DNA of 64,000 nt from Notamacropus eugenii (Eukaryota; Chordata; Mammalia; Diprotodontia; Macropodidae). Position numbers and translations under genes: made by a program. The DNA is taken from contig NC_092879.1 in assembly GCF_028372415.1 (NCBI RefSeq), positions 96,415,067-96,479,066 of the forward strand, in the 5' to 3' direction. The notes under the pieces were generated by a model. The model was given only the letters and a program-made list of their open reading frames with translations, was not told the DNA's origin and searched no databases. This document shows positions 1 through 64,000 of the stretch, piece by piece (positions within the stretch are counted from its first letter, which is position 1; the number at the start of each line of letters is the position of its first letter).

Positions 1-744
1 GCTACCACACTTGACCTAGAGCTCTTCTCTCTTTGCCACACTGCTTCCAGTTCACAGAAGGAAATCACAAGGTTACCTTCAGAAAGATCAAAAGCCACAA
101 ATTTGTGGCCACTGATACCAAAAAAGGGATTTAGACTGCATTTGTCATGAGCTCCCTTCTCCAGAACTAGGACCTTATGAAGAGATGATTGTGTGCTTGG
201 AGAGGCAGAGGAGAGTGAAGGTGAAGTATTATTTCCAGGGAAAATGGGCTCCTGAGGAAACTGACCTTGGCCAGATGAGCTCTTTCTGTTGCTTTAATTC
301 TGTAATATTGTATTTTCTCCATTTCCCTTTGCCTGTGTCTATCTTCTTCCACACAGCTGCTTGGTGCCATGCTGATGGAACTACATGAAAAAATGAACAG
401 GGAGGAGAAAATGGAGAGGCAGCCCAGGGAACCTCTCATCTCTCTCTTGGGCTGCCCCCTCACTCCTCAGGAATCCAACATTCTATGCTGGAGGGTGACT
501 TTCAGCACTGGACAGAATCCCCTTTTAATTCCATTCTGCTCAGCAGAGAGAAATGATTTTTTTGTTTTTATTAAATTCCCTTCAATTACAAGTATTTATT
601 TTTTTCTCCTACTTCTTCACCCCCACTGGCAAAAAGAAAAAAAGAAAAAAGAAAAACCTTGTAACAATCTGCATAGTCAAACAAAACAAGTTCCCACCTT
701 GAGCAGGTCCTAAAATATGTTGCATTCTGCATATTTAATCCATG
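1..744. other. Unassigned intergenic sequence
   Basis: Short T-rich and A/G-rich runs (540-660) and overlapping short frames on both strands; no recognised domain, exon or repeat family. Confidence 0.5.
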
Positions 745-965
745 GTATACTGGGAAAGACTATAGCCTGAAAAGGCCAAGATCTCCCACTGCATCCAGGG
801 CCATCTCCAGTTATCCTGACGTGTATCTGGCCACTGGCCCCAGATGGCTCTAGAGGAAAAAGTGAGGCTGGTGACCTTGCACCACCTTGCCTCACTTAAA
901 TCCAATTCATTTGCAAGTCACAGCATCACCTCCATGATGCTGCCATCCTCTCCGAGAAGAAAGAA
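745..965 (+). mobile_element. SINE 3' part with RTE-like tail
   Basis: CCACTGCATCCAGGGCCATC, CCACTGGCCCCAGATGGCTC, AGTGAGGCTGGTGACC and CCTCACTTAAATCCAATTCA in the same order as 47110-47250 and 60900-61060. Confidence 0.8.
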
Positions 966-1094
966 CAAAGACCACGGTATATGAATGTAATAGAATATGA
1001 CTGGTGTACAAGAAACAATAAAGGGAACAGCTTTAGAGAAGAGGAGGCCAAAGTAGGAGAAGAATTTCTATAGTGATAAGCACTAAAAATGACT

Positions 1095-1245
1095 TGAGCA
1101 CCTTAAGCATAACAGCAGCTTCCTCACAACATTCTTCTAAGGGACAAGTCGCATTCTCCCCACTTTACAGATGAGAAAACAACTTGCCCACAGTCACAGA
1201 GCTGGAATTCACATTCCAGTCAATGCTGTCTTTATTATAGCATGC
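1095..1245 (-). mobile_element. MIR remnant
   Basis: CACTTTACAGATGAGAAAAC, CCCACAGTCACAGAGCTGGA; diverged ends. Confidence 0.65.
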
Positions 1246-1249
1246 CAAT

Positions 1250-2879
1250 GAGTTCAACTTGCAAGGCCCTGGGAGGCCAAGCCAGTCAATGTCCAGCAAG
1301 CCAGTCAATGTCCAGTTTGCCTTTGCTTCTTGTATGGTGTCTTGTGTAGTGCAGATCCTTCCAGAGTGTTTGTGGAAAGAAGGACAAGAGGACCATTGGC
1401 ATTACTCAGGGCTCAGGATGTTCTAGAACAGAGGAGAAACATTCATTTCTGATTTGGTTGCCTTTTGCATGTAGTGCTGTGAAGTCTTCAGTTTGGAGAC
1501 AAGAGGGCAGGCAGCCTCAGGCCACTGTGGCAACACTGAGTCAGTCTTCTACCACCAGCCTCCTTTTGTTGCCTGAGCTAGCTGAGAATCTCTATTCCCT
1601 GGCAGGGGATGACTAAAGAATTGATCTGGTGGCATGTCTTAATGATCCTGATGGTATTTTCATGATTCAGGGAGAAATTATTTTATTCAATCTGACTCAT
1701 TTCTAGCCTTTCAAGGTGAGTACCATAAGAATGAGGGTATGTTCTGGGTAATTAACACAGTGAAGCCATCCCCTCCTCCTTTCCCACCCCACACTTCCCC
1801 TTTTCTCAAGCAAACATTGGTAAGAGACTGTTCTCTGACTTCCTGACAGGGAAACAGAGTTTGGAGACTGGGTAGTTACTCTCAGAGCCTTTAGGGTCTG
1901 ACAGTCCATGCAGACATGTCCCTCCACAAGCCACAGCCCTGTCATTCTATCAATAAAGCAGAGATCTATCCGTACTGGTCTCCAGAGTATCTGAATGAGA
2001 ACAAAGGCCTTGCTGCTAAGCCAGGAAATACCAAAGAGTAGCCTTCAATGGACACCCTCTCTGCAATGAATTCTTCCCAATGGAGATCTGATGAGCCAGC
2101 TTACTCGGCATTCTTAATTTGAAATCCTCATTGTTCATTATTATTGTTATTAATACTTTTCAAAATTTTGTGTGGCATTTGCCAGATGTAAATGGTGACC
2201 TGGTGGGAAGATATTGTGGTGCTCCCTTTTGTACCATGCTAAGAGTTCTCCCAGTCTATGGTAAAGAGTTATTTATTGCTACATACAATGCAAAAAACAG
2301 ATTGGTCTTCCCTGGCCCAAACACATTCTTGAAATGATCTTTTCAAGTGAGGTGTTTGCCAGAACCCCAAATTCATCAGTGATAAAAGATTGGGAGCTAG
2401 AGCAACAGAAGACCAAGGAGCTTATTTTTAAAAAGGGACAGGGGACCAGAGAGGGGTAGGGTGGTACCTCAGGTGGCACACTAGTATGTGGGGGAGCCTC
2501 CAAACTGAAGCTGGGCATGGCCCTTCTCATTTTTGGTGTTGTGTCTTACCTCTTGTCTCCAAAGTGAAGACATTACAATGTTACATGAAAAAGGGAAAAT
2601 CCCAGGGCAAGCAACTAAGAAAAGAACATTTTCCCTACATTCATCAGTGACCTGGGAAATTCTGAGTTCTAACAAATGCCAATGGTCACCCTTCCTCCAA
2701 AAACACCCTCTAAAGATTGGTCATATATAGAGGGTCATGTGAGACAGAGAGGCAAACAAGATGCAGGTCTCGGGCAACTCCCTAGGACTTATGTCCTAAG
2801 ACACAGAAGGTCCTTCATTTGTAGTCCCACCCTTGGGGTCTCCTTACTCTGAGAAAACTCCAGATCCCCAATCGGTTGT
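1250..2879. other. Unassigned intergenic sequence
   Basis: Only the two-copy duplication at 1273 stands out. Open frames are below 85 codons and show no domain. Confidence 0.5.
1273..1313 (+). repeat. Two-copy tandem duplication (~20 bp)
   Basis: AGCCAGTCAATGTCCAG occurs twice in succession. Confidence 0.85.
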
Positions 2880-3240
2880 TATTACTACATTAGCATTGTT
2901 ACAAAGTTCCTACTGTGCACAAGTAACTGTGTTGAGCTCTGTAGATACAAAGCCAGAAAGATGTACAAATATCAGCTGGTCTGGGGAGGGGTGAAGGACA
3001 GATTGTACAAAGGTGGGACATTGAATGTTGTGCATTAGGAACACCAAATAGGTCCACTTGGCTATGTTGCAAAGAACGTGAAAGGAAGAATGGGGAATGA
3101 AGCTGGAAAAGTAGGAGGGAGCAGGACTGGGGAGGGCCTGCAGTGTCAAGCAGAGGAACTTATATCATACCCTAGAGGCAATAGGGAGCAGCTGAAGCTT
3201 CTTGAGCAGGGCACTGGGGAAGAATGAAAGGAAGCAAAAG
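2880..3240 (-). mobile_element. LINE/L2 remnant
   Basis: TTCCTACTGTGCACAAGTAA, GAGCTCTGTAGATACAAAG and, further right, CCTAGAGGCAATAGGGAGCA GCTG, in the order seen for reverse L2-like copies. Confidence 0.6.
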
Positions 3241-4244
3241 AAAGAAGTAATTAAGTCCTCCTTACTTGAAACGGTAAACTTTTCTAGTTCTCCCTCTCCA
3301 AACAGAGTATCATGGCTTTGGGTAGCAAAGAATACAGCATTTCTGAGAATCTAGAAAGTGTTTTCTGTAACAGAGCCTTGGCCTTGCTATGGGAGTTGTC
3401 GAAATCAGTGGTGTGGTTTCCAAAAGACTCTTCCCAAATTCCCACCACCTGGGGACTCACATGGATAAAAGAAATGAACATTAGCCTGTGGGAGTCTTTC
3501 GTAAATCCAATGGACAGTCTTACTACAATTTGAGCAAGGAGGGGTACTGGGGCATGGGCATCACAGAGGGGATTTGGAATGGGTTAGTCAACATACACTC
3601 TGGGTGTGTCTTACTCGTGAATTTTGCCATCCCATCTGCAGACTGTTCACATGAGCAAAACACTGCCAAATACTTTGTGCATACTTGCTTGGCATCAGGT
3701 GCCCCTGAGAGAAGCTGTGCTTTCAATTTTCTTCCTTCCAAGAGCCGACATGAGTGCCAGAGCTCCCACACAGAACAGGAGGAACATTTCACCAACAATG
3801 GACTGCAGGGCTCCAGGGAAGAATGACCAACAGCCCATGGCCAGCCTGGGCTAGACATGAGACCTTGCACATGGTCTGGATAAGGTGCTTTCACAATCAA
3901 AAGGATTCTCCTCAAGGATTTGGGAAATGCTTTCTGAGGAAAATTACCAAATGGTAGAAAAGTTTTATTGTACCTGACTGCAGCAGCTATCACTTCAGGG
4001 GCAACTTAAGTGAACATGTTTCAGGAAAGACTAAACACATTTTCTAATGATTTGAGATAACTGAACTTGACACTAAAATAGATTAACACACAGGTATAGG
4101 GGAGAAGTTGTTAGCTGAAACCTGGGGATAATTAATCAAACTTTCATTTGATATTAATTTCTCCTGTGCAAACCCACGCAAGTCTGATTATTTGGCTGGG
4201 GGAAGAAAATGCAGCTGAGCTCTGGAGACTTAAATCACAACAGA
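3241..4244. other. Unassigned intergenic sequence
   Basis: An anonymous 156-codon frame on the minus strand (3523-3993) overlaps a 112-codon frame on the plus strand. Neither has a recognisable domain. An AT-rich stretch at 4130-4200 carries ATTAATCAAACTTTC-like homeobox/TCF words. Confidence 0.45.
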
Positions 4245-4373
4245 ATGAATCAGATAGTATGTATTTAGAACCTACTGTGGGCCCAGCCCCATGCTAGCTC
4301 TTCTCAGGGATACAAAGGAGATGAAAGAGTCCTCACCCTCTGGAACTAAGACTTGGGTGACAAACAATTAGCC
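4245..4373 (-). mobile_element. LINE/L2 3' end
   Basis: ATTTAGAACCTACTGTGGGC, CCCATGCTAGCTCTTCTCAG GGATACAAAGGAG: the reverse L2 tail. Confidence 0.65.
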
Positions 4374-4377
4374 TTTG

Positions 4378-4510
4378 GAGCTAGAAGGGACCTGAGACAT
4401 TGCTTAGTTCGCCTCCTCCATTTTGCACCAGAGGAGAGTGAGACCCAGAGAGGCGAGGTGGCTTGTCCAGCCAGTGGTAGAGTTGCAACAAAAAACCAGG
4501 CTTCTGGAAC
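4378..4510 (-). mobile_element. MIR
   Basis: GAGCTAGAAGGGACCTGAGA, GAGAGTGAGACCCAGAGAGG and GGTGGCTTGTCC in reverse MIR order. Confidence 0.72.
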
Positions 4511-5426
4511 CAAGTCACCTAATTAGACTGAAGGGGAAAGAATATAAGAATAAGAACCCCAAGCCAATTCAAATTGAAATAAAGAGGAGAAGAAGGTGAG
4601 GCATTCTTTGGACTATGCCCTTGACTTACAGAATAAGACACTGATGAGGTCATCAACTTACCTCTTTGAAGTTTTCTTCTGTTTCCTTCAGTGATTCTTC
4701 TTCCTCCCATACCCTAACTATGGTAATCTACCAAGGTTCGGATGTTGTTCCTCAATCTCCAGCTACCCGCTCCATGATGGTGGTTCCCAAATCTGTAATA
4801 CAGAGTAATGGATTTAGAAGACACATTAAAACCTAGTCCAGAAGATGGTGGAGTAAAAGCAGAGGCTTCCCTGAATTTTCCCCCAAAGCCCTCCAAATAT
4901 CTGGAAAAAATGACTCTAAACAAATTCAAGAACTACAGAAGCCACAAAATGAGAGAATGAAACAAATTCCTAGCCCAAGACAACCTGGAAAGTCAACAGG
5001 AAGGGTCTATTTCACCAGGCAGGGAGTGGAGCACAGTCCAGCATGAGCCACACTGGAATAGACAGAAAGGAGCAGGTCAGGGGACTGAATCCTTGGCAGC
5101 TGTGGCAGTTTTCAGACTTCTCAATCCACAAATGCCAAAAATGTCAGTGGGAAAATGTTGTGGTACCTGGGTGAAAGAGGAGCACATAGTCTGGCTGGGT
5201 GGGCCTCAGCTCCAAGGCTGTGGGGGTTGGGGCAACGGTGTGGTGGTGGCAGCAGCAGCACCAGCAGCAGCTGAGGCTGCTTCCAGAGCTCTGAGCCCAC
5301 AGAAGGTGGGGGATCAAGCTGCTGATGCAAAATCCTAAAACCTGTGAGAGTACACCCACCCCCACCCCCACTGGAAACAGAGTTCTACCTTGACAGAGTT
5401 AGAAAGTCAAGTATTTGGCTGGGAAG

Positions 5427-6445
5427 ATGAGTAAACATCATAAAAGAACCCAGACTACAGAATCTTACTTTGATGACAAAGATCAAAACATACAACCAAA
5501 AGAAGATGACAAAGTCAAAGCTCCTATATCAAAAGCCTCCAAGAAAAATATGAATTGCTCTCAAGCCAAGGAAGAGCTCAAAATGGATTTTGAAAATCAA
5601 GTAAGAGGAGAGCAAAAATTGAGAAGAGAAATGAGAGTGAGGCAAGAAAATCATGAAAGTTGAGTCAACAGCTTGCTAAAAGAGACCCCCCCAAAAAAAA
5701 GTACTGAAGAAAATAACACTTTAAAAATAGACTAACCCAATGACAAAAGAAGTCCAAAAGGAAAATGAGGAGAAAAATGCCTTAAAAAGCAGAATTAGCC
5801 AAATGGAAAAGGAGGTCCAAAAGCTCATGGAAGAAAGTAATTCCTTCAAAATTAGAATGGAACAAATGGAATCTAATGACTTTATGAGAAATCAAGAAAT
5901 TATAAAACAAAACCTAAAGAATGAAAAAATAGAAGACAATGTGAAATATCTCACTGGAAAAGTCACTGACCTAGAAAATAGATCCAGTAGAGGTAATTTG
6001 AAAATTACTGGACTACCTGAAAGCCATGATCAAAAAAAGAGCCTAGACATCATCTTTCAAGAAATTATCAGGGAAAATTGCCCTGGTGTTCTAGAACTAG
6101 AGGGTAAAATAGAAATTGAAAGAATCCGCCAATTACCTCTAAAAAGAGATCTTAAAAGGAAAACTCCTAGGCATACTGTAGCCAAATTCCAGAGTTCCCA
6201 GGTCAAGGACAAAATATTGCAAGCAGCCAGAAAGAAACAATTTGAATATTGTGGAAATAAACCAGGTTAATGTAAGATCTAGCAGCTTCTACATTAAGGG
6301 ATCAAAAGGCTTAGAATATGAAATTCCAGAGGTCAGAGATGCTAGGATTAAAAGCAAGAATCACCTACCCAGCAAAATTGAATATAATCCTTCAGGGGGA
6401 AAGAATAGACATTCAATGAAATGGAGGACTTTCAAGCATTCTTGA
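5427..6445 (+). pseudogene. Decayed L1-type ORF1 of HAL1 copy A
   Basis: ORF1p is an RNA-binding trimeric coiled-coil protein. Visible in order: an N-terminal basic segment from ATG 5427 (MSKHHKRTQTTESYF), a coiled coil with EVQK/QMEK heptads (~5740-5990), an RRM with GNLKITGLPES (~5994-6026), PRHTVAKFQSSQVKDKIL (~6169-6222), and a C-terminal part with IEYNPSGG. It is split over three frames: a stop at 5661-5663, then frames starting at 5740 and 6242. It is not functional as it stands. Confidence 0.85.
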
Positions 6446-6631
6446 TGAGAAGGCCGGAGCAGAATAGAAAATTTGACTTTCAAATACATGAATCAAGAGA
6501 AGCATGAAAAGGTTAACAGGAAAGAGAAATCATAAGAGCCTTGTTAAAGTTGAACTGTTTACATTCCTACATGGAAAGATAATATTTACAACTCATGAGA
6601 CCTTTCTCAGTATTAGAGCAGTTGGAGGAAA

Positions 6632-6637
6632 TGGATG

Positions 6638-6688
<51 letters not shown>

Positions 6689-6690
6689 GG
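6632..6690 (+). repeat. (GATA)n microsatellite inside HAL1 A
   Basis: About a dozen GATA units follow GGATGGATA, in the post-ORF1 region of the element. Confidence 0.97.
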
Positions 6691-8185
6691 CATAGGGTAA
6701 GTTGAATATGAAGGAACGATATCTAAAAAGTAAAATTAAGGGGTGAGAGAGGAATATATTGTGAGAAGGAGAAAGGGAAGGATATAATGAGGTAAATTAT
6801 CTCACATAAAGGAGGCAAGAAAAAGGTTTCACAATGGAGGGGAAGAGGTGGGAGGTGAGAAAGAATAAATGAACCTTACTCTCTTCAGATTTGGCTTAAG
6901 GAGGGAATAACAATTGGATATCTTACCCTACAGGAAAATAGGGGGGAAGAGGATAAAAGGTGGGCAGATAGAAGGGAGGGCAAATTGGGGGAGGGGATAT
7001 TCAGAAGCAAACACTTTTGAAAAGGCACAAGGTCAGAGGAGAAAATAGAATAAGTAAGGGGAGGAATAGGATGGAGGGAAATAGTTAGTCTTTCACAACA
7101 TGATGATTATGGAAGTGGTTTGTATAACTGCACATGTATAACCTTTACTGAATTGCTTGTCTTCTCAATGAGGGTACATGGGGAGGGAAGAAGGGAGAGA
7201 ATTTGGAACTCAAAGTTTTAAAAATAAATGTTAAAAATTGCTTTTATATGCAACCGTGAAATAAGATATACAGGCAATTGGGCATAGAAATCTATGTTGC
7301 CCTTCAAGAAAGTGAAAGGAAGGGGATAAGGGGGGGATGATAAAAGGGAGGGCAGACTGGTGGAAGGGGGGTAATCAGAATGCATGCTATCTCCGGGTGA
7401 GGGAAGGGGAGAGAGGGGGAGAAAATTCGGAACTCAAAAGCTTGTGGAAATGAATGTTGAAAACTAAAAATAAATTAATTAATTAAAAAAAAACTTAGTC
7501 TAGGCTCTGACCTTCAATTAGCTATTCAACTTCATTATGAAAACTTCGTCAAATATTCCCTATCAATTCAGAGCCTCCCAAAACTTTTATTAAAATAATG
7601 AGTCCCTTCCTCAATTGAAGCAAATGGCTGGGAAAGAAAGGTTAGAGGAAGAAGAGGACAGATGGGCCTCAGATGGGGAACTCCACGTTGGCCCTAGTGA
7701 CTTTCCCTTTATCATGAATCCTATTCTTTGACCTAAGGTCTAATATAATTTTATGAACCCCACTCTCATCTGAGTGAGACAAAGAAAGGTTTCAGGAGAA
7801 GAAATAAGTATAGGGTAGTAAAAACATAGCAAACAGGGGATGAGGCAAGGCCATGGGGTTGGAAAAGAGGGGCTCAAGAGAGGTGTAGAATTGGGGAAGG
7901 AATAATGGCAACCAAAATAACCTTCAGTTACAGAAGGCTAAGGGAATGGAGGCAAGTAGGGTAAAGACCCAAAAATTGGGTTGGGCAGAAGATTGAAATC
8001 ATATAGTTCAATGACCCTCTCCTTTCTCTACCTTCTTTTGTTCTTTTAAAGGAGGTGGAAACATAAAGAGAGGAAATATCATGAGTCTCTGAAGGAGGAA
8101 AAAATAAATGTAACAACCATAACCATGAATGTGGACAGGGAGAAGTCACCCATAAAATTGATGAGGGTGGCAGAAAGGATCAGAA

Positions 8186-8430
8186 AATCAAAACCTGACA
8201 AGGTGGTCTTGTGGATAAGTGTTGGATCTCAATTCAAATCCTACCTCAGATACTATCTAAGCAAATCTAGAGAAATCATTTAAGCTGCCTGCCTCAGTTT
8301 CCTCATTTGTAAAACAGAGACAATAATCGCACCTATTTAACATGGTTGTTGTGAGGATCAAATGATAATACTTATAAAGCACTTAATACAGTGTCTGACA
8401 CATAGTAGGTATTACCTAAGTCCTTGCTAC
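8186..8430 (+). mobile_element. MIR-type SINE, near full length
   Basis: TTCAAATCCTACCTCAGATA, CCTCAGTTTCCTCATTTGTA, GGTTGTTGTGAGGATCAAAT and GTGTCTGACACATAGTAGGT follow the MIR order of tRNA-like part, core and L2-like tail. Confidence 0.85.
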
Positions 8431-9149
8431 CTTTCCTTCCCCTTAAAACACAAGATTTGCAGAGTTAATATGTGGGGCTAAAGTAGAAGCTGTTATTCTT
8501 CAGCTGAATGTAATGACTACAACCACCCAGGGACTGGAGACATAATCTCAGACTATGCAGACAGACGTGGGTAAGAGAGAAAAGCAGGGAAACTATATAA
8601 TGTTCAAAAGGACCATAGATGACATCATCAACATCAAAGCTAAACATATGCATCAAAAATGTGACTATCATCTCCCCCTCTCCACCTCCATCCTGATGGA
8701 GACAGTCCGGGACCCAGAGTCTAAGAGCCCTAGGAAGGACAGTGCTTCCAGCCCAGAACCCTCAGGCATCCACCTGGGGAGCAATTCCTTCTGACATGTA
8801 ACCTGGTAACTACACGGACCACAACTCCTGAAGACCTAGTAAAGAATGTTTTCGCCCTCCAGATCCTTGACACTTCAAATTGTTCAATGTCAGAAACGTA
8901 TCATTTGATCAGTAGAAATGATATTAAAGAAGAGATATAGTCATCTGTTTTGCCACTGTGCCCAAAGGATTATGGTACTTCTTCATCTGACTTGTAGATG
9001 AAACTTCTATGTGTCTTATCTCCCTCATTAGAATGGGAGCATCAGGAGAGCAGTGACTGCCTGCCTTTTCTATCTGCATCCTCAGTCCTTAGTAAAGTGC
9101 TTTGCACATAGTAAGTTTTTTACAAATGCTTTATTTATTTATTCATGCA

Positions 9150-9770
9150 CAGAACATCAAACTACTTAAGGAAACACTAACCAAACTACAAGAAGAAATA
9201 GACAATAAAACAATTGTTGGGGGCTTCACAGTGCTCCCTTTCAGACCTGGACAAATCTGTTGGAAAGATACATTACAATGAACTTAAGGATCTAAACTGA
9301 GTTATCAAAAAAAAATAGTTTTGGCAAACCTTTATTGATTATTATTATTATCAAACTGAAATCATGTGGAGTATATACTTACATACTCATATATCCACAC
9401 CTATATATACACACATTAAGAAATTGATTTTGTTCTAAGGCATAAAGTATTCATAAATGAATGGAGAAAGACAGAAATATTCAACTCAGTCCACGTAATA
9501 AAAATTCATCAATAAGAAAACTTTGAAGAAAGAATCCTGATTTAAATAGAGACTAAATGACCTAATTCTAAAGAATGAGTAGGTCAAAGAAGTCATCGAA
9601 ATAATAAATATTTTTTATCAAATAAGATGATAGCAATGAAATAACATATCAGAACTTCTGGGAGGCTGCCAAAGCAGTCCTTAGGGGAAAGTTTCTATCT
9701 CTAAATACTTTCATCAACAGAAGAGAGAAAGACTAGATCAATAAACTAGCTGGGAATGCAATGTACAAAA
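9150..9770 (+). mobile_element. Old L1 ORF2 fragment (endonuclease-RT linker)
   Basis: The stretch GCTGCCAAAGCAGTCCTTAG GGGAAAG near 9667 matches the AKAVLRGSF-coding part of the L1 at 36535, and AAACACTAACCAAACTACA-type words precede it. It is highly decayed with an AT-rich insertion around 9330-9420. Confidence 0.7.
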
Positions 9771-9789
9771 AAATTTTGGAGTTAGCATG

Positions 9790-10190
9790 TAATTCTATTT
9801 ATTTGTCTCTTTTTACAAGCATTCACTATCTCTCACTCCCCCTTCCCTGAAGCAAACAATTAAAAAAAAAGAAAAAGAAAGCACTCATAAAAATGTGCAT
9901 AGCTCATCAATGCAATTTGTCACATTGGCCATATCCAAAAGCATCTGTCTCATCACTCCCCATTCTCCAGCACCACTCCAGCAGGAGATAGGGGATATGT
10001 TTCATCTTCAGTCCTATGACTTGGGGTTTATCATTGCTTTAATGGAGTTCTACAGGTTTCCAAAGTTGTTTTTCTCTATAATTTTCCTGTTGTATACATT
10101 ATTCTTCTACTTCTGCTTACTTCATTCTGCACTGGTTGACATTGATTGTCTGAAACTGTCCATTTCATCAGTTTGTATCAATATCAATAA
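9790..10190 (-). mobile_element. L1 3' UTR/ORF2 end, minus strand
   Basis: The reverse complement resembles the 3' part of the L1 at 36535 (reverse of TACTTCATTCTGCACTGG and of the AGTTCTACAGG region). It continues at 10480-10650 after an L2/MIR-like interruption. Confidence 0.6.
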
Positions 10191-10479
10191 ATATTGATTA
10201 AGAGCCTTCTATGTGTCAGGCACTGTGCTAAGCACAGGGGATACAAAAAGAGGGCAAAGACCTCCCCTGTCCTCAAGGAACTCACAATGTAATGGAGACA
10301 CTAAATAGAATCACGATTTTATTTACATAGCAAACATGCAGAAAAGTTTGGACCTGAGGCTTTGGAAAGCCAAGGGAAAGGAAGTAACCATTTATTAAAC
10401 ACCCATTATGTGTCAGGCATGGTGCCAAGTACTTTCCAAATATTTTATTTCAATATTATCTCATTATCTTATCAAATGA
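10185..10479 (-). mobile_element. L2 3' end(s) interrupting the minus-strand L1
   Basis: CTATGTGTCAGGCACTGTGC TAAGCACAGGGGATACAAAA, CCTCAAGGAACTCACAATG; a second short tail begins TTATTAAACACCCATTATGT near 10392. Confidence 0.75.
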
Positions 10480-10650
10480 AATAATATTTTTATGGCACAA
10501 TAATATTCCATTATAGCCATACACCATGATGCAATTAGCCGTTCTCAAATAGGAGGGCACTCCAGGTTTGGGCTACTGATACAAATATTTTTGTACCTAT
10601 AGATCCATTATCTCTTTTTAAAATTTCTTTGGAGTATGGACTTAGCAATG
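10480..10650 (-). mobile_element. Continuation of the minus-strand L1 ORF2 end
   Basis: The reverse complement contains GAATATTATTGTGC preceded by a TGCATCATGGTGTATGGC-type stretch and CCAAACCTGGAGTGCCC, homologous to 39870-39960 of the large L1. Confidence 0.6.
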
Positions 10651-11563
10651 CTGGTTATGTCTGCAATGTAAATGAAAAAACCCAACTAAACAAAAATTAA
10701 TAAAAAACCCCAAACTGAGAAACAAAAAATTTAATAATTAGCTACAAGATAGACAATTTGAAAAAACAAACAAACAACAATTGAGATTATGAAACTAAAT
10801 GCTGTTTAGAATTTTTTATTTGGACTTGTCATTTCATCTGATTAAGAATTTCCATTTATAGGGGAGGAGCCAAGATGGCAGAGTAGAAAGATACACAGAC
10901 GCTTAGCTCTTACCCCACAGCCCATAAAATACCTGTAAAGAAGAACTCCCAACAAATTCTGGAGCAGCAGAAGCCACAGAACAACAGAGTGGAGGAGATT
11001 TCTGTTCCAGAGAGACCTGCAAAACCAACACCAAAGGCCTGTTGCACACCTGGAGCAGAGCCCAGCCCTGCCTTGGCCTCGAGGCATCGAGGGGAGCAGA
11101 TCCGAACAGACCCAAGCAGGCTTCAGGGAGGGATCTCCAGCAGCAGCACAGGTCCCTCCACCCACAGGTACCAAAGGTCAGTGAGAGGGTCTTTTCAGCT
11201 CGAGGAGAGGGGAGCAGGGTGTCCCCATGACTCAGGCCCCCTCGGGAAGCAGCAGCAGAGGCAGCAGCAGAGGCAGCAGTGGAGGCAGCAGTGGACAAGG
11301 GCTCCCAAAGCAGGCAGGAGCTCAGATCCATTGTTGAAGGTCTCATCATAAAGCCCCTGAGGGAACTGAGCCCTATGTGGCAGCCCTGCCCCCACCTGAG
11401 CACCTGAACATAATCTTACACTGAATAGCAGCCCCACCCCCACCAAAAGCTCTGAGGCTGGGAAGCAGCATTTGAATCTCAGCCCCCAAGTGCTAGCTGG
11501 GCAGAACTGGAGGTGAGGTGGGTGTGGAGAGGAAACTCAGAAGTCAAGTAACTAGCTGGGAAA

Positions 11564-12544
11564 ATGCCCAAAAGAGGGGGGAAAAATAAGACCATAGAAG
11601 GTTACTTTCTTGGGGAACAGGTGTCTCCCCCATCCCTTCAGATGAGGAAGAACAAGGCATACTGTCAGAGGAAGTCAAAGGCCCTCCCTCCAAAGGGGAC
11701 TTAAACTTGGCTCAGGCAATAGAAGACCTTAAAAAAACAAGTTAGCAGCTTACTAAAGGAGAACCAAAAAAAAATGCTGAGGAAAATAGCAGCTTTAAAA
11801 AGAGGCTAACTCAATTGGAAAAAGAGGTCCAAAAAGCCAACGAGGAGAAGGAGGTTTTAAAAAGCAGAATTAGCCAAATGGAAGAGAAGGTTCAAAAGCT
11901 CACTGAACAAAATAATTTATTGAAAGAGAGAATTGAGTCCAGGGAAAAGAATGACTATGAGTTAAACCAAGAAGTTAGTAAACAAAACCAAAAATTTTAA
12001 AAAAATAAAAGAACTCATTGGAAAAACAACTGACCTGGAAAATAGATCCAGGGGAAACAATTTAAAAATTATTGGACTACCTGAAAGCCATGATCAAAAA
12101 AAGAGCCTAGACACTATCTTCCATGAAATTATCAAGGAAAACTGCCTTGATGTTATAGAATCAGAGGGTAAAATGGATATTGAAAAAATTAATCGCTCAC
12201 CCCCTGAAAGAAACCCAAACAGAGAAACTCCTAGGAATATTGTGGCCAAATTTCAGAGTTCCCAGATCAAGAAGAAAATACTGCAAGCACCTAGAAAGAA
12301 ACAATTTGAGTACTGTGGAAATACAATCAGGATAACACAGGATCTGACAGCTTCAACATTAAATGAATGAAGGGCTTGGAGTAGGATATTTCAGAAGTCA
12401 AAGGAACTGGGATTGAAGCCAAGAATCACCTACCCAGAATATCTGAGTATAATACTTCAAGGGGAAAAATGGACATTCAGTCATAGAGACAACTTTGAAG
12501 ATTTCATGTTCAGGAAAAGACCAGATCTGTATTTAAAAATTTGA
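11564..12544 (+). pseudogene. Decayed L1-type ORF1 of HAL1 copy B
   Basis: Starts MPKRGGKNKTIEGYF at ATG 11564. Next come a coiled coil (EVQKANEEKEVLKSRISQME near 11825), the RRM motif NNLKIIGLPESHDQ (~12055), PRNIVAKFQSSQIKKKIL (~12232), ITQDLTASTLNE (~12334) and a C-terminal domain with KPRITYPEYLS (~12415). The N-terminal part, the coiled coil and the RRM-to-end lie in different frames, with a frame change near 11630, another near 12000, and a few stops, including one after TLNE. Order and length match a complete ORF1. Confidence 0.85.
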
Positions 12545-12784
12545 CTTCCCAAGACAAGAATCAAGAGAAGCATGAAAAGGTAAACAGGAAAAAAAAAAAG
12601 AAAAATCATAAAAGACTCACTAAAGCTGAACTGTTTACATTACTACATGGAAAGAAAATATTTTTAACTCTTGCATCTTTTCTCAGTATTTGGGTAGTTG
12701 GAGAGATTGTACACACACACTCACACACATACACATAAATAGATAGAGAGTACAGGGTGTGTTATATCAGAAGAAATGATATCC

Positions 12785-12856
12785 ACATACACACACACAC
12801 ACAAACAAACAAACAAACAAACAAATAAAATAAAATAAAATAAAATAAAATAAAAT
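12785..12856 (+). repeat. Compound microsatellite (CA)n(CAAA)n(TAAAA)n
   Basis: Three adjoining simple motifs lie in the post-ORF1 region of HAL1 B, a place where copy A has (GATA)n. Confidence 0.95.
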
Positions 12857-13580
12857 GAAAATTAAGGGGTGAAGGAGGAAAATACCGGGACAAGAAATGT
12901 CATAATGAAATGGGGCAGGCTATAATCCATAAAAGAGATAAGAAAAATCTTATTCAATAGAGGAGATAAGGGAGAAGGGAAGGGGGATAATAAAGCTACT
13001 CTCCCCACATGTGGCTGAAGGAAGGAATAATATGCTCACTAAATTTGATATGAAAATTTATATACACCACAGGAAAGTAGGAGAGGAGGTGACAAGTGGA
13101 GCAAAGGGAATGTCAGAAGGGAGGGCAAATGGGAGAAGGGAGTCACTACAAATAAACACTTTCGAGAAGGGACAAGGTCAATTGTAGGGGGGAAAATAAG
13201 GGGGATAGGGTAGGTCAGAGGGCAATATAATTAGTATTACACAACATGATTACTATGGAAGTCTTTTGCAAAACAACACATGTTTAGTCTGTATTGAATT
13301 GCTTCCCTTCTCAGTGGGGCTGGGGAGGGAGGGGGGAGGGAGAGAAGTTGGAATTCAAAGTAGTAGAAATGAATGTTGAGAATTTTTACTGCATATAATC
13401 GGGAAATAAGAATTACAGGGATAGGGGTATGGAAATTTATCTTGCCCTGCAAGAAAAGAGAGAAGATGGGGATAGGACAGGGGTATGATGGAGGGGAGGG
13501 TACATTGAGGGAAGGAGCAACCAGAATGCAAGGTATTAGGAAGTGGGGGGAGAGGGGTGATGGGGAGAAAAATTGGTCAT

Positions 13581-14570
13581 GTTACAAAGTGATGTAAAAG
13601 CAATTAGTATTAAAACAATAGACTGAATTAATTACTGAGAATAAATCAATGACATCTTTAGTTTGGAGAAAAGAATTTCAGTCTAACTTTCCAAGAGGAA
13701 GGTAACCTCTGATAAAATTTGGCACTGATGGAAAAGTCAAGGTTTTAATGGTAACTTAGATTTTAGGATTGCCATTTAATCAGGAACTAGAACATGTATA
13801 GAAAGGCATGTAAGTCACTTAAGACCTGCCTCAAAAGATGTCCCTTAGCCAAAGTGAAACTATAATCATATTTTAAACCTGGTTATAGGAACTTACCATT
13901 TTTAGATGCTATGGGACTACTAAGTGACTGTTCTTCTGAGTGTAACTCTAGGTATGGGAAGCAAGAAAGGCAATCTGAACCTCCAATCCATGATGCCAGT
14001 AAGCTGATGAGATGCTGGTATGAACTGAATAAGGTGATCTCCAAGGAAGGGTGGGAGAGCGGCTGTTCAGCATGGGCTGAGGTGGGATTCTCCTGACTCA
14101 ATTTCCCCACTGACACCTGGCAAACTTTAAGCCTGACTGAATGCAAGTGGATAATCTAACCCTGCCTGGAATTGACATGAAGTTGGGGAGATATTGTATC
14201 CCTGCAAAGTCCTGACTATTGGTGGCAATTTCCTATACTCAAAAGGTTTGTAAGCTTAATACCAGATCTATTCAATTACAGATTATGAGTAGAGGAAAAA
14301 TCCGAGGTTGTCTAAAATTAAACAACTAGGCATAGGACTTGAGACCAACAAGAATAAGTTAGGGTCCTTTAATTCTTAGTAATACTGTGGAGACAATTAG
14401 GCCAAGAGCTTGTGAAGTCAGCAACATAAATATTATCTGTGTCTCAGTTGGTTAATGTTTTAAAAAAAAATTCTTTTGTGGTCCATATTGTAAATGCTTT
14501 AAAAAGAAGTATCACCTGACCAAAAGTCGGAATTGCTTTATCTGTTATAAACTGTGTTAAAAATAAATTT
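13581..14570 (+). other. ~1 kb of non-HAL1 sequence inside the HAL1 B insertion
   Basis: Sequence similarity to HAL1 A ends after GGGGAGAAAAATT near 13578, yet the insertion continues to the A-tail bounded by the second target-site duplication. No coding signature is seen in this kilobase. It ends with AATAAA immediately before the A-tract. Either read-through carried downstream genomic DNA, or another element was inserted. Confidence 0.55.
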
Positions 14571-14599
14571 AAAAAAAGAATTTCCATTTATAAATAAAT

Positions 14600-15970
14600 T
14601 TCTTTTACTAATGCAGAAGGTTAAGTGACTTACCCAGGGCCATGCAGTTGAAATGGGATTTGGCTTATGCTCAGATCACCTAAAATGGAGTCGCCCGTAT
14701 TGGAGATGCCTGGGACTTGGTTCTAGGAAACCAGAAGCCTGCTTCATGCATTCTCCATCCACCTACTGTTCAGTTGACAGAATCCTTTCCCCTCTAACTT
14801 CATAACTAGAACTGTCCACATCTTTTAATCGACCTAAGCCCAGCTGTGCTCTTTCTAGCTCTCACATAAAGATGAAAGATGTCTTCCCTCAATGAGTTGG
14901 CAAGCCAGGCCTAAGGTCACTTCTTTCCCCTCTTAGGCTCTATAGTCCCCAGAAATAGGGTTGGGGTTTTGGTTAGGTACAAGTTCAGGGAGGGGAATCC
15001 TTGACCTGGGAGCTCAGACCATGGGATCATGGAGCCTAGTATTCCAGGTCAGATGTTGCAGCCAGTCCAGCAAGGAAGCTGTGGGATCTAGGGTCCTAGG
15101 AAACTGGGAGAGAGGGAGAGACACTTTGGACTTGAATTTCATGGGATTAATACTATCTAGAAAGTGATTTAAACTGTGAACCTAATCCCTCTTCCCTCCT
15201 GAGACTAGGTTGTAAGAGCAGATTATGACCGTGGATGTTAGGGAGAAAGAATTATATGTCTGTTCTTGCTATTTCTCTGAAGTAAATATCTCTTTGTAAA
15301 AGCTAATCTGATGTCAAGTGGTTAAGTGAAACTAGGGTGCTACTCACTGGGACCCTAAAATCTGAGACAACATGATATGTGGGGGTTCTAGCTAGTGGCA
15401 GAGATGAGAGACTCCCCAATCCCCTCAAGGTACTATAGGACCTAGGAGGAGGTCCTCAGCCTGGTGTTCTCAAGCTATGTTAATGTGGCTTCATGAGCAT
15501 TTAAGTGTCTAAAAAAGATCTGTCCTTGTGGAACTGGGGTCTTTGAGAGATTGTTGCACAGACCACATCCTGCCCTGATGACTAGACCACTTCCATATGG
15601 AGGTGAGGGGAGCTGCAGCTACCTGAGGTGAATACTCAACTATACTACCTTGCTGCATATCTTGTGTTATGGCTAAGTAAACCTACTTTTGTTAACTGTT
15701 GAATGGCCCAAGAATGTTTAATTTTGTTCTAATATCACACTTAAATGACCAGAAGAGTACCCTGAGTCACAGTCAGATTATAACACCTGCCCAGATGGAC
15801 ATGAAAGCAAAGTCACTGTACCATAACTTTTCCATGAAACAAATACTAGGGAGGGTCCTGGCACTCCAAAAAGAGAGATAAGACGGGACAAATAAAATAT
15901 TGCTAATGAATATTAAAATATATTAAATAAAATTAACAAAGGGACTATAGAAACATATTCAAAAGATTGT
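14600..15970. other. Unassigned sequence, partly LTR-like
   Basis: A short reverse MIR trace lies at 14605-14660. The remainder has an AAGTAAATATCTCTTTGT stretch (~15281) followed by TGAGACAACA (~15362), which is reminiscent of an LTR end, but no bounding repeats or internal retroviral sequence were seen. No coding exon recognised. Confidence 0.3.
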
Positions 15971-15974
15971 GGAT

Positions 15975-16065
15975 GAATGAAAAAGCATTTATTAAGCTCT
16001 CACTATACATCAAACACTCTTGTAGGTACTGAGGATACAAATAGAAAATTGAGATGTGCTAGATT
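15975..16065 (-). mobile_element. L2 3' end
   Basis: AGCATTTATTAAGCTCTCAC and GTACTGAGGATACAAATAG. Confidence 0.65.
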
Positions 16066-16224
16066 TTAGATACACATCAAGGCATATGTCATCAACCATA
16101 CCAATGGATTACTTTGTTTTGCTTAATTATACTTCTTGGTTACAAGGAAAGGCCCTAAGGGGGAGGGAGGTGATAGATGGAGTCACTGGAGAGTGACAAT
16201 AATGTTTTAACAGGAAGCTCAATA

Positions 16225-16366
16225 CAACTTTTAGGAGTTAGAATTAGAATTTGAGCCCGACTTCTAGTCCTGATTCTACGGTTAGATAACTTTGTGGCTG
16301 ATGGGCCAATCCCTTATCCTCTCAGATTCAGTTTCCTTCTCTAAAAAAGAGGCAGTTGGTCTAGAA
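16225..16366 (+). mobile_element. MIR-type SINE, left part, split by the hAT element
   Basis: ATTTGAGCCCGACTTCTAGT, AACTTTGTGGCTGATGGGCC and CAGATTCAGTTTCCTTCTC; its TCTAGATGATCTCCAAGGAA continuation resumes at 16808-16870. Confidence 0.7.
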
Positions 16367-16807
16367 TTAGGGGTTCTTGATTTGGAATCTGTGAACTTTG
16401 TTTAAAAAATATAACTCAATATAATTCTTTTTCTTTACAATGGTCCTGAAAGGACCCCCTGACTGAACATCCCTTTCCCTCTGGATTTTTGGTTCTGTAA
16501 AGTCCTATGAGTCTTTTTGTGGCCCTCCATTACCACGGGATCTGGGAAGACATGTTCGTTATGTTAAATTTCCTTATTTATATCTTATTCCTCCTCTGAG
16601 GTCCTCCTACAATGGCTCCCTGAGGCATTGAGGGGAGTCTGGATTTTCAGAGGCTAGCCCAACAAAGCAAAGATCATAGAGCATAAACACTTGATGTGTT
16701 TAAAGATATAATTCTGAGAAGGGGTACATAGGTTTCACTAGACTGCCAAAAGGGTTCATCACACACACGCACACAATACATACAACACACAAGATCAAGA
16801 AGCCCTG
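16367..16807. mobile_element. hAT/Charlie-type non-autonomous element, 441 bp
   Basis: The ends are TTAGGGGTTCTTGAT and the inverse ATCAAGAAGCCCTG. Flanks GTCTAGAA (16359-16366) and GTCTAGAT (16808-16815) give an 8-bp duplication with one difference. The words TTCTGAGAAGGGGTACATAG and GACTGCCAAAAGGGTTC near the right end are characteristic of a mammalian hAT family. It lies within a MIR-type SINE that resumes after 16808. Confidence 0.75.
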
Positions 16808-16870
16808 GTCTAGATGATCTCCAAGGAACTGAATTCTAGCTCTGACATTCTGTGGTCCTATGATTCTAAA
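16808..16870 (+). mobile_element. MIR-type SINE, right part
   Basis: TCTAGATGATCTCCAAGGAA, CTAGCTCTGACATTCTGTGG and TCCTATGATTCTA form the marsupial MIR-like 3' segment, also seen at ~28650. Confidence 0.65.
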
Positions 16871-17694
16871 TTGCAACTTGAGATCAGGGAGTCTAGCTTT
16901 CCCCCTGGTATTTCTATGTCTTCCACAACTTCCATGATGCTCAGTCCATAATACATTCTAGCCAAATCCTTGTTGAAGGGAACTCAATAAAGCAACAGAA
17001 AGAAATGAAGCAATGCAAAATCTTTATAAATAACTCTGCCAGACAAAATCTAATCATGACTGATTATATATGGGCTAATGACAAATGGAACCTTTCCACC
17101 CTGCTGAAAAGCATTTGGAAAACACCCAGCTCTCCCAAAGCATTTTATTCTGTTGTCAAGTTCTTCAATTCTATCTTTCAAGATGGAGATTGATATTCCA
17201 ACCAAAGGACACTTGTGATTACCTGCTCTGTCCAATTGGACAGCAGAGCACCACTGAAAATCCTACTATTGTCCATCAATAGAAGGTGATCGCAACCTTT
17301 GGAACTGACTAAAGATGTTCTAACTTCCCAGTCTCCTTGTATGTAGATGAAATATCGTTGAGTTTAGTAAAATTGGTGTTAAAATACCTTTTTCTCATTA
17401 TATTGTCGATCACTGGAGAAGAAGTACACATAGAGACATGCATGTGCCCAAGAAGAGTTGGAAGTCAATGTCAGTTGAGAAATGTTATTGAAACAGTAGA
17501 GACAGAAAACAAATCCAGGAGAGTTTGGTTAAAAACCACATCATTGAGAATTTTCATTTGACTTGTCATTGTTTTCCTGGTATTTCAAGAAAGGAAAAAA
17601 AACAAGGATGCAGGCAATGGAGGTTGTTTGTTTTTTTAATCTAACCATGTGTTTCTAATTGTCACAAGAGGAAGGAGAATGTGGATATTCAGGG
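16871..17694. other. Unassigned intergenic sequence
   Basis: Short frames up to 74 codons with no domain; nothing repetitive recognised. Confidence 0.45.
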
Positions 17695-17815
17695 GAACAG
17701 AATCTTTACTAAGTGCTAGGTATTGTGTTAGGTTATGAGGCTACAGATTCAAAAAGGATATAGTCCCTCCCATCCACGTTATACTCTTGCCTAACTCAGT
17801 GGGGAAAAGGAGGCA
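17695..17815 (-). mobile_element. L2 3' end
   Basis: TTTACTAAGTGCTAGGTATT GTGTTAG, GGCTACAGATTC and a TAACTCAGTGGGG-type end. Confidence 0.6.
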
Positions 17816-17865
17816 AATTGGCCAATGTAGATTCCTGGTTTTAGGCCAAATTTGAATCATACAAT

Positions 17866-18040
17866 CCTTGGTGTAGAGCTGGAAGGGATGCAGAGATCAT
17901 CTAGTCCAACCTCATTTCATAGTGGAAGAAAATGAGACCCAGAGAATAGAAATGACCCATCCAGAGTCACACAGCTAACAAGTCAAAAGTAGGTTTCAAA
18001 CACAGATTCTCTTACCTCAAATTCCAGCGATCTTTCTGCT
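17866..18040 (-). mobile_element. MIR
   Basis: GAGCTGGAAGGGATGCAGAG, AGTCCAACCTCATTTCATAG, GAGTCACACAGCTAACAAG, and TCTGCTCTACTATCCCA at the end. Confidence 0.78.
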
Positions 18041-18823
18041 CTACTATCCCATGGCTAGGGGCTAACCTAGAGAAAGGAAGGGGAAGCAGAGTAACAAAGA
18101 GGAGAAAGGGTGGGGAAGGTAGCTTGCAAGATGGCACCTAGCTCCCTGCGTGCAGCTCAACAATTCCATTTCATTCAGCTGCTACAATTACAGAAGCTTG
18201 GAGCTAAAAGGGACTACAGATAGCTTCTTGTCTGATTCCTACCTGAGGTGGCCTTTGGAGGACATCTTTGGCAAGGAGAGATGCCATCAGCACTGGGAGA
18301 ACTCTAGGGACAGGCCCCCTTTTACTTGGGGCCAGGAAAAATGGTATGCTGCCACTTTTTCTAATTTGATTGCTGGTGGAGAAGGCCAAGGGCATCAGGT
18401 AGAAGGAAAGGTTGTTGGGGGCCGAGCTCTGTGAATTGCAAGCAAATGACTCATATTGTGGAGAATAAGAGAGAATGAGGCTGACTATAGCCTTCTCACT
18501 AATCAGACAAGATCTGGATCCAAGGGCAACACATTGGGGTGGAGACCAATGAGACAAAAGAGATGCAAACCTTCAAAACTCTCATTTTCCAAAACAAGAG
18601 CAGGCAATTCCTAGTACAGCAGGATCTCATTCATGGCAGGGGAGGTGGGGGGGGGGTGTTGCCCCTTATTTATCATATTCACATCCTTATGAATGGAAAG
18701 GAATCCAAGAGAAATATCATTCTAGAAACTTTATCTGATCAGCATTCATTTCAAGAGGAATTATTTAACACACAACATTCTTGGATGTGAGCATTTGTCC
18801 TAAGCAGAAGGTAGATTCATAAA
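18041..18823. other. Unassigned intergenic sequence
   Basis: A run of ten G at about 18648 and a reverse-MIR trace near 18190-18250; anonymous frames up to 117 codons on the minus strand without domain. Confidence 0.4.
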
Positions 18824-19120
18824 TGAGAAAGGGGAGAAGGAGAAAAGAAGAGAGGGAGAGAAGGCAAGAGAGAAAGGAAGAGGGAAGGAGAGAGATGGAA
18901 GGAGGGAAGGAGAGAGATGGAAGGAGGGAAGGAGAGAGAGAAAGAGAAGGAAAGAAAGGAAGGAAGGAAGGAAGCAATAAAGAAAAAAAGAAAAGAAAGA
19001 AAGGAAGGAAGAAAGAAAGAAAAAGAAAGAAAGGGAAAAAGAGGGGGAGAGAAAGAGAGGGAGAAAGGGAGAGGGAGAGGGAAGAAGAAGGGAACAGGGG
19101 GAGAGGGAAAGGGAGAGAGA
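18824..19120 (+). repeat. ~300-bp purine (GA/GAAA/GGAA) tract
   Basis: Almost uninterrupted purines on the + strand, with short internal repeats such as AGAGATGGAAGGAGGGAAGG. The apparent Arg/Glu/Lys-rich and Ser/Leu/Pro-rich open frames here are compositional. Potential triplex-forming sequence. Confidence 0.95.
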
Positions 19121-19492
19121 TCACAAGTGTTAGAAGGGAAAACAATCTTGGGTACTTAATTCACTTCTCCATTATGTGGGTCTTATCTCCTCCAACTAGA
19201 CTACATGTTTCTTGAAGGTGTGGGGTCTAGTTTTTCTCCACCATCTTAACCCATTATTTGGCACAGGAGCCACCACAAAGTTAGAGTTCAAAAAGTAAAG
19301 TAGTACCAAGGACCTTGGGACTACCGAGGGAAGACACTAAAGCTCTTGCTGGAAACTGGGTGAGCAAATGAAGTTCCAGTCGTGAAATCTCTCTTTACAC
19401 TTTGCAATAGGTCTTGTGGGAGGTGCTGCTGCGGACACGAAGACAGAAAGCCAACAGGATGAAATGTATTATTTGGGCTAAACAAATGTAGG

Positions 19493-19596
19493 ATGTGGCC
19501 AAGATGGTGGAGTAGAAGGACAGACCTGCTCTAGGTCTCCCCCCATAGCCCTTAAAATACCTGTACGAAATGACTCTAAACAAATTCAGATATTAT
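19493..19596 (+). mobile_element. L1/HAL1 5'-end fragment
   Basis: Contains GCCAAGATGGTGGAGTAGAA, then CCCATAGCCCTTAAAATACC and ATGACTCTAAACAAATTCA, the same 5' untranslated words as the HAL1 copies at 4839 and 10861. Only the first ~100 bp are present, and the sequence passes directly into the 14-bp tandem array. Confidence 0.8.
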
Positions 19597-20762
19597 GCAT
19601 TATTATGCATGGGCACTCATGCATATGCACACATGCATGGGCACCCATGCACATGCACACGTGCATGGGCACTTATGCATGCCCACACGTGCATGGGCAC
19701 TCATGCATGCCCGCGCATGGGCACACGTGCATGGGCACTCATGCAAAACCACCCATGCATTTGGCACACGTGCATGGGCACTCATGCATATGCACACATG
19801 CATGGGCACTCATGCATACGCACTCGTGCATGGGCACTCATGCATGCCCGCGCATGGGCACACGTGCATGGGCACTCATGCAAAACCACCCATGCATTTG
19901 GCACACGTGCATGGGGCACTCATGCATATGCACACATGCATGGGCACTCATGCATACGCACTCGTGCATGGGCACACGTGCATGCCCACACGTGCATGGG
20001 CACCCATGCATAAGCACACATGCATGGGCACCCATGCATGCCCACACGCGCATGGGCACTCATGCATGCCCACCCATGCATGGGGCAGACATGCATATGC
20101 ACACATGCATGCCCGCCCATGCATTGGCACACATGCATGGGCACCCATGCATGCCCACACGTGCATGGGCACTCATGCGTACCCACCCATGCATGGGCAG
20201 ACATGCATGGCACACGCACACATGCATGGACACTCATGCATACACAGACATGCATGGGCACTCATGCATATGCACACATGCATACCCACCCATGCATACC
20301 CACCCGTGCATTGGCACGCGTGCATGGGCACTCATGAATAACCACCCATGCATTTGGCACACGTGCATGGGCACTCATGCATACGCACTCGTGCATGGGC
20401 ACACGTGCATGTGCACTCATTCATACGCACATATGCATGGGGCACTCATGCATACCCACCCATGCATACGCACACATGCATGGCATATGCACGCGTGCAT
20501 GGGCACATGTGCATGGGCACTCATGCATACTCACCCATGCATGGGCACTCATGCATGCCCGCCCATGCATACGCAGACGTGCGTGGGCACTCATGCATAC
20601 GCAGACATGCATGGGCACTCATGCGTATGCACACATGCATGCCCGCCCACACTCATGCATACCCACCCATGCATACGCACACATGCATGGCATATGCACG
20701 CGTGCATGGGCACATGTGCATGGGCACTCATGCATACTCACCCATGCATTGGCACACGTACT
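19597..20762 (+). repeat. 1.17-kb minisatellite, 14-bp unit GCATgggcacNCAT
   Basis: Roughly 80 degenerate copies of a 14-bp unit (such as GCATGGGCACTCAT and GCATATGCACACAT) run from the end of an L1 5' fragment to unique sequence at ~20763. Higher-order structure is visible: a block of ~137 bp is repeated starting at 19695 and 19832, and one of ~207 bp starting at about 20454 and 20661. Much of it is alternating purine-pyrimidine. The + strand unit contains no stop in any frame, so three overlapping long frames result. These are a by-product and are not annotated as genes. Confidence 0.95.
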
Positions 20763-20944
20763 CTGAACTCTTTGAGATGATGCTGCCATAACACATCATG
20801 AACCTGCAACAAGGAAAAGGTCAAGTAGGATGGTGGCCTCTTGGTGCTTATGGAATGACAAATTAAGTGGAAAAATGAACCACTTGTGCAAAGAGAGCTG
20901 GGTCCTCTTGCTAACCAATTCCCTGCTACATAAAAGGAATTGAA

Positions 20945-21241
20945 AGAGGCGTTTTTATTTGTTTATTAAACCAATGTTATCACCCATAGCAAGCTGTGAA
21001 CTGCCCAAACCGGGTAAACCCTAAGGTAAACCCGCGCAGCATAAATTCCCGGGCGGAGGAAGCGGAAATACCCAGTGACCCCTGAATCCTCTTCCGGTGC
21101 TTTCTCGGCGTTCTTCCCTACCCAGATCCTCATACCTCCTCTTGCCCCGCGCTTAGAAAAGCTCACTCCCCAGATCTAACTTTGTAGCCCCAGCCAACGT
21201 TAGCTTTCCTGAAGAGTGAAGGGGGTGACCAGGTCTCCAAT
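20945..21241 (+). promoter_or_regulatory. Candidate promoter and 5' leader of the DCAF7-like retrogene
   Basis: The ~300 bp before the start codon has a local cluster of CpG dinucleotides (about 21008-21150, for example CCCGGGCGG and CCGCGC) unlike the CpG-poor flanks. It holds CTTCCGGTG at 21091-21099, a good ETS/GABP core in reverse, and a GCGGAAA at 21062. No TATA box is placed convincingly. The features fit a short housekeeping-type promoter, either carried from the parent 5' end or acquired. A transcription start was not identified. Confidence 0.45.
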
Positions 21242-23209
21242 ATGTCCTGGATGAATTATCAGTTTTCCCGGAAGGATCATCGATACCGCAGGATATACAG
21301 GTACGAAGCCCCATGGACTGTGTACGCCATGAATTGGAGTGTGCGGGCTGACCAACCTTTCCGCCTAGCACTGGGAAGCTTCATAGAGGATTATGAGAAC
21401 AAAGTGCAAGTAGTGAGACTGGCCTCTGACTGGGTAGATACCAGAGGGGATATCGTGTGCAACTATACCTTGCAGCACCCCTATCCCCCCACCAAAATCA
21501 TGTGGATCCCTGACCCTCAGGGCATCCACCCAGACCTTCTGGCCACCAGTGCTGACCACCTGCGGGTATGGCGCTGCCTGAGTCCCTGTGAGGTAATACC
21601 TGCTGCCAGCAGGGCCAGAGGATCTATCCATAGGGTCCAGGTGCTAGGGGGCAGTGTTTCCCGAGGGCGTGGCCGTGGAATTATCTCTGCTGCAGCCGAG
21701 ATCATACCTGCTGCCAGCAGGGCCAGAGGATCTATCCATAGGGTCCAGGAGCCAGGGGGCAGCGTTTCCCGAGGGCGTGGCCGTGGAATTTTGTCTGTTG
21801 CCGCTGAGTTGTTAGCTGCTGTGGGCAGGGCCAGAGGACCTATCCATAGGGTCCCGGAGCTAAGGAGCAGTGTTTTCCGAGGGCGTGGCCGTGGAATTAC
21901 GTCTGCTGCAGCCAAGGTGATGCCTGCTGAGGGCAAGGCCAGAGGATCTATCCATAGTGTCCAGGAGCTAAGGGGCAGTGTTTTCCAAAGGCATGGCCGT
22001 GGAATTACGTCTGCTGCAGCCAAGGTGATGCCTGCTGAGGGCAGGGCCAGAGGATCTATTCGTAGTGTCCAGGAGCTAAGGGGCAGTGTTTTCCAAGGGC
22101 GTGGCCGTGGAATTACGTCTGCTGCAGCCAAGGTGATGCCTGCTGAGGGCAGGGCCAGAGGATCTATTCGTAGTGTCCAGGAGCTAAGGGGCAGTGTTTT
22201 CCGAGGGCGTGGCCGTGGAATTACTTCTGCTGCAGCCAAGGTGATGCCTGCTGAGGGCAGGGCCAGAGGATCTATCCATAGTGTCCAGGAGCTACGGGGC
22301 AGTGTTTTCCGAGGGCGTGGCCTTGGAATTATGTCTGCTGTAGCTGAGATGATGGCTGCTATGGGCAGGGCCAGAGGATCTATGCATAGGGTCCAAGAGC
22401 TAGGGGGCAGTGTTTTCAGAGGGCGTGGTAGTGGAATTATCTCAACCACAGCTGCTTCCACAGTCCCGGCTACTGCCTTTGACTTGGACCTCCAGCTTGA
22501 GTGCCTGCTCAACCATAACGAAAATAGTACTCCTTTCTTCTCGCCCCTCACCTCTTTCGACTGGAATGCCACAGACCCTTGCATACTGGTTACATCTTGC
22601 ATCGATACCACATGCACCATCTGGGCTCTGGAGACCAGCCAGGTACTGGGCCAAGTGTCTGGTCACCAGCGGGAGCACTTTAGCTCCCACAACAAAGAGG
22701 TCTATGACGTTGCCTTTGGAGGGGGCCGAGATGTATTTGCCTCAGTGAGTGCTGATGGCTCTCTGCGGCTGTTTGACCTGCGAAGGCTTCACCATAGCAC
22801 CATAGTATATCAGGAACCCCGGCACCTGCCACTGCTGCGCCTGGCCTGGAACAAACAGGACCTCAACTACCTGGCCACCCTGGCCATGGACTCCACCGAG
22901 GTGGCCGTCCTTGACCTGCGCATGCCTGGCTCACCTGTGGCCCGCCTTAACCGCCATAGGGCCTGTGTCAATGGGCTCACCTGGGCACCCAACTCTGCAG
23001 GTCACATCTGCACTGCTTCCGATGACTACCAGGCCCTCATTTGGAATATTCAGCAAATGCCCCAAGATGTCAAAAACCCTATCCTGACCCACACCACCAA
23101 TGGGGCGATCAACAACGTGCAGTGGGCGGCCATCCAGACCGACTGGATTGCCATGTGCTATAATAACTTCCTGGAACTTCTCCGAGTCCAAGGCCCTGAC
23201 CTGGGCTAG
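21242..23209 (+). CDS. DCAF7/WDR68-like WD40 retrogene with eight 36-residue RG-rich repeats
   Basis: One uninterrupted 655-codon frame. Residues ~18-117 and ~414-651 align along their length with vertebrate DCAF7 (342 aa), as recalled: YEAPWTVYAMNWSVR, HPYP.TK.MWIPD, LTSFDWN, DTTCTIW, NKEVYD, HRACVNG, ALIWNIQQMP, NNVQW and a C-terminal LELLRV. The DxR-type blade ends FDLRRL and VLDLRMPG are kept. DCAF7 is a propeller scaffold for DYRK1A/HIPK2 kinases and a DDB1-CUL4 substrate receptor. The parent gene has introns, so an intronless copy implies retroposition. Residues 118-405 are an inserted repeat array placed after the LRVWR blade end, and removing it leaves about the parental length. Small in-frame differences include a shorter GGGRD loop, an ~8-residue longer N terminus and a PDLG tail. 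The start at 21242 has A at -3; a second ATG lies three codons on. By eye the propeller is about two-thirds identical to human DCAF7. An open frame of this length suggests selection. Identity of the family is firm; expression and function are inferred. Confidence 0.9.
   Translation: MSWMNYQFSRKDHRYRRIYRYEAPWTVYAMNWSVRADQPFRLALGSFIEDYENKVQVVRLASDWVDTRGDIVCNYTLQHPYPPTKIMWIPDPQGIHPDLLATSADHLRVWRCLSPCEVIPAASRARGSIHRVQVLGGSVSRGRGRGIISAAAEIIPAASRARGSIHRVQEPGGSVSRGRGRGILSVAAELLAAVGRARGPIHRVPELRSSVFRGRGRGITSAAAKVMPAEGKARGSIHSVQELRGSVFQRHGRGITSAAAKVMPAEGRARGSIRSVQELRGSVFQGRGRGITSAAAKVMPAEGRARGSIRSVQELRGSVFRGRGRGITSAAAKVMPAEGRARGSIHSVQELRGSVFRGRGLGIMSAVAEMMAAMGRARGSMHRVQELGGSVFRGRGSGIISTTAASTVPATAFDLDLQLECLLNHNENSTPFFSPLTSFDWNATDPCILVTSCIDTTCTIWALETSQVLGQVSGHQREHFSSHNKEVYDVAFGGGRDVFASVSADGSLRLFDLRRLHHSTIVYQEPRHLPLLRLAWNKQDLNYLATLAMDSTEVAVLDLRMPGSPVARLNRHRACVNGLTWAPNSAGHICTASDDYQALIWNIQQMPQDVKNPILTHTTNGAINNVQWAAIQTDWIAMCYNNFLELLRVQGPDLG
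21593..22456 (+). repeat. Coding minisatellite: 8 x 108 bp (36 aa) inside the DCAF7-like gene
   Basis: Eight exact-length 108-bp units begin at 21593, 21701, 21809, 21917, 22025, 22133, 22241 and 22349. Each encodes a variant of a 36-residue unit with the ordered motifs ARGSIH, VQEL.GSVF, RGRGRGI and SAAAK/E. Units 4-7 are nearly identical, while units 1-3 and 8 are more divergent, as expected of an array homogenised at its centre. Every unit is basic and rich in Arg, Gly, Ser and Ala and has no predicted blade signature, so it probably forms a flexible loop between propeller blades. RG-rich segments often bind nucleic acid or are arginine-methylated, but no such role is shown here. Confidence 0.95.
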
Positions 23210-23318
23210 AGGACCAAGTCCTGAGCCTCAACCCAAACACCTACCCAAAGAAGTTAAGAGAAAGGGAACATAAATAGCTGTTACAAAACTGTTGTTCTTG
23301 CTTATAGTTCATCAGCCT

Positions 23319-23480
23319 TTGCCAGAAAATTCCAGAAATGTTAAGACTTCAGACTTTTGTCAGAAAATTTCCAAGATGCTACAACTATTAAGACTTTTGC
23401 CAGAAAATTCCCAAAATGTTATGATTGTGAAGATTTTTGCCAGAAATTTCCAAAGATGCTACAACTATTCCGACCTTTGG
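23319..23480 (+). repeat. Tandem repeat in the retrogene 3' UTR (~4 units of 40-48 bp)
   Basis: Four imperfect units share the ordered words GACTTTTGCCAGAAAATTCC, then AATGTTA or GATGCTACAACTATT. They start within 120 bp of the stop codon of the DCAF7-like gene and probably lie in its 3' untranslated region. Confidence 0.8.
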
Positions 23481-23591
23481 CAGTCAGTCCCATAGCCTGG
23501 CCTGGATTCACACTAACCCCCAGGATGTGAGAAGAACCTGAAGGGGTACCACCACTGGAGTTCCAACTTAAAGCTACTTGCCAAGTTTATT

Positions 23592-23597
23592 ATTAAA
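23592..23597 (+). terminator. Candidate polyadenylation signal ATTAAA
   Basis: ATTAAA lies about 385 bp after the retrogene stop codon and is followed within ~45 bp by a T/GT-rich stretch (TTTATTGTGTTAATT). It is the first reasonable signal after the 3' UTR repeat. No genomic poly(A) tract marks an old retroposition end here. Confidence 0.4.
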
Positions 23598-23679
23598 CAA
23601 AAATTGTGCATAATCCTTTGTCAGCCTTTATTGTGTTAATTAGCATTAGGGTTTGAGTGGTAGTTGTGGCTAGAAGGTA

Positions 23680-23815
23680 GGGGGAGGGAGAGCTTTAAAG
23701 GGGAGAGCTTTAAGGTGGTGGGATGAGGGGGGACTTTAAGGGAGAGGGGGAAGGGGCCTTTAAGGCTGTAGGAGGAGGGAGACCTTAAAGCAGGGGGTAG
23801 GGGGGCTTTAAGTCC
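23680..23815 (+). repeat. G-rich degenerate repeat around GGGGAGAGCTTTAA
   Basis: About five imperfect units of 25-30 bp combine a G/A-rich run with CTTTAAGG or CTTTAAAG. Multiple GGGG/GGGGGG runs give G-quadruplex potential on the + strand. It lies just downstream of the retrogene. Confidence 0.65.
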
Positions 23816-24789
23816 ACCTGTCTTGCTCCCTGCCCCAGGCAGCTAACCTACTTCCTTCCCTAGCTCCTAAAGAAAATGTCAGCTTTCAAAAAGACTGCCC
23901 TTCTGCCTTATCCAATCTTAAAGACATTTTATTTTAGGTTGTTAACTTTTAAAATGTTCAGTTAAGTGAAATGACTTTCACTTCCACTTCTAAAACAGAG
24001 GGACAGAGTTTCCTCACTAATAATGAAATCCCATTTCAGTCCTTGTCCCAATTCTAATCTAAAGAAAAACGATAGGCCCTGACATGAGGACCATTAGTGC
24101 TTCCTTTCAATTCCTCTGACAAGGATACCTGGAGCCACGTGATCAGGCCCTAAAAAATGTGGTGGCAGTGGGTGAAATTTCCAAGAAAATAAAGGTCACT
24201 TGAGAGTGAAGGTGGGAGGTGAGAATACAGGGAAGGGGAGGAGGTGAGGGTAGAATAGCCAGCTAGAGGTGAAAAATGGGGATAGGATTGGACTGAGAAG
24301 TGGAGATGGAGGCAAGAGTTCAGGCCATGGTAGAAAGTGGGGGTGGGGTGAGAAGGGAGTTGGAGAGAGAGTAGGGATAGAGTGGAGATGGAATTGGAGG
24401 TAAGGACCATGGAAACGAAACTGGACCTTTGACTTGTGGCAGAAGAGCATAGACTGGCTGCCATTAGGAAGGCACTTCCTACCAAGTTTAGGTGACTGAG
24501 CCTGAGTCACACAGCTAGGAAATGCCTGAGGGAGGATGTAACTAGCCCCTCCCTATGGGCATCTCAGAACACTCTTAGGAAGGTGAATTGGGGGGGAGGG
24601 GGGAAGGAGACGAGGAGGCCCCAGAGCACAAGCCCACCTTGGGCAATCCATCTCGGCTCTCAGCCAATCCGTGAGCTCAGAGACTAAGAAAGAAGAGACT
24701 ACATACACAGGCAGCTACCTCAGAGAGCATTAGAAGAATACAAGGTATCGCTGTGCTGCCCATGCTGTTGGGAGCTCACCAGGAGACGG
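23816..24789. other. Unassigned, G/A-rich on the plus strand
   Basis: 24185-24400 is purine-rich with frequent GGAG/GGTGAG words, and a GGGGGGGAGGGGGG run lies near 24590. The minus-strand Pro/Ser/His-rich frames reflect this composition. Confidence 0.45.
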
Positions 24790-27280
24790 ACAGGAGCCAC
24801 AAGTAACATTTCTAAAGCACATTCAAAGCTACCAAGCATTCTTTATACATTGTTACCTCACTGGGCCTCCCCTACCCTATGAGGTTAGATCATAGGCAAT
24901 TATTAACCAGAAGAGGAAAGTCTTCTCCATTAGAACCAGCAACTCCCTAAAACCACCCATTAAGTTAAAAAAGGCTTGCGGTGTCTGCTGGTGGCGGACC
25001 GTTGTGGAGACACAAAACCATTTATAGTGGCTGAAATGATTTTTGTCATTAACTGGGTTCCGGGGGCCCAGACTTGGGCTTTGTATCCCCAGGACCCAGC
25101 TTATGCACCTGGCAGGTGCTTAAATCCTTGTCAGAGATACTTAGAGCCCATAATGTTGAGTTTTAGGGACCATTTTTTTGTTTGTCTTCCTTTTTTCTTC
25201 TTTTTGTACCCCCGCGACCTAGTACAGCATCTGATAACAGAGTCTGTACACAATCCGTGCCTTCTGAGCTGGAAGGAATTCTCCACTCAAGTCCCGGTAC
25301 TTTCAGGGGCCATAAATACCTTGGCAAATACAGACCAAAATCTGCTGTCTTTGATCCTGGGGCTTTTGCTTCACTTCTTGGACAGGAAATGGTGTCTTTT
25401 TTTGCCGTTGTCCCTGTTCCTTCGATGCCGGTCCCAATGGAGAAGCTGTTTCCTGTGTCTATGGTGCCAAGTTCCCATCAGGCTCGGTGGCAGAAGATGG
25501 GGAGTGGGGGAGTGAGGTAAAGACACAGGAGCTCCTCTACTCTTTATCCCTCAGCTAGAACAGCCAAGACTAACTTGGGTGGGGACAGGGGGGGTGGGGT
25601 CCTACAGTTGAGGAATGAGATTTGGAACTCTTTGGGCTCAGGGACTAGATGGAGATAAGTATGAGATTCCCTGTCACTGATCAGTTAACTAATGCCTATA
25701 CACTGACCAGCAAGGAATACGGGATTTTGGAGTCAGGAGGCCTTTAGAAGACTTAAGAATCATTGACAAATTCATATCATGCTGTAAGGTTTCCAAAGCA
25801 CATCGGCTCGCTTGAGGCACAGCCAGAGATGACACGAGTTTCCTCTACCTAGCCTTCCCTCACAACCCCTAAATCAACAGCCCTAGAAATAAGGAGCTGA
25901 AAATGCTGGACATCTTTCTCTGCAAAATAAATCTTTCTCTACAGAATAGACTATCTGTAAAAATGATAATAATCATTATATAGACAAGGTCCCTTCAGCA
26001 TCACAGCCGGTTGTCTCCTTTCCAACAGAATGACAAGGTTAATTGAAATGACTAGAAAGCCAAGTGACGCTTGGGCCCATATCCATGGCCAGATCATAGG
26101 AAACAGCAAAGTTTTGGCTCATCAACCTAGGTTTTATCCTTGAGAGCAGCTGGGGGGATGTGGACAGTGTTCTCTCATCAGCCTTTTTTTTTGGCCTGGC
26201 ACATAATGGGAATAGATGTTGAATTTGGGGTCATTTAAGTGAAACAGATTGGATAATATATTACATGACCTCAAGGTAATGGGGACTGGAAGGGAAAATG
26301 ACCAGTAAGAGGCAAGAATGTAAATAAAGCATGTCAAGGGAAGCCGAGAAGTCCGTGGAGCTTCTCCCAGTCAGCACGCAGCTCGGGGTTGGAGAGGTAA
26401 GTAAAAGTGGAAGCCACTACCTTAAGATAGGAACTGCAGTTCATGTTGCCAAACAGAAGAAGCAAAAATACCAACTTCCGTTTATCAGAGATGCTAAGAA
26501 ATAATCATGAAGCCTTATCTTAGTTTTTTTTTCTTCACTTCCTCTAGGGAGGCAGTATTTGCTTCTGAGAATGGGCCTTTGAGCTAGGGTTATCAGGAAT
26601 TGGCTGTCCACCAAAATTACCACCAGCGGCCCCCTGGCCCTTCAGCCCAAAGTGTCCAAGTGTGGGTTTGCCCAAGAACAGGTGTTGCCAGTATCACCAA
26701 AATGGCCTCCTAAAAACCCAGGCACAGTCTTGAATTGTCTGTTTGTGGAAACTGACTCTCAGACTCCCAAAACATGGAAAGTGACCACACTGCCTTCTTT
26801 GGCTTTGGGACTTTGACTGCTTGCCACTTCCAGCCTAGATCTGACACTTTCTGTGGCAGGCTAAATTCAGAAAGAGACAGAGAGGCCCATCCCTTTTATC
26901 ATTCAGGATTGTATGGAGCCTTGATCCCAGCCAGGTAGAGGCTCCCTCCCTCAAGCAATGCAGATCACAATCTACTCCCCTTCTCAGCCTGGACCACTCT
27001 TGACTAGGACCTCCAATAAGAACTGAGAAAACAGGGAGGGAGGCATTTAGAAGCTCTGAGACTTCCTTCTATATCTCCTGATAGCCATGAAGGTCAGGAT
27101 AAGAGAGTTATAGGATCAGGGTAGAGTAAACTTCTTTAGGGGAAACAAAATCTTTCTATGGCTAAGACCCATGCAAATGATTGCCCATACTCAAAATCAA
27201 TGCCATTATTTCCAATGCCCCTTTAATTATCTTGAAAATCTGTTTCCCCAAAACTTGACCCATCATAGCACTAGCTGCAT
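24790..27280. other. Unassigned intergenic sequence with short MIR/L2 traces
   Basis: A reverse-MIR trace at ~24800-24930 and two L2-like tails near 25080-25125 (TGTATCCCCAGGACCCAGC) and 25205-25235. A 179-codon frame at 24976-25515 overlaps a 112-codon one in another frame and has no recognised domain. Confidence 0.4.
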
Positions 27281-27842
27281 TGTGAAATGGATCAGAAAAT
27301 TATAGGTCATTTTGAGGGGGTATGAGCCCAAGCAGAGATCTTTGTTCCTTGGACTGGGAGGGGTTTGGTCCTATTTGACTGAAGGGCCCCAGAAAGCCTG
27401 ACCTTGGGGGGCTCCTTGGATTTCCCTTATTTGATTTAGCATCTGCCTTTGATCTTTGATCTTATCAGGGTCCTATTGTCTGGACTACTGGCCACTCCCA
27501 TCAAGATCCTCCCTGGACTTGATTTACATTCCAGGCTGACTTCCCCTATTAAGACCATTCCTGGGGTCCCCAAACTAGTTGGCCGACACCTGGATTCTTT
27601 CCTCAGTCTTTTTCTGTATTTAAGTTCCATCTTGCCTCCTCAGACTCAGTCCAGCTCAGACTCTGTCTAGCTGAGATTCTATCTAGCTCACTTGTAAATG
27701 CAAGTGTTACACATGCTTAGACTCCTTAAGAGTCAACCCAGTATGGCGAATCTTTAATAAACTTTGTTTTCTTTGGCTTTAAGAAGGCTTATGTCAAATT
27801 CATTCAAGCAGGACCCAGTATGTCGTAATTTTGGAGTCCGAC
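27281..27842 (+). mobile_element. Solo LTR-like sequence of an endogenous retrovirus
   Basis: About 560 bp bounded by TG...CA, with a TATTTAA box at 27617-27623, an AATAAA at 27756-27761 followed by a T-rich stretch, and a GGAGTCCGACA end. The flanking GCAT and GCAC could be a 4-bp duplication with one change. No internal retroviral region adjoins it. Family not determined; ERV1-like by layout. Old fossil. Confidence 0.55.
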
Positions 27843-27873
27843 AGCACACCAAACCTCAATTTTAGATGGCAGA

Positions 27874-27945
27874 GGAGGCAGAGCCAAGATGGCGGAGAAG
27901 AAAGATGCATATACTCTAGTGCTTCCCCCACAGCCCACTCTCTAC
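27874..27945 (+). mobile_element. L1/HAL1 5'-end fragment (~70 bp)
   Basis: GCAGAGCCAAGATGGCGGAG at 27880 followed by AAGAAAGATGCATATACTC and CCCCACAGCCCA is the element leader seen at 10861. The similarity then stops. Confidence 0.65.
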
Positions 27946-29473
27946 CCTTTCTCTGAGTCATGTTGTTAGATGCAGCAAATAAAATGCATGGGATTACAAA
28001 GCACTCAACTTTGTGGGAGGAACCGCTAAAGTTAGGGTTTATTCTGTGCACAGACCAGGAGGACAGAACCTCCCTTCACTAGCATATAACAGCAGAGCAC
28101 TGTCTAGGCCACATATTACAGAAGGAGGCCCACGATTTCAAGTTGGAGTCCTTGAGGAAGCTACTTAGTGGAATTCTTCTGTAAAATGGGTACAAACATT
28201 TTTGCATTAACTCCTTCTCAAGGAAGGTACAGACCCAAAGGGAGACACCAATTGCAAAGCCTTGGTAAAACCTAGAGCATCTAGTTCAGGAGGGCTGATC
28301 TCTTCTCTAGGCATCTGTCCCCAGGGCACAATTTCTATTCTACTGCCTGTACTGAAGGAGCTGCTTGATGTGTGCGTATAGCCCCTGCTCTGCATCCTAC
28401 ACTGGCCAAGGCAGCTGCTTTGGGGGTCAGGCTGCACTTTGGAGAGGGGAGCATTTATTCTGCTAGAGGAGAAAGCCCTCTGGGTTGGCAGTCAGAGGAT
28501 CCAGATCCATACTCTGATTCTGCTTTAAACTACCTGTGTAACCTTAGACAAGATTGCTCTCCAGGCCTCAATTTGCCCATCTGTAAAATAAGGTCATGGG
28601 ACTAGTTGGTCTCTGAGTTCCTTTCCAGGTCTGCAATTCTGTCATCTCTGATTGGACTAGATGATCTCAGAAGTCTCTGCCAAGTCAAAATCCTCTATTC
28701 CCTTAACCAGGATAGTGAGGATTAGAGAAACCACATTGTCGGAGGCTTGGTTGAAATGACTGGGAATGTTTACCCAGGTGAATGTAAACCCCTTGCAGGT
28801 AAGATTTGTACCATCCCTTGTACTTATATCTCTAGCCCCAAGCACAGTGCCTGGCATATAATACAAGATGACTGATTGATAAGAGATGACCTAGGGCGTG
28901 GGACAGCCCTAGTATTTATCTTCAAATATGTGCAGGGAAACCATGTGGAAGACAGATGAGAAGGGGCACTGCATACATGTGAAGGGCTTTTACATGATTT
29001 AGATGGTGATGATGACAGTTATCATCATCATCTTGTTCTACTTGGTCCCAGAGGGGAGAACCAGAAGCAAGAGAGAAAAGAGGGAGGCAAGGAATACTGG
29101 CTTTGTTTGAAGGGAAAATTTCCCAGCAATGGAAGGAAGAGTAGAATGTGCTGCCTAAGGAGGGAGTGGATTCTCCTTCACTAAAGACCTTGCAGAGAAT
29201 GGAAAGATGGTGGACCAGGTCTGTGGCCCAGAGGATTCATGTTCCTACACCAAGGCACTGGGGAACCTTCCAAGCATCTTCTAACTCTTCAATTCTGTGA
29301 CTCACTCAATAAGTATCAGAAGCAGGATGTGAACCTAGGTCTTCCTGACCTCGGGCTTGGCATTACTAACCAAACTGACTGGTTGATTTGACTTGGCCCA
29401 TGGACTTATGTACAGCTGGAGACAAACCCAATGTGGGAAGATCTGTTGAGGCTCACCATAAATCATGTCCAAA
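27946..29473. other. Unassigned sequence around a MIR copy
   Basis: Apart from the MIR at 28470-28690 and an L2/MIR tail at ~28790-28880 (CTTGTACTTATATCTCTAGC), nothing is recognised. Confidence 0.4.
28470..28690 (+). mobile_element. MIR-type SINE
   Basis: TTGGCAGTCAGAGGATCCAG, CTACCTGTGTAACCTTAGAC, CCATCTGTAAAATAAGGTCA and GGTCTCTGAGTTCCTTTCCA. Confidence 0.75.
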
Positions 29474-30029
29474 GATGGACACGGACAGAGAGGAGACACA
29501 CAGACAGACAGGGACACACAGACAGATGGGGACACACAGACAGAGGGGGACACACAGACAGATGGGAACACAAGGACAGACACATGGGGACACACGGACA
29601 GATCAGGACACAGGCAGATGGGGACACACAGATAGATGAGGACACATGGACAGACAGATGGGGACACACGGACAGACAGATGGGGACACACGGACAGACA
29701 AATGCAGACACACGGACAGACAGATGGAGACATACTGACAGACAGCGAGACACAGATAAATACATAGGCACACGCAGACAGAGAGGAGACACACAGACAG
29801 ATGGGAAAACACAGACAGATGGGGACACACAGAGAGAAACATGGGGACTCAAAGAGAGATGGGGACACAGACAGAGACATGGGGATACATGGACAGATGG
29901 GGACACACAGACAGATGGGGAGACATGGACAGACACATGAGCACACACAGGTAGGAGATAACGTGGATAGATGGGGACACACAGACAGGTGGAGACACAC
30001 AGAGAGAAGCATGGGGACACACAGACAGG
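29474..30029 (+). repeat. Minisatellite, 18-bp unit GATGGGGACACACAGACA
   Basis: About 30 degenerate copies over 556 bp with unit lengths of 18 bp and multiples/variants with an extra ACAG. As 18 is divisible by three, open frames arise on both strands (GTHRQ-type on +, CPHLSVC-type on -) and are considered spurious. Confidence 0.95.
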
Positions 30030-30139
30030 ACTCTGGAGGCAGTACGAAAACAGTGGAAGGAGGGATCAATTGGAAATCTAAAGGATCTGGTTGCCAATTC
30101 AGGGCCTAGCACACAGGGGCACTCAATAGATGTTTATTG

Positions 30140-30275
30140 ATTGATGGCCACCTCCTAACTATGTGACCTTAGACAAATTGCTTCACCTCTCTGGGTATCA
30201 TTGCACCTATGTGGAAAAGGAGGGAGTTGGCCCAGGAAACCTTTGAGGTCCTTTCCATACTACTATGAGCCCAGT
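30140..30275 (+). mobile_element. MIR-type SINE
   Basis: ACTATGTGACCTTAGACAAA, CTTCACCTCTCTGGGTATCA, CCTTTGAGGTCCTTTCCATA. Confidence 0.7.
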
Positions 30276-30969
30276 ATCCTTGGATGATGCAGGACATCCT
30301 CATTCTGCACAATGAGGGTGGATGCAAGAGGGAAAGCAGCCTTCCAAATATCCACGTGCTTCTCTAGATGCTTGGATGAAGGCAAGAAATGCCTCTTTCT
30401 ATGAAACACCACCCAAGAGACCATTGACTATGAAACTCATTACAATTATAATTCCCTTTTATTTTTCCTTAAAATGTTGCTGGGCCCATCTCTAGAAGAG
30501 ACTTTAGAAAGGATCTGAACTCAGTAGCCCAGGGTCAACAGTGTTGAATGTCAGCAGAGGAAAGTGGAGAACAGAGAAATATCTTTTGGTTCACAAAAGT
30601 CCAAAGGTTCACCTAATAACATTTTAGTGGATTTTTTTATAGCTTTTCAAAATGTGAAACTGTTTTTCCAGAATGAGACAATAAAGCCCGAAGAGCCACT
30701 TCCTTTGATGGCTTCCTCCTTGCCCGTTGGAAATTGTTCCTCTCAGGGTCTCGCTTCTTCGAATTTAGCTCCGACTTCAAGCTTCAAACAAAGTGCCAAT
30801 TCCTCAAACAGCAGGTGGGACTGACTTGGAGAATTTGCGGGGAGGCTGGGTAAACTTCACTTCAGAGAGGCGCAGAGTTCAAAAGGCAGCTGGTGGCCTT
30901 TCTTCCATGAATCCATGTCTACTGAGCCCCACTCCTCCCATGCTTTAAAGTACTCAAGAAATAACAGTA
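30276..30969. other. Unassigned, low-repeat sequence
   Basis: An 86-codon frame (30564-30824) of ordinary composition lacks a domain. No repeat family seen, so it could be single-copy DNA. Confidence 0.4.
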
Positions 30970-31240
30970 AATCTCATTATAGATATTGACAAACACATTT
31001 CCTGCCTGGTATGCTCTTCATCCTCCTTCAGTCCCTACTTTCTTTCATGTATCAGCTCCAGTCCTTAAATGCCACCTTCAGCCTTCCCTGGTCCCCTCCC
31101 TCCAGTTGCTAAAGCCTCTCTCTTCAAGGCTGGCCCTTCTCCTGTGCCCTTGATTATTTAGACGCCATCTCCACCAGTATATGCTTCTTGAGGACAGGGC
31201 GTGGTGGTGCCTTTCTGTGGATTCTCAATGTCTATAGAGT
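30970..31240 (+). mobile_element. L2 3' end
   Basis: CTTTCATGTATCAGCTCCAG, CTTAAATGCCACCTTCAGCC TTCC, TATGCTTCTTGAGGACAGGG and CTCAATGTCTATAGAGTGC. Confidence 0.75.
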
Positions 31241-31599
31241 GCAGTGCTGACCCATGTATAAGGATAGGACCAGGGACTCCATGGGGATAGGGAGCTGGCA
31301 GGTAAGGAAATTCCTTTCCCCATTGATGATCACCGTCATCTCTGTAACTTATCAGAGAGGTGCCTTGAGCAGTGAGAAGTTAAGTTTGATGGAGTCTGGA
31401 TGTGTCAGGCACAAGGCTTGAACTAAGGATCTTGACTTGAAGCCAAGGCCAGCTCTCACTTCTGGGGGTAAGAGGGGGAGAAGAGGGATAGAAAAGAGCA
31501 CACCCACATTCCACAGGAAGGAGGGAGCATGTTCAAATTGAGTTTCATATCAAGGAGGCAAAGGGGAAGGCGATATGCAGTTTTTCAGCATCTTCAATG

Positions 31600-31818
31600 C
31601 CAAGTACTGTCACAATTATTATATCATTTGATCCTTATAACCACCCTGGGAGACAGGTACTATTGTTATTCTCATTTTACTGATAAGGAAACTGAGGCAA
31701 ACAGAGGAGAAGTGACTTACCCAGGGTCACACAGTCGATAAGTATCTGAATATAGATTTGAACTCAGGTCTTCTCGACTCCAGGCCCAGTGCTCTTGCAC
31801 TACAGTACTCTGCCTCCA
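31600..31818 (-). mobile_element. MIR, near full length
   Basis: Reverse orientation: ATCATTTGATCCTTATAACC, GATAAGGAAACTGAGGCAAA, GGGTCACACAG, TTTGAACTCAGGTCTTC and CAGTGCTCTTGCACTACA. Confidence 0.85.
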
Positions 31819-32774
31819 AGAACCCTGTGAGTTAGGTTACTCTGCATATTATTATCCCCATTTTACAAACTGGGAAACTGAGGCATAGATGTGAAATGAT
31901 TCTTCCTGACTCCAAGTCAAGCCCCCTAAGCAGCATTCTACACACAGGGCTGTGGTAACCACAGGGTCCACTTCCAGTCTCCTTCCTAGCCTTTCCTGCA
32001 GAGTTCACATGCCTCTTCCAGTCATTCAGTGCCTTCACACTCTGGCAGTCTGCTTACAGTGATTTGCACATGGTATAAGCCCTTAAGACTTGTTGGTTGA
32101 AAGAATAAATGAATGAATATGAACTAGGGAATTCTCTGTATTCCAATGTAAGAATGGGCATCTGTAGGAATGCATAAAGTGTTAGAAAATAACATCCATG
32201 AAAAAAGAAAATGCATTTCTCTTTCCAGGTCACTCTCTCTAATATGAAGCTTGTGGCTTTTGCCAAGTCACATATCCATTTCTGTCTCCCCCCCTAAGTG
32301 GTCAGTGTGGTGGGGGGAGGGCCTCCAGGCCAGAGCCATCCCTGGCTCACTGGTCATTGTGGAGATATTGAAGCAGGCTGTAGCCCCTTTGCAGTCTGCC
32401 CACGTTCTCTTCTCTCACCCTCTCTGCCCTCTGTCAAACAAACACCCCCAGAAAGTGCAATGGTTGATAGTGGTTCATCATGGGAAGGAATAGGGCACAT
32501 TAGCCGCCAGTCTCGCTCTCTCCTTGAGGGCTCCTTTGCCTTCCAGCTTGTCCCCCATGCTGCCTAGTGACGGCACTCAGCCCTGCTGCTGCAACCTGAT
32601 CAGTGGGGCTTGGGTTCATCATCTATCATCAGACATTCCTCTGGCAAGGCCAAGAGATCAGAAACTGTCCTTTGCAAAGAGTTGAATGAAAAATAACATA
32701 CCGACAAACTTTGCGTTAAACAGACTCTGATGCCAACTGAAAGAGTTGGAGCCTTCCCTGAAGCTCTAAAGAGT

Positions 32775-33000
32775 GTAACTGGGGGATGACTGAATTTGGA
32801 GTTGGAGGCCCTAGGTTCAGATCCCAGACCCAATGCTTACTATGTGACCTTAGAAAAGTCACTTTGATCCCGGGCCTCATTTTCCCCACATATAAGATGA
32901 CATCATTGGATAAGATGGCCTTAGCCAAATCCCTCTGCTTCCAGTAAGGGAGGCTTGGACTGGCTGGCCTCTGAGTTCCAAAATTATGGTCACTCTGTCA
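32775..33000 (+). mobile_element. MIR-type SINE
   Basis: GGAGTTGGAGGCCCTAGGTT CAGATCCCAGACC, ACTATGTGACCTTAGAAAAG and CACATATAAGATGAC, followed by GGCCTCTGAGTTCCAAAATT. Confidence 0.75.
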
Positions 33001-33159
33001 TGATCGCTGACAGATGGCCCTCTACATTTGCCAACACACATCAGGGGGTCAAGAAGTAAACACCTACTCTGGGCCAGGCCCAGGGCCAAGTAAGCACCAA
33101 AGATATCAAAAAAGCCAAAGTCCCTGCAGTTCCTAGAGGTCTATGTGAGCCAACACATG

Positions 33160-33385
33160 TGAGGCATCCTTGGATGGGAAGGACTTGGCTCGTCTCATCT
33201 GAGCCTAACAGCCAACCTGAGAAGCAGACAGTAAACTCTTATTAGCGGTACTTTATAAATGAGCAAACAGGTTCAGAGGCAAAGTGACTTGTCCATTCAT
33301 GGTAATGCAATTCTTAAGTGTCTGAGGCAAGATCTGAACCCAGGTCTTCCTGATTCCAAGTCCAGCATGCTATCCATCCTCTATA
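33160..33385 (-). mobile_element. MIR
   Basis: TAAATGAGCAAACAGGTTCA, AAGTGACTTGTCC and GATCTGAACCCAGGTCTTCC in reverse MIR order. Confidence 0.78.
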
Positions 33386-33554
33386 CTTGGGTAACTCTGT
33401 TTACCTTGTTTATGGGTCAAATAGGGGGTACGATAGGACGAGATCATTGCTCACACAGGCTACCGCCTTCTCTGGTTCTTTACCAGACAGGAGGTACATG
33501 GGTCTGCTTTACTTCTGCACCTGGCCCATGGGTGATTCAGTTCACAGAAGGCAG

Positions 33555-33740
33555 TTCAGTGGAGTGCAGAGAACCTTTGACCTAGAGATGGGAGAGCCCA
33601 GGGTTCAAGTCCATCCTTTAACATTTATTAGTCATCTCACCTCTCTGTGCCTCAGTTTTCTCTGCTGTCAACTGGAAATAATATCTCTAGTCTCTATCTC
33701 CAAAGGCAGTTAAGAGACTCAAATGAGGTGAAGTGTGTAA
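33555..33740 (+). mobile_element. MIR-type SINE
   Basis: CCCAGGGTTCAAGTCCATCC, CCTCAGTTTTCTCTGCTGTC and CAGTTAAGAGACTCAAATGA. Confidence 0.7.
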
Positions 33741-34654
33741 AAGACTGCCCAATTCTTTAAAAATATGTCCATCTCAGGAATTACTAGAATGTAAAAATCA
33801 TCAATTGAGGGCAGAGGTGGCTTGTTTTTTTCCTTTGTACCTTTAGCAAGGTGCCTCAAGTAGCAGATACTTAAATGCTTTGGGGATTAAACTTCATTGA
33901 ATCAGCTCTGCATGTTTAAAGCCATTCCCATTATCCTTTTGGAATACGACCATTTGTTTTTGAAACTCAGAAAACTCCGGCTCTTTTACACAGTCAATTC
34001 CCCCAAACAATCCTCCTCTCTCCTCCTCCCCTTGTCCAAGCCTCAGAGGATAATGGAAGAAGGGCTACCTTGTCTACTGGGCAGAACTGTTGTTGAGGTT
34101 ACTTTGAGATGTTTCAAATGCTACAGAAATGCCTGGTCTTACAGTGATTCAGATTCTAGCCTCTGCTTCCCAGTCACTTGGAAGCCCTGATTTTGATTTG
34201 TGGTCAGTTGGCAGTGCAGTATGACACTGTTTACAAGTCTGTTCACTGGCACCTTTCCCTGGACCTATACATAGCCCAGCCTGTGAGTTTGAGCCTGACG
34301 CATTCACTGGAGGCAGAGTCAGAGAACCAAAGGGGGCCCTCTGATACCATTTCACTGAGGAAGAGATTAGAGGCCCAGAGAGAAGAGACATTATTTGGCC
34401 CTCTGTCCCCAAGAAGCTGTGCTCCAGCTAGCTGCACCCTTGTCCTCAGCTCTGCTAGGCTTAGGTTGCATACCGGCAGCCCCTTTCCCAGAACGTACGT
34501 CTAACCAAAAGCTGCCAAAGGCAGAGGCACAGGACCCATGAAGGTCAAAGGCCAGCAGCTAATGAATGGAGTCAGAAAGATCTGGAAGAAAAGGGGGGGC
34601 CCCGAGTGGGGGCCAACTGAGATCCATATCATTCTGTGCTACAAAGAAAAGGCT

Positions 34655-34805
34655 GTGGAATACTGGCTGGCAGGGGATCTGTCTTCCAATCCTGTCTCTC
34701 AGTTACTTACTTGTGTGACCTGAGGATACATCTTTTCAGGCCTCAGTTTCCTTCTGTGTAAAATGAGAGTGTCGGACTAGATGGCCTCAGCTCTGTCTCT
34801 CACTT
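34655..34805 (+). mobile_element. MIR-type SINE
   Basis: TCCAATCCTGTCTCTCAGTT, ACTTGTGTGACCTGAG, CCTCAGTTTCCTTCTGTGTA, CGGACTAGATGGCCTCAGC. Confidence 0.75.
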
Positions 34806-34899
34806 CCCTCAGTTCAGCCCTGCTTCCTTGCTGCACCTCTTTCCTCCCCTCCCCTCAGCAGAACAACAGCAGCAGTACAGCTGCTCACACTGATGTGCT

Positions 34900-35210
34900 G
34901 CTCCGACTTTCCCAAAGCGCCTCATAGCTATCACTTTATTGATACAGTAGGCATTATCATCATTATCATCCATGCGTTACAAACGAGGAAACTGGCAAAA
35001 AGATCATGCGGTCAGAGAGTTGGAACTGGAACGATCTAAAGGGGCCATTGAATGCAGGTTCTCCTCCCCTACTTCATTTTACAGTTGAGGAAACTGAGGT
35101 AAGGAGAGCCTTCAAAACCCAGGGTTATCCAGCGAGCGAGTATTTAAGGTACAATCCGAACTCCTGTTTTGCAGACTCCAAGTTTAGTGATTTTTTTCCA
35201 TTACACTACA
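34900..35210 (-). mobile_element. MIR-type remnant(s)
   Basis: Two adjoining reverse-MIR signatures: ACGAGGAAACTGGC (~34984) and TTTTACAGTTGAGGAAACTG (~35078) with a diverged 3' part ending near CCATTACACTACA. Confidence 0.72.
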
Positions 35211-35989
35211 CAGACCACCTACTAATTGCTCCTCTTGTGGGCCCTTGACAGTTCTGTCTCTCATGAGCATCTTAGGTCCTTGCCCTTCCCTGACAGCTTT
35301 GCTTCCTCCTCATGGCCCCTCTCCTTAAGGGGGTGAGCCTTAGAGTTGGAAGGAACTTGAGAACACACACGCCACTATGTCATTTTACAGGTGAGGAAAC
35401 TGAGTCCCAGTGGAAGCTGCTCCTTGGGCCAATCCCATTCCTACCAGCTGAGTTTCCCCTACGTTGCTGCCTTTTCTTGATTTGCCTGGTCCCTACCAAG
35501 CTGAGCACATTTCTCTTGGCCTTCCCAAAATGAGGCAGCCACAACTGGACCTGAGACTAGATACCTCTCTTGGTCTCAAGGCAGCCTGCTTGGTATTTTC
35601 AACCATTTCTGCCCACCCTCCCCCCTTCTCTATAAATGTAGTTTTGTTTTGTTGTACCAAGCACAAAATGAATTCAAGGATGAAAACACCATTTTCATTC
35701 TGCCCTTGGATACTGCAATGCTGTTGCTAGGGCACTGGGAGGGAAGCAGACGTGAGGGGCTTTGTCTTAATCCATCAGCACTTTCCTCTCTTAGTGACCA
35801 CCCTGCACATACATGCCAGCCAGAACTGGGGATCAGAGCTTGTGTCAGTGGCAAAACTCCCCATATCCTGGTACTTGGGTACAGCCCTTACAGCTCCCCT
35901 GTCCAAATCTTCCACTCCATACACATTGAGCTATTAATTATCCTCTGAAAATACCATGTGAATTATTTTAATCCAACTCAACAAGTACT

Positions 35990-36530
35990 AATTACAACCC
36001 TATTACATACCTCACACTCTGCAAATGCCTAGGGATCCAAGGACAAAAGGAAACAGACCCTGCCCTCAAGAACCTAACATTCTGTACTAGTGGAGAAGAA
36101 TTTGTCCATAGAAAAGTCAATAGATGAACTATCCAGGGGTGGAGAACCTGGGGTCTCAAAGCCATCTGTGGCCCTCTAGGTGCTCAAGGACTTTTGACTG
36201 AGTCCAAGTTTTACAGAACAAATCCTTGTATTAAGGGCATTAGTTCTGTGAAGTTTGGATTCAGGCAAAGGGCCACACTTGAGGACCTAGAGGGCCACAT
36301 GTGGCCTTGAGGTCCCAGGTTTCCCATCCCGAAATAGTAAACTAATAAACAGGAATGGGGGAGAGGGGCGACAAACACTTAGGGACAAGATGGAGATCAG
36401 AGAAAGCTAAGTGTAAGAGGTGTTGCTTAAGCTAAACCTTGAAGGGAACTAGGAATTCCAAGAGAGAGTAAGCCAGGCAGAGGAGACAACCCATGTAAAG
36501 ATCTGGAAATATAATAGCATGTGTAAGAAA
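35990..36530 (-). mobile_element. L2-like remnant, left part
   Basis: AGTACTAATTACAACCC, CACTCTGCAAATGCCTAGG, CCCTCAAGAACCTAACATTC, then (after the MITE at 36134-36331) AACCTTGAAGGGAACTAGGA and CCATGTAAAGATCTGGAAA. Confidence 0.65.
36134..36331. mobile_element. hAT-type MITE, 198 bp, same family as 59180-59380
   Basis: Starts CAGGGGTGGAGAACCTGGGG and ends CCCAGGTTTCCCATCCCG. Internal words GGCCCTCTAGG, ACAGAACAAATCCTTG and TTTGGATTCAGGCAAAGGGCC recur in the other copy. The flanking 8-bp duplication is not clear. It is inserted in an L2 remnant. Confidence 0.8.
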
Positions 36531-36534
36531 TTGT

Positions 36535-39500
36535 AAGGAAAGAGATAAGGAAGGAACTTATATCCTGCTAAAAGGTACTGTAGATAATGAAGCAATATCA
36601 TTACTAAACATACATGCTCCAGGTGGTACAGCATCCAGATTCTTAGAGGAGAAGCTCAGGGAGTTACAGGAAGAAACAGACAGCAAAACTATACTAGTGG
36701 GGGACCTCAACCTCCCCCTCTCTGAACTTGGTAAAGTTAACCTCAAAATAAGCAAGAAAGAAGTGAAGAAAGTGAATAACTCTGGATAAGGTAGATATGA
36801 GAGATCTTTGGAGAAAACTGAATGGGGATAGAAAGGAACATGCCTTTTTCTCAGCAGTATATGGCACATATACAAAAACTGACCATGTACTAGGGCATGG
36901 AAACCTCACAATCCAGTGCAGAAAGGCACAGATGGTCAATGCATCCCTCTCAGATCACAGTGCAATAAAAATTATATGTAATAAAAGGCCATGGAAAGAT
37001 AGACCAAAAATTAATTGGCAACTAAATAATCTAATCCTAAAGAAGGAGTGGGTTAAACAACAAATCATAGAAACAATCAACAACTTCAGTCAAGAGAATG
37101 ACAATAATGAGACAACCTACCAAATCTTATGGGATACTGCAAAAGCAGTTCTTAGGGGAAGCTTTATAACATTGAAAGCCTACATGAATAAAATAGAGAA
37201 AGAGGAGATCAATGAATTGGGCAGGCAGCTGAAAAAGCTAAAAAAAGAACAAATTGAAAATCCCCAAGTAAATACCAAATTAGAAATACTGAAAACCAAA
37301 GGAAAGATTAATAAAATTGAAATTAAGAAAACCATTGAACTAATAAATAAAACTAAGTGTTGGTTTTATGAAAGAACCAATAAAATTGATAAACCTTTGG
37401 TCAATTTGATTAAAAAAAGAAAGAAGAAAACCCAGTTACCAATATCAAAAGTGGAAAGGGTGAACTCACCTCCAATAAGTGGGAAATTAAAACAATAACT
37501 AGAAATTACTTTGCCCAACTGTATGCCCATAAATTTGACAATCTCAGTAAGATGGATGAATATTTAAAAAATATAAATTGCCCAGATTAACAGAAGAGGA
37601 CATTGAATACTTAAATAACCCCATCGGAGGAATGAAATTGAAAAAGCCAACAATGATTTCCCTAGGAAAAAATCTCCTGGGCCAGATGGATTTGCAAGTG
37701 AATTCTATCAAGCATTTAAACAACAGCTAATTCCAATACTATATAGACTATATGGGAAAATTGGGGAAGAAGGAGTCCTACCAAATTCTTTTTATGATAC
37801 AAATATGGTACAAATACAAAGAGTCAAAACAGAGAAAGAAAAGTATAGACAAATTTCTCTAATGAATATAGATGCAAAAATTTTAAATGAGATGTTAGCA
37901 AAAAGAATACAGCAACTTATCATGAGAATAATACATTATCATCAGGTAGGATTTCTACCAGGAATGCAGAGCTGGTTCAATATTGGGAAAACTTTCAGCA
38001 TTATTGATCATATCAACAACAAAACTAACAGAAATCATATGATTATCTCAATAGATGCAGAAAAAGCTTTTGACCAAATACAGCACCCATTCCTATTGAA
38101 AACACTGGAAAGCATAGGAATGAATGGAGGCTTCCATAAAATAATAAGCAGTATCTACATAAAACCATTGGCAAGGACTATATGTAATGGGGATAAGTTA
38201 GATGCATTTCCGATAAGATCAGGGGTGAAACAAGGATGTCTATTATCACCACTGTTATTCAATATGGTACTAGGAATGTTAGCTATAGCAATAAGAGAAG
38301 AAAAAGAAACTGAAGGAATTAGAACAGGCAAAGAAGAAACTAAGTTATGACTGATATGATGATATACTTAGAGAATCCTAGAGAATCAAGTAAAAAAACT
38401 ACTTGAAATGGTAAACGACTTTGGCAAAGTTGCAGGTTATAAAATAAACCCACATAAGTCATCTGCATTTCTATATAATACTAACAAAGCCCAACAGCAA
38501 GAGATAGAAAGAGAAATCCCATTTAAAGCTAAGGTAGACAATATAAAATAACTGGAAATCTACTTGCCAAAACAAGACCAGGGACTATATGAACACAATT
38601 ACAAAACACTTTTCACACAAATAAAGTCAGATCTAAGTAAGTGGAAAAACATCAGTTGCTCGTGGGTAGGCCAAGCTAATATAATAAAAATCACAATTCT
38701 ACCCAAATGAATTTGCTTATTCAGTGCCATACCAATCAAACTACCAGAGAAACATTGTCTAGAGCTAGAAAAAATAATATCAAAATTCATTTAGAAGGAC
38801 AAAAGGTCGAGAATATATTGAGAACTAATGAAAAGAAATGCTAGGGAAGGTGGCCTAGCCCCACCAGATCTCAAATTGTATTGTAAAGCAGCAACTATCA
38901 AAACCACTTGGTACTGGCTAAGAAACACAGGGGTATAACAGTGGAATAGGTTAGGTACTCAAAACACAGTAGGCAATGAGTATAGCAATCTACTGTTTGA
39001 TAAACCCAAGGATTGAGCTTCTGGGTTAAGAACTCACTGTTTGACAAAAATTACTTGGAAAAGTGGATAACAGTGTGGCAGAACCTGGGCATAGACCAAT
39101 GCCTGACACTGTACACAAGAAGAAAGTCCAAATGGGTACATGATCTAGGTAAAAAGATTGATACTATAAACAAATTGGTGGAGCAAGGAATAGTGCTTTT
39201 ATCAGATTTATGGAGAATGGATAAATTCTTAACTAAACAGGAGATAGAAAACATTATGAAGTGCAAAATGGATAATTTTGATTACAATAAATTGAAAAAT
39301 TTTTGCACAAACATACCCAATGCAACCAAGATTAGGAGGGAAGCAGAAAACTGGGAAAGAATTTTTGCAACCAGTGTCTGTGATAAAGGCCTCATTTCTA
39401 AAATATATACAGAATTGAGTCAAATGTACAAGAACACAAGTCATTCCTCAACTGATAAATGGTCAAAGGATATGAAGAGGCAGTTTTCAGAGGAAGAAAT

Positions 39501-40470
39501 TAAAGCTATCTATAATCATATGAAAAAATGCTCTAAATCACTATTGATTAGAGAGATGCACCTCAAAACAACTCTGAGATACCACATCACACATATCAGA
39601 TTGGCTAATATGACAAAACAGGAAGATGATGAATGTTGGAGAAAATGTGGGTATGTTGGAACACTAATTCATTGTTGGTGGAGCTGTGAGCTGATCCAAC
39701 CATTCTGGAGAGCAATTTGGAACTAGGCCCAAAGGCCTACAAAAAAGTGCATGCCCTTTAACCCATCAATATTGCTTCTAGGACAATAACCCAAAGAGAT
39801 CATAAAAATGGGAAAGGGTCCCACATGTTCAAAAACATTTATAGCAACACTCTTTTGGTGGCCAAAAACTGGAAATCAAGGGGATGCCCATCCATTGGGG
39901 AATGGCTGAACAAGTTGTGGTATATGAATGTAGTGAAATACTATTGCGCTATAAGAAATGATGAACAAAAAGACTTCAGAGAGGCCTGAAAGGACTTATA
40001 TGAACTGACGCTGAGTGAAAGAAACAGAATCAGGAGAATTTTGTACACAGTAACAACCACAGCGTGTGAGGAATTTTTCTGGAAGATTTAGCCCTTCACA
40101 GAAATGCAAGGACGTAAAACATTCCCAATGGACTCTTGAGGCAAAACATCTTCCACATCCAGAGAAAGAACTGTGGAATTGGAACGCAGAATGAAACAGA
40201 ATATTTTCTCTTGTGTTATGTTTTGTTTTATTTTGGTTTTTCTCATGGTTTCTCCCATTCATTTTAATTCTTCCATGCAACATGACTAAGGTGAAAGTGT
40301 ATTTAATAAGAATGTCTGTGTAGATCCCATTTAAGATTGCATGTCATCTCAGTGAGGGAGGGGGCAGTGATAGCGGAGGGAGGGGGAAAAATCTAAGGCT
40401 TATGGAAGTGATTGTAGAAAACTGAAAACAAAGAAATTAATTTTAAAAATAAACGTAAATAAATAAATTA
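36535..40470 (+). mobile_element. LINE-1, 5'-truncated, most of ORF2 plus 3' UTR
   Basis: ORF2 encodes endonuclease and reverse transcriptase. Visible in order: the second half of the endonuclease (VGDLNLPLS ~36700; HVLG..., LSDHSAIK ~36950), a linker (KAVLRGSF ~37140), the RT fingers/palm (FDQIQHPF ~38070; [14 protein letters not shown] ~38224), and the C-terminal zinc-finger region (CWWSCELIQPFW ~39675). The active-site FADD segment after ~38340 is lost in a short deletion. The frame changes several times (frames at 36797, 37805 and 39013). The end is an A-rich AATAAATAAATTATAAA. ORF1 and the 5' UTR are absent. It sits inside an L2 remnant. Confidence 0.92.
36797..39726 (+). pseudogene. Decayed L1 ORF2 (endonuclease C-half, RT, C-terminal domain)
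   Basis: Longest open pieces are 36797-37498 (233 codons), 37805-38350 (181 codons, RT) and 39013-39726 (237 codons, C-terminal part). Between them lie stops and frame changes. The RT core lacks the catalytic FADD, so the copy cannot supply reverse transcriptase. The endonuclease lacks its N-terminal half. Confidence 0.88.
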
Positions 40471-40474
40471 TAAA

Positions 40475-40860
40475 GAGCCCAGGCCCAAGGGGCATGAGGT
40501 GAAATAATGGGAAATCTGTTGATAAGACAGCTTAGAGCCAAACCGTAAAGGGCTAAAAATCCCAGCCAGAGGACTCTGCTTTATCTTCCAGAAGCAATAG
40601 AGCACTATTGAAGTTTCTTAAGCGGGTCAGTATTATGGGAGAACTGATCTGATTGGCAGCTCTGTAGAAGTTGGGCTGGAGATGCAGAAAGGTTAAGATA
40701 GAATGAGGACAGAATTTCACCCAGGTCAGAAGCCATGAGGTTCTGAATTAGGCTGGGGGCATATGAGAAAAAAGAAATCAGAGACGAAGTCAGAACCAAA
40801 GTCATATAATGTAGCAACTTATTGGCTAGAGTAGGAGGGAGAAGGAATAGGTGAAGATGA
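40475..40860 (-). mobile_element. L2-like remnant, right part
   Basis: ATGAGGTGAAATAATGGG, CCAAACCGTAAAGGGCTAAA, CAATAGAGCACTATTGAAGT TTCTTAAGC and GGAGAACTGATCTGAT continue the repeat cut by the L1. Confidence 0.6.
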
Positions 40861-41339
40861 TTTCTTGGCTTTGAGCTTCAGTGACTAAAAGAATGGTGGT
40901 ATCCTCAACATGAGTTAGGAAGAATGGGATGTGAGCTTTGCTTCTGCATTTTGTTTCTTGGGGAATGGGGGGAGACTTTGAGTTTGATTTGGGTGATGTT
41001 TCACTGGACATTCAAGTAGACACCCATGATGCAGCTGGCGATGGAGTCCTACCCCCATTCTGGGGCAGAGGGAGTGGAGGCAGGAAATGCCCTCCCATTT
41101 TGAATTCATAAGCCCTCCCATCCTTTCAGACCAGATTCAGGCTCTGTCTCCTCCTAGAAGCCTTTCCCAGGGGTGCTAGCCTTTAGTGATCTGGCCTTCA
41201 AAAGAGAATCCTTTCAAGCCCTATGATGCCCTGTGGGTGACTATGAAAATGAACTTGGATATAAGATTGAAAAGGACCAGTCTGGCTGATGGAGCTGGAG
41301 AGGCCTTGGCCCTACTTCCCCAAGCAAGCCAAATTACCA

Positions 41340-41560
41340 GCTCCTTACCACCTTATTATGTATGCCACATGTTACATACTCATTATATTCTGCTGTCTGG
41401 CATACTTATTGATTTGTGTGGCTTTATGTTCCATTTCTCCAGGTAGAGTGAGCTGCTTGAGGGCAGGGGTTACCCCTTATCCTCATGCCTCTCTTTCCCC
41501 AGTGCCTAGCATGGGGACCTATACATGAGAGGTGTTCAAGACAAGTTTCTGATGTCCAAC
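41340..41560 (+). mobile_element. L2 3' end
   Basis: GTGAGCTGCTTGAGGGCAGG, CCCCAGTGCCTAGCATGGGG and a ATACATGAGAGGTGTTCAA tail. Confidence 0.7.
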
Positions 41561-42164
41561 ATGGACCCATTAGCCAAAGGTAATTGGCCCACCTGGGACT
41601 AAAATACACACACTTGGCATTATTAATGCTGTGCATTATATTACACAACCATACTACTCAAATGATTTTTTCTTATAGAGATTTTTAAAAAGCTTATTTA
41701 ATGAAGCATCACTGTAGTACAGACATCACTGGGTAAAATGGATCAGCCTGAAGTTCCTGAGTCTCCCCCCCTTCACCTCTCTAAGCACAGCATTTGTTTG
41801 TCTCCTGGACTCCTTCTTCCATCTTCATTTGTGTCCTTGATGCCAGCATCAGGGGGCAGGGCGGGGGGAAGCCTGAGGTCCAAATGTGACAGATGCTGTG
41901 TGTCTGATCAGGTTGTTAGCCTAGGAAGGGGACTCAGACTGTGTCTGCAGACAGTACGTGAAACACACTGCAGCAGGACTGGTGACCTCATTTCAGCTGC
42001 TTTTACCATTGCCCAAGCCACTGGGAAGGCAGCCAGAATGCAGGGATCGCAAGGACTTGGGGTTCATTGCTAAGGTCATATCTCTGGTTGGCAGAAGAAT
42101 AAACCAGCCACCCTGTTTACGTAGAACAATCACTCCTTCTTCCAGGCATGCTCATGTGTCATTG

Positions 42165-42220
<56 letters not shown>

Positions 42221-43144
42221 CTACAGAAAGCCACATAAACATCTTTCCCAAGAAGCTAAGCAATAGCAGATCTATGGACTGTGAAGAATCATGAGTAACG
42301 ACCAATCAGGAGAGAATGATGCAAGCTGCTGTCTGTGAAGTGAGAACTTGGAAAGCCAATGGTCAGCACAGTCTGACAAAACCTTCTCCCCTCCCTCCTC
42401 TCCTCTTTCTTCACTTCAGTCTAGTACTGGAAAGGGCCTTAAATATCCAGGAGGATGACAGCTTGGCCCACTGACAGACAATCCTCAGAAGTTTAGCTGA
42501 AAAATTGCTTTCATCCACCAAAAGAGGTGTTTCGAAACATAAGAGGAAAGACAAATAGGTTGTGGTGGAACACTGCTACCTTCTCTGTCACTAGAGGTAT
42601 TTGAACATAAAAGCCAAGTGTCACTGCCCAAGGGCACAGAGGAGGGCTTCTGTACCAGACACAAGATTAGACCAGACAATCTCTAAGATCCTGTTCAAGC
42701 TTCCTAGGATCTACTAGAGCTCTCTACACACGGTAGGTATTTCCTATTTTTTTGTATCATAAACTCTCATTCTGCCCATTTCCTAAATAGCAAAAAGGTG
42801 TCCTAGCCAATCCTGTCTCTGAATTTTTGTTTGCTCCCATACAGAAACAACATAAGAAAGGTTCACAAAGTAGAACAGCATCTCTTTCAGGGAAAGTTTG
42901 TCCATAACCATATGACAGCAACCAACATACCCCAGTAGGAAAAGAGAAGTTTGCTATGAGTACCAAACTATGGTCTCTCATCTGCATCCCTGTGTACTTT
43001 CATCTTTGTGGCATCCCTAGGTGTCGGGAAGGGATCCATTTTACAAATGAGCGAAAAGACAGGCTGGTTTAGTCATATGAGGACACAACATTTACAATCC
43101 ATTTTCCTACTCACTAACTCTGAGAGCTAGGTAGGGCTAAGTGC
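41561..43144. other. Unassigned sequence with one CA microsatellite
   Basis: Frames of up to 111 codons (41738-42073) show no domain. Confidence 0.4.
42166..42218 (+). repeat. (CA)n microsatellite, 53 bp
   Basis: Perfect CA dinucleotide run, a probable polymorphic marker. Confidence 0.99.
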
Positions 43145-43380
43145 AACTTGGTGGAATGCCATTGCATAGAGCGTTGGACCTAGAGTCGGGAGGCCTGGAG
43201 TTCAAATTTGGTCTCAGTCATTTATCAGCTGTGTGACTCTGGGCAAGTCACTTCACCCTGATTCCCTCAGTTTCCTCATCTGTAAAATGAGCTGGAGAAG
43301 GAAACGGCAAACCACTCCAGAATCTTCACCAAGAAAACCCCAAATGGGGTCCAGCAGAATCAGATACGACTGAACAACTA
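43145..43380 (+). mobile_element. tRNA-derived SINE with BovB/RTE-type tail
   Basis: Head with GAGCGTTGGACCTAGAGTCG and B-box GGAGTTCAAATTT, core TGTGTGACTCTGGGCAAGTC, then GGAGAAGGAAACGGCAAACC ACTCCAG and AGATACGACTGAACAAC. The last part resembles ruminant SINEs with BovB 3' ends. Confidence 0.88.
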
Positions 43381-45599
43381 CCCCAAATGACACTGACCCT
43401 CTTTAGCCTTCCCTAAGTACATCAGTGACAGTTTAGTCAATATTTTACTGACAAAATGAAGAGGAGGGAATTATGTATGTATAACATTAGGTAAAGCTAA
43501 GAGCAACTGTTTTTTCTCTTGGGAGAATTTTTGAGGGCTTGGTAAGAGCGATACATCTGTGCATGGGAACTCTTTACTCTGATGAGAAAGAAAGGCTCCT
43601 TCAGCAGCCCTCAATTGCACTAAGTTTTCAGAGCAGAGCTTGATTTTGCTGGCAAACAAAACTCAAGGGTTTTGTTTTTGACTCCCAGGTGCTGTCATTT
43701 TCTACTGGCCCAGTTGTTACCAGAAGTGTTGGCCTCCTTTGGAATGTCATGATCACTTAGAGGGATTTCATTTACGAAGGACAGCTGCTGTCAGCCACTC
43801 TCCCCACTGGGGAATCCAGCACATTGCCAAGATGGGAGGCAAAGGTGGAACTTTGCTAGGTAAAGGTTTGAGATTCCCCTGGAGAGTGACCTACTTCAGA
43901 AGACCTAGTGTTAGAAGGCAAGTCTGTTGTAAAGAGCCGAGCCTTTCATGAGTCTGCAATTGGAAAGGACCTTCAGCAGAACAGCACAATTCTCCACCAG
44001 GTCTTAGGACTGCAGCAACTCCATCCTGGGGACCTGGCTCGAGGCAAACACTTGAATAAACATGTCTCCTGTTTCTCTGGACAGGAAAGAAATGGTCCTC
44101 GGGGTTAGGGCAAGGGGAAGATCAGCACCCAAAATGCAATAACTATTGGTCTAAGAGAACCTTGCTTCCCTCCTGCCTATCTCTAGTCAATGTTTGGGAT
44201 TATTGTACAATCTGCAATCGGGGCTGACATTCCCAAATGGCAAAGAGAAGCTTCAAAAGAAGCATTGGCTTCATTTAAATGACTGATGTTGGATCTAAGG
44301 GTCTCCAAGCACCAACAAAGCCTTCCTTGCTAGTGAGTCTAAACCCTTAAAACGAAGGTCAACCTTCTAGGCTCTTTCTTTTCTTCTGCCCCCTTGTCCC
44401 AGTAGCCAATGAGCAAATGCCATTTGGTCAGAGTTGATTGTATCCCCAAGCTCTTTTGACGAGCAGGAGGAATGGTAAGGTCCTTCCTGGTTGGGCCCTG
44501 CCATGGAAGGGGGCACCCTGCCCCTCAGTACAATGAAGCCACCAGCTTCTACAGCTCTTCTTGGGAGCAGTCTAGGAAATTGTACAAAAGTGACTAGGCT
44601 AATTCTTTCTATTCTCACTGTCCCTTGGATATGCCAGACTGGCTTCTATTTCCTTATATTGGCTGATGATTCCAGTCCCTACTCCAGTTGAGCACAGCAC
44701 AGAGGAGGAAGCATTACCTATCTTAGGTCCAGCTCAGCATTTCTTCCTCCAGAAAGGCCACTCACACCAATGGAGACCACATCCACCTCTCCCTTCTCTC
44801 ACCTCCTACAGTACTCATTGCCTCCCAATGATCCAATACTTGCTTCTAGCCCCTGTCAAAAGGTCTTATTATTCTGTGAGAGGAAGGGTCATATCAGATT
44901 CAGAATCAGTACGAAAAACCAAAGCTTTGTCCCAAGGGGCAGCCACATTGGAGGGAGCAGCTTCACTTCCTTTCCAGAACAGTAAACTCACCACGTTGCC
45001 CCTCACAGTCCTATACTAGCCCATGCCCACCATTGGTATGATGGTCCTCAGAATACCACCTCTCTTCTCTCAATGGTACCCCTCTCCCAGGACCCACCTT
45101 TTCCCAACTGCCCAAAATGTGGAGCACCCCTGATCCCTGACCAACTACAGACATGGTAGGTAGCATGGCTTCCATATCCCTCAACTCCTAACTGAATTTG
45201 TAAGGTTTCCATGTTCTGGTTTGGGGCCATCTCTTATCTCTTTAAAATCCCCTCTGGAGTATCTAGCTCACTTTTCCTGATTGACTGAAAATCAGGAGTA
45301 CAGTGTTGAGATGCTGTCCCCACTTTTACTTAAGGTGATGTGCTGAGTGTGCTTATGTAATAAACATGTTCACAACTGCCAGGGCACACTTAAAAACTAG
45401 ACTTTCCTCTGCAAGGTTCAGTAGGTGGCTTGTCTCCATAATGCCCCATGATGACCAACACAAACTGCTAACTATCTAGTGAGATACCACAGAATGGAGA
45501 GGGAAAAAGGGAGGGGGGAGAGGAGGAAGTGAAGGAGAGGGAAAAGGAGAGATTGGAGGAGGCCCAAAAGAAATGATCTATCATAAAGCATGGGAGTTC
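43381..45599. other. Unassigned, low-repeat intergenic sequence
   Basis: No repeat family recognised for about 2 kb. Purine-rich at 45488-45560. Frames up to 117 codons lack domains. Confidence 0.4.
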
Positions 45600-45740
45600 C
45601 TGGGGCTGGGGACTCTGGTGACCTCAGACAATCCACTTAACACTTAACACATGTTCGGCCTTAACATCTTCATCTTGAAAATGAAGGGGCTGAACTATAC
45701 GATCTCTTTGCTCTCCTCCAGCACAGAATCTATGCTCTAA
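45600..45740 (+). mobile_element. MIR-type SINE
   Basis: TGGTGACCTCAGACAATCC, CTTCATCTTGAAAATGAAGG, GGCTGAACTATACGATCTC. Confidence 0.6.
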
Positions 45741-46989
45741 TGAAAATAGGACCTCTAAGCAGATTTTTTAAAAAATAAATAACGTGCAATACATTTTATC
45801 TTTAAATGTAATCTTTAGATTATATTTCCTATACACAAGAGCCTTCCTTTGTAACAAAAAAAAAAATCAGCAAACAGCATATACTGTTGTATTCAATAAT
45901 CTGTGCCCATAGCCCTTCCTGTCTGGACAATTTCCTTGGGCCTTCTCGAGGGCCCAGATTCACTTTCTTAGTCCCTAAGGGTCCGCTTTGCTTTGGTCTT
46001 CTTTTCCCTTCCATTCTTGCTTCTACTGATGTCCTTCTGTAATGGTCCAGACAACACTTTCCATGTTCCTCTGAACTCCTCAGATTCATAATTTCTCAAG
46101 GTACAATAATGTTGAAGTGCATCGCATTCATGTACCACAATTTGTTCAGTCGTTCCACTCAGAGCATTTTTAATTATCAAATCTTGTTCTAAAAGTGACT
46201 TCCCTGATGTCTCTGTGACTTTTAAAAGGGTCTTTGAGAATCAAGTTTTGAAAGAATAAAAAGGTTCAGTTCCATGTAGGATGAATATATATTCTTTAAT
46301 TCCTTCTTAGTGAAAGATAGAGCCATCTAGAAGAGAAATTCTTGCCCCAGGAGTCATGCAACGAGTCACAAGTGAGGAAGAGAAAGGGGAGCTGCATTTC
46401 ACATGACAGGCGCATTTGGAAGCTGAGCATATGCCACTTACACAGAGTTTATTATATTCTGTGTGGGTCTCACTGCCTTGCTATTAAAGTGTAGATCTGG
46501 ACTGGTGGGTAGGATCAGGATCACACCATGATCACCAGGAGATGAGTAGCCCAGATAACTTGCCTGGACTCCCTATGAGCATGGCCACCTCTGGTGTGGA
46601 GAGATGGAATGGGTCTGCACACCAGGCTGGCCCTGAACCAAAGTCACTGCCTAGCACCATGAGGCCCTGGGCAGGAGTGACACCAAGCAGGCTGTTCCCC
46701 CTTTTCCAGCTCTCTTCTTTCACTCTCAAACTAACAGAAAATAAGCTGTCTGCAACCACTGCCCTTCCACCCACTCTTTTCTCAACAACTTGTGATTTAG
46801 CCCCTGATCCCATCGCTCTGCTGAAACTTCGCCGTCTAAAGTTGCCCAGAGTCTCTTAACTGCTAAATTTAAAAGCTTTTTCTGAGTCTGTGTCCTCCTT
46901 GATTTCTCTGCAGCTGTTGAAAATGTTAACCATTTCCTCTTCCTGCAGTCTCTCTCTCACCTTAGCTTCCACTCTGTTGCTCTCTTGCG

Positions 46990-47304
46990 GACAGCTAGGT
47001 GGTGCAGTGGATAGAGCACCAGTGCAGGAGTCAGGAGGATCTGAGTTCAAATCTCATCTCAGACACTTGACACTCACTAGCTGTGTGACTTTGGGCAAGT
47101 CACTTAACCCCAATTGCCTCATCCTGGGTCATCTCCAGTCATCCTGATGAATATCTGGTCACTGGATTCAGATGGCTCTGGAGGAGAAGTGAGGCTGGTG
47201 ACCTGTACAGCCCTCCCTCACTCAAAGTCAAGTGCAAGTCATGTCATTATTTCTCTGTTGGGCAACAAAGGACAAATGTGGACAAACATACACACACACA
47301 CACA
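46990..47304 (+). mobile_element. Full-length tRNA-derived SINE with 14-bp duplication
   Basis: The tRNA-like head GCAGTGGATAGAGCACC with the B-box GAGTTCAAATC, then TGTGTGACTTTGGGCAAGTC, a GGTCATCTCCAGTCATCCTG body and an RTE-like tail, ending in a CA-rich stretch. Flanks GTTGCTCTCTTGCG (46976-46989) and GTTGCTCTCTTGTG (47305-47318) match at 13 of 14. It is the youngest-looking SINE here. Confidence 0.9.
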
Positions 47305-47849
47305 GTTGCTCTCTTGTGTTTCCCCTCCCACATGGATGTCCATCCCTCTTTCCTCTCTTACACCTTCACCAGGGCTATCTTCCAGGGCTCTGCCTTGGTG
47401 ACCACATCTGCTCCCATGAGGCAGAGATTCATCCTGATGACTGTCTCCTGAGTTAACATATCAAGTCCTCAGCTCTCTTCTACACTGCAATGCCACATTT
47501 CCAGCTCTGTCCTGGCCATTCCCCACCCCCTCCTCTACCCTCAGATTTGACATGAGCACCTCCAACTGGATCCTCTTCCCCTTTCCCCAGATTTGTGCTC
47601 TTACAGGAGTCATCTCCCATGACATGCAGAGGATCTCACCCTCTCAGAGCCCATTTCTTCATAGGCTGTCATGCCTTTTGTGAAGCCTCCATATTTTCCT
47701 TCAAATGACCTCACATTTCACATGTTTGGGCACTTGTATTCTTCCAAGAGAATGTGAGTCCCTTGATGGCAGTGGTTATTTCACAGCTTTTGTTGCATCT
47801 GTAGGGCCTTGACTATGTAATAGGGGCTTTGTAAACGTTTTCTGGTTTG

Positions 47850-48000
47850 AATTGTGGCACAGTGAAAGGGAGAGTCAAGTCTCAGCAATGGCAAAGTCAA
47901 TGTGGAACATTGGGCAAATCACTTCATTTTCCCAGGCCTCATTTTCCCCTGTTAAGAGGGGGTTGGTTGCACAGGCTGGCCTCATGCCTGGGATGGACAC
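47850..48000 (+). mobile_element. MIR-type SINE within L2 remnant
   Basis: AACATTGGGCAAATCACTTC, CCCAGGCCTCATTTTCCCC and GGTTGCACAGGCTGGCCTC. Confidence 0.55.
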
Positions 48001-48747
48001 CCTCCTCTCTCCTTCTTCTTAAACTCCCTAATTTCTTTTACCCCATGTACCACTTAGTAGCTGAAGCTTTCTTGAGTCTCTGCACTATCAGCGCTCTCTC
48101 CTGGCAAGTCTACAGTGCTTCCCTCTCCCCTACCCATAAGCAGTCACCAAGTTTTACGTATTCAACCTCCACAGTATCTTAATCCCTTGTCCTTCCGGTC
48201 ACACAGGACCAGATGGATTTGTGTTCAGACCCTCAGCATCTCTTGCCGAGCCCATTGTGCCAGTCCCCTAACTGCACCATGGTCTCTTTCTGATCTATCC
48301 TCCACCCAACTGCCAGATTCCTATTCCAAAGTGCAGGGCTCATTAGGCCACACCCAGGCTCAAGAACCTTCTACAACAAAACACTAACACATCTGTTGGA
48401 TATTCAAAATCCTCTCTTCTTTGTAAGGTGATAACACAGTACAGCCCTTTCACACCCTCCATTCCAATCAAACTGTCTCCCCTTCCTCACCCCTGCCTCT
48501 TGGAAGTCCAAGTTCACTTCAAAGCTCAATTTAAGAGCCAGCTCCTAGAGAAAGGTTTTCCTGATTCCCCCAGTTGTTTGCCCCCCCACCATCATTACTC
48601 CATGGGTTTTTTGGTGCATAATTTATATTTGCTCCTCTAGGAAATGCTATTTCTCCCAGTAGAGCATAAGCTTCTTGAAGGTAGGGAGTGTTCTGTTTTT
48701 ATCTTTGTATCTCTAGCACCCAGTAGAGTGCCAGTGCTTAGAAAGCC

Positions 48748-48815
48748 CTTGCTAAGTAAATGCTGACAGGTATGAACCAACTTGCTAACTAAATGCTGAC
48801 AGATATGAACCAACC
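48748..48815 (+). repeat. Two-copy tandem duplication (~33 bp) at an L2 tail
   Basis: AAATGCTGACAG followed by TATGAACCAAC occurs twice in tandem with few differences, at the 3' end of the L2 copy. Confidence 0.8.
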
Positions 48816-49164
48816 ATAGTAGAATATAATCACCTGCAGGGCAGGGATTGGGTATTCAGAGAGCAGCACTCAATGTAGCCTCTTCTGAAATGACATCATC
48901 TTTATAGTATGCCAGAGGGTTGTTTTTTTTTTTTTATTTCACAAATAATTGTTTGATTTCCCCAAACTTTCTGTCACCTTGGAACCCAATGCTTCGTTTA
49001 GAGGGGTGGTGACCCTGACTCTTCCAAGGCTCTTCCACTAGAGGGTGAAATCTGGCAGGTGAAGCCAAGCTAGAAGGGCAGGGACCTGGCAGAGACCCTA
49101 TCACACTTGCCGTTTGAGGACCAGTCCAGCTAGATATTCCCATACCCCAAGCTACTAACAGGCT

Positions 49165-49870
49165 TGGGAAAGAATGTTTCAAATCACCACTAGTAAGAGA
49201 AATGTAATGTCAAACATCTCTGCAATTCAACCTCTCACCCTTCAGATTGGCAACTCTGACCAAAGAGGGAAATGGCCAGTACTACAGGGACATAGTAAGA
49301 TAAGCATATTAGCATGTTATTGGTGGACATGTGAATTGGTACAATCCTTCTGGAAAACAATTTGGAATTACCCTAAAAAAGTGACTAAACTATTCACCCT
49401 CTGACCAGCCATACCACTCCTGGGCATATACCTCAGAGACGTTGACGACATGGGAAAAAATTCCATACGTGACAAAATATTCGTAGCAGTGATAGCAAAG
49501 GCCTGGAAGCAACGTGAGTGCCCATGTATCCAGTAATGATGGAACAGACTGGGGTATGTGAAGATGATGCACTGCTATTCTAGGAGAAGTAGCATATAGG
49601 ACAAGTTTAGAGAAATTTGTGGACTGATTCAGAGCAAAGTGAGCAGAGCCAAAACCAATGCTATTATGGCCACCATAACGTAAAGGAAATCGATGCTGGA
49701 AGACTTCGAAACCCTGATGGTACACGACCTCAGAAGAATCATGGCAGAGAGGTGGTAGACCAGAGGCACAGAGTGAGATACACATTGTCAGACGTGGCCA
49801 TTGGTTTTATTTGTTTAGCTGAATTTACTTCGTTGTTACACAAGGGGGGTTGTCATTAAGAAGCGACAGA
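49165..49870 (+). mobile_element. L1 3' end (ORF2 C terminus and start of 3' UTR)
   Basis: The + strand codes for CWWTCELVQSFWKTIWN (~49315-49365) and PAIPLLGIYLRD, the conserved L1 ORF2 C-terminal region. It then shows decayed tail sequence with GAGCAAAGTGAGCAGAGCC. 5' truncated at about 49165. Confidence 0.8.
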
Positions 49871-50034
49871 CTTTTCAAAATAAGCATCAACATGGCTCTT
49901 GTTCTTATATACGTGTCAATTCTCTTTATAGCTTAGATATCGATCTTCTATCAGAAATATTTGAGCAGGTAGGTCCTTGATAAAAGTTATCAGGGATAGA
50001 AATAAATCAGAAAATCATGGATTCTTTTATTTCT

Positions 50035-50690
50035 AGTTTTAAAAATATTTTTATTTATTTCATTAAATATTTCCCAGTTACATTTAAAATTTTTTAACAT
50101 TTATTTCTGAACACTTTTATTTCTAAATTTTCTCCCTCCTTCCTGCCCATCTCCCACCTCTTGAGAAGACAAACATCATATTAATTACATATGTGAAGTC
50201 ATACAAAATATATTTCCATATTAGTCATGTTGCAAAAGAAAACACACACACAAGAAAAATAAAGAATTCAAGGAAAGTATGCTTCAGTTTGCACTCAGGC
50301 TTCATCATTTCTCTTTCTGGTGGTAAATATCATTTTTTATCATGGGTCTTTTGGAATAGCCTTGGATCACTGTCTCAATCAGACTACCTAAGTATTTCAC
50401 AGTTGATCATCCTCACAATATTGCCATTACTTTCTACAATGTTCTCCTGGTTCTGCTCACTTTACTTTGCATCAGTTCATATAACTCTTTCCAGGTTTTA
50501 TTCTGAAACCATCCTGCTGATATTTCTTATAGCACAATAGTATTCTATCACAACCAAATACTACAACTTGTTCAGCCATCCCCAAATGATGGGCATCTCC
50601 TCAATTCTGAATTCTTTGCCAAGAGCTGCTATAAATATTTTTTGTACAAATAGGTCATTCTCCCTTTTCTTTGAAGGCCATGGTTTTTTT
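50035..50690 (-). mobile_element. L1 3' end, minus strand, tail-to-tail with the preceding one
   Basis: The reverse complement reads GGGGATGGCTGAACAAGTTG, TACTATTGTGCTATAAGAAA and GAGTTATATGAACTGATGCA, the same order as 39898-40010 of the large L1. The 3' UTR faces 50035. Confidence 0.8.
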
Positions 50691-50704
50691 ATTTATTTAG
50701 AATA

Positions 50705-50890
50705 GGAACTCCCTCCACCAACTCAGATTATAATTTGTTTATAATCGAGTAGACATGTCTTAGAGAGGGTCCAGAGGTCAGAGTAGCTTGCCCATGGTTA
50801 CATAGCTAGTAAGTATTGAAGGTGGGATCTGAATCCAAGTCTCCCTGAGTCTAATCTTTGCTCTCTTGCCACCCTAGCATACTGCTTCTT
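50705..50890 (-). mobile_element. MIR remnant
   Basis: GTCCAGAGGTCAGAGTAGC, GGTTACATAGCTAGTAAG and GATCTGAATCCAAGTCTCCC in reverse MIR order. Confidence 0.65.
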
Positions 50891-53398
50891 CCGAGAATAG
50901 GAATGACAGACAATAACTACATTTCTGACCTTTCTCATCCCTCCTTGATATCCTCATGACCCTTTTACATGCTAAGGAGATTGCTGTCCTTCTGGGTAAG
51001 CCAATGAGGACAGTTACTATTGACTTTGATTGCTGTCTAAGAGGACTTTACCTAATGTTATAACAGGCATGTGTGGTGGCACCCCCACCAGCACCTATCT
51101 TTAAATGGCCAGAATACTTGAATGACAGAGTCCAAGAATACAGTAGGAAACAAGGGGCCAGTAAAAGGGAACTGTCAAGTATGCTACCATTTCTACCATC
51201 TGCCAAATGTGGCACTGAGGACCAGACAAGTGCCCTGAGGAATAGTGCCAGGGATGAAGCGATTCATCTCTTCCCTTTCTCCAAGAAAGGGAGGGAACTG
51301 TCAGCTCTCTCAAAGTCTCAGGACTCACTAGTGAGAAAGAAAACATGGTTGTTGGAATGGACTGAGTGCTGGAGAATCCAGGAGACAAAATGGCAAAGTG
51401 CTTGTTTGTTTGTTGACCTTTGTCAAGAATCAAAGTTGGTTCTAATAGATTAAAAAAAAAACAGCATCTATCTAGATATTTGAAATGCTTCCAGCTACCT
51501 GTCATCCAAGGTAGATGTGAGGTCAAAATATGGCTGCTGACTCCTGGATATTGATGGCCTATTGCTAATTAATATTGAATCCTTTCCTCCCTAGCTCGCA
51601 CATATTTGTTTATTTCTCTCCCTCTGGGATGATTTGCATTCTGCTGCAAAGTCTGGAATGCCAACGTCTTATCTGAAACCAAGCAGACCTCAAGTGCCTA
51701 CAGATGAGGACGAAGCCTCTGCTCCTCACTGTATTTAACTTCGATCCACAGCTATACAAAATGCTGCCCCCCTCAGCCCTGGAAGCTCCTGAAGGGGATG
51801 GACTCTAGCTCCCATGGCTAGGACCATTTCACTGAGAGACTGCATCTTTCCCTTCCTCCCCCCTCCCCTTCCCTCAACACATGCTCCATTCTCTTCCAGC
51901 TGGAAAATTCTGTAAGGACCTTTCTGACACATATGTGTATCTACCCTTCATTCTCATGATGTGTTTAGCAACTGGGTTTATCATCACCAGAGATAAGTCA
52001 GAAATCAGTCAACCAGTTAGTCCTCAGCTTTTACTATACACTGCCTGAGGCCCTGGAGGGGTGGGGGTGGGGGTGAGAAGTGACGAGAAGGCAAGCCCTC
52101 TGGCTTCTACAAACCTCAGGACAAAATACTGAAGAATTTTGCAGGCCTCTAGGAGGGCCTGTCAGAAGGCCTGAAACATACTCTTTCTGGTTAAGTGGGT
52201 TAACCTCATTAAAATGCACCAATTGTAAGGAGGAGCAACAGTGTTATGAGTCATTTGTACCTTAGTGTGAATTAGATTATTACTGCCTTTCCATTTGGCA
52301 GATGAGGAGCCTTTGATAGAAGGAAGGGTAGGAGAATGAGGACACAAAGGGGGCACCCCAGAGGGAGAGGAGAGGGCAGAGAAGGCAAACATTATCCACT
52401 TCACAATATTGTCCAAAGGGCAGCCTTGCTTTCTGGAATGGAATAACAAGTTTGGATTAGTCTGGTAGTCAACATACCCAGGCTCCTAAGGAGTCACAGA
52501 CAGGGATTGATGGGTTTTGTCTGAGGAAGGACATAGGTAATGGGAGGTGCCAATGGCTTTTTACATTTGGACCATAGTAATCAAGGCTGATGAATGACCA
52601 TCTCACTGTGGAGAATACAGTGGAGGATTCTGTAATGAGCAAAAGCAGACATTGAAGACCATTCCCACTGAGTAGGACAGGCCTGTCAAGCACGAATACC
52701 GATATGTGGACTATAAAAAGCCGCCCCTAATATTGGAACATCCACCTCACCTCAGGGGGCCAACAAATACTGAACTAAGTATTTCTTTCCTTGTTGGAAA
52801 ATGAATGTCTTTGCAAAACTTCAGTTTTCTGCCCACAAGGTACAGTTCTCCAAGGAGGAGAAGGCCCAGTAGTTATTTGATGAGCCCACATCTAGCTCTT
52901 CTATCTCAGAAAAGCAAATTAGCACCATGGCTTGAGCTTTTGCTTTAAAATCCAGAAGACAAGCTTGGAACAACCTTGCAAGCAGCATGATGAGAAATGA
53001 TCTCTGCAATCCGGAGGCAAAACCTGGGCCCTGCTGCTGAGGAAGACAAAGACTCATAGATTTAGTCGCCTCGAGAAGCTGCTTTGCTTCAGCTGCTCAG
53101 ACCAATGTGCCTAATCGTACATTGATCAAAACTGAGCATGACCTGACCTTCGGTATTCCAAGTAAGCATAAATCCTGCCAAACCAATGGACCACAAATTA
53201 TTAGAGATTGGGGAAATGTCTGATGCCAAAACATCTATTTAAATTTTAGCTAGAAAAACATATTTAATTAAAATGTGTGACAGGCTATAAATAGGTTCCG
53301 GTTTTTCAGGGAGAAGAGGGGTTCATTCTACACCACTTGTTGTGGTTGGCAATGGTTCCTCTTGGTAAATGAACCAAAAGGGGAAAAAAGGATTGATT

Positions 53399-53403
<5 letters not shown>
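50891..53403. other. Unassigned, low-repeat intergenic sequence
   Basis: A 126-codon frame at 51073-51453 has no domain. An ATTTGCAT octamer lies near 51637. The AT-rich 53160-53300 stretch is described among the findings. Confidence 0.4.
53060..53300. promoter_or_regulatory. Speculative enhancer-like cluster (E-box, homeobox, MEF2-type words)
   Basis: Within 240 bp: CAGCTG at 53090-53095, TATTTAATTAAAA near 53258-53272, CTATTTAAATTTTAG near 53236, and CTATAAATAG at 53285-53294, an exact match to the MEF2 consensus. No repeat family covers it. Motif matches alone are weak evidence. Confidence 0.2.

Positions 53404-53455
<52 letters not shown>
53404..53455 (+). repeat. (TC)n microsatellite, 52 bp
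   Basis: Perfect TC run; the minus strand reads as alternating Arg/Glu codons by chance. Confidence 0.99.
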
Positions 53456-53458
<3 letters not shown>

Positions 53459-53769
53459 CTTGGTCTGTCATTGAGAAAGGAAGAGAGAAAGACTTCTAAA
53501 AGGGAATAAGGTTTAAGGAGAAGTTTCAGTGCGTTTCTATGGTAATCAGGGGCAGCATGTTCCAATCCTAATTACACATTCCAAAGCTACAATAAAGGTA
53601 TACCTCCCACTGAAATGTTATAGCTGCTAAATAGACAGGATTATGAGGATTGTTACCCAAGTCCCATGAAGCAGTTTTGCAAGCAAACACATTCTGGCTT
53701 GAAAAGGGGAGGGGAAGCCCAACTAATTTTTCAACTAATTCCTTGCTGTAATATTTCAGAAACATAAAA

Positions 53770-53895
53770 TTAAGAAGGCCCTTTGAGATGATTAAGTTTA
53801 ATATCATATGATGGATGGGGGCAACTGGGGCTGAGAGAATGGAAACAAGACATCCAAAGTCACATAGTGAGTCAGGGCCAAAAGGAAAGGAAAAG
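53770..53895 (-). mobile_element. MIR remnant
   Basis: GATGGGGGCAACTGGGGCTG, CATCCAAAGTCACATAGTGA and GTCAGGGCCAAAAGG. Confidence 0.6.
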
Positions 53896-54489
53896 CTGTG
53901 CTTTCTGCCCCCTAGTTCCAAACTCCCAGGGCTTCAGCTACATAAGCTACAGGATTCCCAAAGGGATTCAAATTTGAGAAGTGAGCCCTGTGAGGCCAGG
54001 GACAGCTCACCCAGTGAGACTGGGGAGCTGAGAATCTCTGGGCAGTCAGAGGCATCTTCCACTTGAGCACCTCAGTAGCACCACAGAGTTGTCCACGTGG
54101 GCATGCCTTCCAACCCTGCATATATCCCATTTTCTCAGACTGGGGAGAGGGTATCCTCCTGGGAATTCTCTACCACTTGTCCCTGTAATGTGCTGGAGGC
54201 ATCCTGCTTGGTCTTGGTAGTTTGTTGGATTCTCCTGGGGCTCTCTCCAGCTATACCAGCCCAAACTGCCTTTTCTTCTAAGCATATATCCCCTCAAAGG
54301 AGACACACAGCTTAGTGTTGTACGTCCTTAGTAATACTGCATGTTGCAGCCAGAGTGGGAGTCTGTCTGTCACTGGTGCCCTCCCTCCTCTCTTTCTTAT
54401 TCATAAAGAGATATACATGAGTGCAGTAACTCAGTGGATTCTAGCAGAATCTCATCTAATAGGAGGAGAAAATAAATAGAGAATTTGTA

Positions 54490-54610
54490 CTGACTCATCC
54501 AAGTTTAATGTCATTTTATGGATAGGGTCACCTGAGGTCCAGAGAAAGGAGATGCTATACATAAGGTCACATAATAAGCCAGTGGCTAAATGGAAAGCAG
54601 AAGTCAAGTT
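54490..54610 (-). mobile_element. MIR remnant
   Basis: GTCATTTTATGGATAGGGTC, CTGAGGTCCAGAGAAAGG and GGTCACATAATAAGCCAGTG. Confidence 0.6.
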
Positions 54611-56297
54611 TTTTTAGGAATATGCAGACCCAAGGTAAACATAGGTACATAAAGCAGAAAGCCATAACTCCCCTGTAGAGAGACCTGGAAATGAAGTTAA
54701 CACATGAAACATTTTTCCAAAATAAATATCAGCAAGAACATTTCATGAAGATCTCATCAAATGTCTGGCCCATCAATACTGGCTACCAAGGTATTTCCTC
54801 TTCCCTGCTGAGTTAATGAAGAAGCAGTGTGGAATGGTTCAAAGAGCATGGGATCTTGTATTAGGAAGATAAAAATGAAGAATATACAGCAAGAAACTTG
54901 GAGACAGCCTCTCATTGGAGTGATGAAAATGCTAGCCTTCCAGAGAGGACAGACCAAGGGAGCAAGGAATGACTGGGCAAATGGAGGCAGTGGTAGAATA
55001 TGTTCCACTTGAGAGACCTACAGTCATCGTATTGAAAGTGCATGCTTCCAGCCTTCCCCCATCTATCTTCAGCTTGAGAACTTGAGAACACTTCCAAAAC
55101 TGGAAGTTCATTACTGGGCGGGGAGAATTGGCTCACACTGAAAATGCTAAGTCCTTTGCAGCTAATCATTGGATTTGAAGCTTTTGTTTTCAGATGTTTT
55201 AACAAAATTATCTAAAAGGACTAAAATGAAAAACATTAGGAATAGTAGAAGAGCCTAGTGAGCCATTTCCAAAGGTTTCCTCTGTCCTTTCCATTCACAG
55301 GTGGAACTACATACCACAGCAGACCAGTATAGCACATTTGGCCCTTCATGTGGGCTAAAGTCATGTCTGGAATCAAGGAGTGAAGGGACATGATTAGTTA
55401 GATTGAGGGAACCCATGGAATCCAGAAATGTTGGTAGGGAAGCATGTCAAGTCAGACCAGTAATCAGAAGACCGGAATCAGGCAGAAGCCAGAAGTTCAG
55501 CTGGAGGAGTGGGTCAAAGCCAGGCAGGCAATCAGAGGAGCAAATGTCATAAAGGTGCAGAGACAAGAGTACCTTGAAAATGAGGCAAACATAGAAGCTA
55601 GCCAAGATGGCAGATTAGAAGCAGCCATATAGTTGAACTGCACTAACATTCTCCTACAAACAATTTACAAATAACACCTCAAATCCAATTCTAAAGCAGC
55701 ACAGCCAACAAAAGAGCAGAGTGAGACATTTTTCCAACCTAAGACAATTTAGGAGGTTGACAGGAGAGCTTTGTAACTCTGGGGTTTCAAAGCTGCAGCA
55801 CCAGCCTAGAGCATGGCAGTGGCACCAGTGGTGGGCCTTGGAAGGCAGCTGAAGCAGTGCCAGCAGCAGCTTCAGGAAATGGTAAGGGCTTCAAAGGACT
55901 AGTCAGAAACAGATTATATGGAACTCTTTGCTGGCACTGATTGGCAACTCTATTACCCATACATATACAGTTCCCAGGCAGAGAGGAGTGCTTGTGGCTG
56001 GTCACAAAGGGGATATGGGTCCTGGGCACAGTTCCAGGACTCAGAGGAGCACAAACACTTGCAGCTGAAGAGTAGCAGGGTGACTATCAGAGCACAGACT
56101 AGGAGAGCAGTAACCACACCTCTCCCCAAATCATACCACCTTCGAAGCACTGAAAACTTGCTGGGAAAACAAGAGCATAAAAAAGTCTGAAGCTTGGGAC
56201 AGTGACCTTCTACCCCCAGATAAGCAGAGTCCAACTTCAACATAAAATTCAAAGTCAGGAAATAGGTGGAAATGTAAGCAAATAACAAAAAGAGAAC

Positions 56298-57180
56298 TTG
56301 AACATAAATAACTACGGTGGTACCAGGGAAGTCCAAGACATAAACTCAGAAGACAATAACATGAAAACAGCTATAAGTAAAGACTCAAGGAGAAATGCTA
56401 ATTGGGTCCAACCCCAACAAGAATTCTTGGAAGAGTTACATGATAAGAGTGGTAGAGTTTCCTCTACCTCTAACTGGGAAAATAAATGGTAGTGATGCAA
56501 GAAAATTATGAAAAGACAATTTATAGTTTGATTAAAGAAGCACAAAAATATCAAAGAAAACAACACCTTAAAAAAACTAGAGTTGACCAAATGGTAAAAG
56601 AGGCACAAAAGCTCACTGAAAAAAGATAATTCCTAAAATTCAAATTGGGCAGCTAGAGACCAATGACTCTATAAGACATCAAGCAACAATAAAACAAAGT
56701 CAAAAGAATGAAAAATAATAGAAGAAAATATGAAATGTCTCATCAGAAAACAACTGGCCTGGAAAATAGATTAAGGGAAGATAATTAAAGAATTATTGAT
56801 CTGGAAATTTGATTTGATCCTGAAAGCCACGATAAAAAAAAACAAAACAAAAGAGTCTAGACATCATATTTCAAAAAAAAGTTATCTAGGAAAACTGTCC
56901 TAAAATTTGGATCCAGGGGGTAAAACAGAAATGGAATCCAATGGAAACCAATCATATCCTGAAAGAGATCCCAAAATGAAAACTCCCAAGAATATTGTAG
57001 CCAAATTCCAGAGCTCCCAGGTGAAGGACAAAATACTTCAACAGCCAGAAAGTAACAATTCAAATACTGTAAAACCACAGGCAGGATCGCACAAGATAGA
57101 GCAGCTTCCAGGCATTCCTGATGCAAAACCAGAGGTGAATAGAAAATTTGACATTAAAACACAAGACACAAGAGAACCAT
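56298..57180 (+). pseudogene. Heavily decayed ORF1 of HAL1 copy C
   Basis: Recognisable pieces are a coiled-coil part around 56520-56740, and, near 56972-57025, codons for KTPKNIVAKFQSSQVKDKIL, matching the RRM/CTD junction of copies A and B. It spans several frames with many stops. Confidence 0.7.
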
Positions 57181-57357
57181 AAAAAGGTAACCATGCAAGA
57201 TAAATCACAAAGGACTCAATAAAGTTAGAATATTTATATTGCTATATGAGAAGATGATACATGTAATTCTTAAGAACTTTATCATTATTAGGGAAGTTAA
57301 AATGAATTTACATAGACAGAGGACATGGATCTGAATTGATTATGTTGTAATTATCTC

Positions 57358-58279
57358 ATTTCTCTTCCCAGCTTTTCCTCCACCTCTCTAACTTGATTTT
57401 CAAAATCCTTTTTGAGCTCTTCCATGGCCTGAGCCCATTGGGTGGGCTGGGATACAGAAGCCTTGAATTCTATGTCTTTCCCTGATGGTAAGCATTATTT
57501 TTCTTCATCAGAAAGGATGGGAGGAGATATCTGTTCACCAAGAAAGTATGGTCTTATTGGTCTATGGTCTTATTGTTTTTCCCTTTTCTGGGCATTTTCC
57601 CAGCCAGTGACTTGACTTCTGAGTTTCCTTTCCACACCCACCTCATCACCAGATCCACCCAGCTAGTGCTTGGGGGCTGAGATTCAAGTACTGTTCCCCA
57701 GCCTCAGGGTTTTTGGTGGGGGCGGGGCTGCTATTCAGTTGAGATTAAGTTCAGGTGCTCAGGTGGGGGCAGGGCTGCCACATGGGGCTCAGTTCCCTCA
57801 GGGGGTTTATGATGAGACCTTCAGCAATGGATCTGAGCTCCTGCCTGATTTGGGAGCCTCTGTCTGCTTCTGCCTCTGCTGCTGCCTCTGCTGCTGCTTA
57901 CCGAGGGGGCCTGAGTCATGGGGACACCCTGCTCCCCTCTCAGGGAGCTGAAAAGACTCTCTCACTGACCTTTGGCACCTGTGGCTGGAAGGACCTGTGC
58001 AGCTGCTGGAGATTCTGTCCCTGAAGCCTGCTGAGATCTGCTCCTCTTGATGCTGCGCAGCCAAGGCAGGGCTGGGCTCTGCTCCAGTCCAGTGCATGAC
58101 AGACCTTTGGTGCTGGTTTTTCAGGTCTCTCTGGAACAGAAGTCTCCTCCACACCATTGTTCTGAGGCTTCTGCTGCTCCAGAATTTGTTGGGAGTTCTT
58201 CTTTACAGGTATTTTCTGGGCTGTGGGTTCCTGGCTAGCATATGTGTATCTTTCTACTCTGCCATCTTGGCTCCTCCCC
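57358..58279 (-). mobile_element. Reversed 5'-end-only L1/HAL1 insertion with 18-bp duplication
   Basis: On the minus strand it starts at 58279 with the intact leader GGGGAGGAGCCAAGATGGCA, runs through a GCAGCAGAGGCAG-bearing 5' UTR and the ORF1 start (ATGCCCAGAAAAGGG, near 57600), and stops inside ORF1 at 57358 without a poly(A) tract. TTATGTTGTAATTATCTC is repeated exactly at 57340-57357 and 58280-58297. So it is a complete insertion of a 3'-truncated transcript into HAL1 C. Confidence 0.85.
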
Positions 58280-58644
58280 TTATGTTGTAATTATCTCCAA
58301 CAAAAAAAAATGAAAGGGGGATGAAGAGGAATGCATTGGGAGAAGGGGGCAATGGGAGAGGTAAAAAGGAGAGATTTTTCTCACATAAAACAGGTACACA
58401 AGGAAGAACTTTTATAGTAGGGTGGAAAATGGTAGGGGTGACTCCAATGCTTGAACCTCATTCTCAATGGCATTGGTTCAAAGAGGGCAATACACAAACA
58501 CATTCAGTTGGTTATAGAAATCTATCTTATCCAATAAGGAAAAAGGAGGGGAAGGGGATAAGAGATTGGCAAGGTGTATGTGTGGGGCGGGGGGAGGTGA
58601 GATAGTAAAAGTAAAAATAACCTTGCACTTTGGAAAGAAAGGTA

Positions 58645-59140
58645 GGGCAATTCTGGACAATATACTAAAAAGCAAAGACATCACCTTGGCAACAAAGGTC
58701 CTTATAGTCAAAGCTATGATTTTTTTCCAGTAGCATTGTATAGCTGTTAGAATTGGATTGTAAAGAAAGCTGAGAGCCACAGAGTCAATACTTTCGAACT
58801 GTGGTGCTGGAAATGACTTTTGAAGGAGATCAAATTAGTTGATACTTAAAGAAATCAATTCAGGCTATTCACTGGGATGTCAAATACTAAATTTGAAACT
58901 CAAATATTTTGGCCACATAATGAGAAGACAGGACTCATTGGAAAAGGCCCTGGCATTGGGAAAGATTGAAGGCAGAAGGAAAAGGGGATGACAGAAGATG
59001 AGATGGATAGATATTATCATGGAAACAATGAACATGAACTTGGACAGACTTTGAGAGATAGTAGAGGATAGAAGGGCCTGGCATGTTATGGTCTGTGGGA
59101 TCACAGAGAGTCAGACACAAGTGAATGGAACAACAACAAA
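58645..59140 (+). mobile_element. RTE/BovB LINE 3' end
   Basis: The order of words matches the ruminant BovB 3' end as recalled: TATACTAAAAAGCAAAGACA, CAACAAAGGTCC, GTCAAAGCTATG, CAATACTTTCGAACTGTGG, GGGAAAGATTGAAGGCAGAA and a final CAGAGAGTCAGACACAAG. One frame gives YFGHIMRRQDSLEKALALGK and IEGRRKRG from ~58905, the RTE ORF2 C terminus. Stops interrupt it and the 5' end is truncated. It sits directly after HAL1 C. Confidence 0.9.
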
Positions 59141-59179
59141 AATAGTCATAGTTAAAAGAGATATACATGGAGTTTAAAA

Positions 59180-59380
59180 TAGGGGTGGGGAATCTGTGGC
59201 CTTGAAGCCACGTGTGATCCTCTAGGTCCTTAAGTGTGACCCTTTGACCCAATCCAAACTTCAGAGAACAAATCCCCTTAATAAAAGGATTTGTTCTGCA
59301 AAACTTGGATTCAGTCAAAAGGCCGCACCCAAGGACCTTGAAGGCCACGAGTCCTCAAGGCCACAGATTCTCCACCCCTA
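59180..59380. mobile_element. hAT-type MITE, 201 bp
   Basis: The ends are inverted repeats: TAGGGGTGGGGAATCTGTGG CCTTGA at the left and its near-perfect inverse at the right (CTCAAGGCCACAGATTC TCCACCCCTA). The 8-bp flanks GTTTAAAA (59172-59179) and GTCTAAAT (59381-59388) match at 6-7 positions, typical of hAT. It is non-coding. Confidence 0.85.
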
Positions 59381-59396
59381 GTCTAAATTATGCCTA

Positions 59397-60547
59397 AAGT
59401 CACCATGGGCGATGCAATAATATCACTGCTCTATACATATGTACCAAATTATACATCTAAGTACTCAAAGGAAAATTTCATCAAATTACAGAGACAGATG
59501 GTAAAACTATAATAGTTGAAGTGCTCAATGAACCCTTCTCAAATAAATATAAATCTAACAAAACAGATATACAAGCAGTAAGTTAAGAACATGAATATAA
59601 CTTTAGAAAAGTTAGAGATAACTCTTGCAATTACTGAATGGGAATAGAAAGAAATGCGCATATTTTTAGCCGTATGTGGAACTTTTACAAAAAGTGACCT
59701 CAATGAGCCAATGAATAAAAAAAACTTCCCAAACAAATACAGAAAAGGAGAAACATTAAGCATATCATTTACAGACCACAAGATAATAAAATGATAATTA
59801 AGAACTGGCAAAGGAGGAATTCAAATTTAATGAAGATTAAGTAATTTGGTCCTAAGGAACTGATTGTTCAAAGAACTAATCATGGAAACATCAGATTAAT
59901 TTCATCAAAGGAAATGACAATGAGACAATATGTTGAAACTTTTTGTCTGTAGTCAAAGTAGTCATTAGGAGTAAATGTATATCTCTAAACATTTTCATTA
60001 ATAAAGAGAAAAAGAACAGATCAGTGATTTGAGAATCACACATAAAGGAAAACACCTAGAAAACCAACCAGTCAAACAACTTCAATTAAACACCAAAACT
60101 ACAATTCTGAAAATCAAAGAAAGGGTTAACAACACTGAAGGCAAAATAAAAGAATTGAAAAAAAAACTAGTGCCTTCAAAAAAAAGATAAGTAAACCATA
60201 ATTAGCTAATTATGTTTTTGTAAGAGAGAGAAAAACAATTTGCCAATATAAAAAATGGAAAATGTAAATATACAACAGGTTAAGAAGGAATTTGCTAGAA
60301 ACATTATTCCTCAATTAAAGACCAACAAAACTGGCAACTCAAATAAAATTGATGAATATTTTTAAAAATATAAATTACCTAAACTTATAGACTGATTAAC
60401 AGAGAATTTAAATATTCCAATTTCAGAAAAAGAAATTGAATAAGCTATAATTGAAGTCCCAAAGAATTTTTTTAAATGCAGGACCAGATGGATTTATAAG
60501 CAAACACTCTCAAATATTTCAAAGAACAACTAATTCCAGTTTTATTA
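59397..60547 (+). mobile_element. Old L1 ORF2 fragment, 5' piece
   Basis: Endonuclease-to-linker similarity (GAGACAGATGGTAAAACTAT, TCATTAGGAGTAAATGTATA, GGACCAGATGGATTTATAAG at ~60481). It is saturated with stops. It is interrupted by a SINE at 60548 and resumes at ~61070. Confidence 0.7.
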
Positions 60548-61069
60548 GGAAGCATGGGGGTATTCAGGGAGGACTAGGGCTTTTGGTGTGAGGACTTTCC
60601 AGTGCCCTTTTCAGGGCTGTTCATCCACCTTTGGTGCTCATCTTCACACAGCTCTCACCTGTGACTCCAACATACCTCACTAATTCATCTTAGCACAGGG
60701 GCTAAACCAGGTTAAGGGTAACCAACAGGCCTCAAATCTGTCAGTGCGTTAGGGGCATGTCTACCACAAGCACGTTAAGACTTCCCCCTGTGGAATGGGT
60801 GGATGAGAACAATTTGTTCCAACGGGGATGAAGGGGGCTGAAGCAGGTGCTATGGGCTGCTTAGAGCTTGGTCAGACATCTAAGTTGCCAAAGTCTTCTA
60901 CTGCATCCCAGGCCATCACCCATCATCTTGACTTTTGTCCTGCCACTGGACTTTGATGACTCAGGAAGAGATTTTGTGCAATTCTGCCTCATTTAAATCC
61001 ACTTCGTGTGCAAGTCAAGATATCACCCCATGATGTCACTGGTCCTCTTTGAAAACTAAGATGAACAAC
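60548..61069 (+). mobile_element. ~520-bp SINE or composite with RTE-like tail, inserted in L1
   Basis: The L1 is split and resumes, with flanking imperfect repeats AATTCCAGTTTTATTA (60532-60547) and AATTCCAGCATTAAATA (61070-61086). The last ~220 bp share CTACTGCATCCCAGGCCATC, CATTTAAATCCACTTCG and CTCTTTGAAAACTAAGATGA with the copy at 745-965. The first ~300 bp are not seen elsewhere in this window. Confidence 0.65.
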
Positions 61070-61260
61070 AATTCCAGCATTAAATAATTTGCAAAAATAA
61101 AAAATGGATCCTACCAAATTCCTTTTAGGATACAAATGGAGTCTTTCTACCTATACAAGGGAGAATCAAAGCAAAGAAAACCATAGATCAGCATTTCTAA
61201 TGAATTTAGACACAGAAATATTGACTACTAGCAAAGAAGTACAGTCACATATTAAAAAGT
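61070..61260 (+). mobile_element. Old L1 ORF2 fragment, 3' piece (RT start)
   Basis: ATCCTACCAAATTCCTTTTA, CAAAGCAAAGAAAACCATAG and TTTCTAATGAATTTAGACAC align with 37772-37872 of the large L1 (the LPNSF...ISLMNID region). Confidence 0.75.
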
Positions 61261-61274
61261 TTATACACAATTCT

Positions 61275-61400
61275 ATACTCATTATATTCCAGGCACTGTG
61301 CTAAGTGCAAGGGATACAAAGAAAGGCAAAAGACAGTCCATATTCTTGAGAAGTTCACGGTAATAGCACATAAAAGATATATACAGAGAAGGTATAAAGA
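61275..61400 (-). mobile_element. L2 3' end
   Basis: ATTCCAGGCACTGTGCTAAG, GGGATACAAAGAAAGGCAAA, TCTTGAGAAGTTCACGG. Confidence 0.8.
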
Positions 61401-62039
61401 AATAACAGAGACAGTAGAACAGAGCAAAAAAAAAAATCTCTGGAGGCTGCAAACATTTAATGTCTACTGAATATTTAGCAAGGCATGACCTGGTGGAAAG
61501 AATTATATACCAGAAGCTTGCTGCCTCTCACAGACCAACAGTTGACAAACCTACATGCTACTATATAGACTTCAAAATATTCTAGAAAACTCAATCAATG
61601 AACTATACTAAAACTAGAGCATTATCACAAACCAAATTGTTTACTATAATTGCCCAGATATAATATTTCCCAGAAAAAACTTCAAACAATGTTTTTGATC
61701 ATCCCCCCAATACTCATTCTATCCAAGCTACATGGAACAAAAAGCTTGTAAAATAGCAGAGGAGATCAAGATCGTATGGTGATAAGATGAGATGTTTGTC
61801 ATTTTGCTATCCTGTCTGCTCCTGGAGAGGTACTAAGGATGCTCTCAGTGAACCTACAGAGAATGAGCTTTCATTCCAATACTTTTACTCAACTATAAAT
61901 AGTAGTGGCTGTAACCACTTGTGCAGTGCTCTGAAGAGCATTAAATATAGAATAACAGGATAGATTTGTCTCAAGATCATTTTAATCTGAACCTCATCAA
62001 AGATGATGAGGATGAGGATGAGGATGATGGCAGCCCAAA

Positions 62040-62230
62040 TTTCCAGTGTACTATATAGTGGAGAAAGCACTTTAACTACATCACTTCATATGAGACTCCT
62101 AACAACTAGAAGAGGTCTGCAAGACAGGTATTCTCATCGTCTTTTTACAGACGTAGAAAAGGTGATCAAGCGCCTCACCCAGAGTCATGCAGTGAGTGAA
62201 TTTCAGGGGTCTTCCCGGCTGTAAATCCAG
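62040..62230 (-). mobile_element. MIR
   Basis: TTAACTACATCACTTCATAT, CTTTTTACAGACGTAGAAAA, CCTCACCCAGAGTCATGCAG. Confidence 0.65.
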
Positions 62231-62559
62231 TCATCTTTGTTACAAAGTAGAACTTCACAAATCATTTTTTTTTCTTTTTTTAAGGAGGAACTTGGAACCT
62301 GCTTTCAGTAAATTGTCACCATCAACCTAATTCTCCCTCAGAATCCCCAAAGGTCGAACCAAGTGATTTTCGCACACATTTATAATGGCAGCATCCTATT
62401 TTGTCTTTGAAAACGATACAGACCCTTTGCAAATTGGAAAATCAATTCTCATGAATGTGCTGCATTCCCAATATGGGAGAGAACGTGAAAGTAACTCACT
62501 TTTCAGTTTACAAATTCTATTTTTAAATTATTAAGCATTTATTTTCACTTCCCCTTCCC

Positions 62560-62700
62560 AGTTTAAGATCACTTTCCACACAGTCACCCTGGGAGGTGGG
62601 TAGCGCCAACGTTATTACCCCCATTTTTTAGATAAGGAAACTGAGTCTCAGGGAGGGCTATAAGGGATATGATTCAAACCTAGGTCTGCTGGAAGCATAA
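62560..62700 (-). mobile_element. MIR
   Basis: CACCCTGGGAGGTGGGTAG, TTTTTTAGATAAGGAAACTG, CTCAGGGAGGGC and CAAACCTAGGTCTGC. Confidence 0.7.
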
Positions 62701-63049
62701 AGCTTTTCCCTTCTTCAGTGGTTGTAGTTCTTATACACTGCTTGGTGTAAAGAGAGGCAGAGAAAGGAATTAGCCAAAGCCTGGGATTTTATAGGATTAC
62801 AGAAAGAACCTTTGCAGTAATCAAAATTTCCAGCTGTTTTGGTACCCAGAAGGTCTGTATGAAAATATAAAAAGGTTATCTAAGCCTGGTATACTCTCAA
62901 GATTCTTTTTGTTTTCCTAGCAGAGAGCTGAACCTTGAAGGAAATGAATGCTGGATAGTTCAACTGTGATGGAAGGAGGTAGCAAGGGGTCAGGGCAGGA
63001 CCAAGTGGCCACCACACAGAGAGTATCTGGTCAGATAGGTGGCAGTATA

Positions 63050-63240
63050 TAGTTCAGTACAGTGAATAAAGCAGAAAGTCAGAGGGCCTGGGTTCAGATC
63101 CTATCTCTGCTCCTTCCTCTGTTACTTGACCTGTCTGGCCCTCAATTTTCTCATCTCTAAAATGAGGGGGTGCAGAGGGCTTCTTTCTTATCAGTTCCTT
63201 TCTCCTCTAGATCTATGATCTTATCCTGCAAAGATAAAGT
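63050..63240 (+). mobile_element. MIR-type SINE
   Basis: GGGCCTGGGTTCAGATCCTA, TTACTTGACCTGTCTGGCC, TCTCATCTCTAAAATGAGGG and CCTCTAGATCTATGATCTTA. Confidence 0.78.
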
Positions 63241-63689
63241 ACGAGGTCCTTAGAAGTGCTAGAGTTTGGCTGCTCTGATGTGGCCATTCCCTAAGGCAGA
63301 TCCTGGCTCTGCCAGTGGTACTGAATACTAGTCTACAGGGAAATGACAAAAAGATGTGCAAGTTACTCATCGCTTACACTCAGTCCTAAGTATTTATTGT
63401 AATCCTGGAAAAGTCATTAATGGAACATAGAAAGGGATGCTTATCCCACACTCTAACAATATCAGTTCTGCATTCTCGAGCAGTTGGCAAGAAAGCTATG
63501 ATCTCCTTTGGGCTGTCATTTTGCTAGGTTTCTTAAGTTAAGAAAGGTTAAGCTTAGGACATCAGCCAGTCAAAGACAGAGCTCTCAGAATACATGACAA
63601 GAAGAGTAAATGGAAAGGACAAGAACTGAGTCCATTCTTCTGGCATCAATGGTGAAATCAAGGAAGGAGATGAAGAAATGGAATGAATC

Positions 63690-63865
63690 ACTCTCACAAT
63701 CAGGAGTCAAGGGATACGAGTTCAAATCCTAGCCACTAACTCCCTATGTGATCTTCAGGCAGTCCCTCTCACTCTTCCATACCCGTTTCCTCATTTGTAA
63801 AGGACCAGATAACCCCCACGTTCTCTCCCATCTCTAAAGCTATATTCCTACTTCATGTTTGCAGG
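63690..63865 (+). mobile_element. MIR-type SINE
   Basis: CAGGAGTCAAGGGATACGAG TTCAAATCC, TATGTGATCTTCAGGCAGTC and TTTCCTCATTTGTAAAGGAC. Confidence 0.75.
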
Positions 63866-64000
63866 GGCAGGGCAGGGGATACACAGCAGAAAAATAACTG
63901 TGCTTTGGGAAGGAGGAGAGAGGATTACAGTGGTAGAACAGAGGACAGTCTGACTATAGGGACAGTCATGTCAAAAGAGGGAGGGAGGGGCTCCTCCATC

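Follow-up and report, generated by a model that had tools for sequence, protein, structure and literature searches.

An intronless DCAF7 retrogene in Notamacropus eugenii with a propeller shaped by purifying selection and an in-frame array of 108-bp repeats

The window analyzed here is the whole stretch of 64,000 nucleotides from Notamacropus eugenii at C25:96415067-96479066. ORF listing and translation revealed a frame of 655 codons plus stop on the plus strand, without internal stop, as an earlier note had claimed; an in-frame TAG is found at 21185, 18 codons 5' of its ATG (Table 1). Its parent is DCAF7 (WDR68/HAN11), with which the product shares the seven-repeat WD40 propeller, the repeat order and both DxR positions. 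Identical residues amounted to 226 of 336 in a global alignment and to 219 of 318 (68.9%) in codon blocks, so that the earlier estimate of roughly a third of residues differing was right. For these comparisons, and as a guide to the parental splice sites, we used what we take to be the human DCAF7 protein sequence. The alignment spans all seven blades, each 62–78% identical, and Pfam recognized the WD40 family PF00400 with 40.3 bits against a cut-off of 27. In both boxes of the WDxR/DxR type, a motif defined for DCAFs in PMC7457511, the D and the R are retained. Structure prediction for the whole protein was uninformative on the fold (mean pLDDT 35).

Besides being intronless and lying on another chromosome, the copy differs from DCAF7 in a longer N-terminus, small loop deletions and a net gain of 300 codons in blade 2, and about 31% of the aligned residues are changed where the parent is identical to human. 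The gain is due to an insert containing eight full repeat units, which confirmed the 288 residues of eight 36-residue repeats previously proposed. Tandem Repeats Finder described the array as having a period of 108, 7.9 copies, 90% matches and 0% indels, and 31 RG pairs were counted within the 307-residue insert. The array had been placed at an inter-blade position, which has to be corrected: it follows RVWR, the WD-equivalent of the second repeat, and by the WD40 convention it would sit in blade 2, in the loop joining strands c and d.

Table 1. Features of the DCAF7-derived locus, in positions of the window
Feature	Positions	Strand	Basis or remark
Candidate promoter/5'UTR: CpG-rich 5' flank with CTTCCGG (ETS-type) site at 21091	21000..21241	+	
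Intronless DCAF7-derived frame, 655 codons plus stop	21242..23209	+	DCAF7 parent gene present in this assembly
Propeller, N-terminal part (blade 1 and strands a-c of blade 2), ending ...RVWR	21242..21574	+	DCAF7 alignment; blades assigned by inference from WD40 convention
Insert with short linkers, 307 codons (7 in DCAF7), at parent exon 2/exon 3 junction	21575..22495	+	Alignment; parent gene structure
Eight tandem 108-bp (36-residue) repeats, basic, Gly/Arg/Ala/Ser-rich, consensus EVMPAEGRARGSIHRVQELRGSVFRGRGRGIMSAAA	21590..22453	+	
Hypothetical in-frame intron, 903 nt, GAG/GTAATA ... CTCCAG/CTT, which would remove the array	21593..22495	+	Weak sites
Propeller, C-terminal part (strand d of blade 2 to blade 7)	22496..23206	+	DCAF7 alignment
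First DxR box, FDLR, same as DCAF7	22772..22783	+	
Second DxR box, LDLR (DCAF7: LDVR), D and R retained	22910..22921	+	
Block like parent 3'UTR (+259 to +305 after stop), 78% identical	23599..23648	+	E 1.2e-4; reversed control empty
Block like parent 3'UTR (+358 to +529), 65% identical	23830..23991	+	E 4e-11; reversed control empty

The assembly to which the window belongs (3.445 Gb, 254 contigs) was searched at the protein level with the frame as query. Of the seven places found, one was the query frame and the remaining six were exon-sized matches on a different contig, C2; other retrocopies were sought with the diverged copy as the only query. The exon matches were mapped separately and splice sites were solved under the guidance of the human protein, which yielded a DCAF7 gene at G000:C2:344121873-344151340 (-) with seven coding exons, six introns (18702, 1202, 904, 4418, 1432 and 1781 nt) and a coding sequence of 1029 nt, whose translation equals, over 342 residues, the sequence that we take to be human DCAF7. 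Exon 2 of this gene ends after codon 99 (...RVWR), exactly where the insert of the copy starts. The copy lacks all six parental introns and would have an intron only if its array were spliced out. Behind its stop, two blocks of the parental 3'UTR were detected in colinear order, indicating that the copy came from an mRNA. With an intron-split parent on C2, an intronless copy and parental 3'UTR blocks, the earlier assignment as a DCAF7 retrogene was upheld. Comparison of the parental 5' flank and 5'UTR with the 5' flank of the copy showed no similarity beyond a purine-rich simple repeat. Neither a convincing flanking direct repeat (target-site duplication) in 20760-24500 nor an A tail was seen, and survival of such marks is not expected at such an age.

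The copy is old, since its synonymous sites are saturated. At four-fold sites 63 of 98 positions differ from the parent (K80 distance 1.47; bootstrap lower limit 0.99, upper limit undefined), a distance inflated by the rise in third-position GC from 0.53 in the parent to 0.67 in the copy. By general mammalian rates, its origin may go back about as far as the therian radiation, or further. The 3'UTR blocks at 23599-23991 are still recognizable despite the saturated four-fold sites; the UTR of the copy may itself be under selection, and the blocks, as best local matches, are biased upward in similarity.

Since retrocopies are common in mammalian genomes, the frame could be a neutral processed pseudogene that has stayed open by chance. 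A dead copy compared with a frozen parent is expected to give a pairwise omega near 0.5 rather than 1, and because DCAF7 is frozen in this way the null for a pseudogene was set at omega 0.5. In the 318 propeller codons used for the codon-model and blade comparisons, parent and copy differ at 84, 33 and 178 first, second and third codon positions, respectively, and the NG86 method gave a pN of 0.172 and a pS of 0.779. Omega 0.5 was rejected with a 2dlnL of 145, and omega 1 with a 2dlnL of 261; the maximum-likelihood dS was saturated (18.8, a meaningless value), and therefore no point estimate of omega is given. In a test that does not draw on synonymous sites, replacements in the propeller had a mean BLOSUM62 score of +0.37, against −0.57 (s.d. 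0.18) under neutrality, a value matched by none of 200 runs. Neutral simulation to the same amino acid identity predicted 4.7 stops on average (range 0–10), and none was observed. The simulations of stops and BLOSUM62 scores used hand-picked blocks covering 312 of the 342 DCAF7 residues, with the N-terminus, linkers and gapped residues omitted. General or assumed values were used for the splice-site matrices, the human codon table, the factors of the mutation model and the indel rate. These codon data reject the chance-open pseudogene, to which we attach next to no probability. The propeller has been under purifying selection for most of the life of the copy. The earlier note had taken the preservation of the frame through both repeats and propeller as a sign of selection, which holds for the propeller and fails for the array.

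Among the eight units pN/pS was 1.09 in the coding frame; the two remaining plus frames gave 0.91 and 0.56. Neutral simulations on a tree of the same depth gave a median of 0.93 (0.54–2.13), with 20% of them stop-free in every unit, and the mean BLOSUM62 score between copies, −0.33, was reached by 15% of neutral runs. Maintenance of the array by amino acid selection is thus unsupported, pN/pS lying within the neutral range. The RG box (unit positions 25–30) was no better kept than the rest: 4 of its 6 columns vary, against 20 of 30 elsewhere, a comparison of low power with eight units. The whole RGRGRG is present in half of the units (4/8), and in the three Arg codons of this box that contain a CpG, the CG was retained in 18 of 24 places. 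In its basic composition and its RG pairs the insert resembles RG/RGG-rich nucleic-acid-binding regions, but the incomplete conservation of RGRGRG, the lack of preferential conservation of the box and the absence from the array of any Pfam family above its cut-off set it apart from them. That the array is a selected nucleic-acid arm does not follow from this evidence.

Two points, on the other hand, speak for the array being read. Its eight diverged units are free of indels, which are present in 10 of the 11 other tandem-repeat rows with a period of at least 28 in the window (some rows overlap), and the selected blades downstream need the frame. Several other explanations of the array were tried and rejected. 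One plus and one minus of the six frames are open over it; the open minus frame, 21517-22620, does not call for an overlapping gene on the opposite strand, since a 108-bp unit repeats any frame that was once open. AlphaFold2 modeled the array alone as regular short strands, but with a mean pLDDT of 54, and a Foldseek search of the PDB yielded nothing below E 0.2, so that a beta-solenoid is not claimed. Sensitive blastn disclosed no match of the array to parental intron 2 or to the rest of the fetched parent locus, which dismissed an origin from either. A genome search with one unit (E 0.01), which ignores very common words and scores the best candidates only, returned eight matches, all of them the array itself.

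Because the array is located at the old exon junction, the possibility that it is an intron or exitron, transcribed but spliced out and leaving a protein of 354 residues, is a real one. Splicing of the pair 21593/22495 would be in frame and would yield RVWR-CLSPCE-LECLL, with six linker residues against seven in DCAF7, the closest return to the normal loop among the in-frame pairs, and the neutral look of the substitutions in the array would be accounted for. A second in-frame pair, 21566/22495, scores slightly higher (sum 3.9 against 3.7) and cuts into RVWR; weaker in-frame pairs join donor 21588 to acceptor 22451 or 22463, which score −0.6 each and shift the frame with donor 21593. There is precedent in a screen of human retrogenes, in which 8 of 10 introns arisen by intronization kept the frame (Kang et al. 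2012, PMC3565874). The retrogenes described there gained introns in former coding sequence, like the possible in-frame internal intron over the insert here, but the sites predicted at this locus are weak. The donor scores 2.3, under five of the six parental donors, and the acceptor 1.5, under all six parental acceptors (4.2–8.8); both lie at about the 93rd–95th percentile of GT and AG sites of the window, which is nothing unusual. An intron, moreover, need not hold eight diverged units both stop-free, as only a fifth of the simulations do, and indel-free, and the array does not resemble the parental intron at that junction. On balance, splicing out of the array is unlikely, although it is the strongest of the alternatives.

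A third possibility is that the retrogene was functional in the past, has died only recently and still has an open frame by chance. A neutral-like array would fit such a history. If frameshifts are assumed to arise at a rate of 0.07 per substitution, the frame has a probability of about 0.14 of staying open through 0.01 substitutions per site without constraint. This chance falls to about 0.02 at 0.02 substitutions per site, and purifying selection has governed most of the history of the copy; we regard recent death as quite improbable.

The chromosomal setting was examined through marker genes. G6PD and PGK are X-linked in mammals. The contig of the retrogene carries a split G6PD-like gene at C25:10.2 Mb and a split PGK-like gene at C25:75.35-75.37 Mb, which makes it most likely the X chromosome. 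Full-length stop-free PGK matches were also observed at C2:171582684-171583877 and C24:94995946-94997139, and look like PGK retrogenes.

The 240 bases before the ATG have a CpG observed/expected ratio of 0.69, compared to 0.14 for the whole window, and by this ratio they belong to the highest 0.3% of 240-bp windows. Such a flank points to a promoter that is free of methylation in the germ line, a suggestion weakened by windows in the neighboring minisatellite, and in the array, that reach similar CpG counts. The minisatellite (19605-20757, 1.15 kb) is made of CpG-bearing 28-bp units and stops some 240 bases short of this CpG-rich flank.

The reading that we consider likely, from the one genome analyzed, is an ancient X-linked retrogene for a DCAF7-type scaffold, with its own CpG-rich flank, a selected propeller and a mostly unconstrained basic loop in blade 2. 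A spliced DCAF7 mRNA would have been reverse-transcribed and inserted, long ago, on the present X chromosome, where the copy, provided with its own CpG-rich 5' flank, would have become a functional gene with a propeller under purifying selection. A 108-bp unit at the old exon 2/3 junction, in the c-d loop of blade 2, is present in eight in-frame copies. The most likely fold of the product is a scaffold of seven blades like DCAF7, from which a loop of some 300 residues, basic, Gly/Arg-rich and mostly unconstrained, would stand off one blade. The two DxR positions used for DDB1 are retained in its sequence, and kinase or substrate partners would probably be bound as in DCAF7.

According to PMC10559228, the parent is a scaffold with seven blades that tethers its partners and to which DYRK1A binds through its N-terminal part; a preprint (PMC8132244) describes it as a substrate receptor of CRL4. 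Since the retrogene keeps the scaffold-defining sequence, it is most simply read as an adaptor whose partners have changed. Within that reading, the array is probably a tolerated basic arm or spacer of variable length rather than a precisely selected domain; being neutral-like at the amino acid level, the loop may do nothing. A more elaborate version, which we hold only tentatively and at low probability, has a DCAF7-type adaptor residing on a marsupial-type X since about the origin of the lineage, with a coding minisatellite as blade loop. Repeat number would vary between individuals and species and tune the basic RG-rich arm, or in-frame splicing would switch the arm in and out, retargeting a CUL4 or DYRK scaffold in germ cells.

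Retrogenes among DCAFs are a known kind, DCAF4L and DCAF8L genes being examples. To our knowledge, no repeat array occurs in the propellers of DCAF12L, DCAF8L or DCAF4L. DCAF12L1/L2, DCAF8L1/L2 and DCAF4L1/L2 are, like the present copy, paralogues of DCAF WD40 proteins, but of different parents. According to PMC8161014, DCAF12L2 probably arose by retrotransposition and DCAF12L1 by tandem duplication, and both bind CUL4 weakly and do not bind MOV10, the partner of DCAF12, a caution that DCAF paralogues can lose partners. A catalogue of human WD40 genes (PMC5172248) lists DCAF4L1, DCAF4L2, DCAF8L1, DCAF8L2 and DCAF12L1 as testis-specific and the 8L and 12L pairs as X-linked. By analogy with such DCAF paralogues, germ-line expression would be the likeliest setting for the retrogene. 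In that catalogue 'DCAF7' appears once, as DCAF7 itself, and no DCAF7-like gene is listed. A search of the open-licence PMC literature returned no paper on a DCAF7 retrogene, a DCAF7 pseudogene, a DCAF7-like or WDR68-like gene, or DCAF7 in marsupials. No solved DCAF7 structure was present among the best 60 of 219 PDB matches, and, in line with an animal gene, the C-terminal 247 residues found no relatives in collections of bacterial/archaeal and viral contigs.

What the locus adds to this known kind is a coding minisatellite in one blade, in another DCAF retrogene on the X derived from a new parent. DCAF7 hardly changes, and a selected paralogue with about 31% of its residues replaced and a 300-residue insertion provides a ready mutational map of the DCAF7 surfaces that tolerate change with the fold and the DxR positions preserved. 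The locus is also a test case for a blade that tolerates a growing coding minisatellite, or that turns a minisatellite into an intron.

Elsewhere in the window, no Rfam family was detected. L1 elements have left remains at 5740-6270 and 37805-38350, in which the RNA-binding domain of ORF1 type (Transposase_22) and a domain of reverse transcriptase were recognized. Two copies of a 0.8-kb dispersed element with a CAG-rich tract, 85% identical, form an inverted pair at 10860-11680 and 57470-58280.
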